From NCBI RefSeq assembly GCF_008124615.1, contig NZ_VNIB01000006.1, forward strand, positions 124,001 to 188,000: DNA of 64,000 nucleotides, read 5' to 3'. Below the pieces are notes generated by a model that was not told the DNA's origin, made no database searches, and saw nothing but the letters and a program-made list of their open reading frames with translations. This document shows positions 1-64,000 of the stretch, piece by piece. The position numbers were made by a program, and so were the translations under genes. Source of the DNA: Geothermobacter ehrlichii (lineage in GTDB: Bacteria > Desulfobacterota > Desulfuromonadia > Desulfuromonadales > Geothermobacteraceae). How positions within the stretch are numbered: position 1 is the first letter of the stretch; every line of letters starts with the position of its first letter.

Positions 1-502
1 AACGCTCCGACAGCCCGAGCTCCTCGGCATTGCACCGGGCGACCCGGAGGGCCGCCGGCGACAGGTCGACACCCAGCGCCCGCCAGTCGCTCCGCTCATG
101 CAGCAGGGCCAGGGCGATGCAGCCGCTGCCGGTGCCGACATCGAGCAGCGCGGCCGCTTCTTGCGGCATCCGCTTCAGGGCCTCCTCGACCAGCACCTCG
201 GTGTCGGGCCGCGGTATCAGTACACCCGGTTCGACATGGAGGGTCAGCGACCAGAATTCGGCCCGACCGAGGATGTACTGCAGCGGCTCGCGCGCCGCCC
301 GCCGTTTCACCCGCTCGCGAAACCGGGCCAGCTCGTCCGCCTGCAGCGGCCGGTCGAAGTTGAGGTAGAGCCCGACCCGGTCGAGATCGAGCAGATCGGC
401 CAGCATCAGTTCGGCGTCGAGACGGCCGTTGTCGACGCCCTTGCTCCGCAGGTGCTCCGCGGTCCACTGCAGCACACGCAACAGGGTCCAGACCTCGGCC
501 AA
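1..502 (-). CDS. prmC: PrmC (HemK) release-factor glutamine methyltransferase, partial
   Basis: PrmC N5-methylates the glutamine of the GGQ motif in release factors RF1 and RF2, using S-adenosylmethionine. The visible 167 codons hold the helical N-terminal domain and the start of the methyltransferase fold, with SAM motif I (DVGTGSGC) at about residues 121-128. The NPPY catalytic motif lies beyond the window edge. The start is a TTG directly after the prfA stop codon, so the two genes are translationally coupled. The prfA-prmC order fits enzyme next to substrate. Identity is secure; the TTG start is the most natural choice because no ATG lies in frame near it. Confidence 0.9.
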   Translation of the reverse strand, partial: MAEVWTLLRVLQWTAEHLRSKGVDNGRLDAELMLADLLDLDRVGLYLNFDRPLQADELARFRERVKRRAAREPLQYILGRAEFWSLTLHVEPGVLIPRPDTEVLVEEALKRMPQEAAALLDVGTGSGCIALALLHERSDWRALGVDLSPAALRVARCNAEELGLSER

Positions 503-1570
503 TCAGCCCTCCTGCCCGGCCAGCAGCTCGGCCTGGTGATGGGTGACCAGGGCGTCGATCACCTCGTCCAGCTCCCCCTGCATGATCTGGTCGAGCTTGT
601 AGAGGGTCAGGCCGATGCGGTGGTCGGTGCATCGCCCCTGGGGAAAATTGTAGGTCCGGATCCGTTCGCTGCGGTCGCCGCTGCCGACCTGCGACTTGCG
701 GTCTGCCGCCTGCCTGGCCTGCTGTTCGGCCTGCATCTGGTCGTAGAGCCGCGCCTGCAGCACTTTCATCGCCTTGGCCCGGTTCTTGTGCTGGGATTTC
801 TCGTCCTGGCAGGAGACGACCAGGCCGGTGGGCAGGTGAGTGATGCGAACCGCCGATTCGGTCTTGTTGACGTGCTGGCCGCCGGCGCCCGAAGCGCGGA
901 ACAGGTCGATGCGCAGATCGGCGGGATTGATCTCGATGTCGACGTCCTCCGCCTCCGGCAGCACGGCGACGGTGCAGGCCGAGGTATGAATGCGTCCCTG
1001 AGCCTCGGTTTCGGGAACCCGCTGCACCCGATGGGTTCCCCGCTCGAACTTGAGCCGGGAGAAGACCCGGTCGCCACTGATCAGCGCCACCACTTCCTTG
1101 AAGCCACCGATATCCGACTCCGAGGCGCTCAGCAGCTCGACCTTCCAGCCCATGCGCTCTGCGTAGCGGCTGTACATCCGGAACAGATCGCCGGCGAACA
1201 GGGCGGCCTCGTCGCCGCCGGTGCCGGCCCGGATCTCCAGGATGACATTCTTGTCGTCGTTGGGGTCCTTGGGCAGCAGCAGCAGCTTCAGCCGTTCGGC
1301 CAACGACTCCTTCTCGGCCTCGAGAGCCGGGATCTCCTCGCGGGCCATCTCCCGCAGATCGGGGTCCTCGTCCCGCAGCAGCTCGCGGTTTCCTTCCAGC
1401 TCTTCCAGAACCTTCTTGTAGCGAGCGTAGGCGGCGACGATCTCGGCCAGCTCGGCGTGTTCCCGGGTCAGTGCCAGGTAGCGCTTCTGATCGGCCATCA
1501 CTCCGGGATCGGCCAGCAGTCCCTCGACCTCGCGAAAACGGTCTTCGACTTCGTCCAGCTTTTGAAACAT
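503..1570 (-). CDS. prfA: Peptide chain release factor 1
   Basis: RF1 recognises UAA and UAG stop codons in the ribosomal A site and triggers peptidyl-tRNA hydrolysis. The 355-residue length is normal for the family. The GGQ motif ([15 protein letters not shown]) sits at about residue 230-232, where the glutamine is the PrmC target. The ATG is preceded by a weak AGGTAGGG sequence. It lies 7 nt downstream of thyX and abuts prmC, so the three genes probably form one transcript. Confidence 0.97.
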
Positions 1571-1577
1571 GCCCTAC

Positions 1578-2264
1578 CTAGAGTTTGGCGAATTCGTCGC
1601 GCACATCCTTGATCGCGCCACAGGTCATGGCCCCTTCCGGACAGGGGCCGGTCAGGCAGCCGGGGCCGGCGTCACCGAAAATGACCGGCGCCACCCGGCG
1701 GACCAGCCGCAGCATCTCGGTGGCCAGGGCGCGGATTTCCCACTGGGCCCGCCGGCAGCAGCGCAGATGAAAGAAATGCCGCAGCTCGCGCGCGTTCATG
1801 GTCAACAGCAGCTTGGTGGCGGCGGCGTTGGGCAGCACGAAGCGGGCATCCTCGGCGGGGATGCCGCGCTCCAGCAGGCGGGCATAGACCCGGCCGGCCT
1901 CGGCCATGAAATCCTCGAACAGCGCCCGGCATTCGGGATCGGCGGCGACCGATTCGGGAATCACCCGCTCGAATCCTTCGTGGCTGGCGACGTAGCGCTG
2001 GCTCTGCTGAGAAAAAGAGGCGATGCGGTGCCGCACCAGCTGGTGCGAACAGGCCCGGCTGATCCCCTCGATGCCAAAGGTGAAGGATGCGTGCTCGAGA
2101 ACGGAAAAATGCCCGAGGCCGACAATCTTGCGCAGCAGTGCCGCCTGCTCGGCCTCGTCGCGGGCCATCAGCTGGTCGATGTCCGCGGCCGAATAGCAGA
2201 GGCGGGCGGCGGCAGCACAGGCCCGTTCAGGATACGGGGTATAGGTCAACAACTGAACACGCAT
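1578..2264 (-). CDS. thyX: FAD-dependent thymidylate synthase ThyX
   Basis: ThyX makes dTMP from dUMP with methylenetetrahydrofolate and reduced FAD. The 228-residue protein carries the ThyX signature RHRxxSxxxxSxRY at about residues 78-91 (RHRIASFSQQSQRY). In the more usual form of the motif an asparagine or glutamine follows the first serine region, so the local variant is mild. The ATG at 2264 was preferred over an upstream in-frame start because the conserved N-terminus (MRVQLLTYTPYPE) begins there and a GGAG lies upstream. No thyA is in the window. Confidence 0.95.
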   Translation of the reverse strand: MRVQLLTYTPYPERACAAAARLCYSAADIDQLMARDEAEQAALLRKIVGLGHFSVLEHASFTFGIEGISRACSHQLVRHRIASFSQQSQRYVASHEGFERVIPESVAADPECRALFEDFMAEAGRVYARLLERGIPAEDARFVLPNAAATKLLLTMNARELRHFFHLRCCRRAQWEIRALATEMLRLVRRVAPVIFGDAGPGCLTGPCPEGAMTCGAIKDVRDEFAKL

Positions 2265-2336
2265 AAAAAGCGGGGCTCCGTGTCGGCACGCCCACCGGAC
2301 TCGACTACGGACCGACATGGACACGCCGGGATGCCG

Positions 2337-2366
2337 AAAAAAAGAAACGGCCCGCCGGGCCGTTTC
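2337..2366 (-). terminator. Rho-independent terminator after rpmE
   Basis: GAAACGGCCC-GCC-GGGCCGTTTC hairpin (2344-2366) followed on the minus strand by a run of eight T. It lies just downstream of the rpmE stop codon and before thyX. Confidence 0.9.
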
Positions 2367-2373
2367 TCGTTGC

Positions 2374-2577
2374 TTATTTCTGGCCGTACTTCTTGCGGAA
2401 CCGCTCGATCCGGCCGGCGGTGTCGACCAGCTTCTGCTTGCCGGTGAAGAAGGGATGACAGGCCGAGCAGATTTCGGTGGTGATGTCGCCCCCCTTGGTC
2501 GACCGGGTCTCGAAGGTGTTGCCGCAGTGACACTTGACGGTCACCGGTTCGTATTTGGGATGGATACCTTCTTTCAT
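2374..2577 (-). CDS. rpmE: 50S ribosomal protein L31 (zinc-binding form)
   Basis: A structural protein of the large ribosomal subunit, 67 residues, normal length. Cysteines at about positions 16, 18, 37 and 40 (KCHCGN and CSACHPF) mark the zinc-containing (C+) L31 type, which can serve as a zinc reserve. The ATG has an AAGGAG ribosome-binding site. It lies 107 nt downstream of rho, an arrangement often seen in Proteobacteria, and ends at a strong terminator. Confidence 0.97.
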
Positions 2578-2684
2578 GTCTGACTCCTTGCGCCTGGTCC
2601 TGTTACAGGCCGAGATTCACGCCGCTACGGGCGAAAGGAAGTAACTAGCACTTTTGCCGCCGATTTGCAAGCCCCTCGTTGCCG

Positions 2685-3932
2685 TTACTGGTTCATGTTG
2701 TCGAGAAACTCCTGGTTGCTGTCGGTTTCGCCGAGCTTGTCGAGCAGAAACTCCATGCTGTCGACCACGTTCATGGTCGAGAGCACCTTGCGCAGCAGCC
2801 AGACGCGCTGCAGGGTCGCCTGGTCCACCAGCAGCTCCTCGCGGCGGGTGCCGGACTTGTTGATGTCGATGCAGGGGAAGGTACGCTTGTCCATCAGCCG
2901 CCGGTCAAGGTGCAGCTCCATGTTGCCGGTTCCCTTGAACTCCTCGAAGATGACCTCGTCCATCTTGCTGCCGGTATCAATCAGCGCGGTGGCGATGATG
3001 GTCAGGCTGCCGCCCTCCTCGATGTTGCGGGCGGCGCCGAAAAACCGCTTCGGCTTGTGCAGGGCGTTGGAGTCGACCCCGCCGGAGAGAATCTTGCCGG
3101 ACGGCGGCTGCACCGTGTTGTAGGCCCGCGCCAGGCGGGTGATCGAATCGAGCAGGATCACCACGTCGCGCTTGTGCTCGACCAGGCGCCGGGCCTTCTC
3201 GATGACCATTTCGGCAACCTGCACGTGGCGGGTGGCCGGCTCGTCGAAAGTCGAGGAGATGACCTCTCCATTGACGCTGCGCTGCATGTCGGTCACCTCT
3301 TCCGGGCGCTCATCGATCAGCAGCACGATGAGGTAGACCTCCGGATGGTTGCTGGTGATCGAATTGGCGATGTTCTGCAGCAGCATGGTCTTGCCGGTGC
3401 GCGGAGGAGCGACGATGAGACCGCGCTGCCCCTTGCCGATGGGCGAAACCAGATCGATGACCCGGGCCGACATGTTGTCGCTGGTGGTTTCCAGGATGAT
3501 CCGATCCTCCGGATAGAGGGGGGTCAGGTTGTCGAACAGGGTCTTGTCGCGGGCGACCTGCGGATCCTCGAAATTGACTTCCGAGACCTTGAGCAGGGCG
3601 AAATAGCGCTCCCCTTCCTTGGGGGGGCGGATCTGGCCGGAGACGGTATCGCCGGTACGAAGGTTGAAGCGGCGGATCTGCGAGGGCGAGACGTAGATGT
3701 CATCCGGGCCGGGCAGGTAGTTGGCATCCGGAGCGCGAAGAAAGCCGAATCCATCCGGCAGAATTTCCAGGACCCCTTCGCCATAGATGGCTCCGTTCTT
3801 CTCCGCTGTCGAATTGAGGATGGCGAAGATCAGATCCTGCTTGCGCATGCCGGAAGCGCCCTCGATCTTCAGCTCCTTGGCGATGGCATTGAGTTCGGTG
3901 ATTTTCTTTTCTTTCAGTTCCTTGAGATTCAT
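2685..3932 (-). CDS. rho: Transcription termination factor Rho
   Basis: Rho is a hexameric RNA-dependent ATPase that ends transcription at unstructured C-rich sites. The 415-residue protein has the N-terminal Rho helix bundle, the cold-shock-like RNA-binding domain (GFGFLR at about 61-66), Walker A APPRTGKT at 175-182 and Walker [10 protein letters not shown]. The start ATG at 3932 was chosen over an in-frame GTG 12 nt upstream because a GAGGAG lies immediately before the ATG and the conserved sequence begins MNLKELK. No separate large insertion is visible in the RNA-binding domain. Confidence 0.97.
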
Positions 3933-4361
3933 GGGGCTCCTCACAGCCGTCGGTCAGCACTGATCCCCACGGAACCGGCCGCAAAGACAGCCGGCGCCAG
4001 GGAACATTTCTGGCAGGTCATGCATTGATTGATGGGACTGATATCCACTCCGGAATCGTCAGTATCTTCTATTCGGCTATTCGGCTTTGTTCTGGGAAAG
4101 GTATAAGATTTTTTCAGCAGCTCAACAGGCAGGGAGGTCGCCGCGGACACGTGCCGTTCCAGTATAGCAACCGTCCCGCATCAGACAAGTCACGGGGATC
4201 AATTATATTCAGACAACGATGTATGCCTTGTTTTCGCGTGTTTCAACAAGTCGGAATTCGGAAATGTCGGGCCGGCAGGACAACCGCAGACAACAGAGCC
4301 TATTTACTCCGCCCTCCCACCGATGTCAACGAAAAATAGCTTTCCCCCTCCGCATAACGGA
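3933..4361. other. Long non-coding stretch upstream of rho
   Basis: About 430 bases separate the lipoprotein terminator from rho. No credible gene was found on either strand. It presumably holds the rho promoter and leader. In E. coli rho is autoregulated by attenuation in its leader, but no clear promoter or attenuator can be pointed to here. Confidence 0.5.
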
Positions 4362-4386
4362 GAAAAACACCGTCCGAACGGACGGT
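4362..4386 (-). terminator. Terminator of the lipoprotein gene
   Basis: Hairpin ACCGTCCG-TT-CGGACGGT followed on the minus strand by GTTTTT, two bases after the stop codon of the lipoprotein gene at 4389. Confidence 0.8.
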
Positions 4387-4388
4387 CG

Positions 4389-5162
4389 CTAGAGCAGACC
4401 GCCGAGCAGCGGCGCCAACCCGCCGGTCAGGCTGTCAAAGAGATCGGCGTAAGGCTTCGGCAGTTTCTGCGACCCGAAGACTCCGGCATCGACCTCTCCG
4501 AGAGCCCGATCGAGACCGTCCAGAGTGACGAATTTGATCTTCACCCGGTCGGTCCGATTGTAGTAGGCCTCGTCGAAATCGGGGTATTGCAGATCGAGAA
4601 AGGTCGCGCTTCCTTGCGCCGGGTAGTCCCAGGCGAGGGTCCCGTCCGGCAGCACCACCACCGCCCGAACCTGCACCGACTGGTAGGGAGCCTCAAGATA
4701 GTTGACCGGGATGCGGTCGCGACGGGTTTCCACCCGCTCGATGCCGCTCTGAATCACCACCAGCAGACCGTCGACCACATAATCGGCCGCCACCTCGGAC
4801 ACGCCCTGCGCGCTGAAAGAATAGTCACGGTAGAACCGTCCTCCGTCCCCGGTCAGACGGCTACCGGCGACAAGACGGCGGAAAAGGGAGGCCGGATCGC
4901 CCTCGACCAGCCGCACGTCGAAATAGCGCTCTTTGCTGCGCAGCTTTTCGACCAGAACGGCCGCCTTGCCGCGGTTGTGTTTTTGCAGCAGCGCCACCAG
5001 CTCAGCGCTCTGCGGATGGCTGAAGGATCCGGCGTCGACCAGAATCGGAACCACGCCCAGGGTCTTGACCCGGGCGCTGTACTCGTCCCTGGCCAGATGG
5101 AAACGGCCGCCGCTGCAGGCAGTGACGGCAAGAAGCAGCAGAGAAACCAGCAACAGACGCAT
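4389..5162 (-). CDS. Predicted lipoprotein of unknown function
   Basis: A 257-residue protein with a lipoprotein signal peptide; the lipobox LAVTAC puts the acylated cysteine at residue 16. The start ATG at 5162 has a GGAGGG ribosome-binding site and begins the signal peptide exactly; an upstream in-frame extension has no such support. The mature part contains no motif I recognise; it has an alternating hydrophobic pattern (VVDGLLVVIQSG, VQVRAVVVLPDG) suggesting a beta-rich envelope domain. The gene is monocistronic with its own terminator. Confidence 0.75.
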   Translation of the reverse strand: MRLLLVSLLLLAVTACSGGRFHLARDEYSARVKTLGVVPILVDAGSFSHPQSAELVALLQKHNRGKAAVLVEKLRSKERYFDVRLVEGDPASLFRRLVAGSRLTGDGGRFYRDYSFSAQGVSEVAADYVVDGLLVVIQSGIERVETRRDRIPVNYLEAPYQSVQVRAVVVLPDGTLAWDYPAQGSATFLDLQYPDFDEAYYNRTDRVKIKFVTLDGLDRALGEVDAGVFGSQKLPKPYADLFDSLTGGLAPLLGGLL

Positions 5163-5394
5163 GACAGCCCTCCGAAAAGGTTGTGGGCGGACGACTTCTC
5201 GCCCGTTCAGAACCGTGCCGGACGCGAGGGTTTTCCCACGTGTTCGTCGATTATAACCCGCAACCGACGGATCGGCCCAGCTCTTTTCGGAACAGGGCGG
5301 ACCACCCCCTTGACAGACCGCCGGCAAGAACCGATGCTAGGTCGCGACCGTCAGCGCGACTGTCATCCATCTCAATCGATTCAGGGAGGATCCC

Positions 5395-6198
5395 ATGCTA
5401 CCGAAACGACTCATCATTCTCATCGCCATGTTCATCTTCTCGACCCTGTGGACAGGCCAGGCCGCTGCCGCCAGCCTGCAGCCGACCGGCCTCGAAGACG
5501 CCGTCACCCTCGGCGCCGGCAAGGGAAGTTTCCGGCTCGGTGTCGCCTATCTCGAGGACGCTCCCCTTCTCTTCCAGCGGGAAGGAACCGACCGCACCCA
5601 GATCTCGGTTCCCGAAATGGAACTGCGCCTCGGCCTCGGCAAGCGGGCGGAGGTCATGGCCCGCTACGATCTGCTGCACGTCAACCAGACCGGGCAGGAC
5701 GGCGAGTTCGGCAGCGGCGACCTGCTGCTCGGCACCAAGGTCAACCTGCTGCCGGAAGACCTGCAGCTGCCCGCCATCGGCCTGCGCTTCGCCACCAAAC
5801 TGCCCGCCGCCAGCGAAAATGACGGCCTTGGCACCGGCGAAACCGACGTTTTCGTCGACCTGCTGGCGACCCGCAACTTCCCCCTGTTCAGCGCCTACGG
5901 CAACCTCGGCCTCGCCGTGCTCGGCAATCCGGCCGGCAAGCAGGAAGAGAAGCTCCACTATGCGGCGGGCGTCAGCGTCCCCTTCAAGGCCAGCGGCATC
6001 ACGGTGCTGGCCGGAATCGAGGGACTTGACCTGAACGATTCCCTCAACGATCGCGGCAGCCTGACGGTCGGCCTGCAGTACGATTTCGGCCAGGCCCTGT
6101 TCGACTTCGGGGTCAGCAACGGCTATCGCAGCCGCAGCGAGGACTGGGGCGTCCGCGCCGGCCTGACCACCCTGTTCGACCTGCCGGCCGGCTGGTAA
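5395..6198 (+). CDS. Predicted outer-membrane beta-barrel protein
   Basis: A 267-residue protein with a Sec signal peptide (cleavage near AAAAS, about residue 26) followed by many alternating amphipathic strands and a C-terminus of barrel type. The pattern resembles the transporter/phenol-pathway MetA-like outer-membrane family (PF13557), but this assignment is tentative. The ribosome-binding site GGGAGG precedes the ATG by 5 nt. It ends back to back with gluQ, whose stop codon starts at the next base, leaving no room for a separate terminator. Confidence 0.7.
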   Translation: MLPKRLIILIAMFIFSTLWTGQAAAASLQPTGLEDAVTLGAGKGSFRLGVAYLEDAPLLFQREGTDRTQISVPEMELRLGLGKRAEVMARYDLLHVNQTGQDGEFGSGDLLLGTKVNLLPEDLQLPAIGLRFATKLPAASENDGLGTGETDVFVDLLATRNFPLFSAYGNLGLAVLGNPAGKQEEKLHYAAGVSVPFKASGITVLAGIEGLDLNDSLNDRGSLTVGLQYDFGQALFDFGVSNGYRSRSEDWGVRAGLTTLFDLPAGW

Positions 6199-7125
6199 TC
6201 AGTCCTCCGCCGGCAGATCGGGCACCGCCGCCTCGCGGGGCAGTCTTTCGCGGGCGAAATGCGCCACCCCCCAGGCGAGGATCTCGGCCGGCGGAGCTCC
6301 CCTCAGCTCCGCCGGCACCTTCTGGCCGAGAAATTCCAGCGCCGCCGCCAGCCAGCGCCCGGCCGCCCGAGGGCGCAGGGGCAACGCGCCATGCCGCTTG
6401 CTCAGCTTCTGCCCGTCCGCCGCCAGCGCCAGCGGCAGATGCAGGTAGCGCGGATGCGGCCACCCCAGGCACTGATGCAAGTAGATCTGCCGGGGTGTCG
6501 AGCCGAGCAGGTCGGCGCCGCGCACCACCTGGTTCACCCCGCTGTCGTGGTCGTCGACGACCACCGCCAGCTGATAGGCGAACAGGCCGTCGGCGCGTTT
6601 CAGGACAAAATCGCCCACCGCCGTCAGCAGGTGCTGCTCCTGCGGTCCGAACAGACCGTCGCAAAAACCGACCACCTCGTCCGGCACCCGCAGCCGCAGG
6701 GCCCGCGGCTTGCGGCCCGCGGGCAGACCAAAGCGGCAGGTTCCGGGATAGACCGGCCCTTCCTCGCCCGGATGCGGCGCGCTGGCCAGGATCTCGCGTC
6801 GCGAACAGCCACAGTCGAAAACCAGCCCCCTTCGCCGCAGGGCTTCGATCACCGCGCGGTAACGCTCGTCCCGCCGGCTCTGCCAGAGAACCTCTCCGTC
6901 CCATTCCAGACCGCACGTCTCCAGCCCGCGCAGGATCTCGTCCGCCGCACCGGGCACCACCCGAGGCCGGTCGAGATCCTCCATGCGCAGCAGCCAGCGC
7001 CCGCCAGCCTGGCGTGCCAGGCAATAACTGCCCACCGCCGCCACCAGGGAACCGAAATGGAGCGGCCCGGTCGGGCTGGGCGCGAAACGGCCGACATATT
7101 CCGTCGTTCTGTCTTCCCGAGTCAT
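6199..7125 (-). CDS. gluQ: Glutamyl-Q tRNA(Asp) synthetase
   Basis: GluQRS attaches glutamate to queuosine in the anticodon of tRNA-Asp. The 308-residue protein is a truncated GluRS catalytic core: APSPTGPLHFGSL replaces the HIGH box near residue 14, a zinc-site region CGCSRREI...YPGTC lies near 105-130, and KLSKRHGA is the KMSKS equivalent. The GluRS anticodon-binding domain is absent, as expected for this paralogue. The gene converges on the preceding barrel gene without a gap. Confidence 0.93.
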   Translation of the reverse strand: MTREDRTTEYVGRFAPSPTGPLHFGSLVAAVGSYCLARQAGGRWLLRMEDLDRPRVVPGAADEILRGLETCGLEWDGEVLWQSRRDERYRAVIEALRRRGLVFDCGCSRREILASAPHPGEEGPVYPGTCRFGLPAGRKPRALRLRVPDEVVGFCDGLFGPQEQHLLTAVGDFVLKRADGLFAYQLAVVVDDHDSGVNQVVRGADLLGSTPRQIYLHQCLGWPHPRYLHLPLALAADGQKLSKRHGALPLRPRAAGRWLAAALEFLGQKVPAELRGAPPAEILAWGVAHFARERLPREAAVPDLPAED

Positions 7126-7210
7126 AACGGGTATTGAACATGCCGCCGACGCCGACAGCTGTCAAGAAGGATACGGCCTGAAACCGGATGCCACCGCCCC
7201 CCCCCCGGCT

Positions 7211-7238
7211 TTGCCTTCGCGGTAAAGCCGGGTATAAT
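7211..7238 (+). promoter_or_regulatory. Sigma-70-type promoter with overlapping hairpin
   Basis: TTGCCT, 16-bp spacer, perfect TATAAT. An inverted repeat (CCGGCTTT at 7206-7213 and AAAGCCGG at 7224-7231) overlaps the -35 box and spacer and could be an operator. A run of ten C (7197-7206) abuts the -35 region. Confidence 0.65.
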
Positions 7239-7313
7239 GGCTCGATTCAAAACCTCGAGTCGCCTGACCGGTAACGAAGTATTGCCGGATGTCGGGAAAG
7301 GGAGGACGGAATC

Positions 7314-8087
7314 ATGCGAAAACTCTTTGCAGCCTGGATTCTCGGTCTCGTTATGACCGCACTGCCAACCGCCGGTCGCGCCGTCGAAGCACAACTTGTC
7401 TCCGGCGCCGGCCCCTCGACCAAGATCGTGCAGCTCTTCTTCGAGCATTTCGGCAAAGATCCGGCCTGCAGGAACTACAGCTTCACCGTCCCCGCCCCGT
7501 CCATCAAGCACCGGGGCGGCATCCAGGCGTCCGACACCTACCTCTTCGGCCGCACCGGCAGACCCCTGAACACCAAGGAACGCGGCATTGGCAAAGAAGA
7601 GATCTTTCTGGCCAAGGTGCCGATCACCTTCGCCGTCGGACTGGAGACCGGCGTTCAACAGCTGACCCTGAAACAGATCGAACAGATCTTCACCCGTCGG
7701 ATTACCAACTGGAAAGAGGTCGGCGGCAACGACGGCCAGATCCTGCTGGTCGGCCGGGAAGCGACGGAGGCCCTCTTTTCGACCCTGAAGCGGGACTTCC
7801 CCTTTTTCAGGGAGGTGACCTTCGACCGGATTTTCCGCCGCGACCCGCAGGTGGTCAAATTTCTCATGTCCCCGGCCGGCAGGCTGGCCATCGGCTTCGG
7901 CGCCCAACCCAATTTCCGCAAGCACAACCAGCTCCGGGTGGAAGGGTTCTCCTCCGGCGTCAGCCTCGGCCTGGCCTACGACCTGAAAAACGCCGACCAT
8001 CCCGTCGTCAGGGCCGCCCGCGCCTACGCCGCCAGCGACGAATGGAAGCGGCTGGTCCGCCAGGCCGGGCTGCTGCCTGCCGGCTGA
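7314..8087 (+). CDS. Phosphate-binding-protein-like periplasmic protein (PstS superfamily)
   Basis: A 257-residue exported protein (signal peptide to about residue 23) resembling PstS-type solute-binding domains: a binding-fold segment with YLFGRTGRPL and a QIEQIFTRRITNWKEVGG segment that is typical of this superfamily. No pst permease genes are adjacent, so it may be a stand-alone sensor or carrier. The ATG has a GGGAGGA ribosome-binding site, and the gene ends at a strong bidirectional terminator. Confidence 0.75.
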   Translation: MRKLFAAWILGLVMTALPTAGRAVEAQLVSGAGPSTKIVQLFFEHFGKDPACRNYSFTVPAPSIKHRGGIQASDTYLFGRTGRPLNTKERGIGKEEIFLAKVPITFAVGLETGVQQLTLKQIEQIFTRRITNWKEVGGNDGQILLVGREATEALFSTLKRDFPFFREVTFDRIFRRDPQVVKFLMSPAGRLAIGFGAQPNFRKHNQLRVEGFSSGVSLGLAYDLKNADHPVVRAARAYAASDEWKRLVRQAGLLPAG

Positions 8088-8122
8088 GACTGCCGCAACC
8101 TCTCTTGTTCAGCTTATCAAGC

Positions 8123-8164
8123 AAAAAGGCGGCGCCGTGCCCGATCGCACGGCGCCGCCTTTTT
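8123..8164. terminator. Bidirectional terminator
   Basis: AAAAAGGCGGCGCCGTGC, loop CCGATC, then the complementary arm ending in TTTTT. The 13-bp GC stem is flanked by A and T runs, so it can act on both strands. It ends the transcript of the preceding gene. Confidence 0.9.
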
Positions 8165-8262
8165 GCTGCCCGAATCCCGCCATCCGTCTCGGCAGCCATG
8201 CCCGGACGAACCAGGATCCAGCCTCCCCTGCGGCAGTAAAATCCGGAGCCGGATTCGGCTTA

Positions 8263-8292
8263 TTGACAAAACCGCAAGGAAAAAGTATTTAT
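8263..8292 (+). promoter_or_regulatory. Promoter of the Rrf2 gene
   Basis: Perfect TTGACA, 18-bp spacer, TATTTA. Transcription would start near 8300, placing the whole 160-bp repeated element in the 5' leader. An inverted repeat GGTTG-TTTAC-CAACC (8312-8326) overlaps the edge of the element and may be an operator. Confidence 0.65.
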
Positions 8293-8324
8293 AACCGCAT
8301 TTGTCATTTTGGTTGTTTACCAAC

Positions 8325-8484
8325 CTGAATCCGTAAACTCCATTACCGGCAGACAGCACAAGTTATTGTCCTGCCTGAGCTTCCCAAAAATCGCCGGTGA
8401 ACTATGGGTGCACCTCAGATTTTTGCAAGCTCATTCAAGCCAAGCACTTGCACTCTCTATCCGGCATGAGTTCACGGATTCAGG
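8325..8484 (+). repeat. 160-bp element with terminal inverted repeats, copy 1
   Basis: The element starts CCTGAATCC and ends GGATTCAGG. The 17-bp ends are complementary at 16 of 17 positions. A second copy lies at 19450-19610 in the same orientation relative to its downstream gene; the internal segment AAAAATCGCCGGTGAAC is identical in both. Between the copies the ends differ in matched pairs (C/G here, A/T there), so the pairing is preserved. It is either a MITE-like element or a conserved structured leader. Confidence 0.8.
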
Positions 8485-8500
8485 CATCAAGGAGTTCACC

Positions 8501-8959
8501 GTGATCATCACCCGCGCCACCGAATACGCCATCCGGGCCCTGCTCCACCTGTCGAAACAGCCGCGCGGCCAGATCGTTCTGAAGAAGGACATCTGCGCCG
8601 CCCAGGACATCACCCCGGCCTTTCTGACCAAGATCCTGCAACCGCTGATCAAGGAAGGGATCGTCGGCTCTCAGCGGGGCGTCGGTGGCGGTTTCTACCT
8701 GATCAAGGCTCCGGAAGAGATTACCCTGCTCGACGTGGTCAGGGCTGAAGAAGGGCCACTCTATCTCAATCACTGTATCGCCCAGGAAGGAATCTGTGAA
8801 AGAGACGCCTTCTGCCCCACCCACGGCGCCTGGAAAGACATCCGCAACGAGCTGATGCAGACCCTCGCCAAGTACACCTTCGCCGACCTGGTCGCAACCG
8901 AAGCCAGAAATCTCGAAAAGCTGGGGCGATCCAGCGGCCATTCAAAGGCAGGCTGCTGA
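8501..8959 (+). CDS. Rrf2-family transcription regulator with Fe-S cysteine set
   Basis: A 152-residue Rrf2/IscR-type DNA-binding protein. The winged-helix domain covers residues 1-80, with the typical RGVGGGF wing near 59-65. Cysteines at about 92, 99 and 105 match the spacing used for Fe-S cluster binding in IscR/NsrR-type members, so it probably senses Fe-S status, redox state or NO. The start is GTG at 8501 with AAGGAG 6 nt upstream; the sequence before it belongs to the repeated leader element. Neighbours give no clear regulon. The DNA target is unknown. Confidence 0.88.
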   Translation: MIITRATEYAIRALLHLSKQPRGQIVLKKDICAAQDITPAFLTKILQPLIKEGIVGSQRGVGGGFYLIKAPEEITLLDVVRAEEGPLYLNHCIAQEGICERDAFCPTHGAWKDIRNELMQTLAKYTFADLVATEARNLEKLGRSSGHSKAGC

Positions 8960-8997
8960 AAAAGCCTGTCCGTCTGGTTGACAGTCCGGAAAGCAGG

Positions 8998-9438
8998 CTA
9001 TTCGACGAAAAAGCCGCCGACCCGCCAGTTGCCGTCATCCTCCAGCATGACGGTCACCGTCTCCTCGGCGCCCTTGCGCCGTTCATAGTCGGCCGTGAAA
9101 ATCAGGGTTATGAATTCCCCCTTGTTGTTGCCGCTCGCCTCGGTGGAGTAGCGGATCTCCTTCTCCTTGCGCTCCAGCATCTTGCCGTACTGGACACGAA
9201 AGAGCTTCAGCTTGCCGGCCCACTTCTCCTGCGGAATCTTGTCCCGGATCAAAGCGGCGCTCATGTTCCAGCTGTCGGCGAACTGATCGCCATCCACCAT
9301 CGCCAGAAACCGCTCGGTCGCGGCCCGCGCCGACGCCGCCTTGGCCGGATCGATCTTGTTCTCGACCCGCGGCCAGAGAATGATGGCGAGTCCCGCCAGA
9401 ATCAGCACCGTATGTATCGCCAGACGTCGAATCGACAT
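8998..9438 (-). CDS. DUF4019-like membrane-anchored protein
   Basis: A 146-residue protein with one N-terminal transmembrane segment (about residues 6-22) and a periplasmic domain with the pattern of DUF4019 proteins (FLAMVDGDQFADSWN, WAGKLKLFRVQYGKM). The function of this family is not known. The start ATG at 9438 has a GGGAGGA site and begins the membrane anchor; longer in-frame extensions cross a repeat-rich region and are not supported. Confidence 0.7.
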   Translation of the reverse strand: MSIRRLAIHTVLILAGLAIILWPRVENKIDPAKAASARAATERFLAMVDGDQFADSWNMSAALIRDKIPQEKWAGKLKLFRVQYGKMLERKEKEIRYSTEASGNNKGEFITLIFTADYERRKGAEETVTVMLEDDGNWRVGGFFVE

Positions 9439-9691
9439 CCCGTCCTCCCTGTTGCGAACTGAATTTCGAACGCTGTTCGAGCCGATACTATAAGGGCTGG
9501 AAAGGCCGAGGGCAACCATTTCCCCGGCGGGATGCCGGCCGCCGGCAAAAAAACACCCTGGAGACCAGGAGGGTGAGTCATCCAGGGCGAAGAGGGAGGC
9601 GGCGTCCCGCCTCCGTGAAGGTCTGTGTTCCTTGCGCGTTTCAACTAGATTATACCGCCGCCTACCGTGCCGGTCAAACAGGCCCATATAT

Positions 9692-9721
9692 AAAAACGCC
9701 GCATTTTCGCGCGGCGTTTTT
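9692..9721. terminator. Terminator hairpin in the DUF4019-amt gap
   Basis: AAAAACGCCGC, loop ATTTTCGC, GCGGCGTTTTT: a GC stem flanked by A5 and T5, able to act on either strand. Confidence 0.75.
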
Positions 9722-9762
9722 CAAGAGAAGAAAAGGGACAGATCTTATTTTTTCACCAGAAA

Positions 9763-9798
9763 GAGCCGCCCCAAACCTGAACAGGTTCGAGGCGGCTC
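9763..9798 (-). terminator. Probable terminator of the ammonium transporter gene
   Basis: GAGCCGCC and GGCGGCTC arms with an inner AACCTG/CAGGTT hairpin; on the minus strand a T-rich stretch follows. It lies downstream of amt, beyond a palindromic repeat. About 370 bases between 9439 and 9807 hold only this, the previous hairpin and the presumed promoter of the DUF4019 gene. Confidence 0.55.
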
Positions 9799-9807
9799 AA
9801 ACGTCGT

Positions 9808-9894
9808 CAGATGCAAGGCGTCTCACCCCCTGGGGAATGAGACGTAGCAGCAGCTACGTCGGAATGACGAAAGGGATGAGCAACGCAGCAGATG
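9808..9894. repeat. 87-bp palindromic dispersed repeat, copy A
   Basis: The unit starts with GATGCAAGGCGTCTC, has a central GTAGCAGCAGCTACGTC palindrome, and ends GCAACGCAGCAGATG. It is closely related to 28929-29015 and more distantly to 29061-29146. Here it lies just downstream of the amt stop codon. Confidence 0.8.
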
Positions 9895-9914
9895 GCGGCA
9901 TTTCAGCCGCCCCG

Positions 9915-11129
9915 TTACTTGACCACCTCTTCCGGGTAGGCATGGACATGGTGGATGCTGAGGTCCGGACCGCGGAACTCCGCCTCCTCGTCCAGCCGGA
10001 ACCCGACCGTCTTCTGGATGACGCCGTAGACGACGAACCCGACCACCAGCGCGTAGGCCGCCGCCATCACCGTGCCGATCAGCTGGGAGATGAAGCTGAC
10101 ACCGCCCATGCCGAGAAAGAGGGGCGAACCGAAGATGCCGGCAGCGATGCCGCCCCAGCTGCCGATCAGGCCGTGCAGGGGCCAAACCCCGAGAACGTCG
10201 TCGATCTTCAGCTTTTCCTGTTCGAAGCCGAAACCGTAGACGAAGATCAGGGCGCCGATGCCGCCGATGAAGAACGCGGCGATCGGATGCACGATATCGG
10301 AACCGGCGCAGATGGCGATCAGCCCGGCCAGGGCGCCATTGTGAACGAAACCCGGGTCATTCTTGCCGGCGACCAGGGCGAACAGCACGCCGCCGACCAT
10401 GGCCAACAGCGAATTGACCGCCACCAGTCCGGAGATGCCTTCCAGGCTCTGGGCGCTCATGACATTGAAGCCGAACCAGCCGACCGCCAGAATCCAGCTG
10501 CCCAGGGAGAGGAAGGGAATGTTGGAGATCGGAATCGCCTTGCTCTTGCCGCGCACCCAGCGACCGAGACGCGGCCCGAGGACGATCACCGCCGGCAGCG
10601 CCAGCCAGCCGCCGAGGGAGTGAACCACCACGCTGCCAGCGAAATCGTGGAACCCGGCACCGAAGGTCTTTTCCAGCCAGCCCTGCAGGCCGCTGCTGTT
10701 CTGCCCCCAGATCAGGGATTCGAACAGGGGATAGACAACCGCGGCGAAGATACCACCGGCGGCCACCTGCGGCCAGAACTTGGCGCGTTCGGCGATGCCG
10801 CCGGAGATGATCGCCGGGATGCAGGCGGCAAAGCAGAGCAGAAAGAAGAAGCGCACCAGCTCGTAGCCGTTGTTGTCCCCCAGCAGGGAACCCGCCGGCG
10901 CCAGGAAATTGACCCCGTAAGCGAGCGGATAGCCGATCAGAAAATAGACAACGGTCGAAACCGACCAGTCGGTGAGAATCTTGACCAGGCCGTTGACCTG
11001 GCTTTTCTGACGAACCGAACCGATTTCGAGAAAGGCGAAGCCGGCGTGCATGGCAAAAACCATGACCGCACCCAGCATGAGAAAAAGGACGTCACCACCG
11101 TGACGAAGCGCAACAACAGTGGACTCCAT
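9915..11129 (-). CDS. amt: Ammonium transporter (Amt family)
   Basis: A 404-residue inner-membrane channel for ammonium/ammonia with about 11 predicted membrane helices. Conserved blocks include DFAGSVVVHSLGG (first pore histidine, near residue 165) and WPLHGLIGSWGG (second pore histidine, near 320). The length is typical for Amt. No glnK/glnB PII gene is adjacent, which is unusual because the pair is commonly linked; it may be elsewhere. A GGGAGG site precedes the ATG. I found no convincing sigma-54 promoter in the 310-base upstream gap. Confidence 0.93.
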   Translation of the reverse strand: MESTVVALRHGGDVLFLMLGAVMVFAMHAGFAFLEIGSVRQKSQVNGLVKILTDWSVSTVVYFLIGYPLAYGVNFLAPAGSLLGDNNGYELVRFFFLLCFAACIPAIISGGIAERAKFWPQVAAGGIFAAVVYPLFESLIWGQNSSGLQGWLEKTFGAGFHDFAGSVVVHSLGGWLALPAVIVLGPRLGRWVRGKSKAIPISNIPFLSLGSWILAVGWFGFNVMSAQSLEGISGLVAVNSLLAMVGGVLFALVAGKNDPGFVHNGALAGLIAICAGSDIVHPIAAFFIGGIGALIFVYGFGFEQEKLKIDDVLGVWPLHGLIGSWGGIAAGIFGSPLFLGMGGVSFISQLIGTVMAAAYALVVGFVVYGVIQKTVGFRLDEEAEFRGPDLSIHHVHAYPEEVVK

Positions 11130-11351
11130 TTGTCCTGAACCTCCCGGAATTTGTCTGCCGACTCCATTGTCGACCGCGACCAGCCATTACAATATGCATA
11201 CCAGCCGTCCATCCGGCCCGAACCGGGCCTTTTCCCCGTGCGACGACACACCACCAGCCTTATTTTTAACCAGTGCTGCCTAAAAAAAAGGCACGAGCCA
11301 CTTTCTACACTAAATTACCGTTATTTATTTTGCGCGATGGCTATTTTTTTC

Positions 11352-11378
11352 TTGACTTGTTGTGCGTGTTTTTATAGT
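11352..11378 (+). promoter_or_regulatory. Possible promoter of the sulfate assimilation operon
   Basis: TTGACT, 15-bp spacer, TATAGT in an AT-rich stretch about 60 bases before the first gene. The spacer is shorter than ideal. No other feature was seen in the 310-base gap between amt and the operon. Confidence 0.4.
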
Positions 11379-11440
11379 CTCCATTCCCGACCAACTTAAT
11401 CGTAAATAACCGCAAGAAAATCGGACCCCGAGCAGAAACC

Positions 11441-11662
11441 ATGGAATCGACGCGACGCAGCCTGGCCAAGGCCATCTCCTGGCGCCTCATCGCCACCACG
11501 ATCACCGGTACGCTGGCCTTCGCCCTGACCGGCGAACTGGCCTTCGCCGCCCAGATCGGCCTGGCGGACACCGCCCTGAAAATCTTCATCTACGTCGCCC
11601 ACGAAAGACTCTGGAACCGAATTCCCTTCGGACGCGAAAAGCAGCCGGAATACTACATCTAA
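11441..11662 (+). CDS. DUF2061 small membrane protein
   Basis: A 73-residue protein with two hydrophobic segments and the DUF2061 pattern (RSLAKAISWRLIATTITG at the N-terminus, FIYVAHERLWNRI near the C-terminus). DUF2061 proteins recur next to sulfate assimilation genes, and here the gene leads the cys operon, 10 nt before cysH. No biochemical role is established for the family; a link to sulfate uptake or activation is inferred from context only. Confidence 0.82.
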   Translation: MESTRRSLAKAISWRLIATTITGTLAFALTGELAFAAQIGLADTALKIFIYVAHERLWNRIPFGREKQPEYYI

Positions 11663-11672
11663 AGAGAGGCGA

Positions 11673-12401
11673 ATGGACATGAGCAGCACGGCCGCCCGAA
11701 TCGACGAAGACCACATTCTCAGCGCCGAAAAGATTTTGCGCCAGGGCCTGGAACGGGCCGGCGGGCGCGTCGCCCTGGCCTGTTCCTTCAGCATCGAAGA
11801 TGTCACCGTCATCGATCTGGCGCACCGGGCCGGACTTGAACTCGGCGTCTTCGCCATCGACACCGGACGCTTGCCGGAGGAAACCTACATCGCCGCCGAA
11901 TCGGTGGCCCAGCGCTACGACCTGCAGATCGACTGGTACTTCCCCCGTGCCGAGGCCGTCGAACGGCTGCAGCGGGACAAAGGGCTGTTCTCCTTTCGCG
12001 AAAGCCTCGAAAACCGCCACCAGTGCTGCGCCGTGCGCAAGGTCGAGCCTTTGCGGCGCGCCCTGGCGGAGCTGTCAGGCTGGGTGACGGGGCTGCGCCG
12101 CTTGCAGAGCGTGACCCGGCAGGATCTGCATCCGATCGAAATCGACCGTGCCCATGGCGGGCTGCTGAAAATCAATCCGCTGTGCGACTGGAACCACGAC
12201 CAGGTCCGGGACTACGCCGAAAGCAGGCGCATTCCCGTCCACCCCCTGCACCGGCGAGGCTATCCGAGCATCGGTTGCGCCCCCTGCACTCGGGCGGTGG
12301 CCAAGGGCGAGGATATCCGCGCCGGCCGCTGGTGGTGGGAAAGCCCGGAACACAAGGAATGCGGACTGCATCGTCAGGAGGCGAAAAGCGGCCAAGAGTG
12401 A
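11673..12401 (+). CDS. cysH: APS reductase (CysH family, Fe-S type)
   Basis: Reduces activated sulfate to sulfite with thioredoxin as donor. The 242-residue protein has the PAPS/APS-reductase fold with the nucleotide loop ACSFSIEDV, and both cysteine pairs of the 4Fe-4S-containing APS-type enzyme: [12 protein letters not shown] near residues 112-123 and GCAPC near 202-206. The catalytic cysteine is in KECGLH near the C-terminus. The cysteine pairs predict use of APS rather than PAPS, so an APS kinase would not be required; this agrees with the degenerate kinase domain of the cysN product. Confidence 0.92.
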
Positions 12402-12499
12402 AAGAAGGGGCAAGGGAGCGAAGGCCGCAACAGACTGAAACGAACCACCAGCCAATCCATTGGATAAGGGCGAAAAAGAACCGTCCGAGAAAAGAAACC

Positions 12500-13393
12500 A
12501 TGACCCATCTGGAACAACTCGAAGCCGAAAGCATTCACATCATGCGGGAAGTCGCCGCCGAGTTCGAGAACCCGGTGATGCTCTACTCGATCGGCAAGGA
12601 CTCCTCGGTGATGCTGCACCTGGCCCGCAAGGCCTTCTACCCGGGAAAGATCCCCTTTCCGCTGCTGCATGTCGACACCACCTGGAAGTTCCGCGACATG
12701 ATCGCCTTTCGCGACCGGATGGCGGCCGAGCACGGTTTCGAGCTGATCGTGCATGTCAACGAGGAGGGTGTCGCCCAGGGGATCAATCCCTTCACCCACG
12801 GCAGCGCCCTGTACACCGACGTGATGAAGACCGAGGGGCTGAAGCAGGCGCTGGACAGGTACGGTTTCGACGCCGCCTTCGGCGGCGCCCGCCGGGACGA
12901 GGAGAAGTCGCGGGCCAAGGAACGCATCTTCTCCTTCCGCAGCGCCAACCACCGCTGGGATCCGAAGAACCAGAGGCCCGAGCTGTGGAACCTGTACAAC
13001 ACCCGGGTGCGGCCGAAAGAGAGCATCCGCGTCTTCCCCCTGTCCAACTGGACCGAGCTTGACATCTGGCAGTACATCTACCTGGAGAACATTCCCATCG
13101 TGCCGCTCTACTTTGCCGCCGAGCGGCCGGTGGTCGAGCGCGACGGCATGCTGATCATGGTCGACGACGACCGGCTCGAGCTGCTTCCCGGCGAGCAGGT
13201 GCAGAAAAAGATGGTGCGCTTCCGCACCCTGGGCTGCTATCCGCTGACCGGGGCCATCGAATCGACGGCCACCACGTTGCCGGAGATCATCCGCGAGATG
13301 CTGCTGACCCGCACTTCCGAGCGGCAGGGGAGGCTGATCGACCACGACCAGGCCGGCTCCATGGAGAAGAAGAAGGCGGAAGGATACTTTTGA
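12500..13393 (+). CDS. cysD: Sulfate adenylyltransferase subunit 2 (CysD)
   Basis: With CysN it forms ATP sulfurylase, making APS from ATP and sulfate. The 297-residue protein has the PP-loop ([13 protein letters not shown] near residues 29-41), the conserved [14 protein letters not shown] block, and the C-terminal GCYPLTGA and [11 protein letters not shown] segments. The ATG at 12500 starts the conserved [18 protein letters not shown] region; a longer in-frame opening overlaps cysH and is not credible. It sits about 98 nt after cysH and 55 nt before cysN. Confidence 0.96.
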
Positions 13394-13448
13394 AAAACGG
13401 TGTCGGCGAAGGCAACCCCCTTCGCCCTTCGCCGAATCTGGAGCTTGT

Positions 13449-15251
13449 ATGAACAGCCAATCGGAACTGATTGCCGAAGACATTCACGCCTACCTGAAGG
13501 AACAGGAAGAGAAGTCCCTGCTGCGCTTCATCACCTGCGGCAGCGTCGATGACGGCAAGTCGACCCTCATCGGCCGGCTGCTGTGGGACTCGAAGCTGAT
13601 CTTCGAGGACCAGCTGGCAGCGCTGCAGGCCGACAGCCGCCGCATCGGCACCCAGGGGGACGACATCGACTACGCCCTGCTGCTCGACGGTCTGCAGGCC
13701 GAGCGCGAACAGGGGATCACCATCGACGTCGCCTACCGCTTCTTCAGCACCGACCGGCGCAAGTTCATCGTTGCCGACACCCCGGGCCACGAGCAGTACA
13801 CCCGCAACATGGTGACCGGGGCCAGCACGGCGCAGGTGGCGGTGATCCTGGTCGACGCCCGCAAGGGCGTGCTGACCCAGACCCGGCGGCACAGCTACCT
13901 GGTGTCGCTGGTGGGCATCCGGCACGTGGTGCTGGCGGTGAACAAGATGGACCTGGTCGACTACCGGCAGGAGCGGTTCGAACAGATCCGGCGCGACTAC
14001 GAACTGTTCGCCGGCAACCTCGGTTTTGACGAGATCGTCGCCATCCCCATCTCGGCACTGAAGGGTGACAACGTGCTCAAGGCGCGCGGGAACACCGAGT
14101 GGTATGACGGACCGAGCCTGATGAACTACCTGGAAACGGTTCAGGTGGAGGACGAGACGCGGAAGAAGCCGTTCCGCTTTGCCGTGCAGTGGGTCAACCG
14201 TCCGAACCTCGATTTTCGCGGCTTTTCCGGCACCGTCGCCTCGGGGCAGATCGCCGTGGGTGACGAGGTGGCAGTGGCCGCCTCGGGGCAAACCAGCCGC
14301 GTCAGCCGCATCGTCACCATGGACGGCGACCTGGAGCAGGCCCGCGCCGGTCAGGCGGTCACCCTCTGCCTGGCCGACGAAATCGACATCAGCCGGGGGG
14401 ATCTGCTGGCCAGACCGGATGAAGCGCCGCATGTCAGCGACCACATGGAAGCCAAGCTGGTATGGCTGCACGAACAACCGCTGCGCATCGGCGCCGAATA
14501 CCTTCTGAAATCCGGCAACCGCACCCTGCCCGCCCGGGTGCGTCAGCTCCGTTTCCGGGTCAACGTCAACACCCTCGACCAGGAGGAAGGCGGCGCCCTC
14601 GCCCTGAACGAAGTCGGCGTCGCCCGCATCGAACTTTCCGGAGCCCTCGGCTTCGACTCCTACCGGGAAAACCGCGCCACCGGCAGCTTCATCCTCATCG
14701 ACCGGCTGACCAACGCCACTGTCGGCGCCGGCATGATCCACCAGCCGCTGAGCTCGACGGCCGGCGACGGACAACCGCTGCGTCTTACCACCACCGACCG
14801 TGCTTTCGCGCTCGGCCAGCAGCCGCTGCTGATGCTCTTCCCGGACGACCGGCCGGAAACGGCCGGAGAACTGGCAGAAATGACCGAGAGCCTGCTTCAC
14901 CGGCAGGGACGGCACACCATTCTGTTCGACGGCCACGCCTTTTTGCGCCAGAGCGCGGATCTGCTGGCGAACGACGTCGGACCGGACCCGGCGGCGCTGT
15001 TGCCTCTGGCCCTGCGGCCCCTGCTGCAGGCCGGGCTGCAGGTTCTGGTCACAGGCCCTGCCGACAGCCTGAACCGGCTGGCCCGGCAGCCGGACATTCT
15101 CGGCGCACAGGATCTGGCCGTGGTCGAAAGCAAACAGCTTCGTTTGCAGCGGCAGGACCGGTCGGCCACGTCCCCCCTGACGACAACGGACAGTGGCCGG
15201 CGGGCCCGGCAGATCGTCCAGGCCCTGCGCAGCCTTTTCTCCATGGTTTGA
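13449..15251 (+). CDS. cysN: Sulfate adenylyltransferase subunit 1 (CysN) with degenerate APS-kinase domain
   Basis: The GTPase subunit that drives ATP sulfurylase. Residues 1-440 are an EF-Tu-like GTPase: GSVDDGKST (about 31-39), DTPGHEQY and NKMD are intact. The protein is 600 residues, about 125 longer than a plain CysN. Residues 455-600 align by eye with the APS kinase of CysNC fusions (GRHTILFDGHAFL corresponds to the kinase GRHTYLLDGDNVR), but the expected P-loop is replaced by FPDDRPETAGEL at 464-475 and the DGDxxR motif is broken. The kinase half is therefore predicted inactive. The fusion reading is an inference; the GTPase call is firm. Confidence 0.9.
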   Translation: MNSQSELIAEDIHAYLKEQEEKSLLRFITCGSVDDGKSTLIGRLLWDSKLIFEDQLAALQADSRRIGTQGDDIDYALLLDGLQAEREQGITIDVAYRFFSTDRRKFIVADTPGHEQYTRNMVTGASTAQVAVILVDARKGVLTQTRRHSYLVSLVGIRHVVLAVNKMDLVDYRQERFEQIRRDYELFAGNLGFDEIVAIPISALKGDNVLKARGNTEWYDGPSLMNYLETVQVEDETRKKPFRFAVQWVNRPNLDFRGFSGTVASGQIAVGDEVAVAASGQTSRVSRIVTMDGDLEQARAGQAVTLCLADEIDISRGDLLARPDEAPHVSDHMEAKLVWLHEQPLRIGAEYLLKSGNRTLPARVRQLRFRVNVNTLDQEEGGALALNEVGVARIELSGALGFDSYRENRATGSFILIDRLTNATVGAGMIHQPLSSTAGDGQPLRLTTTDRAFALGQQPLLMLFPDDRPETAGELAEMTESLLHRQGRHTILFDGHAFLRQSADLLANDVGPDPAALLPLALRPLLQAGLQVLVTGPADSLNRLARQPDILGAQDLAVVESKQLRLQRQDRSATSPLTTTDSGRRARQIVQALRSLFSMV

Positions 15252-15342
15252 TGTCAGGGTCGAGTTTGCTATGCTGTGCGCTTTTCCATCGGCGGCTGCC
15301 GGTGGTGACCATTCCACAGCAGACAGAGGTGAAACACGCATC

Positions 15343-16650
15343 ATGACTTTCGATCCACAGCAACTGCGCCTTGACGGCATCTATCAACAGGCGGGTGACG
15401 ATCGCTGGATGCAGCGCATCAAGATCCCAGGCGGCGTCCTGTCGAGCGAACAGGCGGAAAAGATCGCCGAAATCGCATCGAAGTACGCCGGCGGCCGGCT
15501 GCACCTGACCACCCGCGGCAGCGTCGAACTGCACGATCTGCGCAGACACGACCTGCGCGAAGTCCAGCGGCAGCTCGCGACCGTCGGCCTGACCGGCCGC
15601 GGCGCCTGCGGCGGCGCCGTCCGCGGCATCGCCTGCGGCAGCAGCTTCGGCCCCAACTTCGCCAGCTGCCAGAGCCTGGCGCGGCGCCTCACCCGGCACT
15701 TCACCGGCAATCCCTGGTTCGAGGGACTTCCGAAAAAGTTCAAGATCGGCATCCTGGGCAGCGGCGACGGCAAGCGCCATCTCATCCAGGATGTCGGCCT
15801 GGTCCACGCCGGCATAAAGGACGGCCGGCCGCTCTGGGATGTCTGGTGCGGCGGCGGTCTCGGCCGCGAGCCGCAGGCGGCTCTGCTGCTGGCCGGGCGG
15901 GTGCCGGAAGAACGCATCATCCCCCTGATCGAGGGCATCCTCCACGTCTACCGCCAGGGAGTCGAAAAAGGAAAACGGCTCAAGCACCTGATCCGCCAGG
16001 TCGGCGAGGAAGAATTTCGCAACCGTCTGCGCCGCTTCACCCCCGAGCCCTACGCCCCGGTCGCCAACAGCGGCTTCGGCACCACCCTGAGCCTACAGAC
16101 CGACGAAGAACCGCTGCGGGTGCAGGTCTTTGCCGGCGAACTGCCGGCGACCAGCCTGATCCGCCTGGCCCGCCTGGCCCGCGACTACACAGGCGGCTGC
16201 CTGGTGCTCGATGGCGAGCAGGACATCCTCCTGTTGCCAACCAGCGAAAAGAACCGCGCCGCCCTGCAGCAGCGCCTGGTGCTGGCCGGTCTCGGCGAAT
16301 CTTTGACCGCGCCCGCGCCCTGCTTCCGGGTCTGCCCCGGCAGCCACGACTGCCGCATGGGACTGGCCCCGACCCGCGATATCGCCCGCGACATCCTGGC
16401 CGGGCTGCCGGCAACCGCCACCGGCACCAGCCTGGCCATTTCCGGCTGCCCCAACGCCTGCTCCCAGCCGCAGCTGGCCGACTACGGCATCATCACCCGC
16501 CGCCTGACGAAGGACGAACAGGGACGGCGGATACCGCTGTTCGACCTGCTGCGGGGAGAAAAAGACGGACTGGCGACGCCAGTGGCGGAAAATTTGTCCC
16601 TGCAGGACTTGCAAACAAGGCTCAAAGAGGTATTTAATACCAGCAACTGA
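15343..16650 (+). CDS. Siroheme-dependent nitrite/sulfite reductase
   Basis: Probably assimilatory sulfite reductase, giving sulfide for cysteine synthesis. The 435-residue protein shows the siroheme/4Fe-4S cysteines CPGSHDC (C-x5-C) and [10 protein letters not shown] (C-x3-C) near residues 330-380, and N-terminal ferredoxin-like half domains ([11 protein letters not shown]). It is shorter than classical CysI (about 570 residues) but within the range of single-chain ferredoxin-type enzymes. The start ATG at 15343 follows AGAGGTGA. Its position between cysN and cysK supports sulfite over nitrite. Confidence 0.88.
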
Positions 16651-16723
16651 CTCGGGATTTTCAGGCCTGGGCCGACGCTATTCTCACGCTTTTGGCTCAA
16701 CTTTAAGCAAAGGAGCAAAAACC

Positions 16724-17677
16724 ATGGCGCACATCTTTCAGGACAACTCCCTCTCCATCGGCCACACTCCCCTGGTACGACTGAACCGGATTGTGCCGGA
16801 AGGAGCCGAAGTCTACGCCAAGATCGAAGGCCGCAATCCGGCCTATTCGGTCAAGTGCCGCATCGGCGCCTCGATGATCTGGGACGCCGAAAAGAAGGGA
16901 CTGCTCGGCCCCGGCAAGGAGATCGTCGAACCAACCAGCGGCAACACCGGCATCGCCCTCGCCTTCGTCGCCGCCGCCCGCAATATCCCCATCACCCTGA
17001 CCATGCCTGAAACCATGAGTCTGGAACGACGCAAGGTGCTCAAGGCCTTCGGCGCCAACCTGGTGCTGACCCCGGGCGCCAAGGGGATGGCCGGCGCCGT
17101 CAGCGCCGCCGAGGAACTGGCGGCTTCCGATCCGAACCGTTATGTGCTGCTGCATCAGTTCAAGAACCCGGCCAACCCGGCCATTCACCGGCAGACCACC
17201 GGGCCGGAAATCTGGGAGGCGACCGGCGGCGACGTCGATGTCCTCATCTCCGGCGTCGGCACCGGCGGCACCATCAGCGGCATCAGCCAGTTTTTCGAGC
17301 AGGACAGGGGCAGGTCCCTGCACTCGGTCGCCGTCGAACCGACCGACTCGCCGGTCATCAGCCAGAAGCTGGCCGGCCGCGAACTGCAGCCCGGACCGCA
17401 CAAGATCCAGGGGATCGGCGCCGGCTTCATTCCCGACACCCTCGATCTCTCCGTTGTCGACCAGGTGGAACAGGTCGGCAATGACGAAGCGATCGACTTC
17501 GCGCGCCGGCTGGCGAAAGAAGAAGGCATCCTCTCCGGCATCTCCAGCGGCGCCGCCGTCGCCGTCGCCGCCCGCCTGGCGGCACTGCCGCAATTCGCCG
17601 GCAAGAAGTTCGTCGTCATCCTCCCCGATTCCGGCGAGCGCTACCTGACCAGTGTGCTGTACGAGGGGATTGTATAA
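16724..17677 (+). CDS. cysK: Cysteine synthase A (O-acetylserine sulfhydrylase)
   Basis: A PLP enzyme that combines sulfide with O-acetylserine to give cysteine. The 317-residue protein has the PLP lysine block [11 protein letters not shown] near residue 42 (usually NPxxSVKDR; the Asp is Cys here), the substrate loop [10 protein letters not shown] and the phosphate-binding GTGGTISG. An AAAGGAG site precedes the ATG. It is the last gene of the sulfate-to-cysteine operon that starts at 11441. Confidence 0.95.
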
Positions 17678-17726
17678 AATGTATCAGCTGTAAGCTGTAA
17701 GAAGGAAGCAAAACCTCGGAAGCTGG

Positions 17727-17755
17727 TTGACAATCTGTCATCTGTTCTTTATGGT
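17727..17755 (+). promoter_or_regulatory. Promoter upstream of the first SAM riboswitch
   Basis: Perfect TTGACA, 17-bp spacer, TATGGT. Transcription would begin near 17762, leaving about 150 nt before the riboswitch core; a closer promoter cannot be excluded. Confidence 0.5.
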
Positions 17756-17913
17756 TTTGCTTAACAATTAGACTGTTCCGGAAGCGAGGGATTTTACGTC
17801 AAATCAAGGAAGCCAAGACCTGACAAACGAGGCGTGGAACGCCACGTCGAGCGAAGGCAGGTTGCAGGCTGACGCAGAGTTGGCGTAAAAGCCCCGCGCC
17901 CTGGCAGTACATA

Positions 17914-18019
17914 CTCATCGAGAGTGGCGGAGGGAACAGGCCCTGCGAAGCCACGGCAACCGCCGATACCGATCGGAAAGGTGCCAATTCCTGCTCCGGA
18001 TGATCCGGAGAAAGATGAG
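17914..18019 (+). promoter_or_regulatory. SAM-I (S-box) riboswitch
   Basis: The P1 stem pairs CTCATC (17914-17919) with GATGAG (18014-18019). The core matches the S-box consensus: GAGAGTGGCGGAGGGA, GGCCCTGCGAAGCC, CGGCAACC, AAGGTGCCAATTCC and GAAAGATGAG. In this family, SAM binding favours formation of the downstream terminator, here at 18059-18091. It controls the trans-sulfuration gene at 18128. Confidence 0.95.
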
Positions 18020-18058
18020 AACGGCGCTTCAGAAAAGATTTCGCCGCGGCGACTGTCG

Positions 18059-18091
18059 AAGCCCCTTCTCATCCCCGAGAAGGGGCTTTTT
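18059..18091 (+). terminator. Riboswitch-controlled terminator
   Basis: AAGCCCCTTCTC, loop ATCCCC, GAGAAGGGGCTTTTT. It lies 40 nt after the SAM-I aptamer and 37 nt before the gene start. A palindrome TCGCCGCGGCGA (18041-18052) between them may belong to the antiterminator. Confidence 0.93.
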
Positions 18092-18127
18092 GCCCCTTGA
18101 AGCCAACCTTTCAACAAGGGGGATCTC

Positions 18128-19276
18128 ATGTCCGAAAGATGGAGCCACGCCAGCCGCCTGGTGCAGACCGGAACCGGCCGGGACGACAAGACCGGGGCGA
18201 TCAGTTTTCCCATCCATCCGAGCGCGACCTACCGCCATCCGGGCGTCGGCCAGAGCACCGGGTTCGACTACACCCGCTCCGGCAATCCGACCCGGCAGAT
18301 CCTCGAGGAGGCGCTGGCCGACCTCGAAGGCGGCGCCCGCGGCCTGGCCTTCGCCTCCGGCATGGCGGCCCTGACCACACTCTTTCTGCACTTTTCCAGC
18401 GGAGACCATCTGATCCTATCCGAGGATCTCTACGGCGGCACTTACCGGGTTCTCGACCAGATCTTCGCCCGTTTCGGCCTGCAGGCGAGCTTTGTCGACA
18501 CCACCGACTGCGACAAAGTAGCAGCCGCCATCACCGGGCAGACCCGCGCCCTGCTGGTCGAAACTCCCGGCAATCCCCTGCTCGGCATCGCCGATCTCGA
18601 AGCCCTCGGCCGCCTCTGCCGCCGGCACGACCTGCTCTTCATTGTTGACAACACCTTTCTCACCCCACTGCTGCAGCGTCCCTTCGACTGGGGGGCCGAC
18701 ATTGTAGTGCATTCGGCCACCAAGTACCTGGGCGGACACTCGGACCTCTGCGCCGGGGCACTGATCGCCCGTGATCCCGACCTCGGTGAAGAACTCTACT
18801 TTCTGCAGAATTCGACCGGCAGCATCCTGCCGCCACAGGACTGCTGGCTGCTGATGCGCTCGCTGAAAACCCTGCCCGTACGCATGGAGCGCCACTGCGT
18901 CTCCGCCGACCGGCTCGCCCGCTGGCTGAACGAGCAGCCGCAGATCCGGCAGGTCTACTATCCAGGACTGCCGGACCATCCCGGGCACGAGCTGATGAAA
19001 CGCCAGGCCACCGCTTTCGGCGGCATGCTCTCCTTCCGGGTCGATACGCCGCAACGGGCGCGCCGGGTACTCGAGAGACTGCGCCTGATCTCTTTTGCCG
19101 AAAGTCTCGGGGGTGTCGAGTCGCTGATAACCATGCCGGCGGTGCAGACCCACGGTGACATCCCGGAAGAGGAACGGCTGCGGCTCGGCATCGACGAAAC
19201 GTTGCTGCGACTCTCGGTCGGCCTCGAAGCGGTCGAAGATCTGATCGCCGACCTGGAGCGGGCCCTGGCCGACTGA
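18128..19276 (+). CDS. PLP-dependent trans-sulfuration enzyme (cystathionine synthase/lyase family)
   Basis: Belongs to the Cys/Met metabolism PLP family that includes cystathionine gamma-synthase, beta- and gamma-lyase and O-acylhomoserine sulfhydrylases. The 382-residue protein carries the PLP lysine in [11 protein letters not shown] near residue 197, the YTRSGNPTR block near 48 and the FASGMAAL phosphate-binding segment. Family members cannot be separated by eye. Control by a SAM riboswitch argues for methionine synthesis, probably cystathionine gamma-synthase or O-acetylhomoserine sulfhydrylase acting on the product of metX. Confidence 0.88.
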
Positions 19277-19410
19277 CCTTCTCCAGGCCGGTCCCGCCAC
19301 CGGCCCTGACTTCCTCCGCGTTATCCACATCCCGGCGGATTTCACCATCGGGGTCCACCGGGACACATGCGCGCCCTCCCCTGCCACAAAAGGCCTCTCC
19401 AATGAAAAAG

Positions 19411-19440
19411 TTGCATTTTAAGCGTTTTTCACCGTATTTT
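19411..19440 (+). promoter_or_regulatory. Possible promoter upstream of the second 160-bp element
   Basis: TTGCAT, 18-bp spacer, TATTTT, ending 10 bases before the element. The geometry matches the promoter in front of copy 1 (TTGACA, 18 bp, TATTTA). Confidence 0.4.
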
Positions 19441-19449
19441 TAGTTCATA

Positions 19450-19610
19450 CCTGAATCAGCGAGCACATCACCGACGGATAGCACAAGTCATTGACCTGCC
19501 TGCGTTTCCCAAAAATCGCCGGTGAACCTACGGGTGCACCTGAGATTTTTTGAAAACCCATTCAGGCCAAGCCTTGCGCTCTCCATCCGGCATGAACTCA
19601 CTGATTCAGG
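19450..19610 (+). repeat. 160-bp element with terminal inverted repeats, copy 2
   Basis: Starts CCTGAATCAG and ends CTGATTCAGG; 14 of 17 end bases are complementary. By eye it is about 80% identical to copy 1 at 8325-8484, with the same orientation toward the downstream gene. It ends 50 nt before the GTG start of the decaheme cytochrome. No obvious target-site duplication flanks it. Confidence 0.8.
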
Positions 19611-19660
19611 ACATGTTCATCTTTTTTCCGCCGGATGCCGTTGCCAAGGAGGTGTGTTCC

Positions 19661-20653
19661 GTGATCCGCGTTCTTCTCGTCGCTCTTGCCATCGTCACAG
19701 TCGCTCTGACCGCCTGCATCGACCTGAAATCCCTGCGCCGTTCCGATCCGATTCAGCCGATCCGCGATTATGAGCGACTGATGGTCGGCGACCTGAATGC
19801 CGACTATATCGGCAACGACAACTGCCTGGCCAAATGCCACGTCCACGACCAGATCGCCAGGGATTTCGCCCATTCCATCCACAGCGAACAGATCGCCGCC
19901 GACACCGGTTTGCCGCTGGTCAACTGCGAATCCTGCCACGGCCCCGGCAGCCTGGCGGTAAAAAATGCCGAAAAGACCGGCAAGTGCGATACCGGCCATT
20001 TGCTGCCGATCGAGAAATTTCCGGCCCAGGCCCAGTCCATGATCTGCCTGAAATGCCATTCGGCTGCTTCCACCCCGAGCCTGACGTTCTGGAACGCCAG
20101 CCCCCACGCCAGCAGTGACGTCAGCTGTTTCGACTGCCACCGGTTGCACCGGGGTCCGGCGCAAAAGGCCAGCCGCGAAGAAGTCGCCGAACTCTGTTAC
20201 GGCTGCCATCAGGATATCCGCAGCCGTTTCTCCCAGACTTCCCACCACCCGGTTCCGGAACAGAAGGTGGCCTGCATCGATTGCCACGACCCGCACGGCA
20301 GCCTGCAGGAACATCTGCTCAAGGGAAGCACGGTACGCGAAACCTGCAGCCGCTGCCACATGGACAAACAGGGGCCATTCGTCTACGAGCATGCCGATGT
20401 CACAGAAACCTGCACCAACTGCCACCGGCCGCACGGCTCGCCCAACGATCCGCTGCTGAACCAGGCCCAACCTTTTCTCTGTCTGCAATGTCATCCCGGA
20501 CATCTCGGCCAGGATTTCCATTCGAACGGGGGCGCCCTCTCGTCAACATCGATGAAACAGCTCTTTTACAATCGCTGTACAGACTGTCATTCGGCGATCC
20601 ATGGCACCGACATCCCCTCGCCCCATGGCCGCGGCACCTTCATCACCCGTTAA
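19661..20653 (+). CDS. DmsE/MtrA-type decaheme c-type cytochrome lipoprotein
   Basis: A 330-residue exported multiheme cytochrome. Nine CXXCH motifs start at about residues 89, 129, 156, 179, 205, 229, 251, 274 and 306, and a tenth site is CX3CH (CLAKCH) at 55. The N-terminus ends LTAC, a lipobox, so it is probably anchored to a membrane on the periplasmic side. The start is GTG at 19661 with AAGGAGG 8 nt upstream. MtrA/DmsE proteins insert into an MtrB-type barrel to carry electrons through the outer membrane, and the next gene encodes such a barrel. The partner terminal reductase is not in the window. Confidence 0.9.
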   Translation: MIRVLLVALAIVTVALTACIDLKSLRRSDPIQPIRDYERLMVGDLNADYIGNDNCLAKCHVHDQIARDFAHSIHSEQIAADTGLPLVNCESCHGPGSLAVKNAEKTGKCDTGHLLPIEKFPAQAQSMICLKCHSAASTPSLTFWNASPHASSDVSCFDCHRLHRGPAQKASREEVAELCYGCHQDIRSRFSQTSHHPVPEQKVACIDCHDPHGSLQEHLLKGSTVRETCSRCHMDKQGPFVYEHADVTETCTNCHRPHGSPNDPLLNQAQPFLCLQCHPGHLGQDFHSNGGALSSTSMKQLFYNRCTDCHSAIHGTDIPSPHGRGTFITR

Positions 20654-20688
20654 GGCGCGAACCGGCATGATCCAGGAGGAAACGCCCC

Positions 20689-22776
20689 ATGAGAAACTGT
20701 ACAATCCTGGCTGTTCTGTCATTCATCTTTCTGAGCCTCCCTGCCCTGGCCAAGGCCCAGCCCCAGCCTGATCGTGAAACATCCCTCAGCCTCGGTTACC
20801 GGCTGGTGGATGACCAGGGTGACGCGAAGGTCAGGGAATACGATCACCTGCAGCCGAGTACGACGCTGAGGTTTCTCGCTTCAGGTTACGACGACCGGTT
20901 CCATGGCAGCCTCGAGGGTTATCTGCTGAGCGACAAGGACTACCGCAGCGAGCTGCACTTCGACCGGGACGGACAGGTAAGACTCGACCTGCGAATCGAG
21001 AACTTCGTGCACAACCTCGAACACATCCCCTATTCCGACCGTCCGCCGGCGATCGCTCAGGACAATGGAACACCCATCCCTCCGCCGCCGCCCGTGATCA
21101 ATCCGAACAAGGCGACCTTCACCGACCACGACCCGACCGCCGAATACCGGCTAGACACCGGTATCTACGAAGCCCGGTTTCGCGGCAAGCTGAAGAGCTA
21201 TCCGGCTCACCTCAACGTCAGATACTGGCGCATGGAACGCAAGGGAGACCGGCAGCTCCGCTTCGTCGACGAACAGTGCTCCGGCTGTCACGTCCAGAGC
21301 CGCAGCGTCCGGATCGACCAGGTGACCCAGGAAGTCACGGCCGGCCTCGACGCCCATCTCGGCCCGGTCGATGTCATTCTCGAACAGCTCTACCGCCAGT
21401 TCGACAACAGGGAGAACGCGCCCGTCGACAGCTACGGAACCAACGTCTTCTTCCGTCCGACGGCGACTGACCTCGCCCACGACACCATCCCGGACGTCCG
21501 GATGACGGAGAGCACTCTCAAGGTACATACCAACCTCGCCGGCGGACTGGTCGGCGCCGCCAGCGCCTCCATCGGCAAACGGGAGAACAGAAACGGCCTC
21601 GAACCGGCACAGGTGTCCCCCATCATCTCGAGCACCGACGTCGCCAAGGGAGCCGGCGACCTGACCTGGATTCCGCACCCGAGCTGGACCTTCAACTTCC
21701 GCTACCGCCTGCTCGACCTGGACAACAGCAACACCGACAGCATCAGCATCACCGGCGTCACGACGGGCATCAGTCCCGTCGGCGTCCGCAACAACCCTGA
21801 CCTGCGCCGCGACTCCTACCTGATCACAGCCAGCTTCCGCCCCGATGCCCGGCTGAAGCTGAAAGGCCAGTTCGACCGCGAGATCATCCACCGCGACCAG
21901 ACCGGACCGGCTCTGCCCTACACCAGCGCAAAACCGACCATCGGCGTCCCCCAGGAGCTCGACCCGGTCTGGGAACTGCCACGACAGGAACGGAACGACC
22001 GGATCAGATTCAGCTTGTACACCCGGCCTCTGGGCGACAGGCGGCTGCGCATCAATACCTGGTGGGAATACCGCACAAGCAGCGACCCGGCCTACGGCAC
22101 GTCCTTCGAGGACAGTCACCGTCTCTTCTTTTCCACCAGCTATCAGCACCCTCAGGGCCGCTGGGGCGCCAACCTTCTGCTCGACCGCCTCTGGCAACAG
22201 AACGACCAGTTCGAAATCACAGAATTCGACGAAACGACCGGGCTGCCTGTCAGCTTCGATCTCGGCCGCAGCAAACGCCAGTTTCATCTGAGTGCCGGTT
22301 TTTGGGGCGACCTGACCGAATCCCTGTCCGCAAGCATGACTTACGGTTATCTCGCCAGCACCATCGAGCAGGATCTGCTTTTCGGCAACGCGCCACCCGA
22401 CTATGCCATCGAAGACTCCGGAGTACGCTACGACCAGCGCACCCACACTCTCGCCGTTCACCTGAACTGGCGCGTTACCGATCCGGTGCTCCTCGAACTG
22501 AGCGGATACCACGTACGCTCATACGCTGCCTACTCTCCCGGATTTTCGCGATTTTACGCACCTACCGGCGTTTTCGACGCCACCTCCGAAGGACTGAAGG
22601 ACATCAGCCGGGTCGACCTGCGGCAACTCGGCCTCAGCGTCGGAACGACCTGGGCCGTGACCGACAACCTTTCCTGGGCGGCGCGATACAGCTTCGACGA
22701 CTACGAAGACAGAACGGGAAATGTTTTCGACGGTCATGTCCAAAGCTGTGAAGTCAGTCTCAGTTATGCGTGGTAA
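20689..22776 (+). CDS. MtrB/PioB-family outer-membrane beta-barrel protein
   Basis: A 695-residue outer-membrane protein with signal peptide (to about residue 23) and long amphipathic beta-strands up to a C-terminal YAW. It matches the MtrB/PioB decaheme-associated barrels that sheath an MtrA-type cytochrome. Unusually it contains a complete heme-binding motif, CSGCH, at residues 197-201, between predicted strands; canonical MtrB instead has an N-terminal CXXC that binds no heme. A GGAGGA site precedes the ATG. It lies 35 nt after the cytochrome gene and 21 nt before the binding-protein gene. Confidence 0.85.
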   Translation: MRNCTILAVLSFIFLSLPALAKAQPQPDRETSLSLGYRLVDDQGDAKVREYDHLQPSTTLRFLASGYDDRFHGSLEGYLLSDKDYRSELHFDRDGQVRLDLRIENFVHNLEHIPYSDRPPAIAQDNGTPIPPPPPVINPNKATFTDHDPTAEYRLDTGIYEARFRGKLKSYPAHLNVRYWRMERKGDRQLRFVDEQCSGCHVQSRSVRIDQVTQEVTAGLDAHLGPVDVILEQLYRQFDNRENAPVDSYGTNVFFRPTATDLAHDTIPDVRMTESTLKVHTNLAGGLVGAASASIGKRENRNGLEPAQVSPIISSTDVAKGAGDLTWIPHPSWTFNFRYRLLDLDNSNTDSISITGVTTGISPVGVRNNPDLRRDSYLITASFRPDARLKLKGQFDREIIHRDQTGPALPYTSAKPTIGVPQELDPVWELPRQERNDRIRFSLYTRPLGDRRLRINTWWEYRTSSDPAYGTSFEDSHRLFFSTSYQHPQGRWGANLLLDRLWQQNDQFEITEFDETTGLPVSFDLGRSKRQFHLSAGFWGDLTESLSASMTYGYLASTIEQDLLFGNAPPDYAIEDSGVRYDQRTHTLAVHLNWRVTDPVLLELSGYHVRSYAAYSPGFSRFYAPTGVFDATSEGLKDISRVDLRQLGLSVGTTWAVTDNLSWAARYSFDDYEDRTGNVFDGHVQSCEVSLSYAW

Positions 22777-22797
22777 GCGCCCGGAAGGAGAGCGAAC

Positions 22798-23757
22798 ATG
22801 AGGTTGATCCTTTCATTCGGACGGCACCTGGTCTCTTCGCTGATGCTGATTCTTCTGCTGACCGGCAGTGCCGGCGCCACCAGAATGATCGGGGCCATCG
22901 TCACCGCCGATCTGCCGCACTACCGGCAGGAGCAGCACGCCCTCGAACAGATTCTGCGCGCCGGCGGCTATCCGGCCGGCCGGCTGGAAATTTTCGTCCA
23001 GACCCCCAACTCCGACCCCATGTCCCTGCGCAACAGTATCCGCCGGGCGGTCGCCGCCGGCGCCGAACTGCTGATCACCTACGGCGCCCTCGCCACGGCC
23101 GCCGCCGTCGAAGAAGCCGGTGACCTGCCCATCCTGTTCGCCGATGTCTATGACCCGGTCGAACCGGGTTTCGTTCAGAACCTGCTCGCTCCCGGCGTCA
23201 ACCGGTCCGGCGCCAGTTCCCGGGTTTCCCTTGATCCCCTGCTGGAAAAACTGCAGAATATCAGATCGGCCTGTCGCATCCTGGCGATGTACGACGATCG
23301 GGAAACCGACTCGGTCCGGCAGCTGAACGATCTGAGGGAAGCTGCCCGGCGGCAGGGAATGCACGTCATTCCACTCAAGGCGGGCAGAAATCCGGTTCAG
23401 GCGGCGATCGACGCCGCCGGCAAGGTCGATTTTCTGCTGTTGACCACCGCAGTGAGCATAGAACAGAATCTGGACGACATCATCGCCGCGGCAACGGCAG
23501 TGAAACTGCCGGTCATCGCCACCACGTTCGGCGCCGGACAGAAGGGAGCCCTGTTCACCTACGCAGGACACCCGAACGACCAGGGCAAACTGGTCGCTGT
23601 CCACGCCCTGCAGGTTCTGGCAGGACAGAAGGCCTACATGCTGCCGGTTCGTACCCCGAAAAAGGCCTATCTCGTCCTCAACCTGCAGGTTGCCGACCGG
23701 CTCGGCCTGGCTTTGCCCGAGGAAGCAACGAAAAATCTCGACAAGGTGCTCCGGTAG
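22798..23757 (+). CDS. ABC-type substrate-binding protein (PF04392-like)
   Basis: A 319-residue periplasmic protein with an N-terminal signal peptide and the two-lobe fold of the ABC_sub_bind family (LITYGALATAAA, PILFADVYDPVEPGF, IATTFGAGQKGALFTYAGHPNDQGKL). Members are typically partnered with ABC permeases; none is adjacent. It is followed by a chemoreceptor gene after 42 nt, so it may present a ligand to the receptor rather than to a transporter. The ligand cannot be told from sequence. Confidence 0.8.
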   Translation: MRLILSFGRHLVSSLMLILLLTGSAGATRMIGAIVTADLPHYRQEQHALEQILRAGGYPAGRLEIFVQTPNSDPMSLRNSIRRAVAAGAELLITYGALATAAAVEEAGDLPILFADVYDPVEPGFVQNLLAPGVNRSGASSRVSLDPLLEKLQNIRSACRILAMYDDRETDSVRQLNDLREAARRQGMHVIPLKAGRNPVQAAIDAAGKVDFLLLTTAVSIEQNLDDIIAAATAVKLPVIATTFGAGQKGALFTYAGHPNDQGKLVAVHALQVLAGQKAYMLPVRTPKKAYLVLNLQVADRLGLALPEEATKNLDKVLR

Positions 23758-23799
23758 CCGCCCGGAATCGATCCCGAAACCGCCCCCCTGGAGGCGATC

Positions 23800-26175
23800 A
23801 TGCTGAACAGCCTGAAACTGAAATGGAAAATCCAGCTCAGCCTCACCGGCCTGGCACTGTTGCCGCTGCTGGTCCTGCTCGTCCTGATGGGCAGTTTCAC
23901 CAGCGACATCATCCGCAGCGACATGGAAATCATGTCGCTGAAGACGGTCAACTTCGTCGAGCAGTCGATCACCCTGACCAAAAAACGGATCACCAACGAA
24001 ATCGGACTGATCGGCAGCAGCGCCGATCTGATCAACGCCGTCTATTACGCCTCACTGACCGGCGACCATCAGATGCTGGCCGACCAGACGGCAGCCATTC
24101 TGCGCCAGTTCGATTTCGACCTGATCGAGGTGCGGGACAAGAACGGCGCCCTGCTCTTTCGCCGCCTTGGCGAAAAGCTGGATTTTCCGGCAACGACAAA
24201 AGCGGACCATCCCCTGCTGGCAACCAGTATCAACGGGAAGGCTGCGACCATGCTCACCCGCTATGACGATCGCTTCGCCCTGGCCGGCGCCACCCCGATA
24301 AGGCTTCAGAACCAGACGGTCGGACACCTGGTCGCGGCCGTCCTTATCGACAACAGATTCGCCACCACCATAGAGGAAACCGGCGGCGCCCTGGCCGCCT
24401 TCCACGACGGCAAACGCATCATCGCCGCCTCGACCGACGAACTGCGGCAGATCAATCTCAAGCAACTGAACGACAGGGGAGCGGTCACCTGGACCATCGG
24501 CGGCATACCGCACGGACTCTACACGGCACCTCTTGACCAGAGCGGGCTGAATCTGCTGCTGGCCATCGACCGCAGCGAAGAGGTCACCACCCACCAGAAG
24601 ATGCACAACCTCTTCTTTACCGTCGGCGCCATCGTCGCCCTGATTGCCGTCGTTCTCGGCGCCTTCCTTTCCCGCAGTATCGTCCACCCCCTGCAGGCCG
24701 TGGTCGACAGCCTGCAGGAGATCGCCGAGGGCGAAGGCAACCTGACCCGCGAGCTGCCCGTCACCGGCAACGACGAGGTCGGACTGCTGGCGGCCAGCTT
24801 CAACCGCTTTGTTTTCCGGCTGCGCGACATGGTCAGCCGCACCGGCAAGGTTGCCTTCGATCTGGTCGCCGCCAGCGAAAAGATCCATGCCGCCTCGGAC
24901 AAGGTCAACGAAGGAGCCGCCACCCAGTCCGAATCCCTCGAGCAGGCGCATGCCGCCCTGGTCGACATCGACGATTCCACCGGCCAGATCGCCGAATCGA
25001 TCAGCAGCCTGGTTTCCGCCGTCGAGGAGAGTTCGTCCGCCACCCTGGAGCTGGGCGCGACCATCGAAGAGATCGCCGGGCAGATGGAAAAACTGTTCGA
25101 AACTGTCGAATCGGTCTCCAGCTCCATCAGCCAGATGAGCGTTTCCAGCCAGCAGGTGGCGGAAAACATCGACATCCTCAACAGTTCGACCGAAGTCACC
25201 GCCTCGAGTATCATCGAGCTGGACGCCTCGATCAAGGAGATCGAGGAGAACGCCGAGCAGACCGGCAAGCTGGCCGAGGCTGCCGCCCGTGATGCCGAAC
25301 AGGGCAAACGGACGGTCCAGGCGACCATCGCCGGTATCGACGCCATCAAGCAGACGGTCGACGACGCCAGCGCCGCCATTCAGGAACTGGGCAAACAGTC
25401 GCAGGCCATCGGCCGGATACTGACGGTCATCGACGACATCGCCGACCAGACTTCACTGCTGGCGCTCAACGCCGCCATCATCGCCGCCCAGGCCGGCGAA
25501 CACGGTCGCGGCTTTGCCGTAGTGGCGGACGAGATCCGCGAACTGGCCGAACGAACGGCCGTCTCCACCAATGAGATCGGGCAGATCATCACCACCCTGC
25601 AGGATGGAACGCGCGAAGCGGTCCGCACCATGGAAGCGGGCGCCGCGCGCGTGGCCGAGGAGGTGCGCCGCTCGGAAGAGGCCGGACGGGCCCTGGAACA
25701 GATCCGCGGCAGTACCCTGAAGGCGAACGAGCAGGTGCGCACCATCGTTCGGGCGACCCAGGAACAGAGTCGCGGCAGCCGCCAGATCACCGACAGCATC
25801 AACCAGGTTGCCAGCATGCTGGGACAGATCGCCGGCGCCGTCAAACAGCAGAACGAAGGCATCCGTCAGCTGGCACGGGCGGCCGAAGCGATGAAGGAGA
25901 TCGCCAACCAGGGCAAACTGGGGACCGCCGAACAGGCCAAGGGCAGCCGGCAGATCACCGCCAGCATGGAACAGATTCGGGAAATGATCGAGCGCATCGA
26001 CGGCGCGACCCGGGCGCAAACCGAACGCAGCCGGCAGGTGGTCGAGGCGGTGGCGCGCATCCGGCAGATCGCCGAGGACAATGCGCTGCGCACCCGCGAG
26101 CTTGATCAGGTGGTCGACGACCTGACCACCCATGTCAACACCCTCGAGGACGAGGTCGGAGCCTTCAAGGTATAA
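23800..26175 (+). CDS. Methyl-accepting chemotaxis protein
   Basis: A 791-residue chemoreceptor. The first membrane helix covers about residues 17-37, then a periplasmic sensor domain to about 267, a second helix 270-290, a HAMP domain 290-345, and a long cytoplasmic signalling coiled coil. The hairpin tip ([30 protein letters not shown]) is recognisable near residues 550-590. The position directly after an electron-transfer conduit and a binding protein suggests taxis toward an electron acceptor or its chelate; this is inference. No CheA/CheW genes adjoin it. Confidence 0.9.
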
Positions 26176-26250
26176 CGCTTCGCACCGGGAAGGTGGCGAC
26201 ACTTTCGAACTTCGACCGTCCACGACGCATTCGGCCGTCTGCAGTTGCCG

Positions 26251-26328
26251 TTGCGTTGTGCCGACGCAAGGGAGGACCCCAGGACCACCCCGGCCAAAAC
26301 CGGCCAGGCCGTCTCCGTCCCTTGCGTC
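26251..26328 (+). promoter_or_regulatory. Structured leader with mutually exclusive pairings
   Basis: Three complementary blocks: TTGCGT (26251-26256), ACGCAA (26264-26269) and TTGCGT (26322-26327). The middle block can pair with either neighbour. The downstream pairing extends to an 11-bp perfect stem, GACGCAAGGGA (26263-26273) with TCCCTTGCGTC (26318-26328). It lies about 55 nt before the second trans-sulfuration gene. It does not match the SAM-I consensus, and no U-tract follows, so any control would be translational or of another kind. Confidence 0.5.
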
Positions 26329-26383
26329 CAACATCCGGGTGCATGTCCACCCACCATCACTGTCAGAAGGATCCTCGTTCATC

Positions 26384-27538
26384 ATGTCAGCCAGAAAAAC
26401 CTATCGTCCCGCAACCCTGCTCGTCCATCAGGGCATGGACCGCGACCCGGCCACCGGCGCCGCAGCCATTCCCATCTACCAGGCCTCGACCTACCACCAT
26501 CCCGGCGGCCGGTCCGGTGACTACGACTACGCCCGCAGCGGCAACCCGAGCCGCCAGCAGGTCGAGGAGGCCATCGCCCTGCTCGAGGGCGGCGTTCAGG
26601 GCTTCGCCTACAGCTCCGGCATGGCGGCCATCGCCTCGGCCCTGTCGCTGCTGCAACCGGGCGATCACCTGATCGCTCCCGACGACCTGTACGGCGGCAC
26701 CTACCGCTATCTCACCCTGATCCTCGCCGAGCAGAAGATCGAGGTCAGTCTGGTCGATCAGTCCGATCCGCAAAAGGTCGAGGACGCCGTGCGCCCCAAT
26801 ACCCGGGCCCTTTTTCTGGAAACACCGTCCAATCCCCTGTTCAAGGTGGCGGACATCCGCGCCCTGGTCACCATTGCCCGCAGGCACGGCCTGCTGACCC
26901 TGATCGACAACACCTTCATGACCCCCCTGCGACAGAAACCGCTCGAACTCGGCGTCGATGTCAGCATCCACAGCGCCACCAAGTTTCTCGGCGGCCATTC
27001 CGACCTGCTGGCCGGCCTGGTCACCACCGCCGACCCAGAACTGGCCAAACGGCTGAAACGGCACCAGAACGCCTTCGGGGCCGTGCTCGCCCCCTTTGAC
27101 TGTTTTCTGCTCGCCCGTGGCATCAAGACCCTCAAGCTGCGGCTGGATGCCGCCGAGCGCAATGCCGGTGTCCTCGCTGCCCGGCTCGCCGGGCATCCGG
27201 CTGTCGCCCGCGTCCACTATCCGGGACTGGCCGACTTTCCGGGGCGCAAGATTCACAGCGCCCAGGCGACCGGCGCCGGCGCCGTTCTCTCCTTCGAACT
27301 GAAGGAGAAAGCGGCCCTCGCCCCCCTGCTCGAACGCGTCCGCCTCCCCATCATCGCTCCCAGCCTGGGCGGCGTCGAAACCATCCTCACCCACTGCTGG
27401 TCGATGTCGCACGCCGCCATCCCCGCCGAAGCGAAAACGAAGATGGGAATCCGTCCGACCCTGCTGCGCATCTCCGCCGGCATCGAAGACGTGGAAGATC
27501 TCTGGGAAGACCTTGCCGGTGGTCTGGCCTGCTCCTAG
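26384..27538 (+). CDS. Second PLP-dependent trans-sulfuration enzyme
   Basis: A 384-residue paralogue of the enzyme at 18128, with PLP lysine in SATKFLGGHSD near residue 202, YARSGNPSRQQ near 48 and AYSSGMAAI near 78. It may be cystathionine beta-lyase or gamma-lyase, complementing the first enzyme in the path from cysteine to homocysteine; sequence alone does not decide. The ATG at 26384 is supported by AGAAGG upstream and by the start of conserved sequence; a longer reading would run through the structured leader. Confidence 0.87.
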   Translation: MSARKTYRPATLLVHQGMDRDPATGAAAIPIYQASTYHHPGGRSGDYDYARSGNPSRQQVEEAIALLEGGVQGFAYSSGMAAIASALSLLQPGDHLIAPDDLYGGTYRYLTLILAEQKIEVSLVDQSDPQKVEDAVRPNTRALFLETPSNPLFKVADIRALVTIARRHGLLTLIDNTFMTPLRQKPLELGVDVSIHSATKFLGGHSDLLAGLVTTADPELAKRLKRHQNAFGAVLAPFDCFLLARGIKTLKLRLDAAERNAGVLAARLAGHPAVARVHYPGLADFPGRKIHSAQATGAGAVLSFELKEKAALAPLLERVRLPIIAPSLGGVETILTHCWSMSHAAIPAEAKTKMGIRPTLLRISAGIEDVEDLWEDLAGGLACS

Positions 27539-27595
27539 CCAACAAACCCTGTTCTTTCATCGTACTTCGGGTTCCGGGGATTTCGCATTCTGCGT

Positions 27596-27624
27596 TTGAC
27601 AAGACGAAAACAGCGTTTTATTGT
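27596..27624 (+). promoter_or_regulatory. Promoter of dctP
   Basis: Perfect TTGACA, 17-bp spacer, TATTGT, 55 bases before the gene. It has the same -10 and spacing as the tRNA-fMet promoter at 34051. Confidence 0.65.
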
Positions 27625-27684
27625 TGACGGGTCGCATGCCTGGCAAGTGCAGACCTTTCACCCACCCCGAAAAGGAGGATGCAG

Positions 27685-28776
27685 ATGAGTCAGCAGAACC
27701 GACGTGATTTCCTCAAGAAAGCGACGGTGGCCACCGCCGCGGCCGCGGCCGCGACCACCATCGGCGCTCCCGCCGTCCATGCCAGGAAGACCTACACCTG
27801 GAAGATGGTCACTACTTGGCCGCCGCACTTCCCCGTTCTGGGCGAAGGTGCCGACAAGCTGGCCGAGTGGGTCGAAAAGATGTCCGACGGCCGACTCAAA
27901 ATCCAGGTCTACGGCGGTGGCGAACTGGTTCCGCCGCTGCAGGCCTTCGACGCCGTCAGCCAGGGGATGGTCGAAATGGGACACGGCGCGTCCTACTACT
28001 GGGCCGGAAAATCCCCGGCCACCCAGTTCTTCGCCGCCGTTCCCTTCGGCATGAATGCCCAGCAGATGAACGCCTGGCTCTACTCCGGCGGCGGCCAGGA
28101 ACTGTGGGACGAAGTCTATGCTCCTTTCAACCTGAAGCCGATGCCGGCCGGCAATACCGGCGTGCAGATGGGCGGTTGGTTCAACCGTGAAATCAATACC
28201 ATCAAGGACTTCAAGGGTCTGAAGATGCGCATCCCCGGCCTGGGCGGCAAGGTGCTGGCCAAAGCCGGCGGCACCGCCGTCCTCTCCGCCGGCGGCGAAA
28301 TCTACACCAACCTCGAACGCGGCGTCATCGACGCCACCGAGTGGGTCGGCCCCTACCACGACTACCTGATGGGCTTCTACAAGGTCGCAAAGTACTACTA
28401 CTATCCCGGCTGGCACGAGCCGGGCACCGTACTCGAGACCTTCGTCAACAAAAAGGCCTGGGAATCATTGCCGAAAGATCTTCAGGAGATCGTCACCACC
28501 GCCGCGGCGCGCTCCAACATCTGGATGCTGAGCGAATTCGAGGCCAAGAACAACACCTACCTGCAGAAGCTGATCAAGGAGCACGGCGTGCAGCTCAAGC
28601 AGTTCCCCGACGACGTCGTCAAGACCCTGCGCAAGTACGCTGCCGAGGTCATCGAGGAGATCGCCGGCAAGGACAAGCAGGCCAAGAAGGTCTACGAGTC
28701 CTTCCGCAAGTTCCAGGACAACGTCCGGGCCTGGGCGAAGATCTCGGAGAATGCCTTCGCCAAGATCACCAGCTGA
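27685..28776 (+). CDS. dctP: TRAP transporter solute-binding protein, Tat-exported (DctP/TakP-like)
   Basis: A 363-residue periplasmic binding protein of a TRAP carrier. It starts with a twin-arginine signal (RRDFLKK followed by an Ala-rich hydrophobic stretch and a VHA cleavage region). The mature part shows TakP-like features such as TTWPPHFPVL, DATEWVGPYHDY and PGWHEPG, suggesting an alpha-keto or hydroxy acid ligand. Two nearby ATGs compete; 27685 was chosen because AAAGGAGG ends directly before the first one, too close to use. The permease genes lie on the opposite strand and converge on it. Confidence 0.92.
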   Translation: MSQQNRRDFLKKATVATAAAAAATTIGAPAVHARKTYTWKMVTTWPPHFPVLGEGADKLAEWVEKMSDGRLKIQVYGGGELVPPLQAFDAVSQGMVEMGHGASYYWAGKSPATQFFAAVPFGMNAQQMNAWLYSGGGQELWDEVYAPFNLKPMPAGNTGVQMGGWFNREINTIKDFKGLKMRIPGLGGKVLAKAGGTAVLSAGGEIYTNLERGVIDATEWVGPYHDYLMGFYKVAKYYYYPGWHEPGTVLETFVNKKAWESLPKDLQEIVTTAAARSNIWMLSEFEAKNNTYLQKLIKEHGVQLKQFPDDVVKTLRKYAAEVIEEIAGKDKQAKKVYESFRKFQDNVRAWAKISENAFAKITS

Positions 28777-28801
28777 CCCCGGTCCCGAAAACCGGAATGC
28801 G

Positions 28802-28835
28802 AAAAAGGGCGCCCCGCAACCGGGGCGCCCTTTTT
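28802..28835. terminator. Terminator after dctP
   Basis: AAAAAGGGCGCCCCG, loop CAA, CGGGGCGCCCTTTTT: a 10-bp GC stem flanked by A5 and T5. Confidence 0.93.
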
Positions 28836-28840
28836 CTGCT

Positions 28841-28875
28841 GAATGACTCGCAAGACATGAATAACGCAGCAGATG
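28841..28875. repeat. Palindromic dispersed repeat, partial copy
   Basis: Only the right end of the 87-bp unit (TAACGCAGCAGATG) is present. It is followed at 28876-28928 by an inverted repeat (TGCACGTATCGGCCG against CGGCCGAGACGTGTA). Confidence 0.55.
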
Positions 28876-28928
28876 TGCACGTATCGGCCGACCTCGGCAC
28901 AGACGGTACAAGGCGGCCGAGACGTGTA

Positions 28929-29015
28929 CAGATGCAAGGCGTCTCGCGACCGAAGGAGTGAGGCGTAGCGGCAGCTACGTCGCAGCGACTGAGGACGCGA
29001 GCAACGCAGCAGATG
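28929..29015. repeat. 87-bp palindromic dispersed repeat, copy B
   Basis: Same unit as 9808-9894: GATGCAAGGCGTCTCG at the left, a GTAGCGGCAGCTACGTCG centre and GCAACGCAGCAGATG at the right. A palindromic spacer (TCGGCCGCC and GGGCGGCCGA) separates it from copy C. Confidence 0.8.
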
Positions 29016-29060
29016 TGCGCGTCTCGGCCGCCTCCGCCACCAGGGCGGCCGAGAAGGGGA

Positions 29061-29146
29061 CAGCTGCAAGGCTTGCGAAAGATGAAACCGCAGGCGTAGC
29101 CGGAGGCTACGTCGAGGATTGAAGACTGAGCGTAACGCAGCAGATG
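29061..29146. repeat. 87-bp palindromic dispersed repeat, copy C
   Basis: A more divergent member: left end GCTGCAAGGCTTGCG, centre GCGTAGCCGGAGGCTACGTCG, right end TAACGCAGCAGATG. It ends 20 bases before the dctM stop codon. With the partial copy and copy B it fills the 28.84-29.15 kb gap, where no gene was found. Confidence 0.75.
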
Positions 29147-29166
29147 CCCCCTTATCGGCCGCCCAC

Positions 29167-30486
29167 TCAGCCGCTCATCACCCTGGGCAGCCAGGTCACC
29201 ATCTCCGGAAAGAGCACGATCATCAGCAGGCCGATCAGCTGGATGATGATGAAGGGAACGATCCCCCGGTAGATGTGGCCGGTCGTCACCTCGGGCGGCG
29301 CCACCCCCTTGAGGTAGAACAGGGAGAAGCCGAAGGGCGGCGTCAGAAAGGAGGTCTGCAGGTTGACGGCGATCAGGATGCCGATCCAGAGCAGATCGAC
29401 GCCGAGATGCTGGAAGATCGGCGCCACCACCGGCACGATAATGAACGTGATCTCGATGAAGTCGATGAAGAAGCCAGCGATGAAGATCACCAGCATGACA
29501 ATGAACAGGAACATGTGCGGCCCCATGTTCGACTCGAGAATCAGGTGGGTGATGTAGTGATCCCCCGACAGGCCGCGAAAGACCAGGCCGAAGGCCGTGG
29601 CACCGACCAGCAGCACGAAGACCATACAGGTGAGGATGGTGGTCCCCTTCATCACCTCGTACAGGGTCTGCAGGTTGAACTTCTTCTGCCACAGGGTCAG
29701 CAGGGTGGCGCCCAAAGCACCGACCGCCGCCGCTTCGGTCGGTGAGGCAATGCCGGCGAAGATGGAGCCTAGCACGGCCAGGATGAGAAAGAAGGGGAGC
29801 AGAAAAGCCCGTATGATCCGCCGGACCATGACCATGCCCTTGAAGGCCGCCAGCTCGTCAGCCGGCATGGCCGGCGCCGACTGCCCCCTGAAGACGGCGA
29901 TCAGCACGATATAGAGCATGTAGAGCCCAACCAGCACCAGGCCGGGGATCACCGCCCCGATGAACATGTCCCCGATCGAGATGTTCATGATCGAGCCGAG
30001 CAGGACCAGCACGATGGACGGCGGGATGATCTGTCCCAGGGTGCCGGCGGCGCAGATGGTGCCGGTGGCCATTTCCGGACTGTAGCCACGCTTGAGCATG
30101 GTCGGCAGCGAAAGCAGCCCCATGGTGACGACAGTGGCACCGACAATGCCGGTCGAGGCCGCCAGCACCGCGCCGACCACGATCACCGAGATCGCCAGAC
30201 CGCCGCGCAACCGGCCGAAGAGCAGGGCCATGGTTTCCAGCAACTCCTCCGCCAGTCCCGATTTTTCGAGCATCAGCCCCATGTAGACGAACAGCGGAAC
30301 CGCGATCAGCACGTAGTTGGTCATCGTGCCCCAGATGCGCAACGGCAGCAGCTGGAAGAAATTGAGGCCGAAGGTGAAATAGCCGAAGATCAGCGACACG
30401 CCGCCGAGGGTGAAGGCAACGGGAAAGCCGAACAGCAGCATGGCGAAGACCACCCCGAACAGGGCGAGAGGCAACCACTCAGGCAT
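29167..30486 (-). CDS. dctM: TRAP transporter large permease (DctM)
   Basis: The ion-coupled permease of a TRAP carrier: a 439-residue inner-membrane protein with about 12 helices. Typical blocks are [12 protein letters not shown] near the N-terminus and [19 protein letters not shown] in the middle. The start at 30486 overlaps the end of dctQ by 8 nt, a standard coupling. The gene runs toward dctP on the other strand. Confidence 0.93.
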
Positions 30487-31045
30487 GGTCCACCTCCTTT
30501 CCGGCCGCATCGGCGGCAGCGACATCCTCCGCATCGACAGGCCGCCCGACCAGTGTCAAAAAGCTGCGCAAAGCCAAGGCGATCCCCTGCAGCAGCACCA
30601 GCACGAAACCAGCGGGAATCACCGCCTTGAGCAGGTAGCGGGCAGGCAGGCCGCCCGGGTTGGGGCTGCCCTCATGCACCGCCCAGCTCATCTGCACGAA
30701 GGCCTTGCTGGTCGTCACCACCAGAATGGCAAAGGGGATGAGAAAGATGAGACAGCCGACCAGATCGATCAACGCCTTCTTCTTTGGTGTCAAGTGGCTG
30801 TAAAAAACGTCTACCCGCACATGCCCGTCTTCCTTCAGGGTATAGGCGGCGCCAAGCAGAAAGATGACGGCGAAAACATGCCATTCGAGTTCCTGTACCG
30901 CCACCATGCTCTCGTTGAGCAGGTAGCGGGTGACGACGTCGAAACAGACGACCAGAACGAGAAAGGTCGTCAGCCAGGCGACAAAGCGTCCGACCCGTTC
31001 ATTCAGCCCGTCGATCAGGCGGACCACCCGGATGAGAAAATTCAC
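30479..31045 (-). CDS. dctQ: TRAP transporter small permease (DctQ)
   Basis: A 188-residue membrane protein with four helices and the DctQ pattern ([48 protein letters not shown] in part). DctQ supports DctM in the membrane. The start is GTG at 31045 with AAGGAGG 6 nt upstream; the upstream in-frame extension runs through the promoter region and is rejected. It is transcribed away from the riboswitch-controlled metX gene. Confidence 0.9.
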
Positions 31046-31165
31046 AACATACCTCCTTGGATCCTCGGACCGAAGTCGACTTATTTTGCCTCGCCAAACA
31101 AAGTCTAACAAGAAAAAACTTGCCACCTGCCGCCACCCGCTCCCTGCCGACCGGAGCGGATTCGA

Positions 31166-31194
31166 TTGACAGTCATGATTCCATTGGCTAAAGT
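31166..31194 (+). promoter_or_regulatory. Promoter of the metX riboswitch transcript
   Basis: Perfect TTGACA, 17-bp spacer, TAAAGT. The predicted start near 31201 lies just before the riboswitch P1 stem. Confidence 0.7.
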
Positions 31195-31213
31195 GCCCGA
31201 AACAGAAACGGAC

Positions 31214-31340
31214 GTCTTTATCGCGAGTGGTGGAGGGACAGGCCCTGTGAAGCCACAGCAACCGGTCCGCCGGCAAGCCGGCGGGTGTCAGGTGCTAATT
31301 CCTGCCCGTCATGAATTCACATGCCGGGAAAGATGAGGAC
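31214..31340 (+). promoter_or_regulatory. SAM-I (S-box) riboswitch
   Basis: P1 pairs GTCTTTATC (31214-31222) with GATGAGGAC (31332-31340), including G-U pairs. The core holds GCGAGTGGTGGAGGGACAGG in part, GGCCCTGTGAAGCC, CAGCAACC, AGGTGCTAATTCC and GGAAAGATGAGG. An extended GC-rich P3 arm (CCGCCGGC and GCCGGCGG) makes it longer than the copy at 17914. A terminator follows at 31376. Confidence 0.95.
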
Positions 31341-31375
31341 GGAGCCGATGAATCTCTGACGCAGCGAGTATCATC

Positions 31376-31409
31376 AGGCCCCTTCCCATCTCCGGGAAGG
31401 GGCCTTTTT
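31376..31409 (+). terminator. Riboswitch-controlled terminator upstream of metX
   Basis: AGGCCCCTTCCC, loop ATCTCC, GGGAAGGGGCCTTTTT. It has the same design as the terminator at 18059. Confidence 0.93.
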
Positions 31410-31436
31410 CGTAGCCGCCATCCAGGATGTGAGGAC

Positions 31437-32585
31437 ATGGTAAATACCTCGGTCGGCATCGTCACAACCGAATACGTCGAATTCGACCTCGAACTGCAGC
31501 TCGAAAGCGGACGCCTGCTCGGGCCGATCACTCTGGCCTACGAAACCTACGGCACCCTCAACCGCGACCGGAGCAACGCCATCCTGGTCACCCACGCCTG
31601 GACCGGCGACGCCCACGCCGCAGGCCGCCACCACCCCGACGACCGCAAACCGGGCTGGTGGGACGACATGATCGGCCCGGGCAAGGTGCTCGACACCGAC
31701 CGCTACTTCATCGTCTGCTCCAACGTCATCGGATCCTGCAAGGGCTCGACCGGACCGGCCAGCATCAACCCGCGTACCGGCAAGCCGTACAACCTCGGCT
31801 TTCCGGTCATCATGGTGCGCGACATGGTGCGGGCGCAGGTGCTGCTCGTCGACCATCTCGGCATCGACCGGCTGCTGGCCGTCATCGGCGGGTCAATGGG
31901 CGCCATGCAGGCAATCGAGTGGGGCATCCACTTTCCGGAGCGGGTACGCGGCATCGTCCCCATCGCCGGCTGCGGCCGCACCTCGCCGATGGCCATCGCC
32001 CTGAACGCCGTCGCCCGCCAGGCCATCTTCAACGATCCGCTGTGGAAAAAGGGAAACTACAAGCCGGAACATCCGCCGGCGGACGGACTGGCCCTGGCCC
32101 GCGCCATCGGCCACATCTCCTTCCTCTCCGACCGCTCGATGCAGCTCAAGTTCGGCCGGCGCTTTTCCGCCCGCGACGGCCTGTTCGACTTTTTCGGCCG
32201 TTTCGAGGTGGAAAACTATCTCGCCTACAACGGAAGCAGCTTCGTCGACCGCTTCGACACCAACAGTTTCCTCTACCTGGCCAAGGCCCTCGACCTGTAC
32301 GATCTCGCCTGGGGATTCGAAAGCCGGGAAGAAGCCCTCGAACGGCTCGACTGCCCCTCCCTCTGGTTCGCCTTCACCTCCGACTGGCTCTACCCCCCCT
32401 ACCTGACCGAAGAAGTGATCGCCATCCTGCAGAAGCTCGGCAAACCGGTCGAGTACCACCTGATCGCGTCGGACTACGGCCACGACTCCTTCCTGGTCGA
32501 ACCGGAAAAGTTCACGCCGAAAGTGGTCGACTTTCTCGAACGCCGGCTGGCGGAAGCGGAAAAGGCGGTGACGGGTGACGGGTGA
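31437..32585 (+). CDS. metX: Homoserine O-acetyltransferase
   Basis: Acylates homoserine in the first committed step of methionine synthesis. The 382-residue alpha/beta-hydrolase has the nucleophile elbow GGSMGAMQ near residue 145, the [12 protein letters not shown] block near 95 and the C-terminal catalytic Asp/His region ([11 protein letters not shown] and [11 protein letters not shown]). The ATG at 31437 follows GTGAGGAC. Its SAM riboswitch and the separate SAM-controlled enzyme at 18128 suggest a shared methionine regulon. Confidence 0.95.
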
Positions 32586-32602
32586 AGCGGCGGGGGGCGC
32601 TC

Positions 32603-32779
32603 CTACTCCTCTTCGTCGCCGAACAGCTCCAGCTGACGAAAGCTGTAGCTGGGGGAGTCGAAGGGGCGCCTGACGAAGCGCGGGCACTCGAGCAGCAGCA
32701 CATGCTCGGGCTGGCGACAGCTGCGAAGGCACCTGCGGCAGAGACGGTTGCTCAGTTCTGGCGGAATCGGCCGGGGCAT
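32603..32779 (-). CDS. Small cysteine-rich protein of unknown function
   Basis: A 58-residue open frame with AGGTGG 6 nt before its ATG. It has CRRCLRSC near residues 14-21 and a fourth cysteine at about 32 (LLLECPRF), a pattern that suggests a small zinc or Fe-S site. The tail is acidic (GDEEE). It lies between metX and mnmH, 31 nt upstream of the mnmH stop codon on the same strand. I do not recognise a named family; the cysteine pattern, start site and length make it a credible gene. Confidence 0.65.
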   Translation of the reverse strand: MPRPIPPELSNRLCRRCLRSCRQPEHVLLLECPRFVRRPFDSPSYSFRQLELFGDEEE

Positions 32780-32810
32780 GGCACCACCTGCAAACCGTGA
32801 ACGCTTCCCA

Positions 32811-33902
32811 TCATCCGTCCTCGCCCGCCGGCACCGGCGGCATGACGCCGGGCGGCGACGCCAGCAACGAATCGATGGCCCGCTTCAGGGCGGCAAGACC
32901 GGCTTCTTCCGTTGTCGCCTCGATGGTCAGCCGCCGCTGTGGCAGGGTGTGCAGATAGCGGGGATCGTAGTATTCGGTCATCAGGGCGCCAACCAGCTCG
33001 CGCCAGCGCCCCTGTTCGAGCCAGGAAAGCAGCTCCTGCGTCCGTTTGCCGCCGAGCACCGGCTTCAGCGCCAGAATCGGCGGCACGAAGGTTTCGCGCA
33101 GCTGGTCGCGGGCCGGATAGTCGTCGAGAATGATGTCGATCCGCCGCTCCAGCGGCGCCTCCACCCACAGGCTGACCTCGTCCTGCAACGCCTGAAAGAG
33201 CCTCTCCGGCAGAATCAGCCGTCCGATATGCCGGCTCTCCCCCTCGGTCAGGACATAGCCGTCCGGCGGAATCCGCCGCAACCGGTCCCAGAGCAGCGAC
33301 TCGAACATCTTCTGCGACGGCTGCTTCGGCAGGCCGAGTGCGCCGAAGGCGCTGCCCCGGTGGTTGGCCAGTCCCTCCAGGTCGAGAACCGGATAGCCCT
33401 GCTCCGCCAGCCGCTTCAGCATCCGGGTCTTGCCGACCCCGGTCAGGCCGCGCAGCACCAGCAGCCGGCCCCAGCTACCCTGCTCGAAAAAGCGGCAGAC
33501 ATGCTTGCGAAAGGCCTTGTGCCCCCCGGCGAGCTGCCGGGCGGGAATGCCCGCCAGATTGAGAAAGGTGGTCAGCGCCTGGCTGCGCATGCCGCCCCGC
33601 CAGCAGAAAACGACCACCGGCGGCCGGGCGTCGCGCAGCGCCGCCTCCACCGCGGCGATCATCGCCGGAATCTTCGGACTGACCAGCTCCACCCCCAGCC
33701 GGCGGGCCTGACGCCGCCCCTGCTGCTTGTAGCAGAGGCCCACCCGGTGCCGCTCCTCGTCGTCGAACAGCGGCACGCTGACCGCCCCCGGAATGGTCGC
33801 CTCGGCGTACTCCGACGGCGAGCGGGCGTCGACCAGCAGACAGCCCTGCTCCCGCAGTTCCAGCGCCTTGTCCAGGGATATGATGGTTTCCGGAACCGAC
33901 AT
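32811..33902 (-). CDS. mnmH: tRNA 2-selenouridine synthase (SelU/MnmH)
   Basis: Replaces sulfur by selenium at the wobble 2-thiouridine of tRNAs for Lys, Glu and Gln, using selenophosphate. The N-terminal rhodanese domain has LVDARSPSEY and the active-site cysteine in VVVFCWRGGMRS near residue 96. The C-terminal P-loop domain begins LRGLTGVGKTRML near 150. Length 363 is normal. The ATG at 33902 was preferred; an in-frame TTG 21 nt upstream is also possible. Its presence implies that the cell makes selenophosphate, but selD is not in the window. Confidence 0.93.
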   Translation of the reverse strand: MSVPETIISLDKALELREQGCLLVDARSPSEYAEATIPGAVSVPLFDDEERHRVGLCYKQQGRRQARRLGVELVSPKIPAMIAAVEAALRDARPPVVVFCWRGGMRSQALTTFLNLAGIPARQLAGGHKAFRKHVCRFFEQGSWGRLLVLRGLTGVGKTRMLKRLAEQGYPVLDLEGLANHRGSAFGALGLPKQPSQKMFESLLWDRLRRIPPDGYVLTEGESRHIGRLILPERLFQALQDEVSLWVEAPLERRIDIILDDYPARDQLRETFVPPILALKPVLGGKRTQELLSWLEQGRWRELVGALMTEYYDPRYLHTLPQRRLTIEATTEEAGLAALKRAIDSLLASPPGVMPPVPAGEDG

Positions 33903-34050
33903 GACCGATGTGACCGTCCTCAATCAGGGTGACAGAAAAAAGGAATGCCAGCGACAGGCGGCCTGGCCTGTCGGATTGGTTTATAGCCGATAGACCTACA
34001 GCGCCACAAGGAGAAAGAGGCCGGCGCGAAATTAATTCGCCGTCACCCCC

Positions 34051-34079
34051 TTGACAGAACGGGCAAAGAGGTATATTGT
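34051..34079 (+). promoter_or_regulatory. Promoter of tRNA-fMet
   Basis: Perfect TTGACA, 17-bp spacer, TATTGT, 14 bases before the mature tRNA. Confidence 0.75.
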
Positions 34080-34092
34080 CTGCCTCCGTTGC

Positions 34093-34169
<77 letters not shown>

Positions 34170-34180
34170 AAGAACACGAC

Positions 34181-34213
34181 CAGGGGGTCCGCCAAAGCGG
34201 ATCCCCTGTTTTT
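34181..34213 (+). terminator. Terminator after tRNA-fMet
   Basis: CAGGGGGTCCGC, loop CAAA, GCGGATCCCCTG, then TTTTT. It starts 11 nt after the tRNA CCA end. Confidence 0.85.
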
Positions 34214-34422
34214 CTATCGACAAATCCTTCCCCCTTCAAAATCCCGGGAATCCTCTCCCCAAAAAAACGGGACAGCTCCCCGCCCGCCGCTGCGCAGCGG
34301 TGGTATAATTTATTCAGTGCAAGGTCTTGCCGCCGGCAAGGCTACCCGTGATCTTCCGTCCGGCCCGCTACCGAAGGCAGACCGAAGCCGCAAACCCCGA
34401 AGGGGGAGAAAGGAGGAGCATC

Positions 34423-34623
34423 ATGGGACGTAAATATGTCATCTGCCATGAGCGCACCACGGATGAGGCTCCGGCTTGCGGAGCCGTCTTCAGCGCCGAC
34501 GACGAGCGCGAACTGCTCGAAATGGCCGTCCGCCACGGCATCAACGTCCACGGTCACGCCAACACCGAAAGCTACCGCGAAGAAGTTCGCAACCGCTTCC
34601 GCGAAGGCAATCCGCCTTCCTGA
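34423..34623 (+). CDS. DUF1059-like small protein
   Basis: A 66-residue soluble protein with AAAGGAGG before its ATG. The pattern (KYVICHE, CGAVFSADDERELLEMAVRHGINVHG) resembles DUF1059, a family of short proteins of unknown function with a C-terminal helix containing a conserved H-x-x-x-VHG. A terminator follows directly, so the gene is monocistronic. Confidence 0.7.
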   Translation: MGRKYVICHERTTDEAPACGAVFSADDERELLEMAVRHGINVHGHANTESYREEVRNRFREGNPPS

Positions 34624-34643
34624 CATCGGCAACGTCCTGCAAC

Positions 34644-34672
34644 ACGCCCGGAGATGTTTCGGGCGTTTTTTT
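34644..34672 (+). terminator. Terminator after the DUF1059-like gene
   Basis: ACGCCCG, loop GAGATGTTT, CGGGCGT, then TTTTTT. Confidence 0.9.
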
Positions 34673-34762
34673 GTGCCCCAGGCTCACCGCCGGCGGCAAA
34701 AAACGTTGCTTTTTCCCGGTGTTTCTTCAAAATAGAGCACATCCCGTCGAGGAGGGGCGTTC

Positions 34763-35659
34763 GTGCGACCTGTCTGGCTTGTACTGATTCCGCTGTTTCT
34801 GCTTCCGGCCGCTCCGGCCAGGGCCATCGACCTGGCCACGGCGGACGTGGCGACGCTGCAGCGACTGGCGACCGAAGGCAATCCCGCCGCCCAGTTCAAT
34901 CTCGCCCTGGCCCTGCAGACCGGCAAGGGAATCGATCCGGACCCCGCCGCCGCAAGTCTCTGGTACCGCAAGGCCGCCGAACAGGGCCACGCCAAGGCAC
35001 AGTACAACCTCGGCGTGCTCTACCTGAAGGGCGAAGGGGTGCCGGCCGACCCGGCCCGGGCCGCCGACTGGTTCCGCCAGGCGGCGCAGCAGGGCATGGT
35101 GCAGGCGCAGTACAGCCTGGGACTGCTCTACCGCGACGGCCAGGGAGTGCCGGCTGATCCCGCCCGGGCCGTCTCCTGGCTGAAAAAGGCGGCCGACCGG
35201 CAGCACGCCGCCGCCATGCTCTCCCTTGCGGACCTCTACGCCGGCGGCCGGGGCGTCGAAAAGAACAGCCTGGAAGCGGTCCGCCTCTACCGGCTGGCGG
35301 CCGAAAAGGGGGAAACCGGCGCCTGGTGCAACCTCGGCAACATCTACGCCGATGCCGAAAGCCCCCTGCACGACCAGTACCAGGCCTTTGAGTACTACCA
35401 GACGGGAGCCCTTGCAGGCGAGGCCGTCTGTCAAAACAACCTGGCGGTCCTGTACCTGCGGGGAGAAGGCACGGTGCAGAATAACGCCATGGCCTGGGCC
35501 TGGTTCAGCATCGCCGCCGACAGCGGCTATCCCGACGCCGCCGACATGCTGAAACAGCTGGAAGCCGTTCTCGATGCCACCGAACTGGCCATGGGCAAGG
35601 TCGAACGCGCAACCCTGCTGCGCCGGCTGGAGCAGCAACCACCCGCCAATATCCAGTAA
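34763..35659 (+). CDS. Periplasmic Sel1-repeat (SLR) protein
   Basis: A 298-residue protein with a signal peptide (cleavage near ARA, residue 21) and about seven Sel1-like TPR repeats, visible as repeated A-x-x-x-Y-x-x-A-A-x-x-G-x-x-x-A-Q and LGxLYxxGxGVPxD segments between residues 40 and 260. Sel1 repeats make protein-binding solenoids. The start is GTG at 34763 with GAGGAGGGG upstream. The partner protein is unknown; the downstream c-di-GMP protein is only loosely linked (154 nt gap). Confidence 0.87.
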   Translation: MRPVWLVLIPLFLLPAAPARAIDLATADVATLQRLATEGNPAAQFNLALALQTGKGIDPDPAAASLWYRKAAEQGHAKAQYNLGVLYLKGEGVPADPARAADWFRQAAQQGMVQAQYSLGLLYRDGQGVPADPARAVSWLKKAADRQHAAAMLSLADLYAGGRGVEKNSLEAVRLYRLAAEKGETGAWCNLGNIYADAESPLHDQYQAFEYYQTGALAGEAVCQNNLAVLYLRGEGTVQNNAMAWAWFSIAADSGYPDAADMLKQLEAVLDATELAMGKVERATLLRRLEQQPPANIQ

Positions 35660-35813
35660 TTTCAGACAATTCCCTTTTTGGCGCCGCAGCACCACCGACT
35701 GATGTCCGCCCGCGCCTCCCCCCGGCTTCCCTCCTGCTTTTCGCTTAAGAATCTCCCGCTGCGGGTCGATACGGTGATTGAGTAGCATCCGACCATCTCC
35801 GGGAGCAGAACAG

Positions 35814-38297
35814 ATGCAGAACAGGGAACTGAAGATCCTGCTGGTCGAAGATCACGAAGCGGCGGCGCTGGTGCAAAGACAGCTCGCGAGCTGCCACGAC
35901 CTGCGTTTTCATCTCACCATGACCGACCGGCTGACCAACGCCCTCGCCCTGGTCCGGCGCCACCGCTTCGACGCCGTGCTGCTCGACCTCGGCCTGCCCG
36001 ACGCCTACGGCAACGAGGCGTTCGACAGGATCCGCCAGCGCGCTCCCGATCTGCCGATCATCATTCTCAGCGGCCAGGACGACAGGGAACTGGCCGTCAG
36101 CCTGGTCCGCACCGGCGCCCAGGCCTATCTGGTCAAGGGCCGTTTCGAACCCGCCACCCTGGCCACCACCATCCGTTATTCGATCGAACGGCAGGAGCTG
36201 CTGGAGGCCCTGAAACAGAGCACCGAAGAAGCCCTGACCACCGGCAGCCGCCTGCATGCGGTGGTGCAGCACAATGTCGACGCCATCATCGTTCTCGACG
36301 AAAAGGACACCATCTGCTTCGCCAACCCGGCCGCCGAAGAGCTGTTCGGCTCCCGCGCCGAACACCTGGTCGGCACCCCCTTCATCTATCCGCTGAAAAA
36401 GGACGGAACGAGCGAAATCGAATTTCTCGGCAAGGGTGGAGTTCCCGTGGTGGTCGAGGGCCGGTCCGCCACCATCGAATGGGACGGGCACCCGGCACGA
36501 CTGGTCACCCTGCGCAACATCACCACCCGCAAGCAGCTCGAACGCAAGATCAACGCCGAACGCTCCTTTCTGCAGCATGTGATCGACGGCGTGCCCGATC
36601 CGATCCTGGTCACCGACCTCGATTGCCGGGTGCGCCTGCGCAACGCGCCGGCCACCGCCCTGCTCGGCTGCGCACCGGAAGAGGAATGGCCGTTGCGCTG
36701 CCAGCACATGCCCGACCGGCCGGCCCAGCCCTGCAAATCGGGACAAGAATGTACCCTGGCGCGGGTCCGCAAGACCGGCCAGTCCGAGCGCCGGATCGTC
36801 GAGTACCGCCTGCCCGACGGCGGGGTGCGGCATTTCGAGGTCGAATACACTCCCCTGCGCTCCGACGACGGCAGCCTGCAGGGGGTGATCGAAGCCTCGC
36901 GCGACGTGACCGAGCGGCTGAAGGCGGAGCACCATCTTAAAGAGAACCAGCAGACCCTCGAACACCTGGCCCTGTACGATCCTCTCACCAGCCTGCCCAA
37001 TCGCAACCTGTTCGCCGACCGACTGCGGCAGGCAATGGCCAAGGTGCGGCGCAACAAACGGTCGCTGGCGCTGATGTTCATCGACCTCGACCGGTTCAAG
37101 AACGTCAACGACACCCTGGGGCATTCGAGTGGCGACTGCTATCTGCAGGAAATCGCCGCCAGGCTCGGCTCCTGCGTGCGCTCCTCCGACACGGTGGCGC
37201 GGCTGGGCGGCGACGAATTCGTCCTGCTGCTGGAAAACATCCAGGGGCGCGAAGCGGCGGCCCGCATGGCGCAGAACTTTCTGCAGGTCATCTCCCGCAG
37301 CTTCCCGCTCGACGGTCACGAACTCTTTCCCACGGCCAGCATCGGTATCAGCCTCTTCCCCGAAGACGCCCAGAACGCCGAAGAACTGATGAAATGCGCC
37401 GACGCCGCCATGTACCAGGCCAAGGAGAAGGGGCGCAACACCTTCCACTTCTACACCCCGGAGCTGCACTTGCGGGCGCATGACACGCTGACCCTCGAGG
37501 CGTCACTGCGCAAGGCGATCGAACGTGACCAGCTCTGCCTGCACTTCCAGCCCCAGTTCAGCCTGACCCGGCGCAGACCTGTCGGGCTGGAGGCGCTGGT
37601 ACGCTGGGAGCATCCGGAACTCGGCCTGATCTCCCCCGACCGCTTCATTCCCCTGGCCGAAGAGACGGGCCTGATCGTGCCCATCGGCGAGTGGGTGCTG
37701 CGCACCGCCTGCCGCCACCACCGGGAATGGCTGAAGATGGGCATGCGCCCCATGCGCGTGGCCGTCAACCTCTCGCGCCGCCAGTTCCGCCAGGCCAATC
37801 TGATCGAGATGATCGGCGCCATTCTCGATGAAACCGGCCTGCCGCCGGAGTATCTGGAACTGGAGATTACCGAAAGTTCGATCATGAACGATGTCGGTTC
37901 GGCCATCGCCACCATGCGCGCCCTGAGGGAGATGGGCGTCCATCTGGCCATCGACGACTTCGGCTCCGGCTATTCCAGCCTGAGCTGCCTGAAGCAGTTT
38001 CCCATCTCCAAGCTGAAAATCGACCGCAGCTTCGTCCGCGACCTGACCCTGGGCGGCGAAAACGCCGCCATCACCCAGGCGATCATCGCCCTGGCCCGCA
38101 GCCTCGGCCTGGAGGTCGTCGCCGAGGGGATCGAATCGAAGGATCAGCTCCGCTACCTGAAGAAGCGCGGCTGCCACCACGGTCAGGGCTTCCTCTTCAG
38201 CCGCCCGCTGCCGGCTGCCGGACTGGCGGAGATGGCTCAGGACTGGATTCCGCGCTTCACCTTCGGTCGCCGCCTGCAGGCGGTCGGCATCGGCTGA
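35814..38297 (+). CDS. Response regulator with PAS, GGDEF and EAL domains
   Basis: An 827-residue c-di-GMP enzyme. Domains in order: REC (1-120, phospho-Asp in AVLLDLGLP), two PAS domains (about 140-385), GGDEF (about 390-550) and EAL (about 565-815). GGDEF is intact and preceded by an RSSD inhibitory site five residues upstream. The EAL domain keeps EALVRW, EITESS, DDFGSGYSS, KIDRSFV and the QGFLFSRPLP end, so both synthesis and breakdown are possible. No cognate histidine kinase is adjacent. The ATG at 35814 with GGGAG upstream begins the receiver domain. Confidence 0.93.
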   Translation: MQNRELKILLVEDHEAAALVQRQLASCHDLRFHLTMTDRLTNALALVRRHRFDAVLLDLGLPDAYGNEAFDRIRQRAPDLPIIILSGQDDRELAVSLVRTGAQAYLVKGRFEPATLATTIRYSIERQELLEALKQSTEEALTTGSRLHAVVQHNVDAIIVLDEKDTICFANPAAEELFGSRAEHLVGTPFIYPLKKDGTSEIEFLGKGGVPVVVEGRSATIEWDGHPARLVTLRNITTRKQLERKINAERSFLQHVIDGVPDPILVTDLDCRVRLRNAPATALLGCAPEEEWPLRCQHMPDRPAQPCKSGQECTLARVRKTGQSERRIVEYRLPDGGVRHFEVEYTPLRSDDGSLQGVIEASRDVTERLKAEHHLKENQQTLEHLALYDPLTSLPNRNLFADRLRQAMAKVRRNKRSLALMFIDLDRFKNVNDTLGHSSGDCYLQEIAARLGSCVRSSDTVARLGGDEFVLLLENIQGREAAARMAQNFLQVISRSFPLDGHELFPTASIGISLFPEDAQNAEELMKCADAAMYQAKEKGRNTFHFYTPELHLRAHDTLTLEASLRKAIERDQLCLHFQPQFSLTRRRPVGLEALVRWEHPELGLISPDRFIPLAEETGLIVPIGEWVLRTACRHHREWLKMGMRPMRVAVNLSRRQFRQANLIEMIGAILDETGLPPEYLELEITESSIMNDVGSAIATMRALREMGVHLAIDDFGSGYSSLSCLKQFPISKLKIDRSFVRDLTLGGENAAITQAIIALARSLGLEVVAEGIESKDQLRYLKKRGCHHGQGFLFSRPLPAAGLAEMAQDWIPRFTFGRRLQAVGIG

Positions 38298-38352
38298 AAC
38301 GGCGACAAGTGACAGGTGCCAGCCGGCGCCCTTCGTCTTTCCGAGCGATACT

Positions 38353-38398
38353 CAACAAGCAACGCCCCGCGGCCATCACCGCGGGGCGTTGCTTGTTG
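38353..38398. terminator. Long hairpin between convergent genes
   Basis: CAACAAGCAACGCCCCGCGG pairs perfectly with its complement around the 6-nt loop CCATCA: a 20-bp stem. There is no clear T-run on either side, so it may be a bidirectional terminator of atypical type or a transcript-stabilising hairpin. Confidence 0.5.
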
Positions 38399-38435
38399 AC
38401 AAACCGGACGTCAGCCTACAGAACTCGAACCGGAT

Positions 38436-39389
38436 TCACTCGTTCTTGGGGAAGAGCATGCCATCGAGCATCTCGACCAGTTCCGGAATCTGCGGCTTGG
38501 TGACGTAACCGTCCGCTCCGACCAGATCGCACTTTTCAGCCATCTGTTTGTTGATCAGGGAGGAAAACATGACCATCTTCAGGTCCTTGAGGTTGAGCTG
38601 CTCGCGCACCTTGCGGCAGACGGTCAGGCCGTCCATCTTGGGCATTTCGATATCGGAAATCACCAGGTGCAGCTCATCTCCCAGTGAGGGACCGTACTGC
38701 TTGTACAGCTCGTAGATGCGGTCGAAACAGTCTTTGCCGTTGTCGAAGATTTCGAGGTTTTCGTAACCGGAACCGGCCAGCACCCTGGCGATGCCGGCGC
38801 GAATCAGGGCCGAATCCTCAGCCAGCATCAGCTTTTTCTGCCGGCGGGCCTCCGGCGTGGCGTATTCGGTGGCGCCCGGCGACCGATCGTAGGCCATGGA
38901 CGCTTCGGGATTGATTTCGGCGATGACGTATTCGAGATCGAGGATCAGGATTTCCCGGTCGTCAATGTGGATGCTGCCGGTGAAACGCGGCTTGAACTGG
39001 TCGAGAAAGACGGAAAACGGCTGCACCTGCTCCCAGGAAACGCGGTGAATCTGGTTGACGCCGTCGACCAGAAAACCGTTGACCAGGTTGTTGAATTCAC
39101 AGACCAGCACCACCTGGCGATTGCTGGAATCGCTCTCGTCCCGGTGCTTGATCTCGACGTGCTTGCGGGTATCGATCAGGGGAATGGTGCGGCCGCGCAG
39201 CAGCAGGGTGCCGAGGACGGAGGGATGGGTGTCGGGCAGATGGGTGACCACCTCCGGATCATAGGTGATGATTTCGCGCAACTTGTGCACATTGATGCCG
39301 AAAGACTGGCCGCAGAGATAGAACTCGATGATCTCCATCTCGTTGCTGCCGCTTTCCAACAGTATTTCCTGGCGTTTCACGTTTTCCAT
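38436..39389 (-). CDS. cheV: CheV-type chemotaxis coupling protein
   Basis: A 317-residue fusion of a CheW coupling domain (residues about 15-165) and a receiver domain (185-315) with phospho-Asp in ISDIEMPKMDG. CheV links receptors to CheA and takes part in adaptation. It lies 96 nt downstream of a chemoreceptor on the same strand, which is its likely partner. The long hairpin at 38353 follows it. Confidence 0.93.
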   Translation of the reverse strand: MENVKRQEILLESGSNEMEIIEFYLCGQSFGINVHKLREIITYDPEVVTHLPDTHPSVLGTLLLRGRTIPLIDTRKHVEIKHRDESDSSNRQVVLVCEFNNLVNGFLVDGVNQIHRVSWEQVQPFSVFLDQFKPRFTGSIHIDDREILILDLEYVIAEINPEASMAYDRSPGATEYATPEARRQKKLMLAEDSALIRAGIARVLAGSGYENLEIFDNGKDCFDRIYELYKQYGPSLGDELHLVISDIEMPKMDGLTVCRKVREQLNLKDLKMVMFSSLINKQMAEKCDLVGADGYVTKPQIPELVEMLDGMLFPKNE

Positions 39390-39485
39390 GGCAATCCCCG
39401 TCTCTATCTTTTCTCGAATTGTTGATCTTCCGCTTTTTCAAAGTCTGTCGTGACCCGCCTGTTTCCGAATGCACGGGCCAGTCAT

Positions 39486-41249
39486 TCATGCTCCTGCCTT
39501 TCGGCTCCCCGCTACATCCGCCGTTTCCTTCAGCCGGAACCGGCGCAGCAGCTGTCGGACATCCTCGGCCAGGCGGGTCAGTTGTGCCACCGCCTCGGCG
39601 CTTGCCTGCGCCTCGGCGACATTGGTCTTGGTCGCCTGATCGATCTGCGCCAGACCCTGCTTGATCTGCGAGATGGCCAAGCTCTGCTCCCGGGTGGCGG
39701 AGGATATCTCACCCACCAGTCCGGAAACCCGGGTAATTCCTTCCACCACCTCCTGCAATCCCTCGGCGGTCTGACGCGCCAGTTCGCTCCCCTGGCCGGT
39801 CAGTTCGACGGAATTCTCGATCAGTTCCGCCGTCTCCCGGGCCGCCTTGGCACTGCGGGCCGCCAGGTTGCGAACCTCCTCGGCGACCACGGCGAAACCC
39901 TTGCCGTGCTCGCCGGCACGAGCCGCCTCGACAGCGGCGTTCAGGGCCAGCAGGTTGGTCTGGAAGGCGATCTCGTCTATGACCTTGATGATGCGCGACA
40001 CGTCCTGGCCGGCCGCACTGATCTTCTCCATCGCCTCGAGCAACCTGGTCATCTGGTCGTTGCCGGCCACGGCTTGCGCCTGCACCTTGTCGGACAGGGT
40101 ATTGGCTTCTTCCGCATGTTCGGCATTGGCCTGAATGCGTCCGGTCATCTCGTTGATCGAAGCGGCAATTTCCTCCAGGGAGGCCGCCTGGGCCGCCGCC
40201 TGGCTCGACAGCGCCTGGCTCCCCTCCCGGACCAGCTCTGCGCTGCTGCCCAGGCTGAGGCCGGTCTGCTGCAGGGCCTGCAGCAGCTGGTGCAGATCGG
40301 TACCGACTTTCTTCAGGGCGCTTCGCAGGCGATCGTCGGCGGCAACCGGCTCAATCTGTTCCGTCAGGTCGCCCGCCGCGAGTTTCTGCAGGTAATCGAC
40401 CACCTCGTGTTCCAGGCTGTCGGCGAAGTCGTTCAGGGCGGCGGCCATGTCGCCAAACTCGTCGTTGCGGAAACCGACATCCACCCGGGCGTCGACCTTG
40501 CCCCGGCGCAGTTCGTCGGCCATGCGGACGACTGCCGCCAGGGGATGAACAATGGAACGACGAAACAGATAGAAGACAGGCCCGAGAATCAACACGGTCA
40601 CGATCGAGGCGACCACCAGCGCCATCCGCACGGTACGGCCCGTGGTGACCATGGCAGCCTGTGCCCTGGAGGCGTCGGCGATGATCAGCTCGACGAGCCG
40701 GTTCATGGTGCGACCGGCGAAGCTGTAGAACAGAGTGCGGCTTTTGTTCAGCTCCTGACGCCGTGCCCTGCCTTCGGCCGTACTGGGATCGAGCGTCAGC
40801 ACCTCGGGGAGGTCATACTCGAGAAACATGCCGAGATCTTCCAGGTTGCCGACCGTCTGCTTGATCAGCCGGGCCTTTTCCTCGTTGTCGGCGTAGGGCT
40901 CGAGCCTCCGCCCCCGCGCGATCAGGTCGCCGATCTGGCGCCTGAGCGAAGCGATGTGTCCCTCCCCCTTTTCGGGAAAAGCGAAAATTTCGGTAATCTG
41001 CAGGTTGAGAACGGCCATGTCCCGGCGCAGCACCTCGACGGAACGGGCCACCCGCTCCCGTGCCAGAACATCCTGAGCCGAACGGGCCATGGTCTGACTG
41101 GCCCAGTAACCGAGACCACCAAGAATCACCAGCCCGACAAAGCCGATGGTCCCGATGGCAGCCATTTTCCAGCTCGTGTTCCAGCGTTTGTGAACCAGCC
41201 TGCGTGCGAGAGCGATGTGACGACTATCATTACCGGCATGCAGAGACAT
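39486..41249 (-). CDS. Methyl-accepting chemotaxis protein
   Basis: A 587-residue receptor with a first membrane helix near 28-50, a helical periplasmic domain (about 50-205), a second helix near 208-228, HAMP (228-285) and a cytoplasmic signalling domain with the canonical tip [20 protein letters not shown] in part, near 435-475. The periplasmic domain looks like a four-helix bundle. It precedes cheV on the same strand. The ligand is unknown. Confidence 0.92.
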
Positions 41250-41391
41250 GAACGTCCTCCCGGGAAGATTCGGACCGCAAAGAGCCTCTTAGCTTCAAAT
41301 CGGCCGCCAGCAGCAATTCTTTACCTTTTTCGGCGCCCTTTACGCATGCCAATCTTGTCTTTTCCCGGAATCGCGTGCTACAACAGCCACC

Positions 41392-42105
41392 ATGCACCAG
41401 TCACCGCCTCGCGATCCCGGCACGACGCTTCTCGCCCTCTACCAGCGACTGTTCGATCACTTCGGACCACAGAACTGGTGGCCCGCCGACAGCCCCTTCG
41501 AAACCGCCGTCGGCGCCATCCTTACCCAGAATACCGCCTGGACCAACGTGGAAAAGGCCATCGCCAACTTGCGTCGCGCCGATGCCCTGAGTTGCGAAGC
41601 GTTGCTGAAAACGCCGCGAAAACAGCTCGAAGAGATGATCCGGCCGGCCGGTTTTTTCCGCCAGAAGAGCGAACGATTGCACCTTTTCTGCCGCCACCTG
41701 CGGGACCATCACGACGGCAACCTCGAACGCCTGCTGGCGGCGCCGACGGCGGTGGCACGCCTCGAACTGCTGGAACTGAAAGGGGTGGGCCCGGAAACGG
41801 CCGACTCGATCCTGCTCTATGGAGGCAACCACGCCAGCTTCGTGGTCGACGCCTACACCCGTCGCCTGCTGCAGCGGCTCGACCTGCTCCCCGGCCGGGG
41901 GACCTACGACGAGATACGTACCTTCTTCATGCGCAACCTGCCCGTCGACGCCGCCCTGTTCAACGAGTACCACGCCCTGATCGTGATTCTGTGCAAGGAT
42001 TACTGCCGAAAACGAAACCCGCGCTGCCAAAGCTGTCCGCTGATCGGGCTCTGCCGCTATCCCGAATCCGCCCACCCGTTGACGGAAGGCAAAAAACGAC
42101 GTTGA
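41392..42105 (+). CDS. Endonuclease III-like DNA glycosylase (HhH-GPD, 4Fe-4S)
   Basis: A 237-residue base-excision repair glycosylase. The helix-hairpin-helix is ELKGVGPETADSILLYGG near 125-143, followed by the catalytic-region aspartate in FVVDAYTRR. A C-terminal 4Fe-4S loop is C-x5-7-C-x2-C-x5-C (CKDYCRKRNPRCQSCPLIGLC in part). The lysine of true Nth is not obvious at the HhH position, so it may be one of the Nth-related branch enzymes with different base specificity. It stands alone. Confidence 0.85.
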   Translation: MHQSPPRDPGTTLLALYQRLFDHFGPQNWWPADSPFETAVGAILTQNTAWTNVEKAIANLRRADALSCEALLKTPRKQLEEMIRPAGFFRQKSERLHLFCRHLRDHHDGNLERLLAAPTAVARLELLELKGVGPETADSILLYGGNHASFVVDAYTRRLLQRLDLLPGRGTYDEIRTFFMRNLPVDAALFNEYHALIVILCKDYCRKRNPRCQSCPLIGLCRYPESAHPLTEGKKRR

Positions 42106-42144
42106 CCCGAACAACAGGCAGGCACCCCATGACTTCTGCCATCT

Positions 42145-42160
42145 GTGCCGTAGACGGCAC
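42145..42160. promoter_or_regulatory. Palindrome upstream of the ribbon-helix-helix gene
   Basis: GTGCCGT-AG-ACGGCAC, a perfect 7-bp inverted repeat. A second palindrome, GGACA-TTT-TGTCC, lies near 42199-42211. Both could be operators or leader hairpins in an AT-rich 290-base gap. Confidence 0.4.
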
Positions 42161-42308
42161 GACAAATGTGACAATTTGACCCAATTGGCCCAGTTGTGGG
42201 ACATTTTGTCCTCGATGCTCGTGGAGCAATTTTTTCATCCGGATCGAACACCGACGCAACTTTTTGATTTTATTTGTGTTTTCAATTCCCAATCGTTTGA
42301 CTCGATTT

Positions 42309-42337
42309 TTGGCAACCCCATTGCAAACGTATACAAT
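42309..42337 (+). promoter_or_regulatory. Promoter of the ribbon-helix-helix gene
   Basis: TTGGCA, 17-bp spacer, TACAAT, about 58 bases before the start codon. Confidence 0.6.
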
Positions 42338-42394
42338 GAAATGGCCGCACGTTTTCGGGCGGACGAAAATCTTTTCTTTCAAGGAGTCGATGCA

Positions 42395-42562
42395 ATGGGC
42401 AAAACGGTCAAGAATCCGAAACGGTTCATCATCTCCTGCCGCGTCAACGATGAAGAGATGAAGCTGCTGCAGAAACGGGCAAGAGAGGCCGGCACCAACA
42501 TCTCCAACCTGCTGCGGGCCAGCCTCGAAATCGACCGAATGAACCAGCGCCAGGCCGTCTGA
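42395..42562 (+). CDS. Small ribbon-helix-helix-like protein
   Basis: A 55-residue basic protein ([34 protein letters not shown]) with the strand-helix-helix pattern of CopG/Arc repressors. AAGGAG lies 8 nt before its ATG. There is no adjacent toxin gene, so it is probably a stand-alone regulator. Its upstream region is clearly richer in A+T than the surroundings, and holds palindromes that could be its own operators. Confidence 0.7.
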
Positions 42563-42815
42563 GCCTGCGCGGCGACACACGGGCGCAAACAGCTCACCAG
42601 GCGGCTACGGCCGCCTGAGAGCTGGCGCTCGTCCCCCTTCTCCCCCCCTCCTCGACTCTCCACCTTCAGACCCCTGTCAGCAAAGCCTTTTTCTTGCGGT
42701 TACCTGCCTGTTCTGCTACCTTAATGCACTTGATTTCCAGCCGGGGCACACCGCCGGGACACCGTGCTCCGTCCCGGTCGGCGATCGAATCCCACCGGTC
42801 AGCAAGGAGCGGTCC

Positions 42816-45598
<2,783 letters not shown>

Positions 45599-45599
<1 letters not shown>

Positions 45600-46105
45600 T
45601 GCCCCCCCTGCGCTACCGCATCCTGGCCGTCATCGGCGCGCTCGTGGTCGGGCTCGACCAGTGGAGCAAACAGGTCATCGTCGGCAGTTTCGACCTCTAC
45701 CAGTCACTGACGGTGGTGGAAAACTTCTTCCACATCACCTATGTCCGCAACCGGGGAGCCGCCTTCGGCATGCTGGCCGACAGCCCGCTCAGGGTGCCAT
45801 TTTTCATCGGCGTCACCCTGGTCGCCTGCGGCATCATCGTCGGCTACCTGCACCGGCTGGCGGACGACCGGAAACTGGCGGCGACGGCCCTGGCCCTCAT
45901 CTTCGGCGGCGCCATCGGCAACCTGATCGACCGTGTCAGCCTCGGCGAGGTGATCGATTTCATCGACGTACACTGGTACCAGCACCACTGGCCGGCCTTC
46001 AATATCGCCGACTCGGCCATCTGCGTCGGGGTCGGCCTGCTGCTGCTCGACATGTGGCGGCACGACCGGAAGGGCGCCCGAGAGACCAAGGAGGAAGGAT
46101 CATGA
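45599..46105 (+). CDS. lspA: Lipoprotein signal peptidase (signal peptidase II)
   Basis: A 168-residue inner-membrane aspartyl protease that cleaves prolipoproteins after lipidation. Four membrane helices are visible; the catalytic aspartates lie in NLIDRV and FNIADSAI, and the conserved VRNRGAAFG is near 45. It starts within the ileS stop codon (TGATG) and overlaps the next gene by ATGA. Confidence 0.97.
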
Positions 46106-46239
46106 AACGCCTGTTCGCCCTGCTGCTTCTGCTCGCCCTGATGACCCTGACCGGCTGTCAGTGCCTGTCCGGATTCGGTCGCGATCTGCAGGACTTCGGC
46201 AAGTGGATCGAACGACAGAGTTCCGGCAGCGAGCAGTAA
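46102..46239 (+). CDS. Entericidin-like small lipoprotein
   Basis: A 45-residue lipoprotein with lipobox LTGC (Cys near 19) and the mature sequence CQCLSGFGRDLQDFGKWIERQ, resembling entericidin A/B peptides (GCN...GFGxDxQxxGxxI). Entericidins are membrane-active lipopeptides in enterobacteria; whether this relative has that role is not known. It overlaps lspA by 4 nt, so a probable LspA substrate is made together with its processing enzyme. Confidence 0.75.
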   Translation: MKRLFALLLLLALMTLTGCQCLSGFGRDLQDFGKWIERQSSGSEQ

Positions 46240-46318
46240 CATCGGCATTGACAAAGGTCGAGGAAAGGGTTATAAAGCCACCTGCCGCGCCGACAGGATG
46301 CGGCACTGAGGAAGACGT

Positions 46319-46395
<77 letters not shown>

Positions 46396-46412
46396 TTCTT
46401 CCACGCAAAGAC

Positions 46413-46445
46413 AAAGGGTCGGCGACACATCGCCGACCCTTTTTT
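46413..46445 (+). terminator. Terminator after tRNA-Pro
   Basis: AAAGGGTCGGCGA, loop CACA, TCGCCGACCCTTTTTT: a 13-bp stem and T6. Confidence 0.93.
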
Positions 46446-46667
46446 GTCTGCCCTGCGAAAATCTACGGCCGCCCGCAGTCAACAGCCCCCCCTTTCGCCA
46501 ACCAACGACACGCACCCGACGTTTGACGGCCCTAACCGATTGCGCTAAGGTAACGCCCTGAATTGTCTTGCATTAAGGAGGGGCCATGCCGTCACTCGAC
46601 AATACCCAGCCACGCCGTCTGCACCGATGACCGGTCTGACGGCTTTTCTGTTCCCGGAAAGACGACC

Positions 46668-48620
46668 ATGAATCTGCAGAACCAGGCCAACTTCATCTGG
46701 TCGGTCGCCGACCTGCTGCGCGGCGACTTCAAGCGCTCCGACTTCGGGCGCATCATCCTGCCGTTCACCCTGCTGCGACGCCTGGAATGTGTGCTCGAGC
46801 CGACCCGCGAAGCGGTGCTGAAACGCTACGACGAACTGAAGGAGAGCGGTCTCGACCTCGATGCCATCCTGCCGAAAGTCGCAGGGCAAAGATTCTATAA
46901 TGTCTCCCGCTACACCCTGGCCAATGTCGGCGAAACCGAAACCCGGGCCAATCTCGAAGACTACATCGCCAGGTTCAGCAGCAACGCCCGCGCCTGTTTC
47001 GACTATTTCAATTTCACCACCTGGCTCGACCGACTGGCCGAAGCCAACCTGCTCTACCTGGTGGTGCAGCGCTTCGCCGGTATCGACCTGCACCCCGACG
47101 TGGTGTCGAACCACGAAATGGGGCTGATTTTCGAGGAACTGATCCGGCGTTTCGCCGAAAGCGCAAACGATACCGCCGGAGAATACTTCACCCCGCGCGA
47201 TGTCGTGCGCCTGGCGACCACCCTGGTCTTCGCCCCCGACCACGAGGTTCTGACCGGTGAAGGCGTCATCCGCACCATCTACGACCCCTGCTGCGGCACC
47301 GGCGGCTTTCTCGCCTCCGGCATCGAGCAGGTACACGAATGGAACGACAAGGCGCGCATCGTCCCCTACGGCCAGGAACTCAACCCCGAGTCCTACGCCA
47401 TCGCCATGGCCGACATGCTGGTCAAGGGCTACGACCCGAAAAACATCAAGTTCGGCAACACCCTCAGCGACGACCAGCTGCCGCTGGAGCGCTTCAACTA
47501 CTGCCTCGCCAATCCTCCCTTCGGCGTCGACTGGAAGAAGGTACAGAAAGCGGTCACCGACGAGCACCAGATCAAGGGCTTTGATGGCCGCTTCGGCCCT
47601 GGTCTGCCGCGGGTTTCCGACGGCTCGCTGCTCTTTCTGATGCATCTGATCTCCAAGCGCCGCTTTGAGGACGGCGGCACCCGCATCGGCATCGTCCTCA
47701 ACGGCTCGCCGCTGTTCACCGGCGGCGCCGGCTCCGGCGAATCGGAAATCCGCCGCTGGATACTCGAAAACGACTGGCTGGAGGCGATCGTCGCCCTGCC
47801 GACCGACCTGTTCTACAACACCGGCATCGCCACCTACATCTGGATTCTCTCCAACCACAAGGACCCCCGCCGCAAGGGCAAGGTGCAGCTCATCAACGCC
47901 ACCGAACTCTGGACGCCGATGCGCAAGAGTCTCGGCAGCAAGCGGCGCTACATCAGCGACGAGCAGATCGCAATCATCGCCCGGCAGTTTGCAGATTTCG
48001 AAGAGAGCGAGACCAGCAAGATTTTCAACACCACCGACTTCGGCTACCGGCGCATCACCGTCGAGCGCCCCCTGCAGCTTGCCTTCCATCCGCGCGACGA
48101 GCTGCGGCTCGAGGCCCTACAGGCTGACAAGGTCTGGGGGAAGCTGGACGAAGAGCGCCAGCAGGCACTGCTGAATGCGCTGGAACAACTCGAAGAGAAA
48201 TACCTCTCACGCGACCAGTTCTTCAAGGCGGTAACGGCCGCCCTGGGCGGCAAACTTGCCGCGCCGGAGAAGAAGCTGCTACAGAAACACCTCGGCGAAC
48301 ACGACCCCGAAGCCGAATATTGCAAGGCCAAGGGAGCCTTCGAGCCGAATCCCGATCTGCGCGACTACGAGAATGTGCCGCTGTCGGAATCGGTGGCAGA
48401 CTACTTTGCCCGTGAAGTCGTCCCCCACGTGCCGGACGCCTGGATCGACGAAAGCAAGCGCGACCCGAAGGACGGCGCGGTCGGCATCGTCGGTTACGAG
48501 ATCAACTTCAACCGCTATTTCTACAAGTACGTGCCGCCGCGTCCGCTGGAGGAGATCGACGCCGAGCTGCGGCAGGTGGAGCGGGAGATTCAGGATCTGC
48601 TGCGGGAGGTAACGGAGTGA
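46668..48620 (+). CDS. hsdM: Type I restriction-modification methyltransferase subunit
   Basis: HsdM methylates adenine in the site chosen by HsdS. The 650-residue protein has an N-terminal helical domain, SAM motif I (DPCCGTGGF) near residue 206 and the adenine catalytic motif NPPF near 282. It is longer than the commonest HsdM (about 500-530), with an extra C-terminal region ending LLREVTE. The ATG at 46668 begins conserved sequence. It is separated from hsdS by about 2.2 kb of other genes, not by the usual short gap. Confidence 0.95.
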
Positions 48621-48692
48621 GCTTTTCCAACTGTGCAACCACTTGTTTTGATGGCGCAACCACCCAAATTGGTGTACGACCTGTAAAAAAGT

Positions 48693-48721
48693 TTGCAAAT
48701 CCACAGCTTTTTGTGTATAAG
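48693..48721 (+). promoter_or_regulatory. Promoter of the abiF-like RNA
   Basis: TTGCAA, 17-bp spacer, TATAAG. Predicted start near 48728, right at the beginning of the structured RNA. Confidence 0.6.
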
Positions 48722-48727
48722 TTATCC

Positions 48728-48785
48728 AACACACCTGCCATGCCTCTGGCCGCTTGCGGCTATGCACACTTTGGCGGGTTTTTTA
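48728..48785 (+). ncRNA. abiF-like structured RNA, copy 1
   Basis: Outer stem CCTGCC (48734-48739) with GGCGGG (48773-48778), inner hairpin CCGC-TT-GCGG, and conserved single strands ATGCCTCTG and TGCACA, ending in TTTTTT. The second copy at 49786 keeps the same design with compensatory changes. An RNA motif found upstream of Abi_2 genes (the abiF RNA) is known from comparative genomics; the location here, 20 nt before such a gene, and the form fit it. The match was made from memory of the motif, not by a covariance search. Confidence 0.62.
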
Positions 48786-48804
48786 TTGCCCGGAGTTTGC
48801 GGGC

Positions 48805-49716
48805 ATGAATCAGTTCAACAAAGCCCCTCTTACCATTGACGAGCAGCTTGAGCTCTGGCAGTCACGCGGGCTGAATGTCCCTGACCCGGAACGCGCTCGA
48901 CGCTATCTCTCCGTCATCAGCTACTACCGCCTGAGTGCCTACAGCCGACCGTTTCAAAGTGCTGACCATCGCTTCAAGCCGGGTGTGACCTTTGACGATG
49001 TCCTTGGTCTCTACGTTTTCGACCGCAAACTGAGACTCTTCATCCTCGACGCCATCGAACGTATCGAGGTTGCCTTTCGTGCCCGCATGACCCAGGTGCT
49101 TGGCGAGAACTATGGAGCCCATGCCTACACTCTTCCAGCAATATTCGGCAACAAATATGGCCATGACTGGCTGCTGGACAATGTGCGCGAAAAGTGTAAT
49201 GGCCGCAACGCCGAGCCCTTTCTGCAGCATTATCGACAGAAATACCGTGACCCGGAACTGCCGCCCGTGTGGATGGTCATGGAGGTTCTGACCTTCAAGG
49301 AGGTCTCCTATCTCTTTGCCCATTTGCGCCATAAAAAGGACAAACAAGCGGTCGCAGACTTCTGGGGATTACCTGTTCCGATTGCCGAATCCTGGTTTCG
49401 GGCGCTGTCCGACCTGAGAAACGTCTGCGCCCATCACGCCCGCACCTGGAACCGGGAGTTCGGAAGTCGACCGCGGATACCCAGAAAACCACCGGCGAAC
49501 TGGCCGAACCTTTCCCCCTTGCCGAGAACAGGCATCGACCCGACGAAACGCCTCTACCATCTGCTCGTGGTCATTGAGTACATGCTGCGCCGAATCAATC
49601 CCGGCTCCAGCTGGCATCAGAGATTGTTTGAACTGATGGAGCAACACCCACATGTCAGTCGTGAACACATGGGCATGCCGGAGAATTGGTACAAAGAGAA
49701 ATTCTGGAATCTGTAA
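48805..49716 (+). CDS. Abi_2/AbiF-family HEPN abortive-infection protein
   Basis: A 303-residue protein of the Abi_2 family (AbiD/AbiF), implicated in phage abortive infection. The N-terminal signature RRYLSVISYYRLSAYSRPF in part is typical. A HEPN-type RNase motif R-x4-H is present as RNVCAHH, residues 205-210, which suggests RNA cleavage. The start ATG at 48805 begins conserved sequence just after the structured RNA, which could act as its RNA antitoxin. It sits inside a type I restriction operon, downstream of hsdM. Confidence 0.88.
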   Translation: MNQFNKAPLTIDEQLELWQSRGLNVPDPERARRYLSVISYYRLSAYSRPFQSADHRFKPGVTFDDVLGLYVFDRKLRLFILDAIERIEVAFRARMTQVLGENYGAHAYTLPAIFGNKYGHDWLLDNVREKCNGRNAEPFLQHYRQKYRDPELPPVWMVMEVLTFKEVSYLFAHLRHKKDKQAVADFWGLPVPIAESWFRALSDLRNVCAHHARTWNREFGSRPRIPRKPPANWPNLSPLPRTGIDPTKRLYHLLVVIEYMLRRINPGSSWHQRLFELMEQHPHVSREHMGMPENWYKEKFWNL

Positions 49717-49785
49717 CAGCAGAATCTCAATCAGATGGGAATTTGACAATTGCCATGCAGAAAAAAACCAACTACACTGCCGGCA

Positions 49786-49849
49786 ACAACACCCGCCACG
49801 CCTCTGCAGGTTTCGGCCTGACATGCGCACCCCGGCGGGTTACTTTTTA
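49786..49849 (+). ncRNA. abiF-like structured RNA, copy 2 (no Abi gene after it)
   Basis: Outer stem CCCGCC (49792-49797) with GGCGGG (49834-49839); inner hairpin CAGG-TTTCGG-CCTG; shared strands ACGCCTCTG and TGCGCA. Relative to copy 1, the inner stem differs at both sides while pairing is kept. It is followed by a GGGGCTGG...CCGGCCCC hairpin (49851-49878) and a T-rich tract, not by an Abi gene. It is either an orphan antitoxin RNA or the remains of a second unit. Confidence 0.58.
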
Positions 49850-49912
49850 TGGGGCTGGTGCTGAAAGTTGCCGGCCCCTGTTTTGTTTGCCCATCAAGGT
49901 ACTTCCCGGATT

Positions 49913-50011
49913 CAAGAAGGCCAACCTCTCGATGAGCGGCAGGCGCTCTATCAGCGAATTGCCGAAGAGATTTGGGATGTGAACCGGTTGCGTGAAGAGG
50001 TGACAGAGTGA
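49913..50011 (+). pseudogene. Fragment resembling an hsdM 3' end
   Basis: A short open frame ending LREEVTE and a TGA stop, followed by GAGAATG; the hsdM gene ends LLREVTE with TGAGC. The coding-like stretch QEGQPLDERQALYQR and onward has no start codon or ribosome-binding site. It may be the tail of another gene, left by recombination, that preceded hsdS in an ancestor. Confidence 0.35.
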
Positions 50012-50018
50012 GAATGTC

Positions 50019-50068
50019 AGGCAGGGTATAACAAGGGAGGCCGCCAGGCTCCATGTTATATCCTGCCT
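50019..50068. repeat. Long imperfect inverted repeat
   Basis: AGGCAGGGTATAACA (50019-50033) and TGTTATATCCTGCCT (50054-50068) are complementary at 14 of 15 positions, with an inner GGAGGCC/GGCTCC stem. The full hairpin spans 50 bases. It lies between the gene fragment and the nucleotidyltransferase gene. Its role is unknown. Confidence 0.65.
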
Positions 50069-50140
50069 TTAACAAGGGGCACCCGTTCTGCGGACAGAGG
50101 ATTGTTGCGGGATATTTTCTGCTTGCCACAACCCAAAAAG

Positions 50141-50154
50141 GGAACTATAGTTCC
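50141..50154. promoter_or_regulatory. Palindromic operator candidate
   Basis: GGAACTATAGTTCC, a perfect 14-bp palindrome, 4 bases before the start codon of the HTH-nucleotidyltransferase gene. The position fits autorepression by that protein's winged-helix domain. Confidence 0.6.
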
Positions 50155-50158
50155 TTTT

Positions 50159-50770
50159 ATGGGAACGAAGAAGACGAGAACAACCAGTCTGGGCGATGCC
50201 CTGTTTACCAAGACCCAGCGCCAGGTTCTGGGGTTGCTGTTTGGCCACCCGGATCGGAGCTATTACGCCAAGGAAATTGTCAGACTGGCAGGGATGGGGG
50301 TTGGCAGTGTACACCGCGAACTTGAGAAACTCGCGGCCGCGGGCCTGCTGACCGTCAGGCAGGTCGGCAATCAGAAACATTACCAGGCCAACGAGAGATC
50401 ACCGATCTTCGAAGAACTGAAGGGAATCGTGCGGAAGACGTTCGGTCTGGCGGACGTCCTGCGAGCGGCCCTGGCCCGTTGCGGGGACAGGATTGTTCTG
50501 GCCTTCATCTACGGGTCGGTTGCCAAAAGCACGGATCACGCCGGCAGCGATATCGACCTGCTGATCGTATCCGACGATTTGGCTTATTCCGAAGTGATGA
50601 CCATTTTGGCTGATGCTGAAACCAGGTTGGGGCGAACGGTCAATCCGACCATCTACAGCCTCGAAGAGTTTCGGAGCAAAATGGCGGCTGACGACAGCTT
50701 TGTTGCCCGTGTTGTCCGGCAACCCAAAATCTTTTTGATCGGGTCGGAAGATGACGTTACCGCAGCTTGA
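50159..50770 (+). CDS. Winged-helix protein with MNT-type nucleotidyltransferase domain
   Basis: A 203-residue protein: an ArsR-like winged helix (about residues 12-75) and a minimal nucleotidyltransferase domain with GSVAKSTDHAGSDIDLL near 119-135, where GS and DxD bind the nucleotide and metals. MNT proteins usually pair with HEPN toxins and inactivate them by nucleotide transfer. Here the gene after it is only a short stub, so the partner is probably lost. The ATG at 50159 is preceded by the palindrome at 50141. Function in the absence of HEPN may be limited to DNA binding. Confidence 0.82.
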   Translation: MGTKKTRTTSLGDALFTKTQRQVLGLLFGHPDRSYYAKEIVRLAGMGVGSVHRELEKLAAAGLLTVRQVGNQKHYQANERSPIFEELKGIVRKTFGLADVLRAALARCGDRIVLAFIYGSVAKSTDHAGSDIDLLIVSDDLAYSEVMTILADAETRLGRTVNPTIYSLEEFRSKMAADDSFVARVVRQPKIFLIGSEDDVTAA

Positions 50771-50825
50771 CAAGCTTGTTGCCATCGGGCAATTGAAGGA
50801 TGGGGACAAAAAAAGAGGTGGCGGT
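50751..50825 (+). pseudogene. Truncated N-terminus of a HEPN-type partner gene
   Basis: An ATG overlapping the end of the nucleotidyltransferase gene opens a frame reading MTLPQLDKLVAIGQLKDG, which resembles the beginning of HEPN partners of MNT proteins as I remember them. The frame then continues without a stop into hsdS. Identity rests on a short segment and on context. Confidence 0.45.
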
Positions 50826-52148
50826 GTGAGGCGTTACAAGCCGTATCCGAAATATAAAGATTCAGGGGTGGAGTGGCTGGGTGAAGTGCCTGAACATTGG
50901 GATATTAAACCACTTCTTGCTGTTTCTGTTGAGCGCAAAGTCAAGAATACAGGCAACATCGAAAATAATGTTCTCTCGCTCAGTTACGGGAAAATTATTA
51001 GGCGATCTGTTGACACGGATTTCGGCTTATTGCCAGCCTCGTTTGAAACCTACCAGATAATCGAGCCTGGAGATATAATCCTTCGTCTGACTGACCTACA
51101 GAACGACCAGCGAAGCTTGAGGACCGGGTGTGCAAAAGAGCGGGGCATAATCACATCTGCTTATCTTTGTTTGCGCCCTAGCAATTCGGTCGACTCTCGC
51201 TATCTGCATTATTTGCTACACGCCTACGATATCCAGAAGATTTTTTACAGCATGGGCGGTGGTGTTCGTCAGTCTATGGGGTTCGGCGACCTGCGGCGGT
51301 TGCCTGTGACAATTCCCGTCTCTGACGAACAACAAGCCATCGCCGCCTTTCTCGACCGCGAAACCGCGCGCATTGACGCGCTGATTGAGAAAAAGCAGCG
51401 CCTGATTGAGCTGCTGAAAGAAAAGCGCCAGGCCATCATCACCCAGGCCGTGACCAAGGGGCTTGACCCGAATGTGCCGATGAAGGATTCCGGGGTCGAG
51501 TGGTTGGGGGAGGTGCCGGCGCATTGGGAGGTTTTGCCACTTAAACGCTTAGTATCAAAAATAGTGTCAGGGACAAGCGTGAATGCTATAGATAAACCAG
51601 CCGAGAATGGAGAGTTGGCTGTTTTAAAAACCAGTTCTGTTTACTCTGGTAATTTTGAAGCAAACGAAAACAAAACGGTCGTTGAAGAAGATCTACACCG
51701 AGTAAGTTGCCCCGTCGTAAAAAATACCCTCATCGTCAGTAGAATGAACACCCCAAGCCTTGTTGGAGCGGCGGGTTATGTGAGCGACGACTACCCCAAC
51801 ATTTATCTTCCCGACCGTTTATGGATGGTTTTTTTTGATATATCAGTTGTTCCTCAATTTGTCCATTACTGGACAATGACATCAATTTACCGAACGCAAG
51901 TGGAGATGGTTTGTGCCGGCACAAGCTCTAGTATGCAAAACATCTCCCAAGGTGATTTTTTGGGATTCTATTTAGCCATACCTCCAAAAGCTGAACAGGG
52001 AAAAATCGTCGAGAGACTGACAAAACAATGCACACAAATCTGTAAATTGATTACAACTCTTGAATTTAGTGTCAATCTTCTCAAAGAACGCCGCGCCGCG
52101 CTCATCACGGCTGCTGTCACCGGCCAGATCGACGTCAGGGGGGAATAA
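50826..52148 (+). CDS. hsdS: Type I restriction specificity subunit
   Basis: HsdS sets the DNA target of the restriction complex. The 440-residue protein has two target-recognition domains separated by helical repeats; KDSGVEWLGEVPEHW near the start and KDSGVEWLGEVPAHW near residue 220 are the repeated units. GTG at 50826 follows AGAGGTGG. A longer reading from 50751 is open in frame but begins inside the preceding gene, and is regarded as a HEPN stub. The recognition domains are visibly richer in A+T than the flanking genes, usual for exchanged hsdS segments. Confidence 0.9.
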   Translation: MRRYKPYPKYKDSGVEWLGEVPEHWDIKPLLAVSVERKVKNTGNIENNVLSLSYGKIIRRSVDTDFGLLPASFETYQIIEPGDIILRLTDLQNDQRSLRTGCAKERGIITSAYLCLRPSNSVDSRYLHYLLHAYDIQKIFYSMGGGVRQSMGFGDLRRLPVTIPVSDEQQAIAAFLDRETARIDALIEKKQRLIELLKEKRQAIITQAVTKGLDPNVPMKDSGVEWLGEVPAHWEVLPLKRLVSKIVSGTSVNAIDKPAENGELAVLKTSSVYSGNFEANENKTVVEEDLHRVSCPVVKNTLIVSRMNTPSLVGAAGYVSDDYPNIYLPDRLWMVFFDISVVPQFVHYWTMTSIYRTQVEMVCAGTSSSMQNISQGDFLGFYLAIPPKAEQGKIVERLTKQCTQICKLITTLEFSVNLLKERRAALITAAVTGQIDVRGE

Positions 52149-52150
52149 CT

Positions 52151-55100
52151 ATGAGTCTGTCCGCCAGCCCGCACCACGAGGTTCACTTCGAAGACCACAT
52201 CGTCGAGCAACTCGCCGCGCAGGGCTGGCTTGTCGGTGATGCCGGCAATTACGACCGTGTGCGGGCGCTCTATCCCGAAGATGTCATCGGCTATTTGAAA
52301 GACTCGCAGCCCGAAGCCTGGGCCAAACTGGAAAAGCTCAACGGCACCACCACCGAAAAAATCGTCCTCGACCGGCTGGTGAAGGCGCTGGAGAAGGACG
52401 GCACCCTCGAAGTCATCCGCCGGGGCGTCAACCTGGTCGGCGCCGGGCGGGTCATCCTCTGCCAGTCGCTGCCGGAGGACGATCGCAACGAGCAGGTCAT
52501 CCAGCGCTACCAGGCCAACCGGCTGCGGGTGGTGCGCCAGCTCAAATACGCCCCCGACCGCGAGTGGTCGATTGATCTGGTCTTTTTCATCAACGGCATC
52601 CCGGTGGCCACGGCGGAACTGAAATCGGACTTCACCCAGTCGGTCGAGGACGCCATCCGCCAGTACCGCACCGACCGCAAACCGAAGGACCGGCAGAGCG
52701 GCCTGAGCTTCCCGCTTCTCACCTTCAAGCGCGGGGCGCTGGTGCACTTTGCCGTTTCGACCTCGGAAATCTACATGACCACCCGCCTGGCCGGGGCGAA
52801 AACGATCTTTCTCCCCTTCAACCGGGGCAACGACGGCGCGGCAGGCAACCCGCCGGCGCAGGACGGCACTTATGCGGTCAGCTACCTGTGGGAGCAGATT
52901 CTCCAGCCCGACAACTGGCTGCGCATCTTTCACCGCTTCATGCTGCTGGAGAGAAAGGAGAAGCAGCACGCCGACGGCCGGCCGTACATCGCCGAAACGA
53001 TGGTCTTCCCCCGCTTCCACCAGTGGGAGGCGGTCACCGCGCTGATCGACACCGTGCGCGAAGAAGGTCCGGGACAGCGTTACCTGGTGCAGCACAGCGC
53101 CGGTTCCGGCAAGACCAACTCCATCTCCTGGACCTGCCACGAGCTGATTCGCCTGCGCCGGCCCGACGGCGGCAAGTATTTCGATTCGGTCATCGTCATC
53201 ACCGACCGCACGGTGCTCGACGCCCAGTTGCAAGAGGCCATCCGGCAGATTGACCACCAGATGGGGGTGGTGCGGGCCATCGACCGCGAGGCGAGCCCGC
53301 TGCCGAAAAGCCGGCAGCTTGCCGAGGCACTGCAGCAGCGCACGCCGATCATCGTGGTGACCCTGCAGACCTTTCCCTACGCGATGGAGGCGATTCTCTC
53401 GGAAACCTCGCTCAAGGACCGGAACTTCGCCCTTGTGATCGACGAGGCGCACAGCTCGCAGACCGGCTCATCGGCCAGCAAACTGCGGGCGACGCTGGCG
53501 CTCGACAAGGACGAAGACCTGGCCAGCATGACCTCGGACGAAATCCTGCTGCGTCTGCAGGAGGTGAAAAAGTTTCCGCCCAATGTCTCCTACTTTGCCT
53601 TCACCGCGACGCCGAAACATTCGACCCTGACCCTGTTCGGCCGCCCGGCCGATCCGGGCAAGCCCCTGTCGAAGGAGAACCCGCCGCGTCCCTTCCACAT
53701 CTACAGCATGCAGCAGGCAATCGAGGAAGGCTTCATTCTCGATGTGCTGCGCAATTACGTCTCCTACCGGGTGGCCTTCCGCCTGGGGCAGGCTTTCAAG
53801 GAAGACAAGCGGGTCGACGCCAAACAGGCGCGACGCAACCTGGCCAGGTGGCTGTCGCTGCATCCGACCAACGTGGCCCAGAAGGTGGAGCTGATCGTCG
53901 AGCATTTCCGCTCGACGGTGGCGCATCTGCTCAACGGTCAGGCCAAGGCGATGGTGGTGACCGGCTCGCGCGCTTCGGCGGTGAAGTACAAGCTGGCCTT
54001 CGACCGCTACGTCAAAGAGAAGGGCTACCAGGGCATCAGGGCGCTGGTCGCCTTTTCGGGCAAGGTCCCCGGCGGTCAGGTCGACGCGACGCTGGCGGGC
54101 GAGGAATTCGACGAGAACAACATGAATCCTGGTGTCAGGGGGCAGGATCTGCGCCGCGCCTTCGACACCGACCAGTATCAGGTGATGCTGGTCGCCAACA
54201 AGTTCCAGACCGGCTTCGACCAGCCGAAACTGGTGGCGATGTACGTCGACAAGAAGATCTCCGGGGTCGACGCGGTGCAGACCCTGAGCCGCCTCAACCG
54301 GATTTACCCGGGCAAGGACCGCACCTACGTGATCGACTTCGCCAACGATCCGCAGGAGATTCTCGCCGCCTTCCGGCTGTTCTACAAGGAGGCCCGCATC
54401 GAGGATGTCCAGGACCCGCACATCGTCTACGACATCAAGGAAACCCTCGACAAGGCGCTGATCTACACCCCGGAAGAGGTGGAGCGCTTCGGCGCGGAAA
54501 TCACCCGGCCGGAGCCGCGCCAGGCCCAGTTGATGGCGATCACCGACCCGGCGACCCAGCGGTTCAACGGCCGGCTGAAGGAGCTGAACGAACAAATCGA
54601 GCAGCACGAGCGCGAATTCCAGCGCTGCCACGCGGCGGGTGACGAGGCCGCCGCCGCGGAAGCCGATCTCAAGCGCGGCGAGGCAACCAAAAAGCGAGAT
54701 GCCCTGCTGAAGTTCAAGGAAAACCTGGGCAAGTTCGTGCGCATGTACGAATATATCGCCCAGCTGGTCGAGTTCGGCGATCCGGAACTGGAGGCCTTTG
54801 CCGGTTACGCCCGGCTGCTGCGCAACCGCCTGAAGAGCATCAATCCCGAGGAGATCGACCTGAAAGGGCTGCAGCTGACCCACTATGCCGTCCTGAACGA
54901 CGGCAAGCTGGACGGGATCGCGGCGGAAAAGCAGGAGGACTGGGGCGTCCTGCGCCCGGTCACCGGGCTGGGCTCGGGTGAGCCGCGCGACCGGGAGCGG
55001 ACCTTTCTTTCGGAGCTGATCGAAAAACTGAACGAACTGTTCGGTGAGGGAATCACCGACAAGGACAAGGTGATGTTCGCGGTGCACATCAGTGAAAAGC

Positions 55101-55348
55101 TGCGCGAGAACGAGACCGTCATGGCCCAGGTGCAGAACAATTCCCGCGAGCAGGCCCTGAAGGCCGACCTGCCCGAAGCCGCCACAGATGCCATCGTCGA
55201 AGCGCTGGCGTCCCACAAGTCAATTGCCGAGCGGTTACTCTCCGATGCTGGAGCACAAGACCTGTTCTATGGGTTGTTGTATGACATTCTAAAAAAGACA
55301 GATGCGGCCAAACTGCTACAGGAAAACCTGAAAACGGAAACCGCCTAA
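52151..55348 (+). CDS. hsdR: Type I restriction endonuclease/translocase subunit
   Basis: HsdR pulls DNA with ATP and cuts it. The 1065-residue protein has the nuclease block (IDLVFF...ELK, residues about 140-155), Walker A AGSGKT near 317, a DEAH box (VIDEAHSS) near 429 and further SF2 helicase motifs. A coiled-coil region rich in Glu and Lys lies near 810-860. It begins 2 nt after hsdS, so both are co-transcribed. The gene is intact. Confidence 0.96.
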   Translation: MSLSASPHHEVHFEDHIVEQLAAQGWLVGDAGNYDRVRALYPEDVIGYLKDSQPEAWAKLEKLNGTTTEKIVLDRLVKALEKDGTLEVIRRGVNLVGAGRVILCQSLPEDDRNEQVIQRYQANRLRVVRQLKYAPDREWSIDLVFFINGIPVATAELKSDFTQSVEDAIRQYRTDRKPKDRQSGLSFPLLTFKRGALVHFAVSTSEIYMTTRLAGAKTIFLPFNRGNDGAAGNPPAQDGTYAVSYLWEQILQPDNWLRIFHRFMLLERKEKQHADGRPYIAETMVFPRFHQWEAVTALIDTVREEGPGQRYLVQHSAGSGKTNSISWTCHELIRLRRPDGGKYFDSVIVITDRTVLDAQLQEAIRQIDHQMGVVRAIDREASPLPKSRQLAEALQQRTPIIVVTLQTFPYAMEAILSETSLKDRNFALVIDEAHSSQTGSSASKLRATLALDKDEDLASMTSDEILLRLQEVKKFPPNVSYFAFTATPKHSTLTLFGRPADPGKPLSKENPPRPFHIYSMQQAIEEGFILDVLRNYVSYRVAFRLGQAFKEDKRVDAKQARRNLARWLSLHPTNVAQKVELIVEHFRSTVAHLLNGQAKAMVVTGSRASAVKYKLAFDRYVKEKGYQGIRALVAFSGKVPGGQVDATLAGEEFDENNMNPGVRGQDLRRAFDTDQYQVMLVANKFQTGFDQPKLVAMYVDKKISGVDAVQTLSRLNRIYPGKDRTYVIDFANDPQEILAAFRLFYKEARIEDVQDPHIVYDIKETLDKALIYTPEEVERFGAEITRPEPRQAQLMAITDPATQRFNGRLKELNEQIEQHEREFQRCHAAGDEAAAAEADLKRGEATKKRDALLKFKENLGKFVRMYEYIAQLVEFGDPELEAFAGYARLLRNRLKSINPEEIDLKGLQLTHYAVLNDGKLDGIAAEKQEDWGVLRPVTGLGSGEPRDRERTFLSELIEKLNELFGEGITDKDKVMFAVHISEKLRENETVMAQVQNNSREQALKADLPEAATDAIVEALASHKSIAERLLSDAGAQDLFYGLLYDILKKTDAAKLLQENLKTETA

Positions 55349-55450
55349 ACAGGACGCCAGCGGCAGTTCAATCCGCGTTTCTCAATAACGTTCGGGCAAA
55401 TAGACACCTTAGTGATTAAAGATGCCGCCGAACTTCTTCCGTAAAGCGAA

Positions 55451-55505
55451 GACCTGCTTCGGGAGCAGGGGGGGGGCGCTGGTTCGAATCCAGTCATCCC
55501 GACCA
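55451..55505 (+). pseudogene. tRNA-Pro-like 3' fragment (possible attachment-site remnant)
   Basis: The stretch holds an anticodon arm CCTGCTTCGGGAGCAGG (anticodon CGG), a run of nine G, a T-arm CTGGTTCGAATCCAG and the 3' end CATCCCGACCA. The 5' half of a tRNA is missing. The T-arm and acceptor differ from tRNA-Pro at 46319, so it came from another tRNA-Pro copy or a mobile element. It marks the right edge of the defence island. Confidence 0.65.
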
Positions 55506-55538
55506 CTACAACCACCTGATTCCTCAGGTTGACATAAG

Positions 55539-55596
55539 AAAGCCTAGCTATTTCACCGCGTCTCTTCGACGAACGATGAAAATAGCTAGGCTTTTT
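55539..55596. terminator. Terminator hairpin between hsdR island and cooC
   Basis: AAGCCTAGCTATTT pairs with AAATAGCTAGGCTT around a loop of about 25 nt, followed by TTTT. It can end both the hsdR side and the coo operon. Nothing else was seen in the 347-base gap besides the tRNA fragment and a small ACCTGA/TCAGGT hairpin. Confidence 0.7.
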
Positions 55597-55695
55597 ATTT
55601 AACTTGCGGCCCCGAAGGTAGACAAATCGGTACAGACGGGGGTCGCTCTAGGCGGACCTGATAGCTGGCAGACGATATTTGTCTGAGGCTGTTTT

Positions 55696-56475
55696 CTAGC
55701 TGGCTCCGGCTACCTTTGCAAACAACGTATCCTTGATGGAACGGATTTCGTCGACCACATCGCCCCCGATATCGAAAGGTGAAACCCCCTTGAGGTCCGC
55801 TTCCCTGACTACATCGCTCAGAGAGACCAGGCCCAACAGTTCGATATCCTGTAAGGCGCCGGTGATAAAGCGGCCATCGGCCTCGTCCCGTATTTTACTG
55901 CCGACGACGAAGGTATTCTTGATGCCTATATCGCCGGCCAGTCTCTTTATCTGCTCGGCGGTCTGAACACTTCTGCGGCCAGGCTCGACGACGATGATCA
56001 GGGCATCCACCGACTCTGCGGTCCCCCGGCCCAGATGCTCGATGCCGGCTTCCATGTCCATAATCACCACGTCGTCTCTCTCGATCAGCAGGTGCTTCAT
56101 CAGCCTCCTGACCAGCGTATGCTCCGGACAGACACAGCCCGTACCGCCCTGCTCAACCGTCCCCATCGACAGCAGCCTCACCCCTGCGTGCTCCAGGCAG
56201 TACTTTTCCGGCAGATCGTCCACCTTGGGATTGAGGATGAAGTAGGAACCGCTGCCGCTTGCCTCGGTGCGCTTTTCGGCCTCCTCCTTCATTTTCGCAA
56301 TCGGGGTTATCTTTCTGAATTCCGCCTCGGAGATGCCCAGGGCCGAGGCGAGGTTGGCATCCGGATCGGCATCGATGGCCAGAACGCGATGCCCTTCTGC
56401 GGCCAGAAGCCGCGCCAGCATCCCCGAGATGGTCGTCTTGCCGACCCCGCCTTTGCCGGTAACCGCTATTTTCAT
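55696..56475 (-). CDS. cooC: CO dehydrogenase maturation ATPase CooC
   Basis: A MinD/ParA-like ATPase needed to load nickel into CO dehydrogenase. The 259-residue protein has the deviant Walker A GKGGVGKTT at residues 7-15, switch regions IDADPDAN and DMEAGIEHLGRG, and the metal-binding CXC motif (CVCPEH) near 113. It is the last gene of the coo cluster, 64 nt after cooS with a hairpin between them. The ATG begins the family sequence directly. Confidence 0.94.
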   Translation of the reverse strand: MKIAVTGKGGVGKTTISGMLARLLAAEGHRVLAIDADPDANLASALGISEAEFRKITPIAKMKEEAEKRTEASGSGSYFILNPKVDDLPEKYCLEHAGVRLLSMGTVEQGGTGCVCPEHTLVRRLMKHLLIERDDVVIMDMEAGIEHLGRGTAESVDALIIVVEPGRRSVQTAEQIKRLAGDIGIKNTFVVGSKIRDEADGRFITGALQDIELLGLVSLSDVVREADLKGVSPFDIGGDVVDEIRSIKDTLFAKVAGAS

Positions 56476-56497
56476 GGGAAAACCTCTTACAGTAAAT

Positions 56498-56527
56498 CGG
56501 GGTCAGGGCCTGTGCGCCCTGACCCCG
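56498..56527 (-). promoter_or_regulatory. Intercistronic hairpin between cooS and cooC
   Basis: CGGGGTCAGGGC and GCCCTGACCCCG form a perfect 12-bp stem with a 6-nt loop. No T-run follows. It could stabilise the cooS transcript or partly terminate, lowering cooC relative to cooS. Confidence 0.65.
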
Positions 56528-56539
56528 ATGGTTGAAAAA

Positions 56540-58447
56540 TCAGATTCCTAATCCCTGACGTCTTTCCTTGATCACATCAAACAACTTGTCCGCAGCCTTC
56601 ACAGGATCGGTTTCGACGATGAAGTAACCGCCCAGGGCCTCCTTCGCCGTTTCGGTCAGAAACTTCACGACTTCGCTCGAACCCGTGATCTGAGGGGTGA
56701 TTCCGATGTGGGTCGGAAGGCCCAGAGCGACGCTCCAGGTGCCGATGGCCACCGCCTTCTCGGACATCGCCTCGGGGGCCGAAGCGACCAAGGGCAGCTT
56801 GTCCAGGTCGACTCCCAGCTTGTCGGCTATGGCCACGGCGACATTGGCCGCCCTGGTGGTATCGACGCAGGATCCCATGTGCAGCACCAGCGGCAGGGGG
56901 CCTTCGAGGCCGGCGGCCTGGCCGACGGCGGTCAGGACCCCTTTGAGCCCGTCCCCGGCGTAGGCTTCAGTGGCCTCCTGGGTCATTAGACCGTTCTTGG
57001 CGAAGGCCCCGGAGGCGCAGCCGGTGGCCAAGATCATGACGTTGTTCCGCGCCAGCTCCTTGGCGATGGTCATGAAGTTGTTGTCCTGGGTTGCCCGCGG
57101 ATTGCCACAGCCCACGAAGAGGGCAATGCCCTGGATGCTGCCGTCGACGATGTTGTCGATGATCGGTTTCAGGGGATCCTCGGCGTTGAGCTTGCTCAGG
57201 GCCCCGATGAGGGCTTCGGCGCTGAATCCGGCAATGGCGGTCTGCTTGTGGTTCGGAATATGGACCGGACTGGAGCCCCGCTTCTTAAATGCTTCGATGG
57301 CCAGTTCGACAGTTTTCCGCGCATCTTCGAGGGCGGTTTTTTCCTGGAACTGGATATGAGTTGCGCCGGGGATCTTGTTCTCGGCCATGGTGGTGATGAC
57401 CTCGGTGTGGTAACACTCGCTGATCTTGGCCACCGAAGGCATGATGCACTGCACATCGACCACCAGGGCGTCGACGGCACCGGTGACCAGGGCGAGCTCC
57501 TGGGAGAGGTAGTTGGTCGCCAGGGGGATGTTGTGGCGCATCATGACCTCGTTACCGGTACAGCAGATGCCGACGATATTGATCCCTTCCTTGGCACCGG
57601 CCTTCTTCGCCTCTTCGTTCATGCCGATGGCCACGTCGCAGACGACTTCGCTCAGCAGAGGATTGTGCCCGTGCAAGGCGATATTGACCGCATCCTCCTT
57701 CAGCACCCCGAGGTTCGCCGAGCTGATGACCGGCTGGGGCGTGCCGAAGAGGGCATCGGAGAGCTCGGTAGCCATATACATGCCGGTATAGTCGGCGAGG
57801 GCCCCCTTGATTCCGCCGAGCAGGAGGTTGACCGGGTCGGCATCGCAGCCGACGTGGGTACGTCCCATGATCTGGGTGACAACAGCATCGATGTTATGCG
57901 GCATGACCCCGAGCTGGACCAATCTGTCGACGCGCTCTTCGGTCATGGTTTCCTTGGCCCAGTTGCAGGGGATGGAGGCCTGCTGGCGCGAGAAATCGTC
58001 CAGGGTCGCTGTGGCGACCTCCCTGGCGATCTGCTTGATATCCTTACCCTCAGGGGCGAGATGGAGGCGTTCGGCGATCCTCCTGAGTTTATCTTTGTCC
58101 TTGATGCTGTAGGCCGGAGCGTGGTCGTCGGCGACCTCCAGCAGGCACAGAGCGATATGGCGGCCATGCTCGGAGTGGGCCGCAGCCCCGGCGGCCATCA
58201 TCCGGATCAGGTTCCGGGCCACGATGGTATGAGCATCAGCGCCGCAGACCCCTCTTTGCGGTCCATTACCAAAGGGATCGATGCGGCAGGGCCCCTTCCA
58301 GCAGAGGCGACAGCAGACACCCAGCTCGCCGAATCCGCAATGGGGCTTCATCGCTTCATAGCGATCCCAGACCGTTTCAATGCCCTCTTTCTTGGCGACC
58401 TCAAGCAACTCATTGGCGGAAGCATCGATGGTTTTCTGATGGCTCAT
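56540..58447 (-). CDS. cooS: Ni-Fe-S carbon monoxide dehydrogenase catalytic subunit
   Basis: Oxidises CO with water to CO2, giving two electrons. The 635-residue monofunctional CODH has the N-terminal B/D-cluster cysteines (CGFGELGVCCRLCWKGPC in part, near 40-58), and the C-cluster segments VGCGNPRATQDNN, ATGCASGAFAKNG and MGSCVDTTRAANVA. The ATG at 58447 was chosen because conserved sequence begins there, 4 nt after cooF ends. It is soluble and passes electrons to CooF. Confidence 0.97.
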   Translation of the reverse strand: MSHQKTIDASANELLEVAKKEGIETVWDRYEAMKPHCGFGELGVCCRLCWKGPCRIDPFGNGPQRGVCGADAHTIVARNLIRMMAAGAAAHSEHGRHIALCLLEVADDHAPAYSIKDKDKLRRIAERLHLAPEGKDIKQIAREVATATLDDFSRQQASIPCNWAKETMTEERVDRLVQLGVMPHNIDAVVTQIMGRTHVGCDADPVNLLLGGIKGALADYTGMYMATELSDALFGTPQPVISSANLGVLKEDAVNIALHGHNPLLSEVVCDVAIGMNEEAKKAGAKEGINIVGICCTGNEVMMRHNIPLATNYLSQELALVTGAVDALVVDVQCIMPSVAKISECYHTEVITTMAENKIPGATHIQFQEKTALEDARKTVELAIEAFKKRGSSPVHIPNHKQTAIAGFSAEALIGALSKLNAEDPLKPIIDNIVDGSIQGIALFVGCGNPRATQDNNFMTIAKELARNNVMILATGCASGAFAKNGLMTQEATEAYAGDGLKGVLTAVGQAAGLEGPLPLVLHMGSCVDTTRAANVAVAIADKLGVDLDKLPLVASAPEAMSEKAVAIGTWSVALGLPTHIGITPQITGSSEVVKFLTETAKEALGGYFIVETDPVKAADKLFDVIKERRQGLGI

Positions 58448-58451
58448 GGCA

Positions 58452-59021
58452 TTACCTTTCGAATGAGATATGTTTCTGGGTTTGCGCAAGCTCTCTGGCC
58501 CTGGCGGCATGGAGCTTTCGGCGATACTCATCGATATCGACCAGCATGATGGCGCCGGTAGGACAGGCTTCAACACAGGCGCAAGAGCCCCCTTCACTTT
58601 GCATCGCCGTCCCGATGCAGAGGTCGCACTTTTTCGCGACCCCCCGGTTGGTGCGGCCATCAGTCTCCCCACTCTCATCGGTCTTTACCGTGATGGCGCC
58701 GAAGGGACAGACCATGACGCAGAGCTTGCAACCGACGCAGCTGCCCTCTTCGATCTTCACATGACTGCCGTCCTGAAGGATCGCCCCGGTCGGGCAGGCG
58801 TGGGCACAGGGCGCATCCTCGCATTGCCGGCATTGCATGGGAACAATGGTGTCACCGGCCTGAATGACCTTGTTGCGAGGCCGCAGCTGCAGCCCCTGCG
58901 CGACGGCCGATTGCAGATCGCAGCCGGCATGAACCGTCGCACAGGCCAGTTCGCAGTTCTTGCACCCCAGACATTTTTGTGGATCAGCGTAGATAATGGG
59001 GTTCTCGATGGTTTTCTTCAT
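58452..59021 (-). CDS. cooF: CooF ferredoxin-like electron-transfer protein
   Basis: A 189-residue protein with four 4Fe-4S cysteine sets (CLGCKNCELAC, CRQCEDAPCAHACP, CVGCKLCVMVCP, CDLC...CVEACP). It carries electrons from CODH to the membrane hydrogenase. The ATG overlaps the hypA stop codon (ATGA). The DMSO-reductase-type iron-sulfur arrangement is normal for CooF. Confidence 0.95.
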   Translation of the reverse strand: MKKTIENPIIYADPQKCLGCKNCELACATVHAGCDLQSAVAQGLQLRPRNKVIQAGDTIVPMQCRQCEDAPCAHACPTGAILQDGSHVKIEEGSCVGCKLCVMVCPFGAITVKTDESGETDGRTNRGVAKKCDLCIGTAMQSEGGSCACVEACPTGAIMLVDIDEYRRKLHAARARELAQTQKHISFER

Positions 59022-59383
59022 CTCGGATTACCTCCTTGCTCCTTTTGGACTTCCATATCTTCGATGTAGAGCTCCTTGCCGCCAACAATCTCTACAGATG
59101 TGCTTTCGCACTCCGGGCACCGAAAGCGAAACTCTCGGATACGGAACTCCCTGGAGCAGTCGCCGCACTGGCCCGTCAGCGGAACCTGCTCTATGAGGAG
59201 CTCGGCTCCTTCGACTACGGTCCCTTCGGCGAAGACCTCAAAGCAAGCCGTCAGGGTCATCGGTTCCACCGCCGTCAATTCACCGACCTTCAACTTCACC
59301 CGGACAACCTTCTGGATCTTGTGCTCCGCCACCTTGGCGCGGATGATTTCGAAGAGGCTGCCGACTATCGCCGTCTCGTGCAT
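59018..59383 (-). CDS. hypA: Hydrogenase nickel metallochaperone HypA
   Basis: Delivers nickel to the hydrogenase large subunit. The 121-residue protein starts with the Ni-binding MHE and has a zinc site formed by CGDC and CPEC near 73-94. Its position between cooH and cooF is the arrangement I recall from Carboxydothermus. About 200 non-coding bases separate it from cooH. Confidence 0.95.
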   Translation of the reverse strand: MHETAIVGSLFEIIRAKVAEHKIQKVVRVKLKVGELTAVEPMTLTACFEVFAEGTVVEGAELLIEQVPLTGQCGDCSREFRIREFRFRCPECESTSVEIVGGKELYIEDMEVQKEQGGNPR

Positions 59384-59581
59384 GGATCCTCATCCTTAGA
59401 CTGCCGTCCGTCGCATGGTCCTGCAGACAGCGAGGGATCTTCCACTGAACTCCAACTTAAGGCAGGGCGGAGAAAAATTCTGTCACCTAGCCGACACTTC
59501 GAAGAAAAATCGCTGGCGGGGAGATCCCCTGGCAGCCGTCGGCGACGGGGAACAGAGAAAGCCCCTTCGCAGGTGTCGCAG

Positions 59582-60664
59582 CTACCTCTCCGTGCAGGAG
59601 ATACAGGGGTCGATGCTGTTGATGATCAGCGGGATGTCGGAGACCTTGTTGCCGATCATCATCACCCCCAGGGCATCCCAGTTCATATAGGTGGGTACCC
59701 GCCACTTGAGCCGTTCGGGGGTGTCCGAACCGTCGGTGCGCAGATAGTAGATCAGCTCCCCGCGCGGGGCTTCACTCTTGGCCACCGCTTCGCCGGCGGG
59801 GATTTCCGGCATGATCCCGATCCAGGTGGGCCCTTGGGGCATATCTTCGAGACATTGCAGGATGATACCTACCGCCTCCTGCGCCTCCCTGAGGCGGACC
59901 ATGGCCCTGGCCAGAACGTCGCCGGACTGCTCGGTCTGGACCTGAAAGTCCAGCCTGTCATAGGCCGCATAAGGGCTCTTCTTGCGCACATCGTAGGCGA
60001 TGCCCGAGCCGCGGGCCACCGGGCCCACGAGGCCGTATCTAACCGCCTCTTCCTTCGGCAGGATGCCAACCCCTTCGGTACGCATGCGCACGAAGGGGTT
60101 CTCGGTATAGAGGCGATAGATCTCTTCCAGAGGTTTCTTCATCCTCTCCATCTGGGCCTTGAGATATTGGCTCTGTTCGGCCGTCAGATCGTATTTGACC
60201 CCGCCGATGCAGTTGGCCCCCAGGTCCATGCGGTTGCCGTAGATGCTTTCCTTGACGTCCTGCATGATCTCGCGGGTTTCCATCACGTGCATGAAGAGGG
60301 AGTCAAAGCCGATGATGTGGGCCATGATGCTGCAGTTGAAGAGGTTCGAGGAGATGCGCTTGATCTCGTCGGCGATGACCCTCAGGTATTCGGCCCGTTC
60401 GGGAATGCGGATTCCGGCGATGCTCTCCAGCGCCATGCAATAGGTGCACGGGTGATTGTTGGAGCAGAGGGAGCAGAGCCGTTCGGTCAGGGTGATGTTC
60501 TGATAGAAGTTGCGCTTCATCGCCAGAAATTCCATCCCCCGGTGAACATGGCCGGCGGTGATGTCGAGCCCGACGACGGTCTCGCCCTTGACCTCCACCT
60601 TGAAATACATGGGCTCTTCCAGAGCCACATGAAGCGGCCCTACGGGTATGGTGTAGGTGCTCAT
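59582..60664 (-). CDS. cooH: Energy-conserving hydrogenase large subunit CooH
   Basis: The catalytic Ni-Fe subunit of the membrane-bound CO-induced hydrogenase, 360 residues. Both nickel-binding cysteine pairs are present: CSLCSNNH near 63-66 and DPCISC near the very C-terminus, which distinguishes it from the NuoD relatives of complex I. The protein ends three residues after the last cysteine (CTER), so no C-terminal peptide remains to be removed. The ATG overlaps cooU by ATGA. Confidence 0.95.
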   Translation of the reverse strand: MSTYTIPVGPLHVALEEPMYFKVEVKGETVVGLDITAGHVHRGMEFLAMKRNFYQNITLTERLCSLCSNNHPCTYCMALESIAGIRIPERAEYLRVIADEIKRISSNLFNCSIMAHIIGFDSLFMHVMETREIMQDVKESIYGNRMDLGANCIGGVKYDLTAEQSQYLKAQMERMKKPLEEIYRLYTENPFVRMRTEGVGILPKEEAVRYGLVGPVARGSGIAYDVRKKSPYAAYDRLDFQVQTEQSGDVLARAMVRLREAQEAVGIILQCLEDMPQGPTWIGIMPEIPAGEAVAKSEAPRGELIYYLRTDGSDTPERLKWRVPTYMNWDALGVMMIGNKVSDIPLIINSIDPCISCTER

Positions 60665-61197
60665 TTCTCCTCCTTTCCAGCGGCCGCGGCCATGACTCTC
60701 TCCCAGAGGGTCTTGCTGCCGGCGCCGTTGGTCATGGTCGAAAAGGGAATCAGCTTATCCATCACCCCCTGCTCGATACTCTCGTCGAGGAAGAGCCTTC
60801 TGGGATTGGGATGGCCGATGACCTCGATGTCGTACAGCTCCATGAGCTCCCTCTCGTTCCAGTCGGCGTTGCGGAAGATGGGGGTGATGGAAGGGACCTG
60901 GGGTCGCTCCTCCGCCAGCTCGATGGTCACCGTCAGGGTGCTGCCGTCAAGGTCGAAATGGTAGGCGATCTCACGAGGAGCGCCCTGCTGCTGGTCCCGT
61001 CTCTTGTACGCGGTGACCGTGCTCAGCCTTCCGCCCATTTCGGCAACCACCCGCGCCGCCCCCTCGATCTGGGCACTGTCGGGCAGCCGGCACCAGCCGG
61101 TGACCACGCCCTTGTAGTCGGTGCGCCAGGAGAGGCTGAACCCTTCGCCGATGGCCGCCGTCAATTTTTCTGCAACCCGATGCTGTAGAGCACTCAT
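60661..61197 (-). CDS. cooU: Energy-conserving hydrogenase subunit CooU (NuoC-like)
   Basis: A 178-residue NuoC-type peripheral arm protein. The C-terminal signature IFRNADWNERELMELYDIEVIGHP in part is typical, followed by a LFLDESI segment. It connects the catalytic subunit to the membrane part. It overlaps cooH and follows cooX by 3 nt. Confidence 0.92.
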   Translation of the reverse strand: MSALQHRVAEKLTAAIGEGFSLSWRTDYKGVVTGWCRLPDSAQIEGAARVVAEMGGRLSTVTAYKRRDQQQGAPREIAYHFDLDGSTLTVTIELAEERPQVPSITPIFRNADWNERELMELYDIEVIGHPNPRRLFLDESIEQGVMDKLIPFSTMTNGAGSKTLWERVMAAAAGKEEK

Positions 61198-61200
61198 CTC

Positions 61201-61704
61201 TTATCTCCCTCCGACACTCTGTTTGAGGCGACAATCAGGGCACAAATCTCTCAGCTTCTCGATGTCCCTGTTGGTCTCCCGGTAGGCGATCTTCATCAGC
61301 TGGGGAGCGACGGGCACCATGGGGTCGCCGCACCGGCTACAGGGGACGTAGCCGACGACCCCCTTTTCAACATAGCCGTACTTCTCTTCCTGCCGGTGGG
61401 CCATGTGCCAGTCCTCCGTCAAGCGGATGGCCTTGGTCTGGCAATAGTGTTCGCACAACCCGCAAAAGGCACAGCTGTTGTGCCAGAGGACAAACTCGAG
61501 GCCGCTCTTGTCCGCCGTCTCTTCTATCCTTATGGCCCCGGCGGCGCAGACGTGTTCACACATCCTGCAGCCGACGCAGGCCGAGGCGTCGAAACGGATT
61601 TTGCCCCGCAGGCCCTCGGGGGTGAAGGTCTCCCCATGGGGGAAGGGGTCGGTGGAGGGCCCCAGAATCAGGTTGCGCGCCAGTATCTTTAGAAACGAAA
61701 ACAT
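61201..61704 (-). CDS. cooX: Energy-conserving hydrogenase ferredoxin subunit CooX (NuoI-like)
   Basis: A 167-residue iron-sulfur subunit with two 4Fe-4S sets (CVGCRMCEHVC and CAFCGLCEHYC). Two further CXXC pairs (CSRC and CPDC) in the C-terminal half suggest an extra metal site. It passes electrons toward the small subunit CooL. It starts 12 nt after cooL. Confidence 0.92.
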   Translation of the reverse strand: MFSFLKILARNLILGPSTDPFPHGETFTPEGLRGKIRFDASACVGCRMCEHVCAAGAIRIEETADKSGLEFVLWHNSCAFCGLCEHYCQTKAIRLTEDWHMAHRQEEKYGYVEKGVVGYVPCSRCGDPMVPVAPQLMKIAYRETNRDIEKLRDLCPDCRLKQSVGGR

Positions 61705-61716
61705 GCTCGACCTCCC

Positions 61717-62148
61717 CTACAGCCTGGTTGCCCAGATCTCGATTGCCTCGGCGATGCCCTCAATGATGGCCTGGGGCCGCGGAGGACAGCCGGGGACATT
61801 GACGTCGACGGGCAGATACCGGTCGATGGGCCCTTCGATGGCGTAGCTGTCGCGGAAGACGCCACCGGAAATGGGACAGATGCCGACGGCCACGGTCACC
61901 TTGGGATCCGGGATTTCCGCGTAGAGGCGCAGGACCTTCTCCTTGACCCGGGCGGTCAGCGGCCCGGTCACCAGAACGATGTCGGCATGTTTGGGACTAC
62001 CGCAATATTTGCAACCGAGTCGCTCGACATCGAAGCGGGGGATGCAGGCGGTCGTTGCCAGCTCGACGTCGCAGCCGTTGCAGGAGCCGGCGTTGATGCG
62101 ATAGAGCCAGGGCGATCTCTTGGCGATGCGTTTCAACATGTTCTTCAT
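61717..62148 (-). CDS. cooL: Energy-conserving hydrogenase small subunit CooL (NuoB-like)
   Basis: A 143-residue NuoB-type subunit with the proximal 4Fe-4S cluster ligands (CNGCDVEL near 23-30, GICPISGG near 93 and PGCPPRP near 123). It contacts the Ni-Fe subunit. The sequence also has an extra CKYC pair near 46. It lies 10 nt after cooK. Confidence 0.94.
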   Translation of the reverse strand: MKNMLKRIAKRSPWLYRINAGSCNGCDVELATTACIPRFDVERLGCKYCGSPKHADIVLVTGPLTARVKEKVLRLYAEIPDPKVTVAVGICPISGGVFRDSYAIEGPIDRYLPVDVNVPGCPPRPQAIIEGIAEAIEIWATRL

Positions 62149-62158
62149 CTAATTCCCC

Positions 62159-63124
62159 TCAGATTCCGATTAGCACCATGATCAGACTCGCCGCCCCCAG
62201 GGCTTCGGGCCACTTGAAGTAAAAGCTGAAGGCCTGGTCGATCCTCAACCTGCCAGTAGCGGTCCGCACCAGGGTGACGGCGAGAAGCATCAGGAGCAGA
62301 CATTTAAAGGCGAACCAGAGGAGGTTGATGAGAGCACCTCCCCCTACCCCTGCCGGGAAGAAGAGGGTAACCCCCAGCCCCAGGATCACGACCATCTTCA
62401 GGGCCGACATGAGATTGAACATGGCCAGGGCCGGCCCCGAGTATTCGAGCAGAGGTCCCTCGAGAATTTCCGACTCGGCCTCCGGGATATCGAAGGGCGC
62501 AACCCCCAGATTCGCCGGGATGAAGAGCAGGTAGGCGAGGAAGGCCGGCAGCATGGTGTAGTCGAAAAGGAGCGGCCCGTTTGCCTGCTGAAAGCGGACG
62601 ATCTCGGTGAGGGAAAAGGTGACCGTTTTCCCGGTTGCCGCCCCCACCTTGAGGGCAACGCTCAACAGCACCAGCAGCAGCGGCCCCTCGTAGGCGAGCA
62701 TGATCGACATCTCGCGGGAAAAGCCGATGGAGCCGAAGGGATTACTGGAGGCGGAGCCGCCGATCATCAGCGCGAGGGCCGGCAGCACCAGCAGGTAGAG
62801 CAGCACCAGAAGGTCGCCGAAGGCATCACCGTTCTCGTAAACCCCGCTGATGGGGATCAGCATGACTGCAAGCGCAACGCCGGTGAACCCCAGCAGCGGA
62901 GCCCACTGGAAGGCCTGACGCTGGGCGGTTTCTGGAACGAGCGAGTCCTTGCGCAACAGCTTGACCAGGTCGATGAACGGCTGGTGAAGCGGGGGACCGA
63001 CCCGACGCTGCAAGCGGGCCACGACCTTACGGTCGACCCCCTTCAGCAGCAGCCCGAAGGCCAGGGCGAACAGGCCCCCGGGGAAAACCAGCAGGTGAAA
63101 AAACGGGCTCAGCATCTCCATCAT
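62159..63124 (-). CDS. cooK: Energy-conserving hydrogenase membrane subunit CooK (NuoH-like)
   Basis: A 321-residue membrane protein with about eight helices of the NuoH/EchB type. The RRVGPPLHQPFIDLVKLLRKD segment in part near residue 40 and the DIPEAESEILEGP loop near 210 are the conserved quinone-site/ion-channel regions. It couples electron flow to ion pumping in the membrane. It follows cooM by 2 nt. Confidence 0.94.
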   Translation of the reverse strand: MMEMLSPFFHLLVFPGGLFALAFGLLLKGVDRKVVARLQRRVGPPLHQPFIDLVKLLRKDSLVPETAQRQAFQWAPLLGFTGVALAVMLIPISGVYENGDAFGDLLVLLYLLVLPALALMIGGSASSNPFGSIGFSREMSIMLAYEGPLLLVLLSVALKVGAATGKTVTFSLTEIVRFQQANGPLLFDYTMLPAFLAYLLFIPANLGVAPFDIPEAESEILEGPLLEYSGPALAMFNLMSALKMVVILGLGVTLFFPAGVGGGALINLLWFAFKCLLLMLLAVTLVRTATGRLRIDQAFSFYFKWPEALGAASLIMVLIGI

Positions 63125-63126
63125 GG

Positions 63127-64000
63127 TTATCTCTCCCTATCCGAATGGGCCTTCCAGGCGACCAGCCTGATACACTTGAGGACCAGCGCCTTGGGCGACT
63201 CGTAGAGGTTGCTGGCATTGACATGGCTCAGGCCGGGCTCCAGGTCGGTCACGCCGCAGGTATGCGCCTTGGTGTAGCGGACCCGCCCGTTGCCGAGAGC
63301 GTAGAAACCCTTTGCGCAGAGAAGGACCACCACGGCCAGGAGGGTCATCAGACCGGGATTCCACCCACCCGGGGCGAGAAGCCGCCCGAAAAGCGAGACG
63401 TCGAGGGGGACCAGGCCCAGAGCCGTCTCGATCGAGGCGATCGGGGTCAGCAGCAGACCGGGGAAGATTCCGAAGAGGATACACAGGAAGGCCAAAAGGA
63501 CCATCGGTGTCAGCATCGTCGCCGGGGCCTCGGTTACATGCTCCAGTTCCCGCGACAACTGGCCGAAAAAGGCGGCATGGAGGAATTTGACAAAGGAGGC
63601 CAGGGTCAGAACGCTGGCGGCCATGGCGAGCAAGGCGAGGAAGACATGCCCTCCCTCCATGGCGGCCTGGTAGATGAGCCATTTGGAGGTAAAGCCGTTG
63701 AGCGGCGGCACCCCGGCAATGGAAAAGGCCCCGATCGCAAAGACCGCCAGCGTTATCGGCATCTTCCGGCCGATGCCGCCCAGCTGGTCCAGGTTCTCGA
63801 CCCCGGCCTTGACCATAATGGCTCCGGCAACCAGGAATAAGAGGTTCTTAAACAGCATGTGGTTGACCAGATGGAGCAGGCCGCCGGCCACCCCCAGGGA
63901 GGTGCCCAGGCTGACCCCGAGGATGATATAGCCCATCTGGCTGACGGTATGATAGATAAGCAGCCGCTTCATGCCGCTCTGCACCAGGGCCAGGGCCGCC
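63127..64000 (-). CDS. cooM: Energy-conserving hydrogenase membrane subunit CooM (NuoL/Mrp-like), partial
   Basis: The C-terminal 291 codons of a proton-pumping antiporter-like subunit; the gene continues past the window edge. About eight helices are visible, with LVNHMLFKNLLFLVAG and GIGRKMPIT typical of the NuoL/MrpA/D family. The C-terminus carries an additional soluble-like stretch (THTCGVTDLEP region) seen in CooM/EchA relatives. It is the first coo gene in the window; any CO-sensing regulator gene would lie beyond it. Confidence 0.9.
   Translation of the reverse strand, partial: AALALVQSGMKRLLIYHTVSQMGYIILGVSLGTSLGVAGGLLHLVNHMLFKNLLFLVAGAIMVKAGVENLDQLGGIGRKMPITLAVFAIGAFSIAGVPPLNGFTSKWLIYQAAMEGGHVFLALLAMAASVLTLASFVKFLHAAFFGQLSRELEHVTEAPATMLTPMVLLAFLCILFGIFPGLLLTPIASIETALGLVPLDVSLFGRLLAPGGWNPGLMTLLAVVVLLCAKGFYALGNGRVRYTKAHTCGVTDLEPGLSHVNASNLYESPKALVLKCIRLVAWKAHSDRER

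What the first reader, a model, noticed from the sequence alone, without database searches (positions are those of the whole stretch)
48728..49849. Two covarying abiF-like RNAs around a HEPN Abi gene inside an hsd operon
Seen: two short RNAs (48728-48785 and 49786-49849) share outer CCxGCC/GGCGGG stems, GCCTCTG and TGC(A/G)CA strands, and have inner hairpins that differ on both arms (CCGC/GCGG versus CAGG/CCTG). The first precedes an Abi_2 gene with an R-x4-H HEPN motif and has its own promoter and T6 end; the second follows it and has no Abi gene. Known: an abiF RNA motif accompanies Abi_2 genes. Inferred: an RNA-antitoxin/HEPN system with a spare antitoxin RNA, placed where restriction failure by phage could release the toxin.
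Basis: partly seen in the sequence, partly recalled or inferred. Interest (0 to 1): 0.72.

Follow-up and report, generated by a model that had tools for sequence, protein, structure and literature searches.

The report
Toxin gene with a spare antidote RNA
A bacterial restriction operon carries an RNA-cutting toxin with its own antidote RNA, plus a second antidote RNA whose toxin gene has decayed; such toxin-less antidote RNAs are common in relatives and also occur in virulent phages, which may use them to disarm this defence.

Summary
Both RNAs are real abiF-family RNAs (Rfam RF03085: 27.3 and 35.0 bits, below the cut-off of 37 because their apical loops are enlarged into hairpins). The gene between them is a normal Abi_2/AbiF HEPN toxin (R205-x4-H210), homologous to the solved AbiF-ncRNA complex 8VZ6, set between hsdM and hsdS/hsdR. 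RNA1 is its cognate antitoxin. RNA2 is not a duplicate of RNA1: it belongs to another abiF subtype, and its flank still holds a decayed start of a second abiF gene. It is therefore an orphan antitoxin whose toxin was lost. A related genome carries both RNAs at the same locus with neither toxin, and RNA2's core is conserved (46/48) far better than its flanks. A third, toxin-less copy resembling RNA1 sits in a conjugative-type element of the same genome. About 20 of 53 abiF RNAs in the class lack a toxin. Viral contigs hold dozens of solo abiF RNAs, and complete phages (T7-like Aeromonas and Rhizobium phages, T4-like cyanophages) carry one but no Abi_2 gene. AbiF in R-M operons was already known. 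The pattern of solo antitoxin RNAs, especially in phages, is the interesting part; that they act as decoys is inferred and testable.

The parts
46668..48620 (+). hsdM, type I methyltransferase subunit (650 aa)
   Evidence: Pfam N6_Mtase 3.7e-56 and HsdM_N 1.4e-26; PADLOC MTase_I 2.8e-277
48693..48721 (+). promoter-like site of RNA1, TTGCAA-17-TATAAG (by eye)
   Evidence: sequence; not reported by the scan; a TATA hexamer stands at about the same distance in L003 and G063
48728..48785 (+). RNA1, abiF-family RNA with expanded apical hairpin (GCCG-CUUG-CGGC) and T6 end; core 48734-48779
   Evidence: RF03085 27.3 bits; R1 59.4 bits; fold -23.1 kcal/mol, z -2.97
48805..49716 (+). abiF/abiD HEPN toxin gene (303 aa, RNVCAH motif, R205 and H210)
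   Evidence: PF07751 1.8e-52; PADLOC AbiD 2.2e-71; profile with 14 relatives matches 8VZ6 at 9.2e-97
49750..49778 (+). promoter-like site of RNA2, TTGCCA-17-TACACT
   Evidence: both hexamers conserved in G094
49786..49849 (+). RNA2, abiF-family RNA of another subtype, orphan; core 49792-49840
   Evidence: RF03085 35.0 bits; R1 58.7 bits; nearest RNAs are those of G109 (L042) and G094
49851..49901 (+). decayed start of a second abiF gene (start codon now CTG); 49851-49878 also forms a terminator-like hairpin
   Evidence: 79% identity over 111 nt to G109, running through that genome's RNA into its abi start codon; aligned with the truncated abi start of G094; hairpin
50159..50770 (+). nucleotidyltransferase/winged-helix protein, PADLOC PDC-M05A, between the abiF region and hsdS
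   Evidence: PADLOC 2.9e-87; Polbeta 4.4e-8
50751..52148 (+). hsdS, specificity subunit
   Evidence: Methylase_S 9.1e-14; PADLOC Specificity_I 3.7e-123
52151..55348 (+). hsdR, restriction subunit
   Evidence: HSDR_N 1.9e-16, SWI2_SNF2 2.5e-22; hsdR subfamily 1.6e-46

Best explanation
48728-49716 is an AbiF toxin-antitoxin module (type III-like). RNA1 is transcribed from its own promoter and mostly stops at its own terminator stem; the small RNA binds the HEPN ribonuclease AbiF and keeps it inactive, while occasional read-through makes toxin mRNA. The module sits between hsdM and hsdS, a recurrent position. RNA2 is the promoter and antitoxin RNA of a second AbiF module of another subfamily, whose toxin gene has been deleted down to a decayed first ~17 codons; it survives as an orphan. 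The sequence of loss (toxin first, RNA kept) is what toxin-antitoxin logic predicts. RNA2's conserved core suggests that it is still maintained, most likely because it can neutralise incoming AbiF toxins. Shown here: family membership, subtype mismatch, toxin remnant, conserved RNA core. Inferred: transcription, RNA binding, toxicity and continuing function.
For: abiF model hits; class-wide model and census; the nearest RNA starts 57-91 nt upstream of most abi genes in relatives; RNA subtype follows the Abi tree (5 changes against a shuffled mean of 13.1 and minimum of 10; Mantel r 0.60, 0 of 2000); RNA2 nearest to the RNAs of G109 and G094, RNA1 nearest to those of G063 and G029; remnant of abi start after RNA2; G094 holds both RNAs at the same ileS-lspA-tRNA locus without an intact toxin; RNA2 core 46/48 identical against 28/40 upstream and 33/49 downstream (Fisher p 1.5e-4); homologous AbiF-ncRNA structure 8VZ6; published neutralisation by direct RNA binding and toxicity in C. 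difficile and E. coli (PMC12373285).
Against: No expression or binding data. Both RNAs score below Rfam's curated cut-off. The toxin remnant is short (about 17 codons at roughly two-thirds identity), so a chance continuation of similarity cannot be fully excluded. Conservation of RNA2 rests on two genomes, and toxin loss may be more recent than assumed.
Confidence: 0.75

Rival explanations
1. RNA2 is a genuine second antitoxin for the resident AbiF (a backup copy).
For: The core strands (GCCUCU...GC-N-CA and outer stem) are shared by nearly all abiF RNAs; some relatives have two RNAs upstream of one toxin (G014, G128); AbiF of C. difficile uses two motifs in one transcript (PMC12373285).
Against: RNA subtype tracks toxin subfamily and RNA2 is of the G109/G094 subtype; it lies downstream of the toxin with its own promoter and a toxin remnant of its own; none of the other loci examined has an RNA downstream of the toxin.
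Confidence: 0.12
2. Orphan abiF RNAs, including RNA2, are non-functional relics in the course of decay.
For: Seven solo RNAs in the class are followed by truncated toxin starts of 11-64 aa; the RNA1-like copy of G094 has lost a stem base (GCC to ACC).
Against: RNA2 core conserved against diverged flanks; the mobile-element copy keeps the structure with a shifted G-U pair; phage copies covary on four pairs with 100% of cells paired.
Confidence: 0.3
3. The toxin is a second line of defence tethered to the type I enzyme (PrrC-like): anti-restriction by phage frees AbiF.
For: abiF lies between hsdM and hsdS in 11 of 30 tree rows, with at least 6 changes of state on the tree; PrrC/hsd precedent and 'Abi2/AbiF/AbiD embedded in R-M operons' in PMC3710099.
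Against: Most relatives are not in hsd operons and carry the same RNA-toxin pair, so the RNA suffices as the inhibitor; no physical link to Hsd proteins shown.
Confidence: 0.15
4. The two elements are only transcription terminators of the hsdM and abi transcripts.
For: Both outer stems are GC-rich and followed by T runs; a further terminator-like hairpin follows RNA2.
Against: A terminator needs no GCCUCU loop strand, no GC-N-CA strand and no covarying inner pair; these are conserved in bacteria and phages, and promoter-like sites lie just upstream of both.
Confidence: 0.04

Closest known systems
AbiF/AbiFr and AbiF-RCd22 systems (Rfam RF03085, Pfam Abi_2, structure 8VZ6)
   Same: Abi_2 HEPN protein with R-x4-H, abiF RNA just upstream with its own promoter and terminator (PMC12373285)
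   Different: Apical loop enlarged into a hairpin in both RNAs; an extra RNA of another subtype downstream with no toxin; placed in an hsd operon
HEPN genes embedded in R-M operons, such as PrrC-EcoPrrI (PMC3710099)
   Same: HEPN ribonuclease gene inside a type I hsd operon; Abi2/AbiF/AbiD are listed there as embedded in R-M operons
   Different: PrrC is held by the Hsd complex; here an RNA antitoxin is present and no Hsd dependence is shown
pseudo-ToxI RNA of phage PhiTE (PMC3475682)
   Same: Stand-alone antitoxin-like RNA in a phage that mimics a type III antitoxin
   Different: Repeats of ToxI against ToxN, shown experimentally; the solo abiF RNAs are mostly single units and untested
Orphan or anti-addiction antitoxins of type II systems
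   Same: Antitoxin kept without its toxin, possibly protecting against related incoming systems
   Different: Protein antitoxins; here an RNA (comparison from general knowledge; the reviews listed were not read)
abiF sRNA annotated in cyanophage S-CREM1 (PMC9964418)
   Same: Phage-borne abiF RNA without an Abi_2 gene
   Different: Reported as a single annotation; in the passages read it is not read as an anti-AbiF decoy nor as part of a general pattern

Membership tests
Rfam abiF RNA (RF03085) | score at or above the curated cut-off of 37 bits | tested here: not met
   35.0 and 27.3 bits; the shortfall goes with the bases inserted in the apical loop
Rfam abiF RNA (RF03085) | conserved strands GCCUCU and GC-N-CA, outer 6-pair stem and inner 3-pair stem with covariation | tested here: met
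   full-length alignment to the model; covariation with relatives
AbiF/AbiD toxin (Abi_2) | Abi_2 domain with HEPN R-x4-H | tested here: met
   1.8e-52; R205 and H210 invariant; 8VZ6 match
Type III toxin-antitoxin | RNA antitoxin gene directly upstream of the toxin gene, ending in a terminator | tested here: met
   RNA1 ends about 20 nt before the toxin start with a T6 run; same layout in relatives
Type III toxin-antitoxin | RNA binds and neutralises a toxic protein | not testable with these tools
   shown for C. difficile AbiF by others (PMC12373285)
PrrC-like guard of a type I enzyme | gene within the hsd operon | tested here: met
   hsdM upstream, hsdS and hsdR downstream
PrrC-like guard of a type I enzyme | toxin held inactive by the Hsd complex and freed by anti-restriction | not testable with these tools
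   no data
Solo antitoxin RNA (decoy, pseudo-ToxI-like) | antitoxin RNA without its toxin gene | tested here: met
   no Abi_2 after RNA2 or after the C12 copy; none in the whole records of nine phages that carry the RNA
Solo antitoxin RNA (decoy, pseudo-ToxI-like) | expressed and neutralising a toxin encoded elsewhere | not testable with these tools
   only conservation and promoter-like sites

The most novel reading that the evidence does not exclude
Solo abiF RNAs form a widespread class of RNA counter-defence: stand-alone antitoxins in virulent phages, conjugative elements and chromosomes that bind and disarm AbiF toxins. RNA2 and the C12 copy are bacterial examples; T7-like Aeromonas and Rhizobium phages and T4-like cyanophages carry phage examples.
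Probability: 0.45. Interest if true: 0.82.

Novelty: new variant of a known kind. Interest (0 to 1): 0.62.

Why it matters
AbiF is thought to be the ancestor of Cas13, and how phages escape it is, as far as the papers read here show, little known. If solo abiF RNAs are decoys, phages already carry a small RNA that switches AbiF off, and the RNA subtype would indicate which toxins it targets. The window gives a compact test case: one toxin, its own RNA, a mismatched orphan RNA and a mobile-element copy in one genome.

Tried and rejected
A ToxI hit at 48666-48688 (18.1 bits, cut-off 50) and an sX5 hit were taken as chance. The ORF end at 49900-50010 (LFAHQGTSRIQEGQPLDERQ...REEVTE) looked like a gene tail; tblastn against the loci held at that point found nothing convincing. 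Two solo hits in G032 (C4 and C77) look like one RNA at overlapping contig ends, and two others lie near a contig end; they are flagged, not counted as clean. A control pattern with altered bases gave 0 hits in viral contigs against 105 stretches for the real one. A BLAST search of the RNA1 region in phages gave mostly short partial matches over the 3' half and was not used. A PHROGs search failed on coordinates and was replaced by a Pfam search on a partly different set of genes.

Full report
What is there. The window (contig C6 of a 3.24-Mb draft genome) holds a type I restriction operon: hsdM 46668-48620, a nucleotidyltransferase of PADLOC class PDC-M05A 50159-50770, hsdS 50751-52148 and hsdR 52151-55348. 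Between hsdM and the nucleotidyltransferase lie RNA1, an abi gene, and RNA2. The Abi protein (P0001, 303 aa) matches Abi_2 at 1.8e-52 and PADLOC AbiD at 2.2e-71. In an alignment of 15 relatives R205 and H210 are invariant; they correspond to the R-x4-H motif that is needed for toxicity in C. difficile AbiF (PMC12373285). A profile of that alignment finds the solved Abi family protein 8VZ6 at 9.2e-97, which PMC12737573 identifies as the PbAbiF-ncRNA complex.

The RNAs. Both RNAs align over the full abiF model of Rfam, at 35.0 and 27.3 bits, below the curated 37. The loss goes with the apical loop: most relatives have a short CAACGA-type loop, while these two have an extra hairpin. Expanded hairpins occur in other relatives too, for example in G063 and G029, which have a UUCG loop in place of CUUG and, in G029, a C-G to U-A exchange in the same hairpin. 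Across 23 relatives the outer and inner stems pair in 99.5% of cells, with a covariation score reached by 0 of 500 shuffles.

RNA1 is cognate, RNA2 is not. In the relatives with a recognisable abiF RNA, the nearest RNA starts 57-91 nt before the abi start. On a tree of 30 Abi proteins the type of the inner pair changes 5 times, against a mean of 13.1 and a minimum of 10 in 300 label shuffles, and RNA core distance correlates with protein distance (Mantel r 0.60, 0 of 2000 permutations). RNA1 has the type of its own clade (G063, G029, L006, L007, L044). RNA2 is nearest to the RNA before the G109 abi gene, whose protein is only about 40% identical to P0001.

RNA2 is an orphan. The RNA2 region is 79% identical over 111 nt to G109, and the match runs on into the start of that genome's abi gene: GGTGATGAAATTCGC there, GGTGCTGAAAGTTGC here, with the start codon lost. 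In G094, of the same family, the same ileS-lspA-tRNA locus carries an RNA1-like and an RNA2-like element about 130-140 nt apart, no intact toxin and no hsd genes seen in the stretch read; RNA2 there is followed by NYTKPPLSFAEQVALLF, a truncated Abi start. RNA2's core is 46 of 48 identical between the two genomes, while the 40 nt upstream are 28/40 and the toxin remnant 33/49 (Fisher p 1.5e-4). Both promoter hexamers of RNA2 (TTGCCA and TACACT) are kept. This suggests that the orphan RNA is maintained while its toxin is dead, with the caveat that it rests on two genomes and on the assumption that the toxin was lost before they parted.

A third copy. The same genome has one more abiF RNA, on contig C12, 89% identical to RNA1 over 83 nt, with no Abi_2 gene. 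Its neighbours include a TraC conjugation protein, an actin-like protein and a large serine recombinase, so it probably lies in a conjugative element.

How common are solo RNAs? In 277 genomes of the class, 53 RNA hits at E 2e-6 or better were compared with Abi_2 hits: 32 have Abi_2 within 400 nt downstream, 21 do not. Two of the 21 look like one RNA seen at two contig ends, and two lie close to a contig end. Seven of the solos are followed by truncated Abi starts of 11-64 aa. Toxin loss with the RNA kept is thus recurrent.

Phages. A strict pattern for the RNA found 105 stretches in IMG/VR viral contigs; a control pattern with altered bases found none. Of the 80 loci held, one has an Abi gene next to the RNA; 13 of the 80 have little room downstream. 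All score with the model, 100% of cells pair in 56 distinct sequences, and the inner pair takes all four Watson-Crick types (this alignment is fitted to the model, but the search pattern left that pair free). Neighbours checked are phage genes: gp32, terminase, portal. Annotated phages carry the RNA in fixed places: four Aeromonas Studiervirinae between the head-tail connector and the capsid assembly/scaffold gene, Rhizobium phages Pasto and RHEph21 before the major capsid gene, Salicola phage CGphi29, and cyanophages S-CREM1 and S-SZBM1 in tRNA clusters. The six annotated records tested reach Rfam's own cut-off (PZL-Ah8, PT2, CGphi29, T7-Ah, RHEph21, S-SZBM1), and S-CREM1 was already annotated. 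Two related Aeromonas phages differ by a compensatory C-G to A-U exchange in the outer stem. None of nine phage records and 18 viral contigs tested has an Abi_2 gene anywhere. The Aeromonas phage RNAs have the U-A inner pair, the same type as the abiF RNA of Aeromonas fluvialis. Viral contigs can carry complete AbiF modules as well: at least 95 encode an Abi_2 relative, and 32 of the 80 held have the RNA upstream at E 0.0015 or better.

How it probably works. RNA1 and AbiF form a type III-like toxin-antitoxin pair: shown by homology and anatomy, not by experiment. RNA2 is the surviving antitoxin of a lost second module. The simplest reason to keep it, and for phages and mobile elements to carry such RNAs, is neutralisation of AbiF toxins met in other genomes, as PhiTE does with pseudo-ToxI against ToxN (PMC3475682). 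This last step is inference.

The hsd position. abiF lies between hsdM and hsdS, or directly after hsdM, in 11 of 30 tree rows, including Aeromonas, with at least six changes of state on the tree. That Abi2/AbiF/AbiD genes are embedded in R-M operons, and that PrrC is a precedent, was stated in 2013 (PMC3710099). A release of AbiF by anti-restriction is possible but untested.

Novelty. The toxin, its RNA and the R-M setting are known. New here, as far as the held papers show, are the subtype-mismatched orphan RNA with a toxin remnant, its conservation, and the breadth of solo abiF RNAs in phages. The primary paper on the abiF motif was not held and the primary paper on the AbiF-Cas13 link was seen only through citations, so priority could not be fully checked.

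Noticed in passing
G000:C12:78826-78882 (L003, L040): Third abiF RNA of the same genome, close to RNA1, toxin-less, near TraC, an actin-like gene and a large serine recombinase.
   Followed up: yes
L261, L262, L264, L269 (Aeromonas phages): Solo abiF RNA in the same slot between the head-tail connector and the capsid assembly/scaffold genes of T7-like phages, with a compensatory stem change between phages.
   Followed up: partly
L160, L166, L186, L217: Solo abiF RNA directly after the gp32 gene (Pfam-confirmed in L160, similar protein by eye in the others) of T4-like viral contigs.
   Followed up: partly
L078 (G128:C81): Another hsd-embedded abi gene with two upstream RNAs of different subtype; the nearer one (U-A type) does not match its clade.
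   Followed up: no
window 50159-50770: PDC-M05A nucleotidyltransferase in the hsd operon; relatives of it occur in 54 of 277 genomes of the class.
   Followed up: no
window 17912-18021 and 31215-31339: Two SAM riboswitches (99.6 and 78.2 bits).
   Followed up: no
L146 about 7170-7690, minus strand (G094): A ParD/ParE-like gene pair (by eye) stands near the two solo abiF RNAs, after the tRNA at the locus where the window has hsdM.
   Followed up: no
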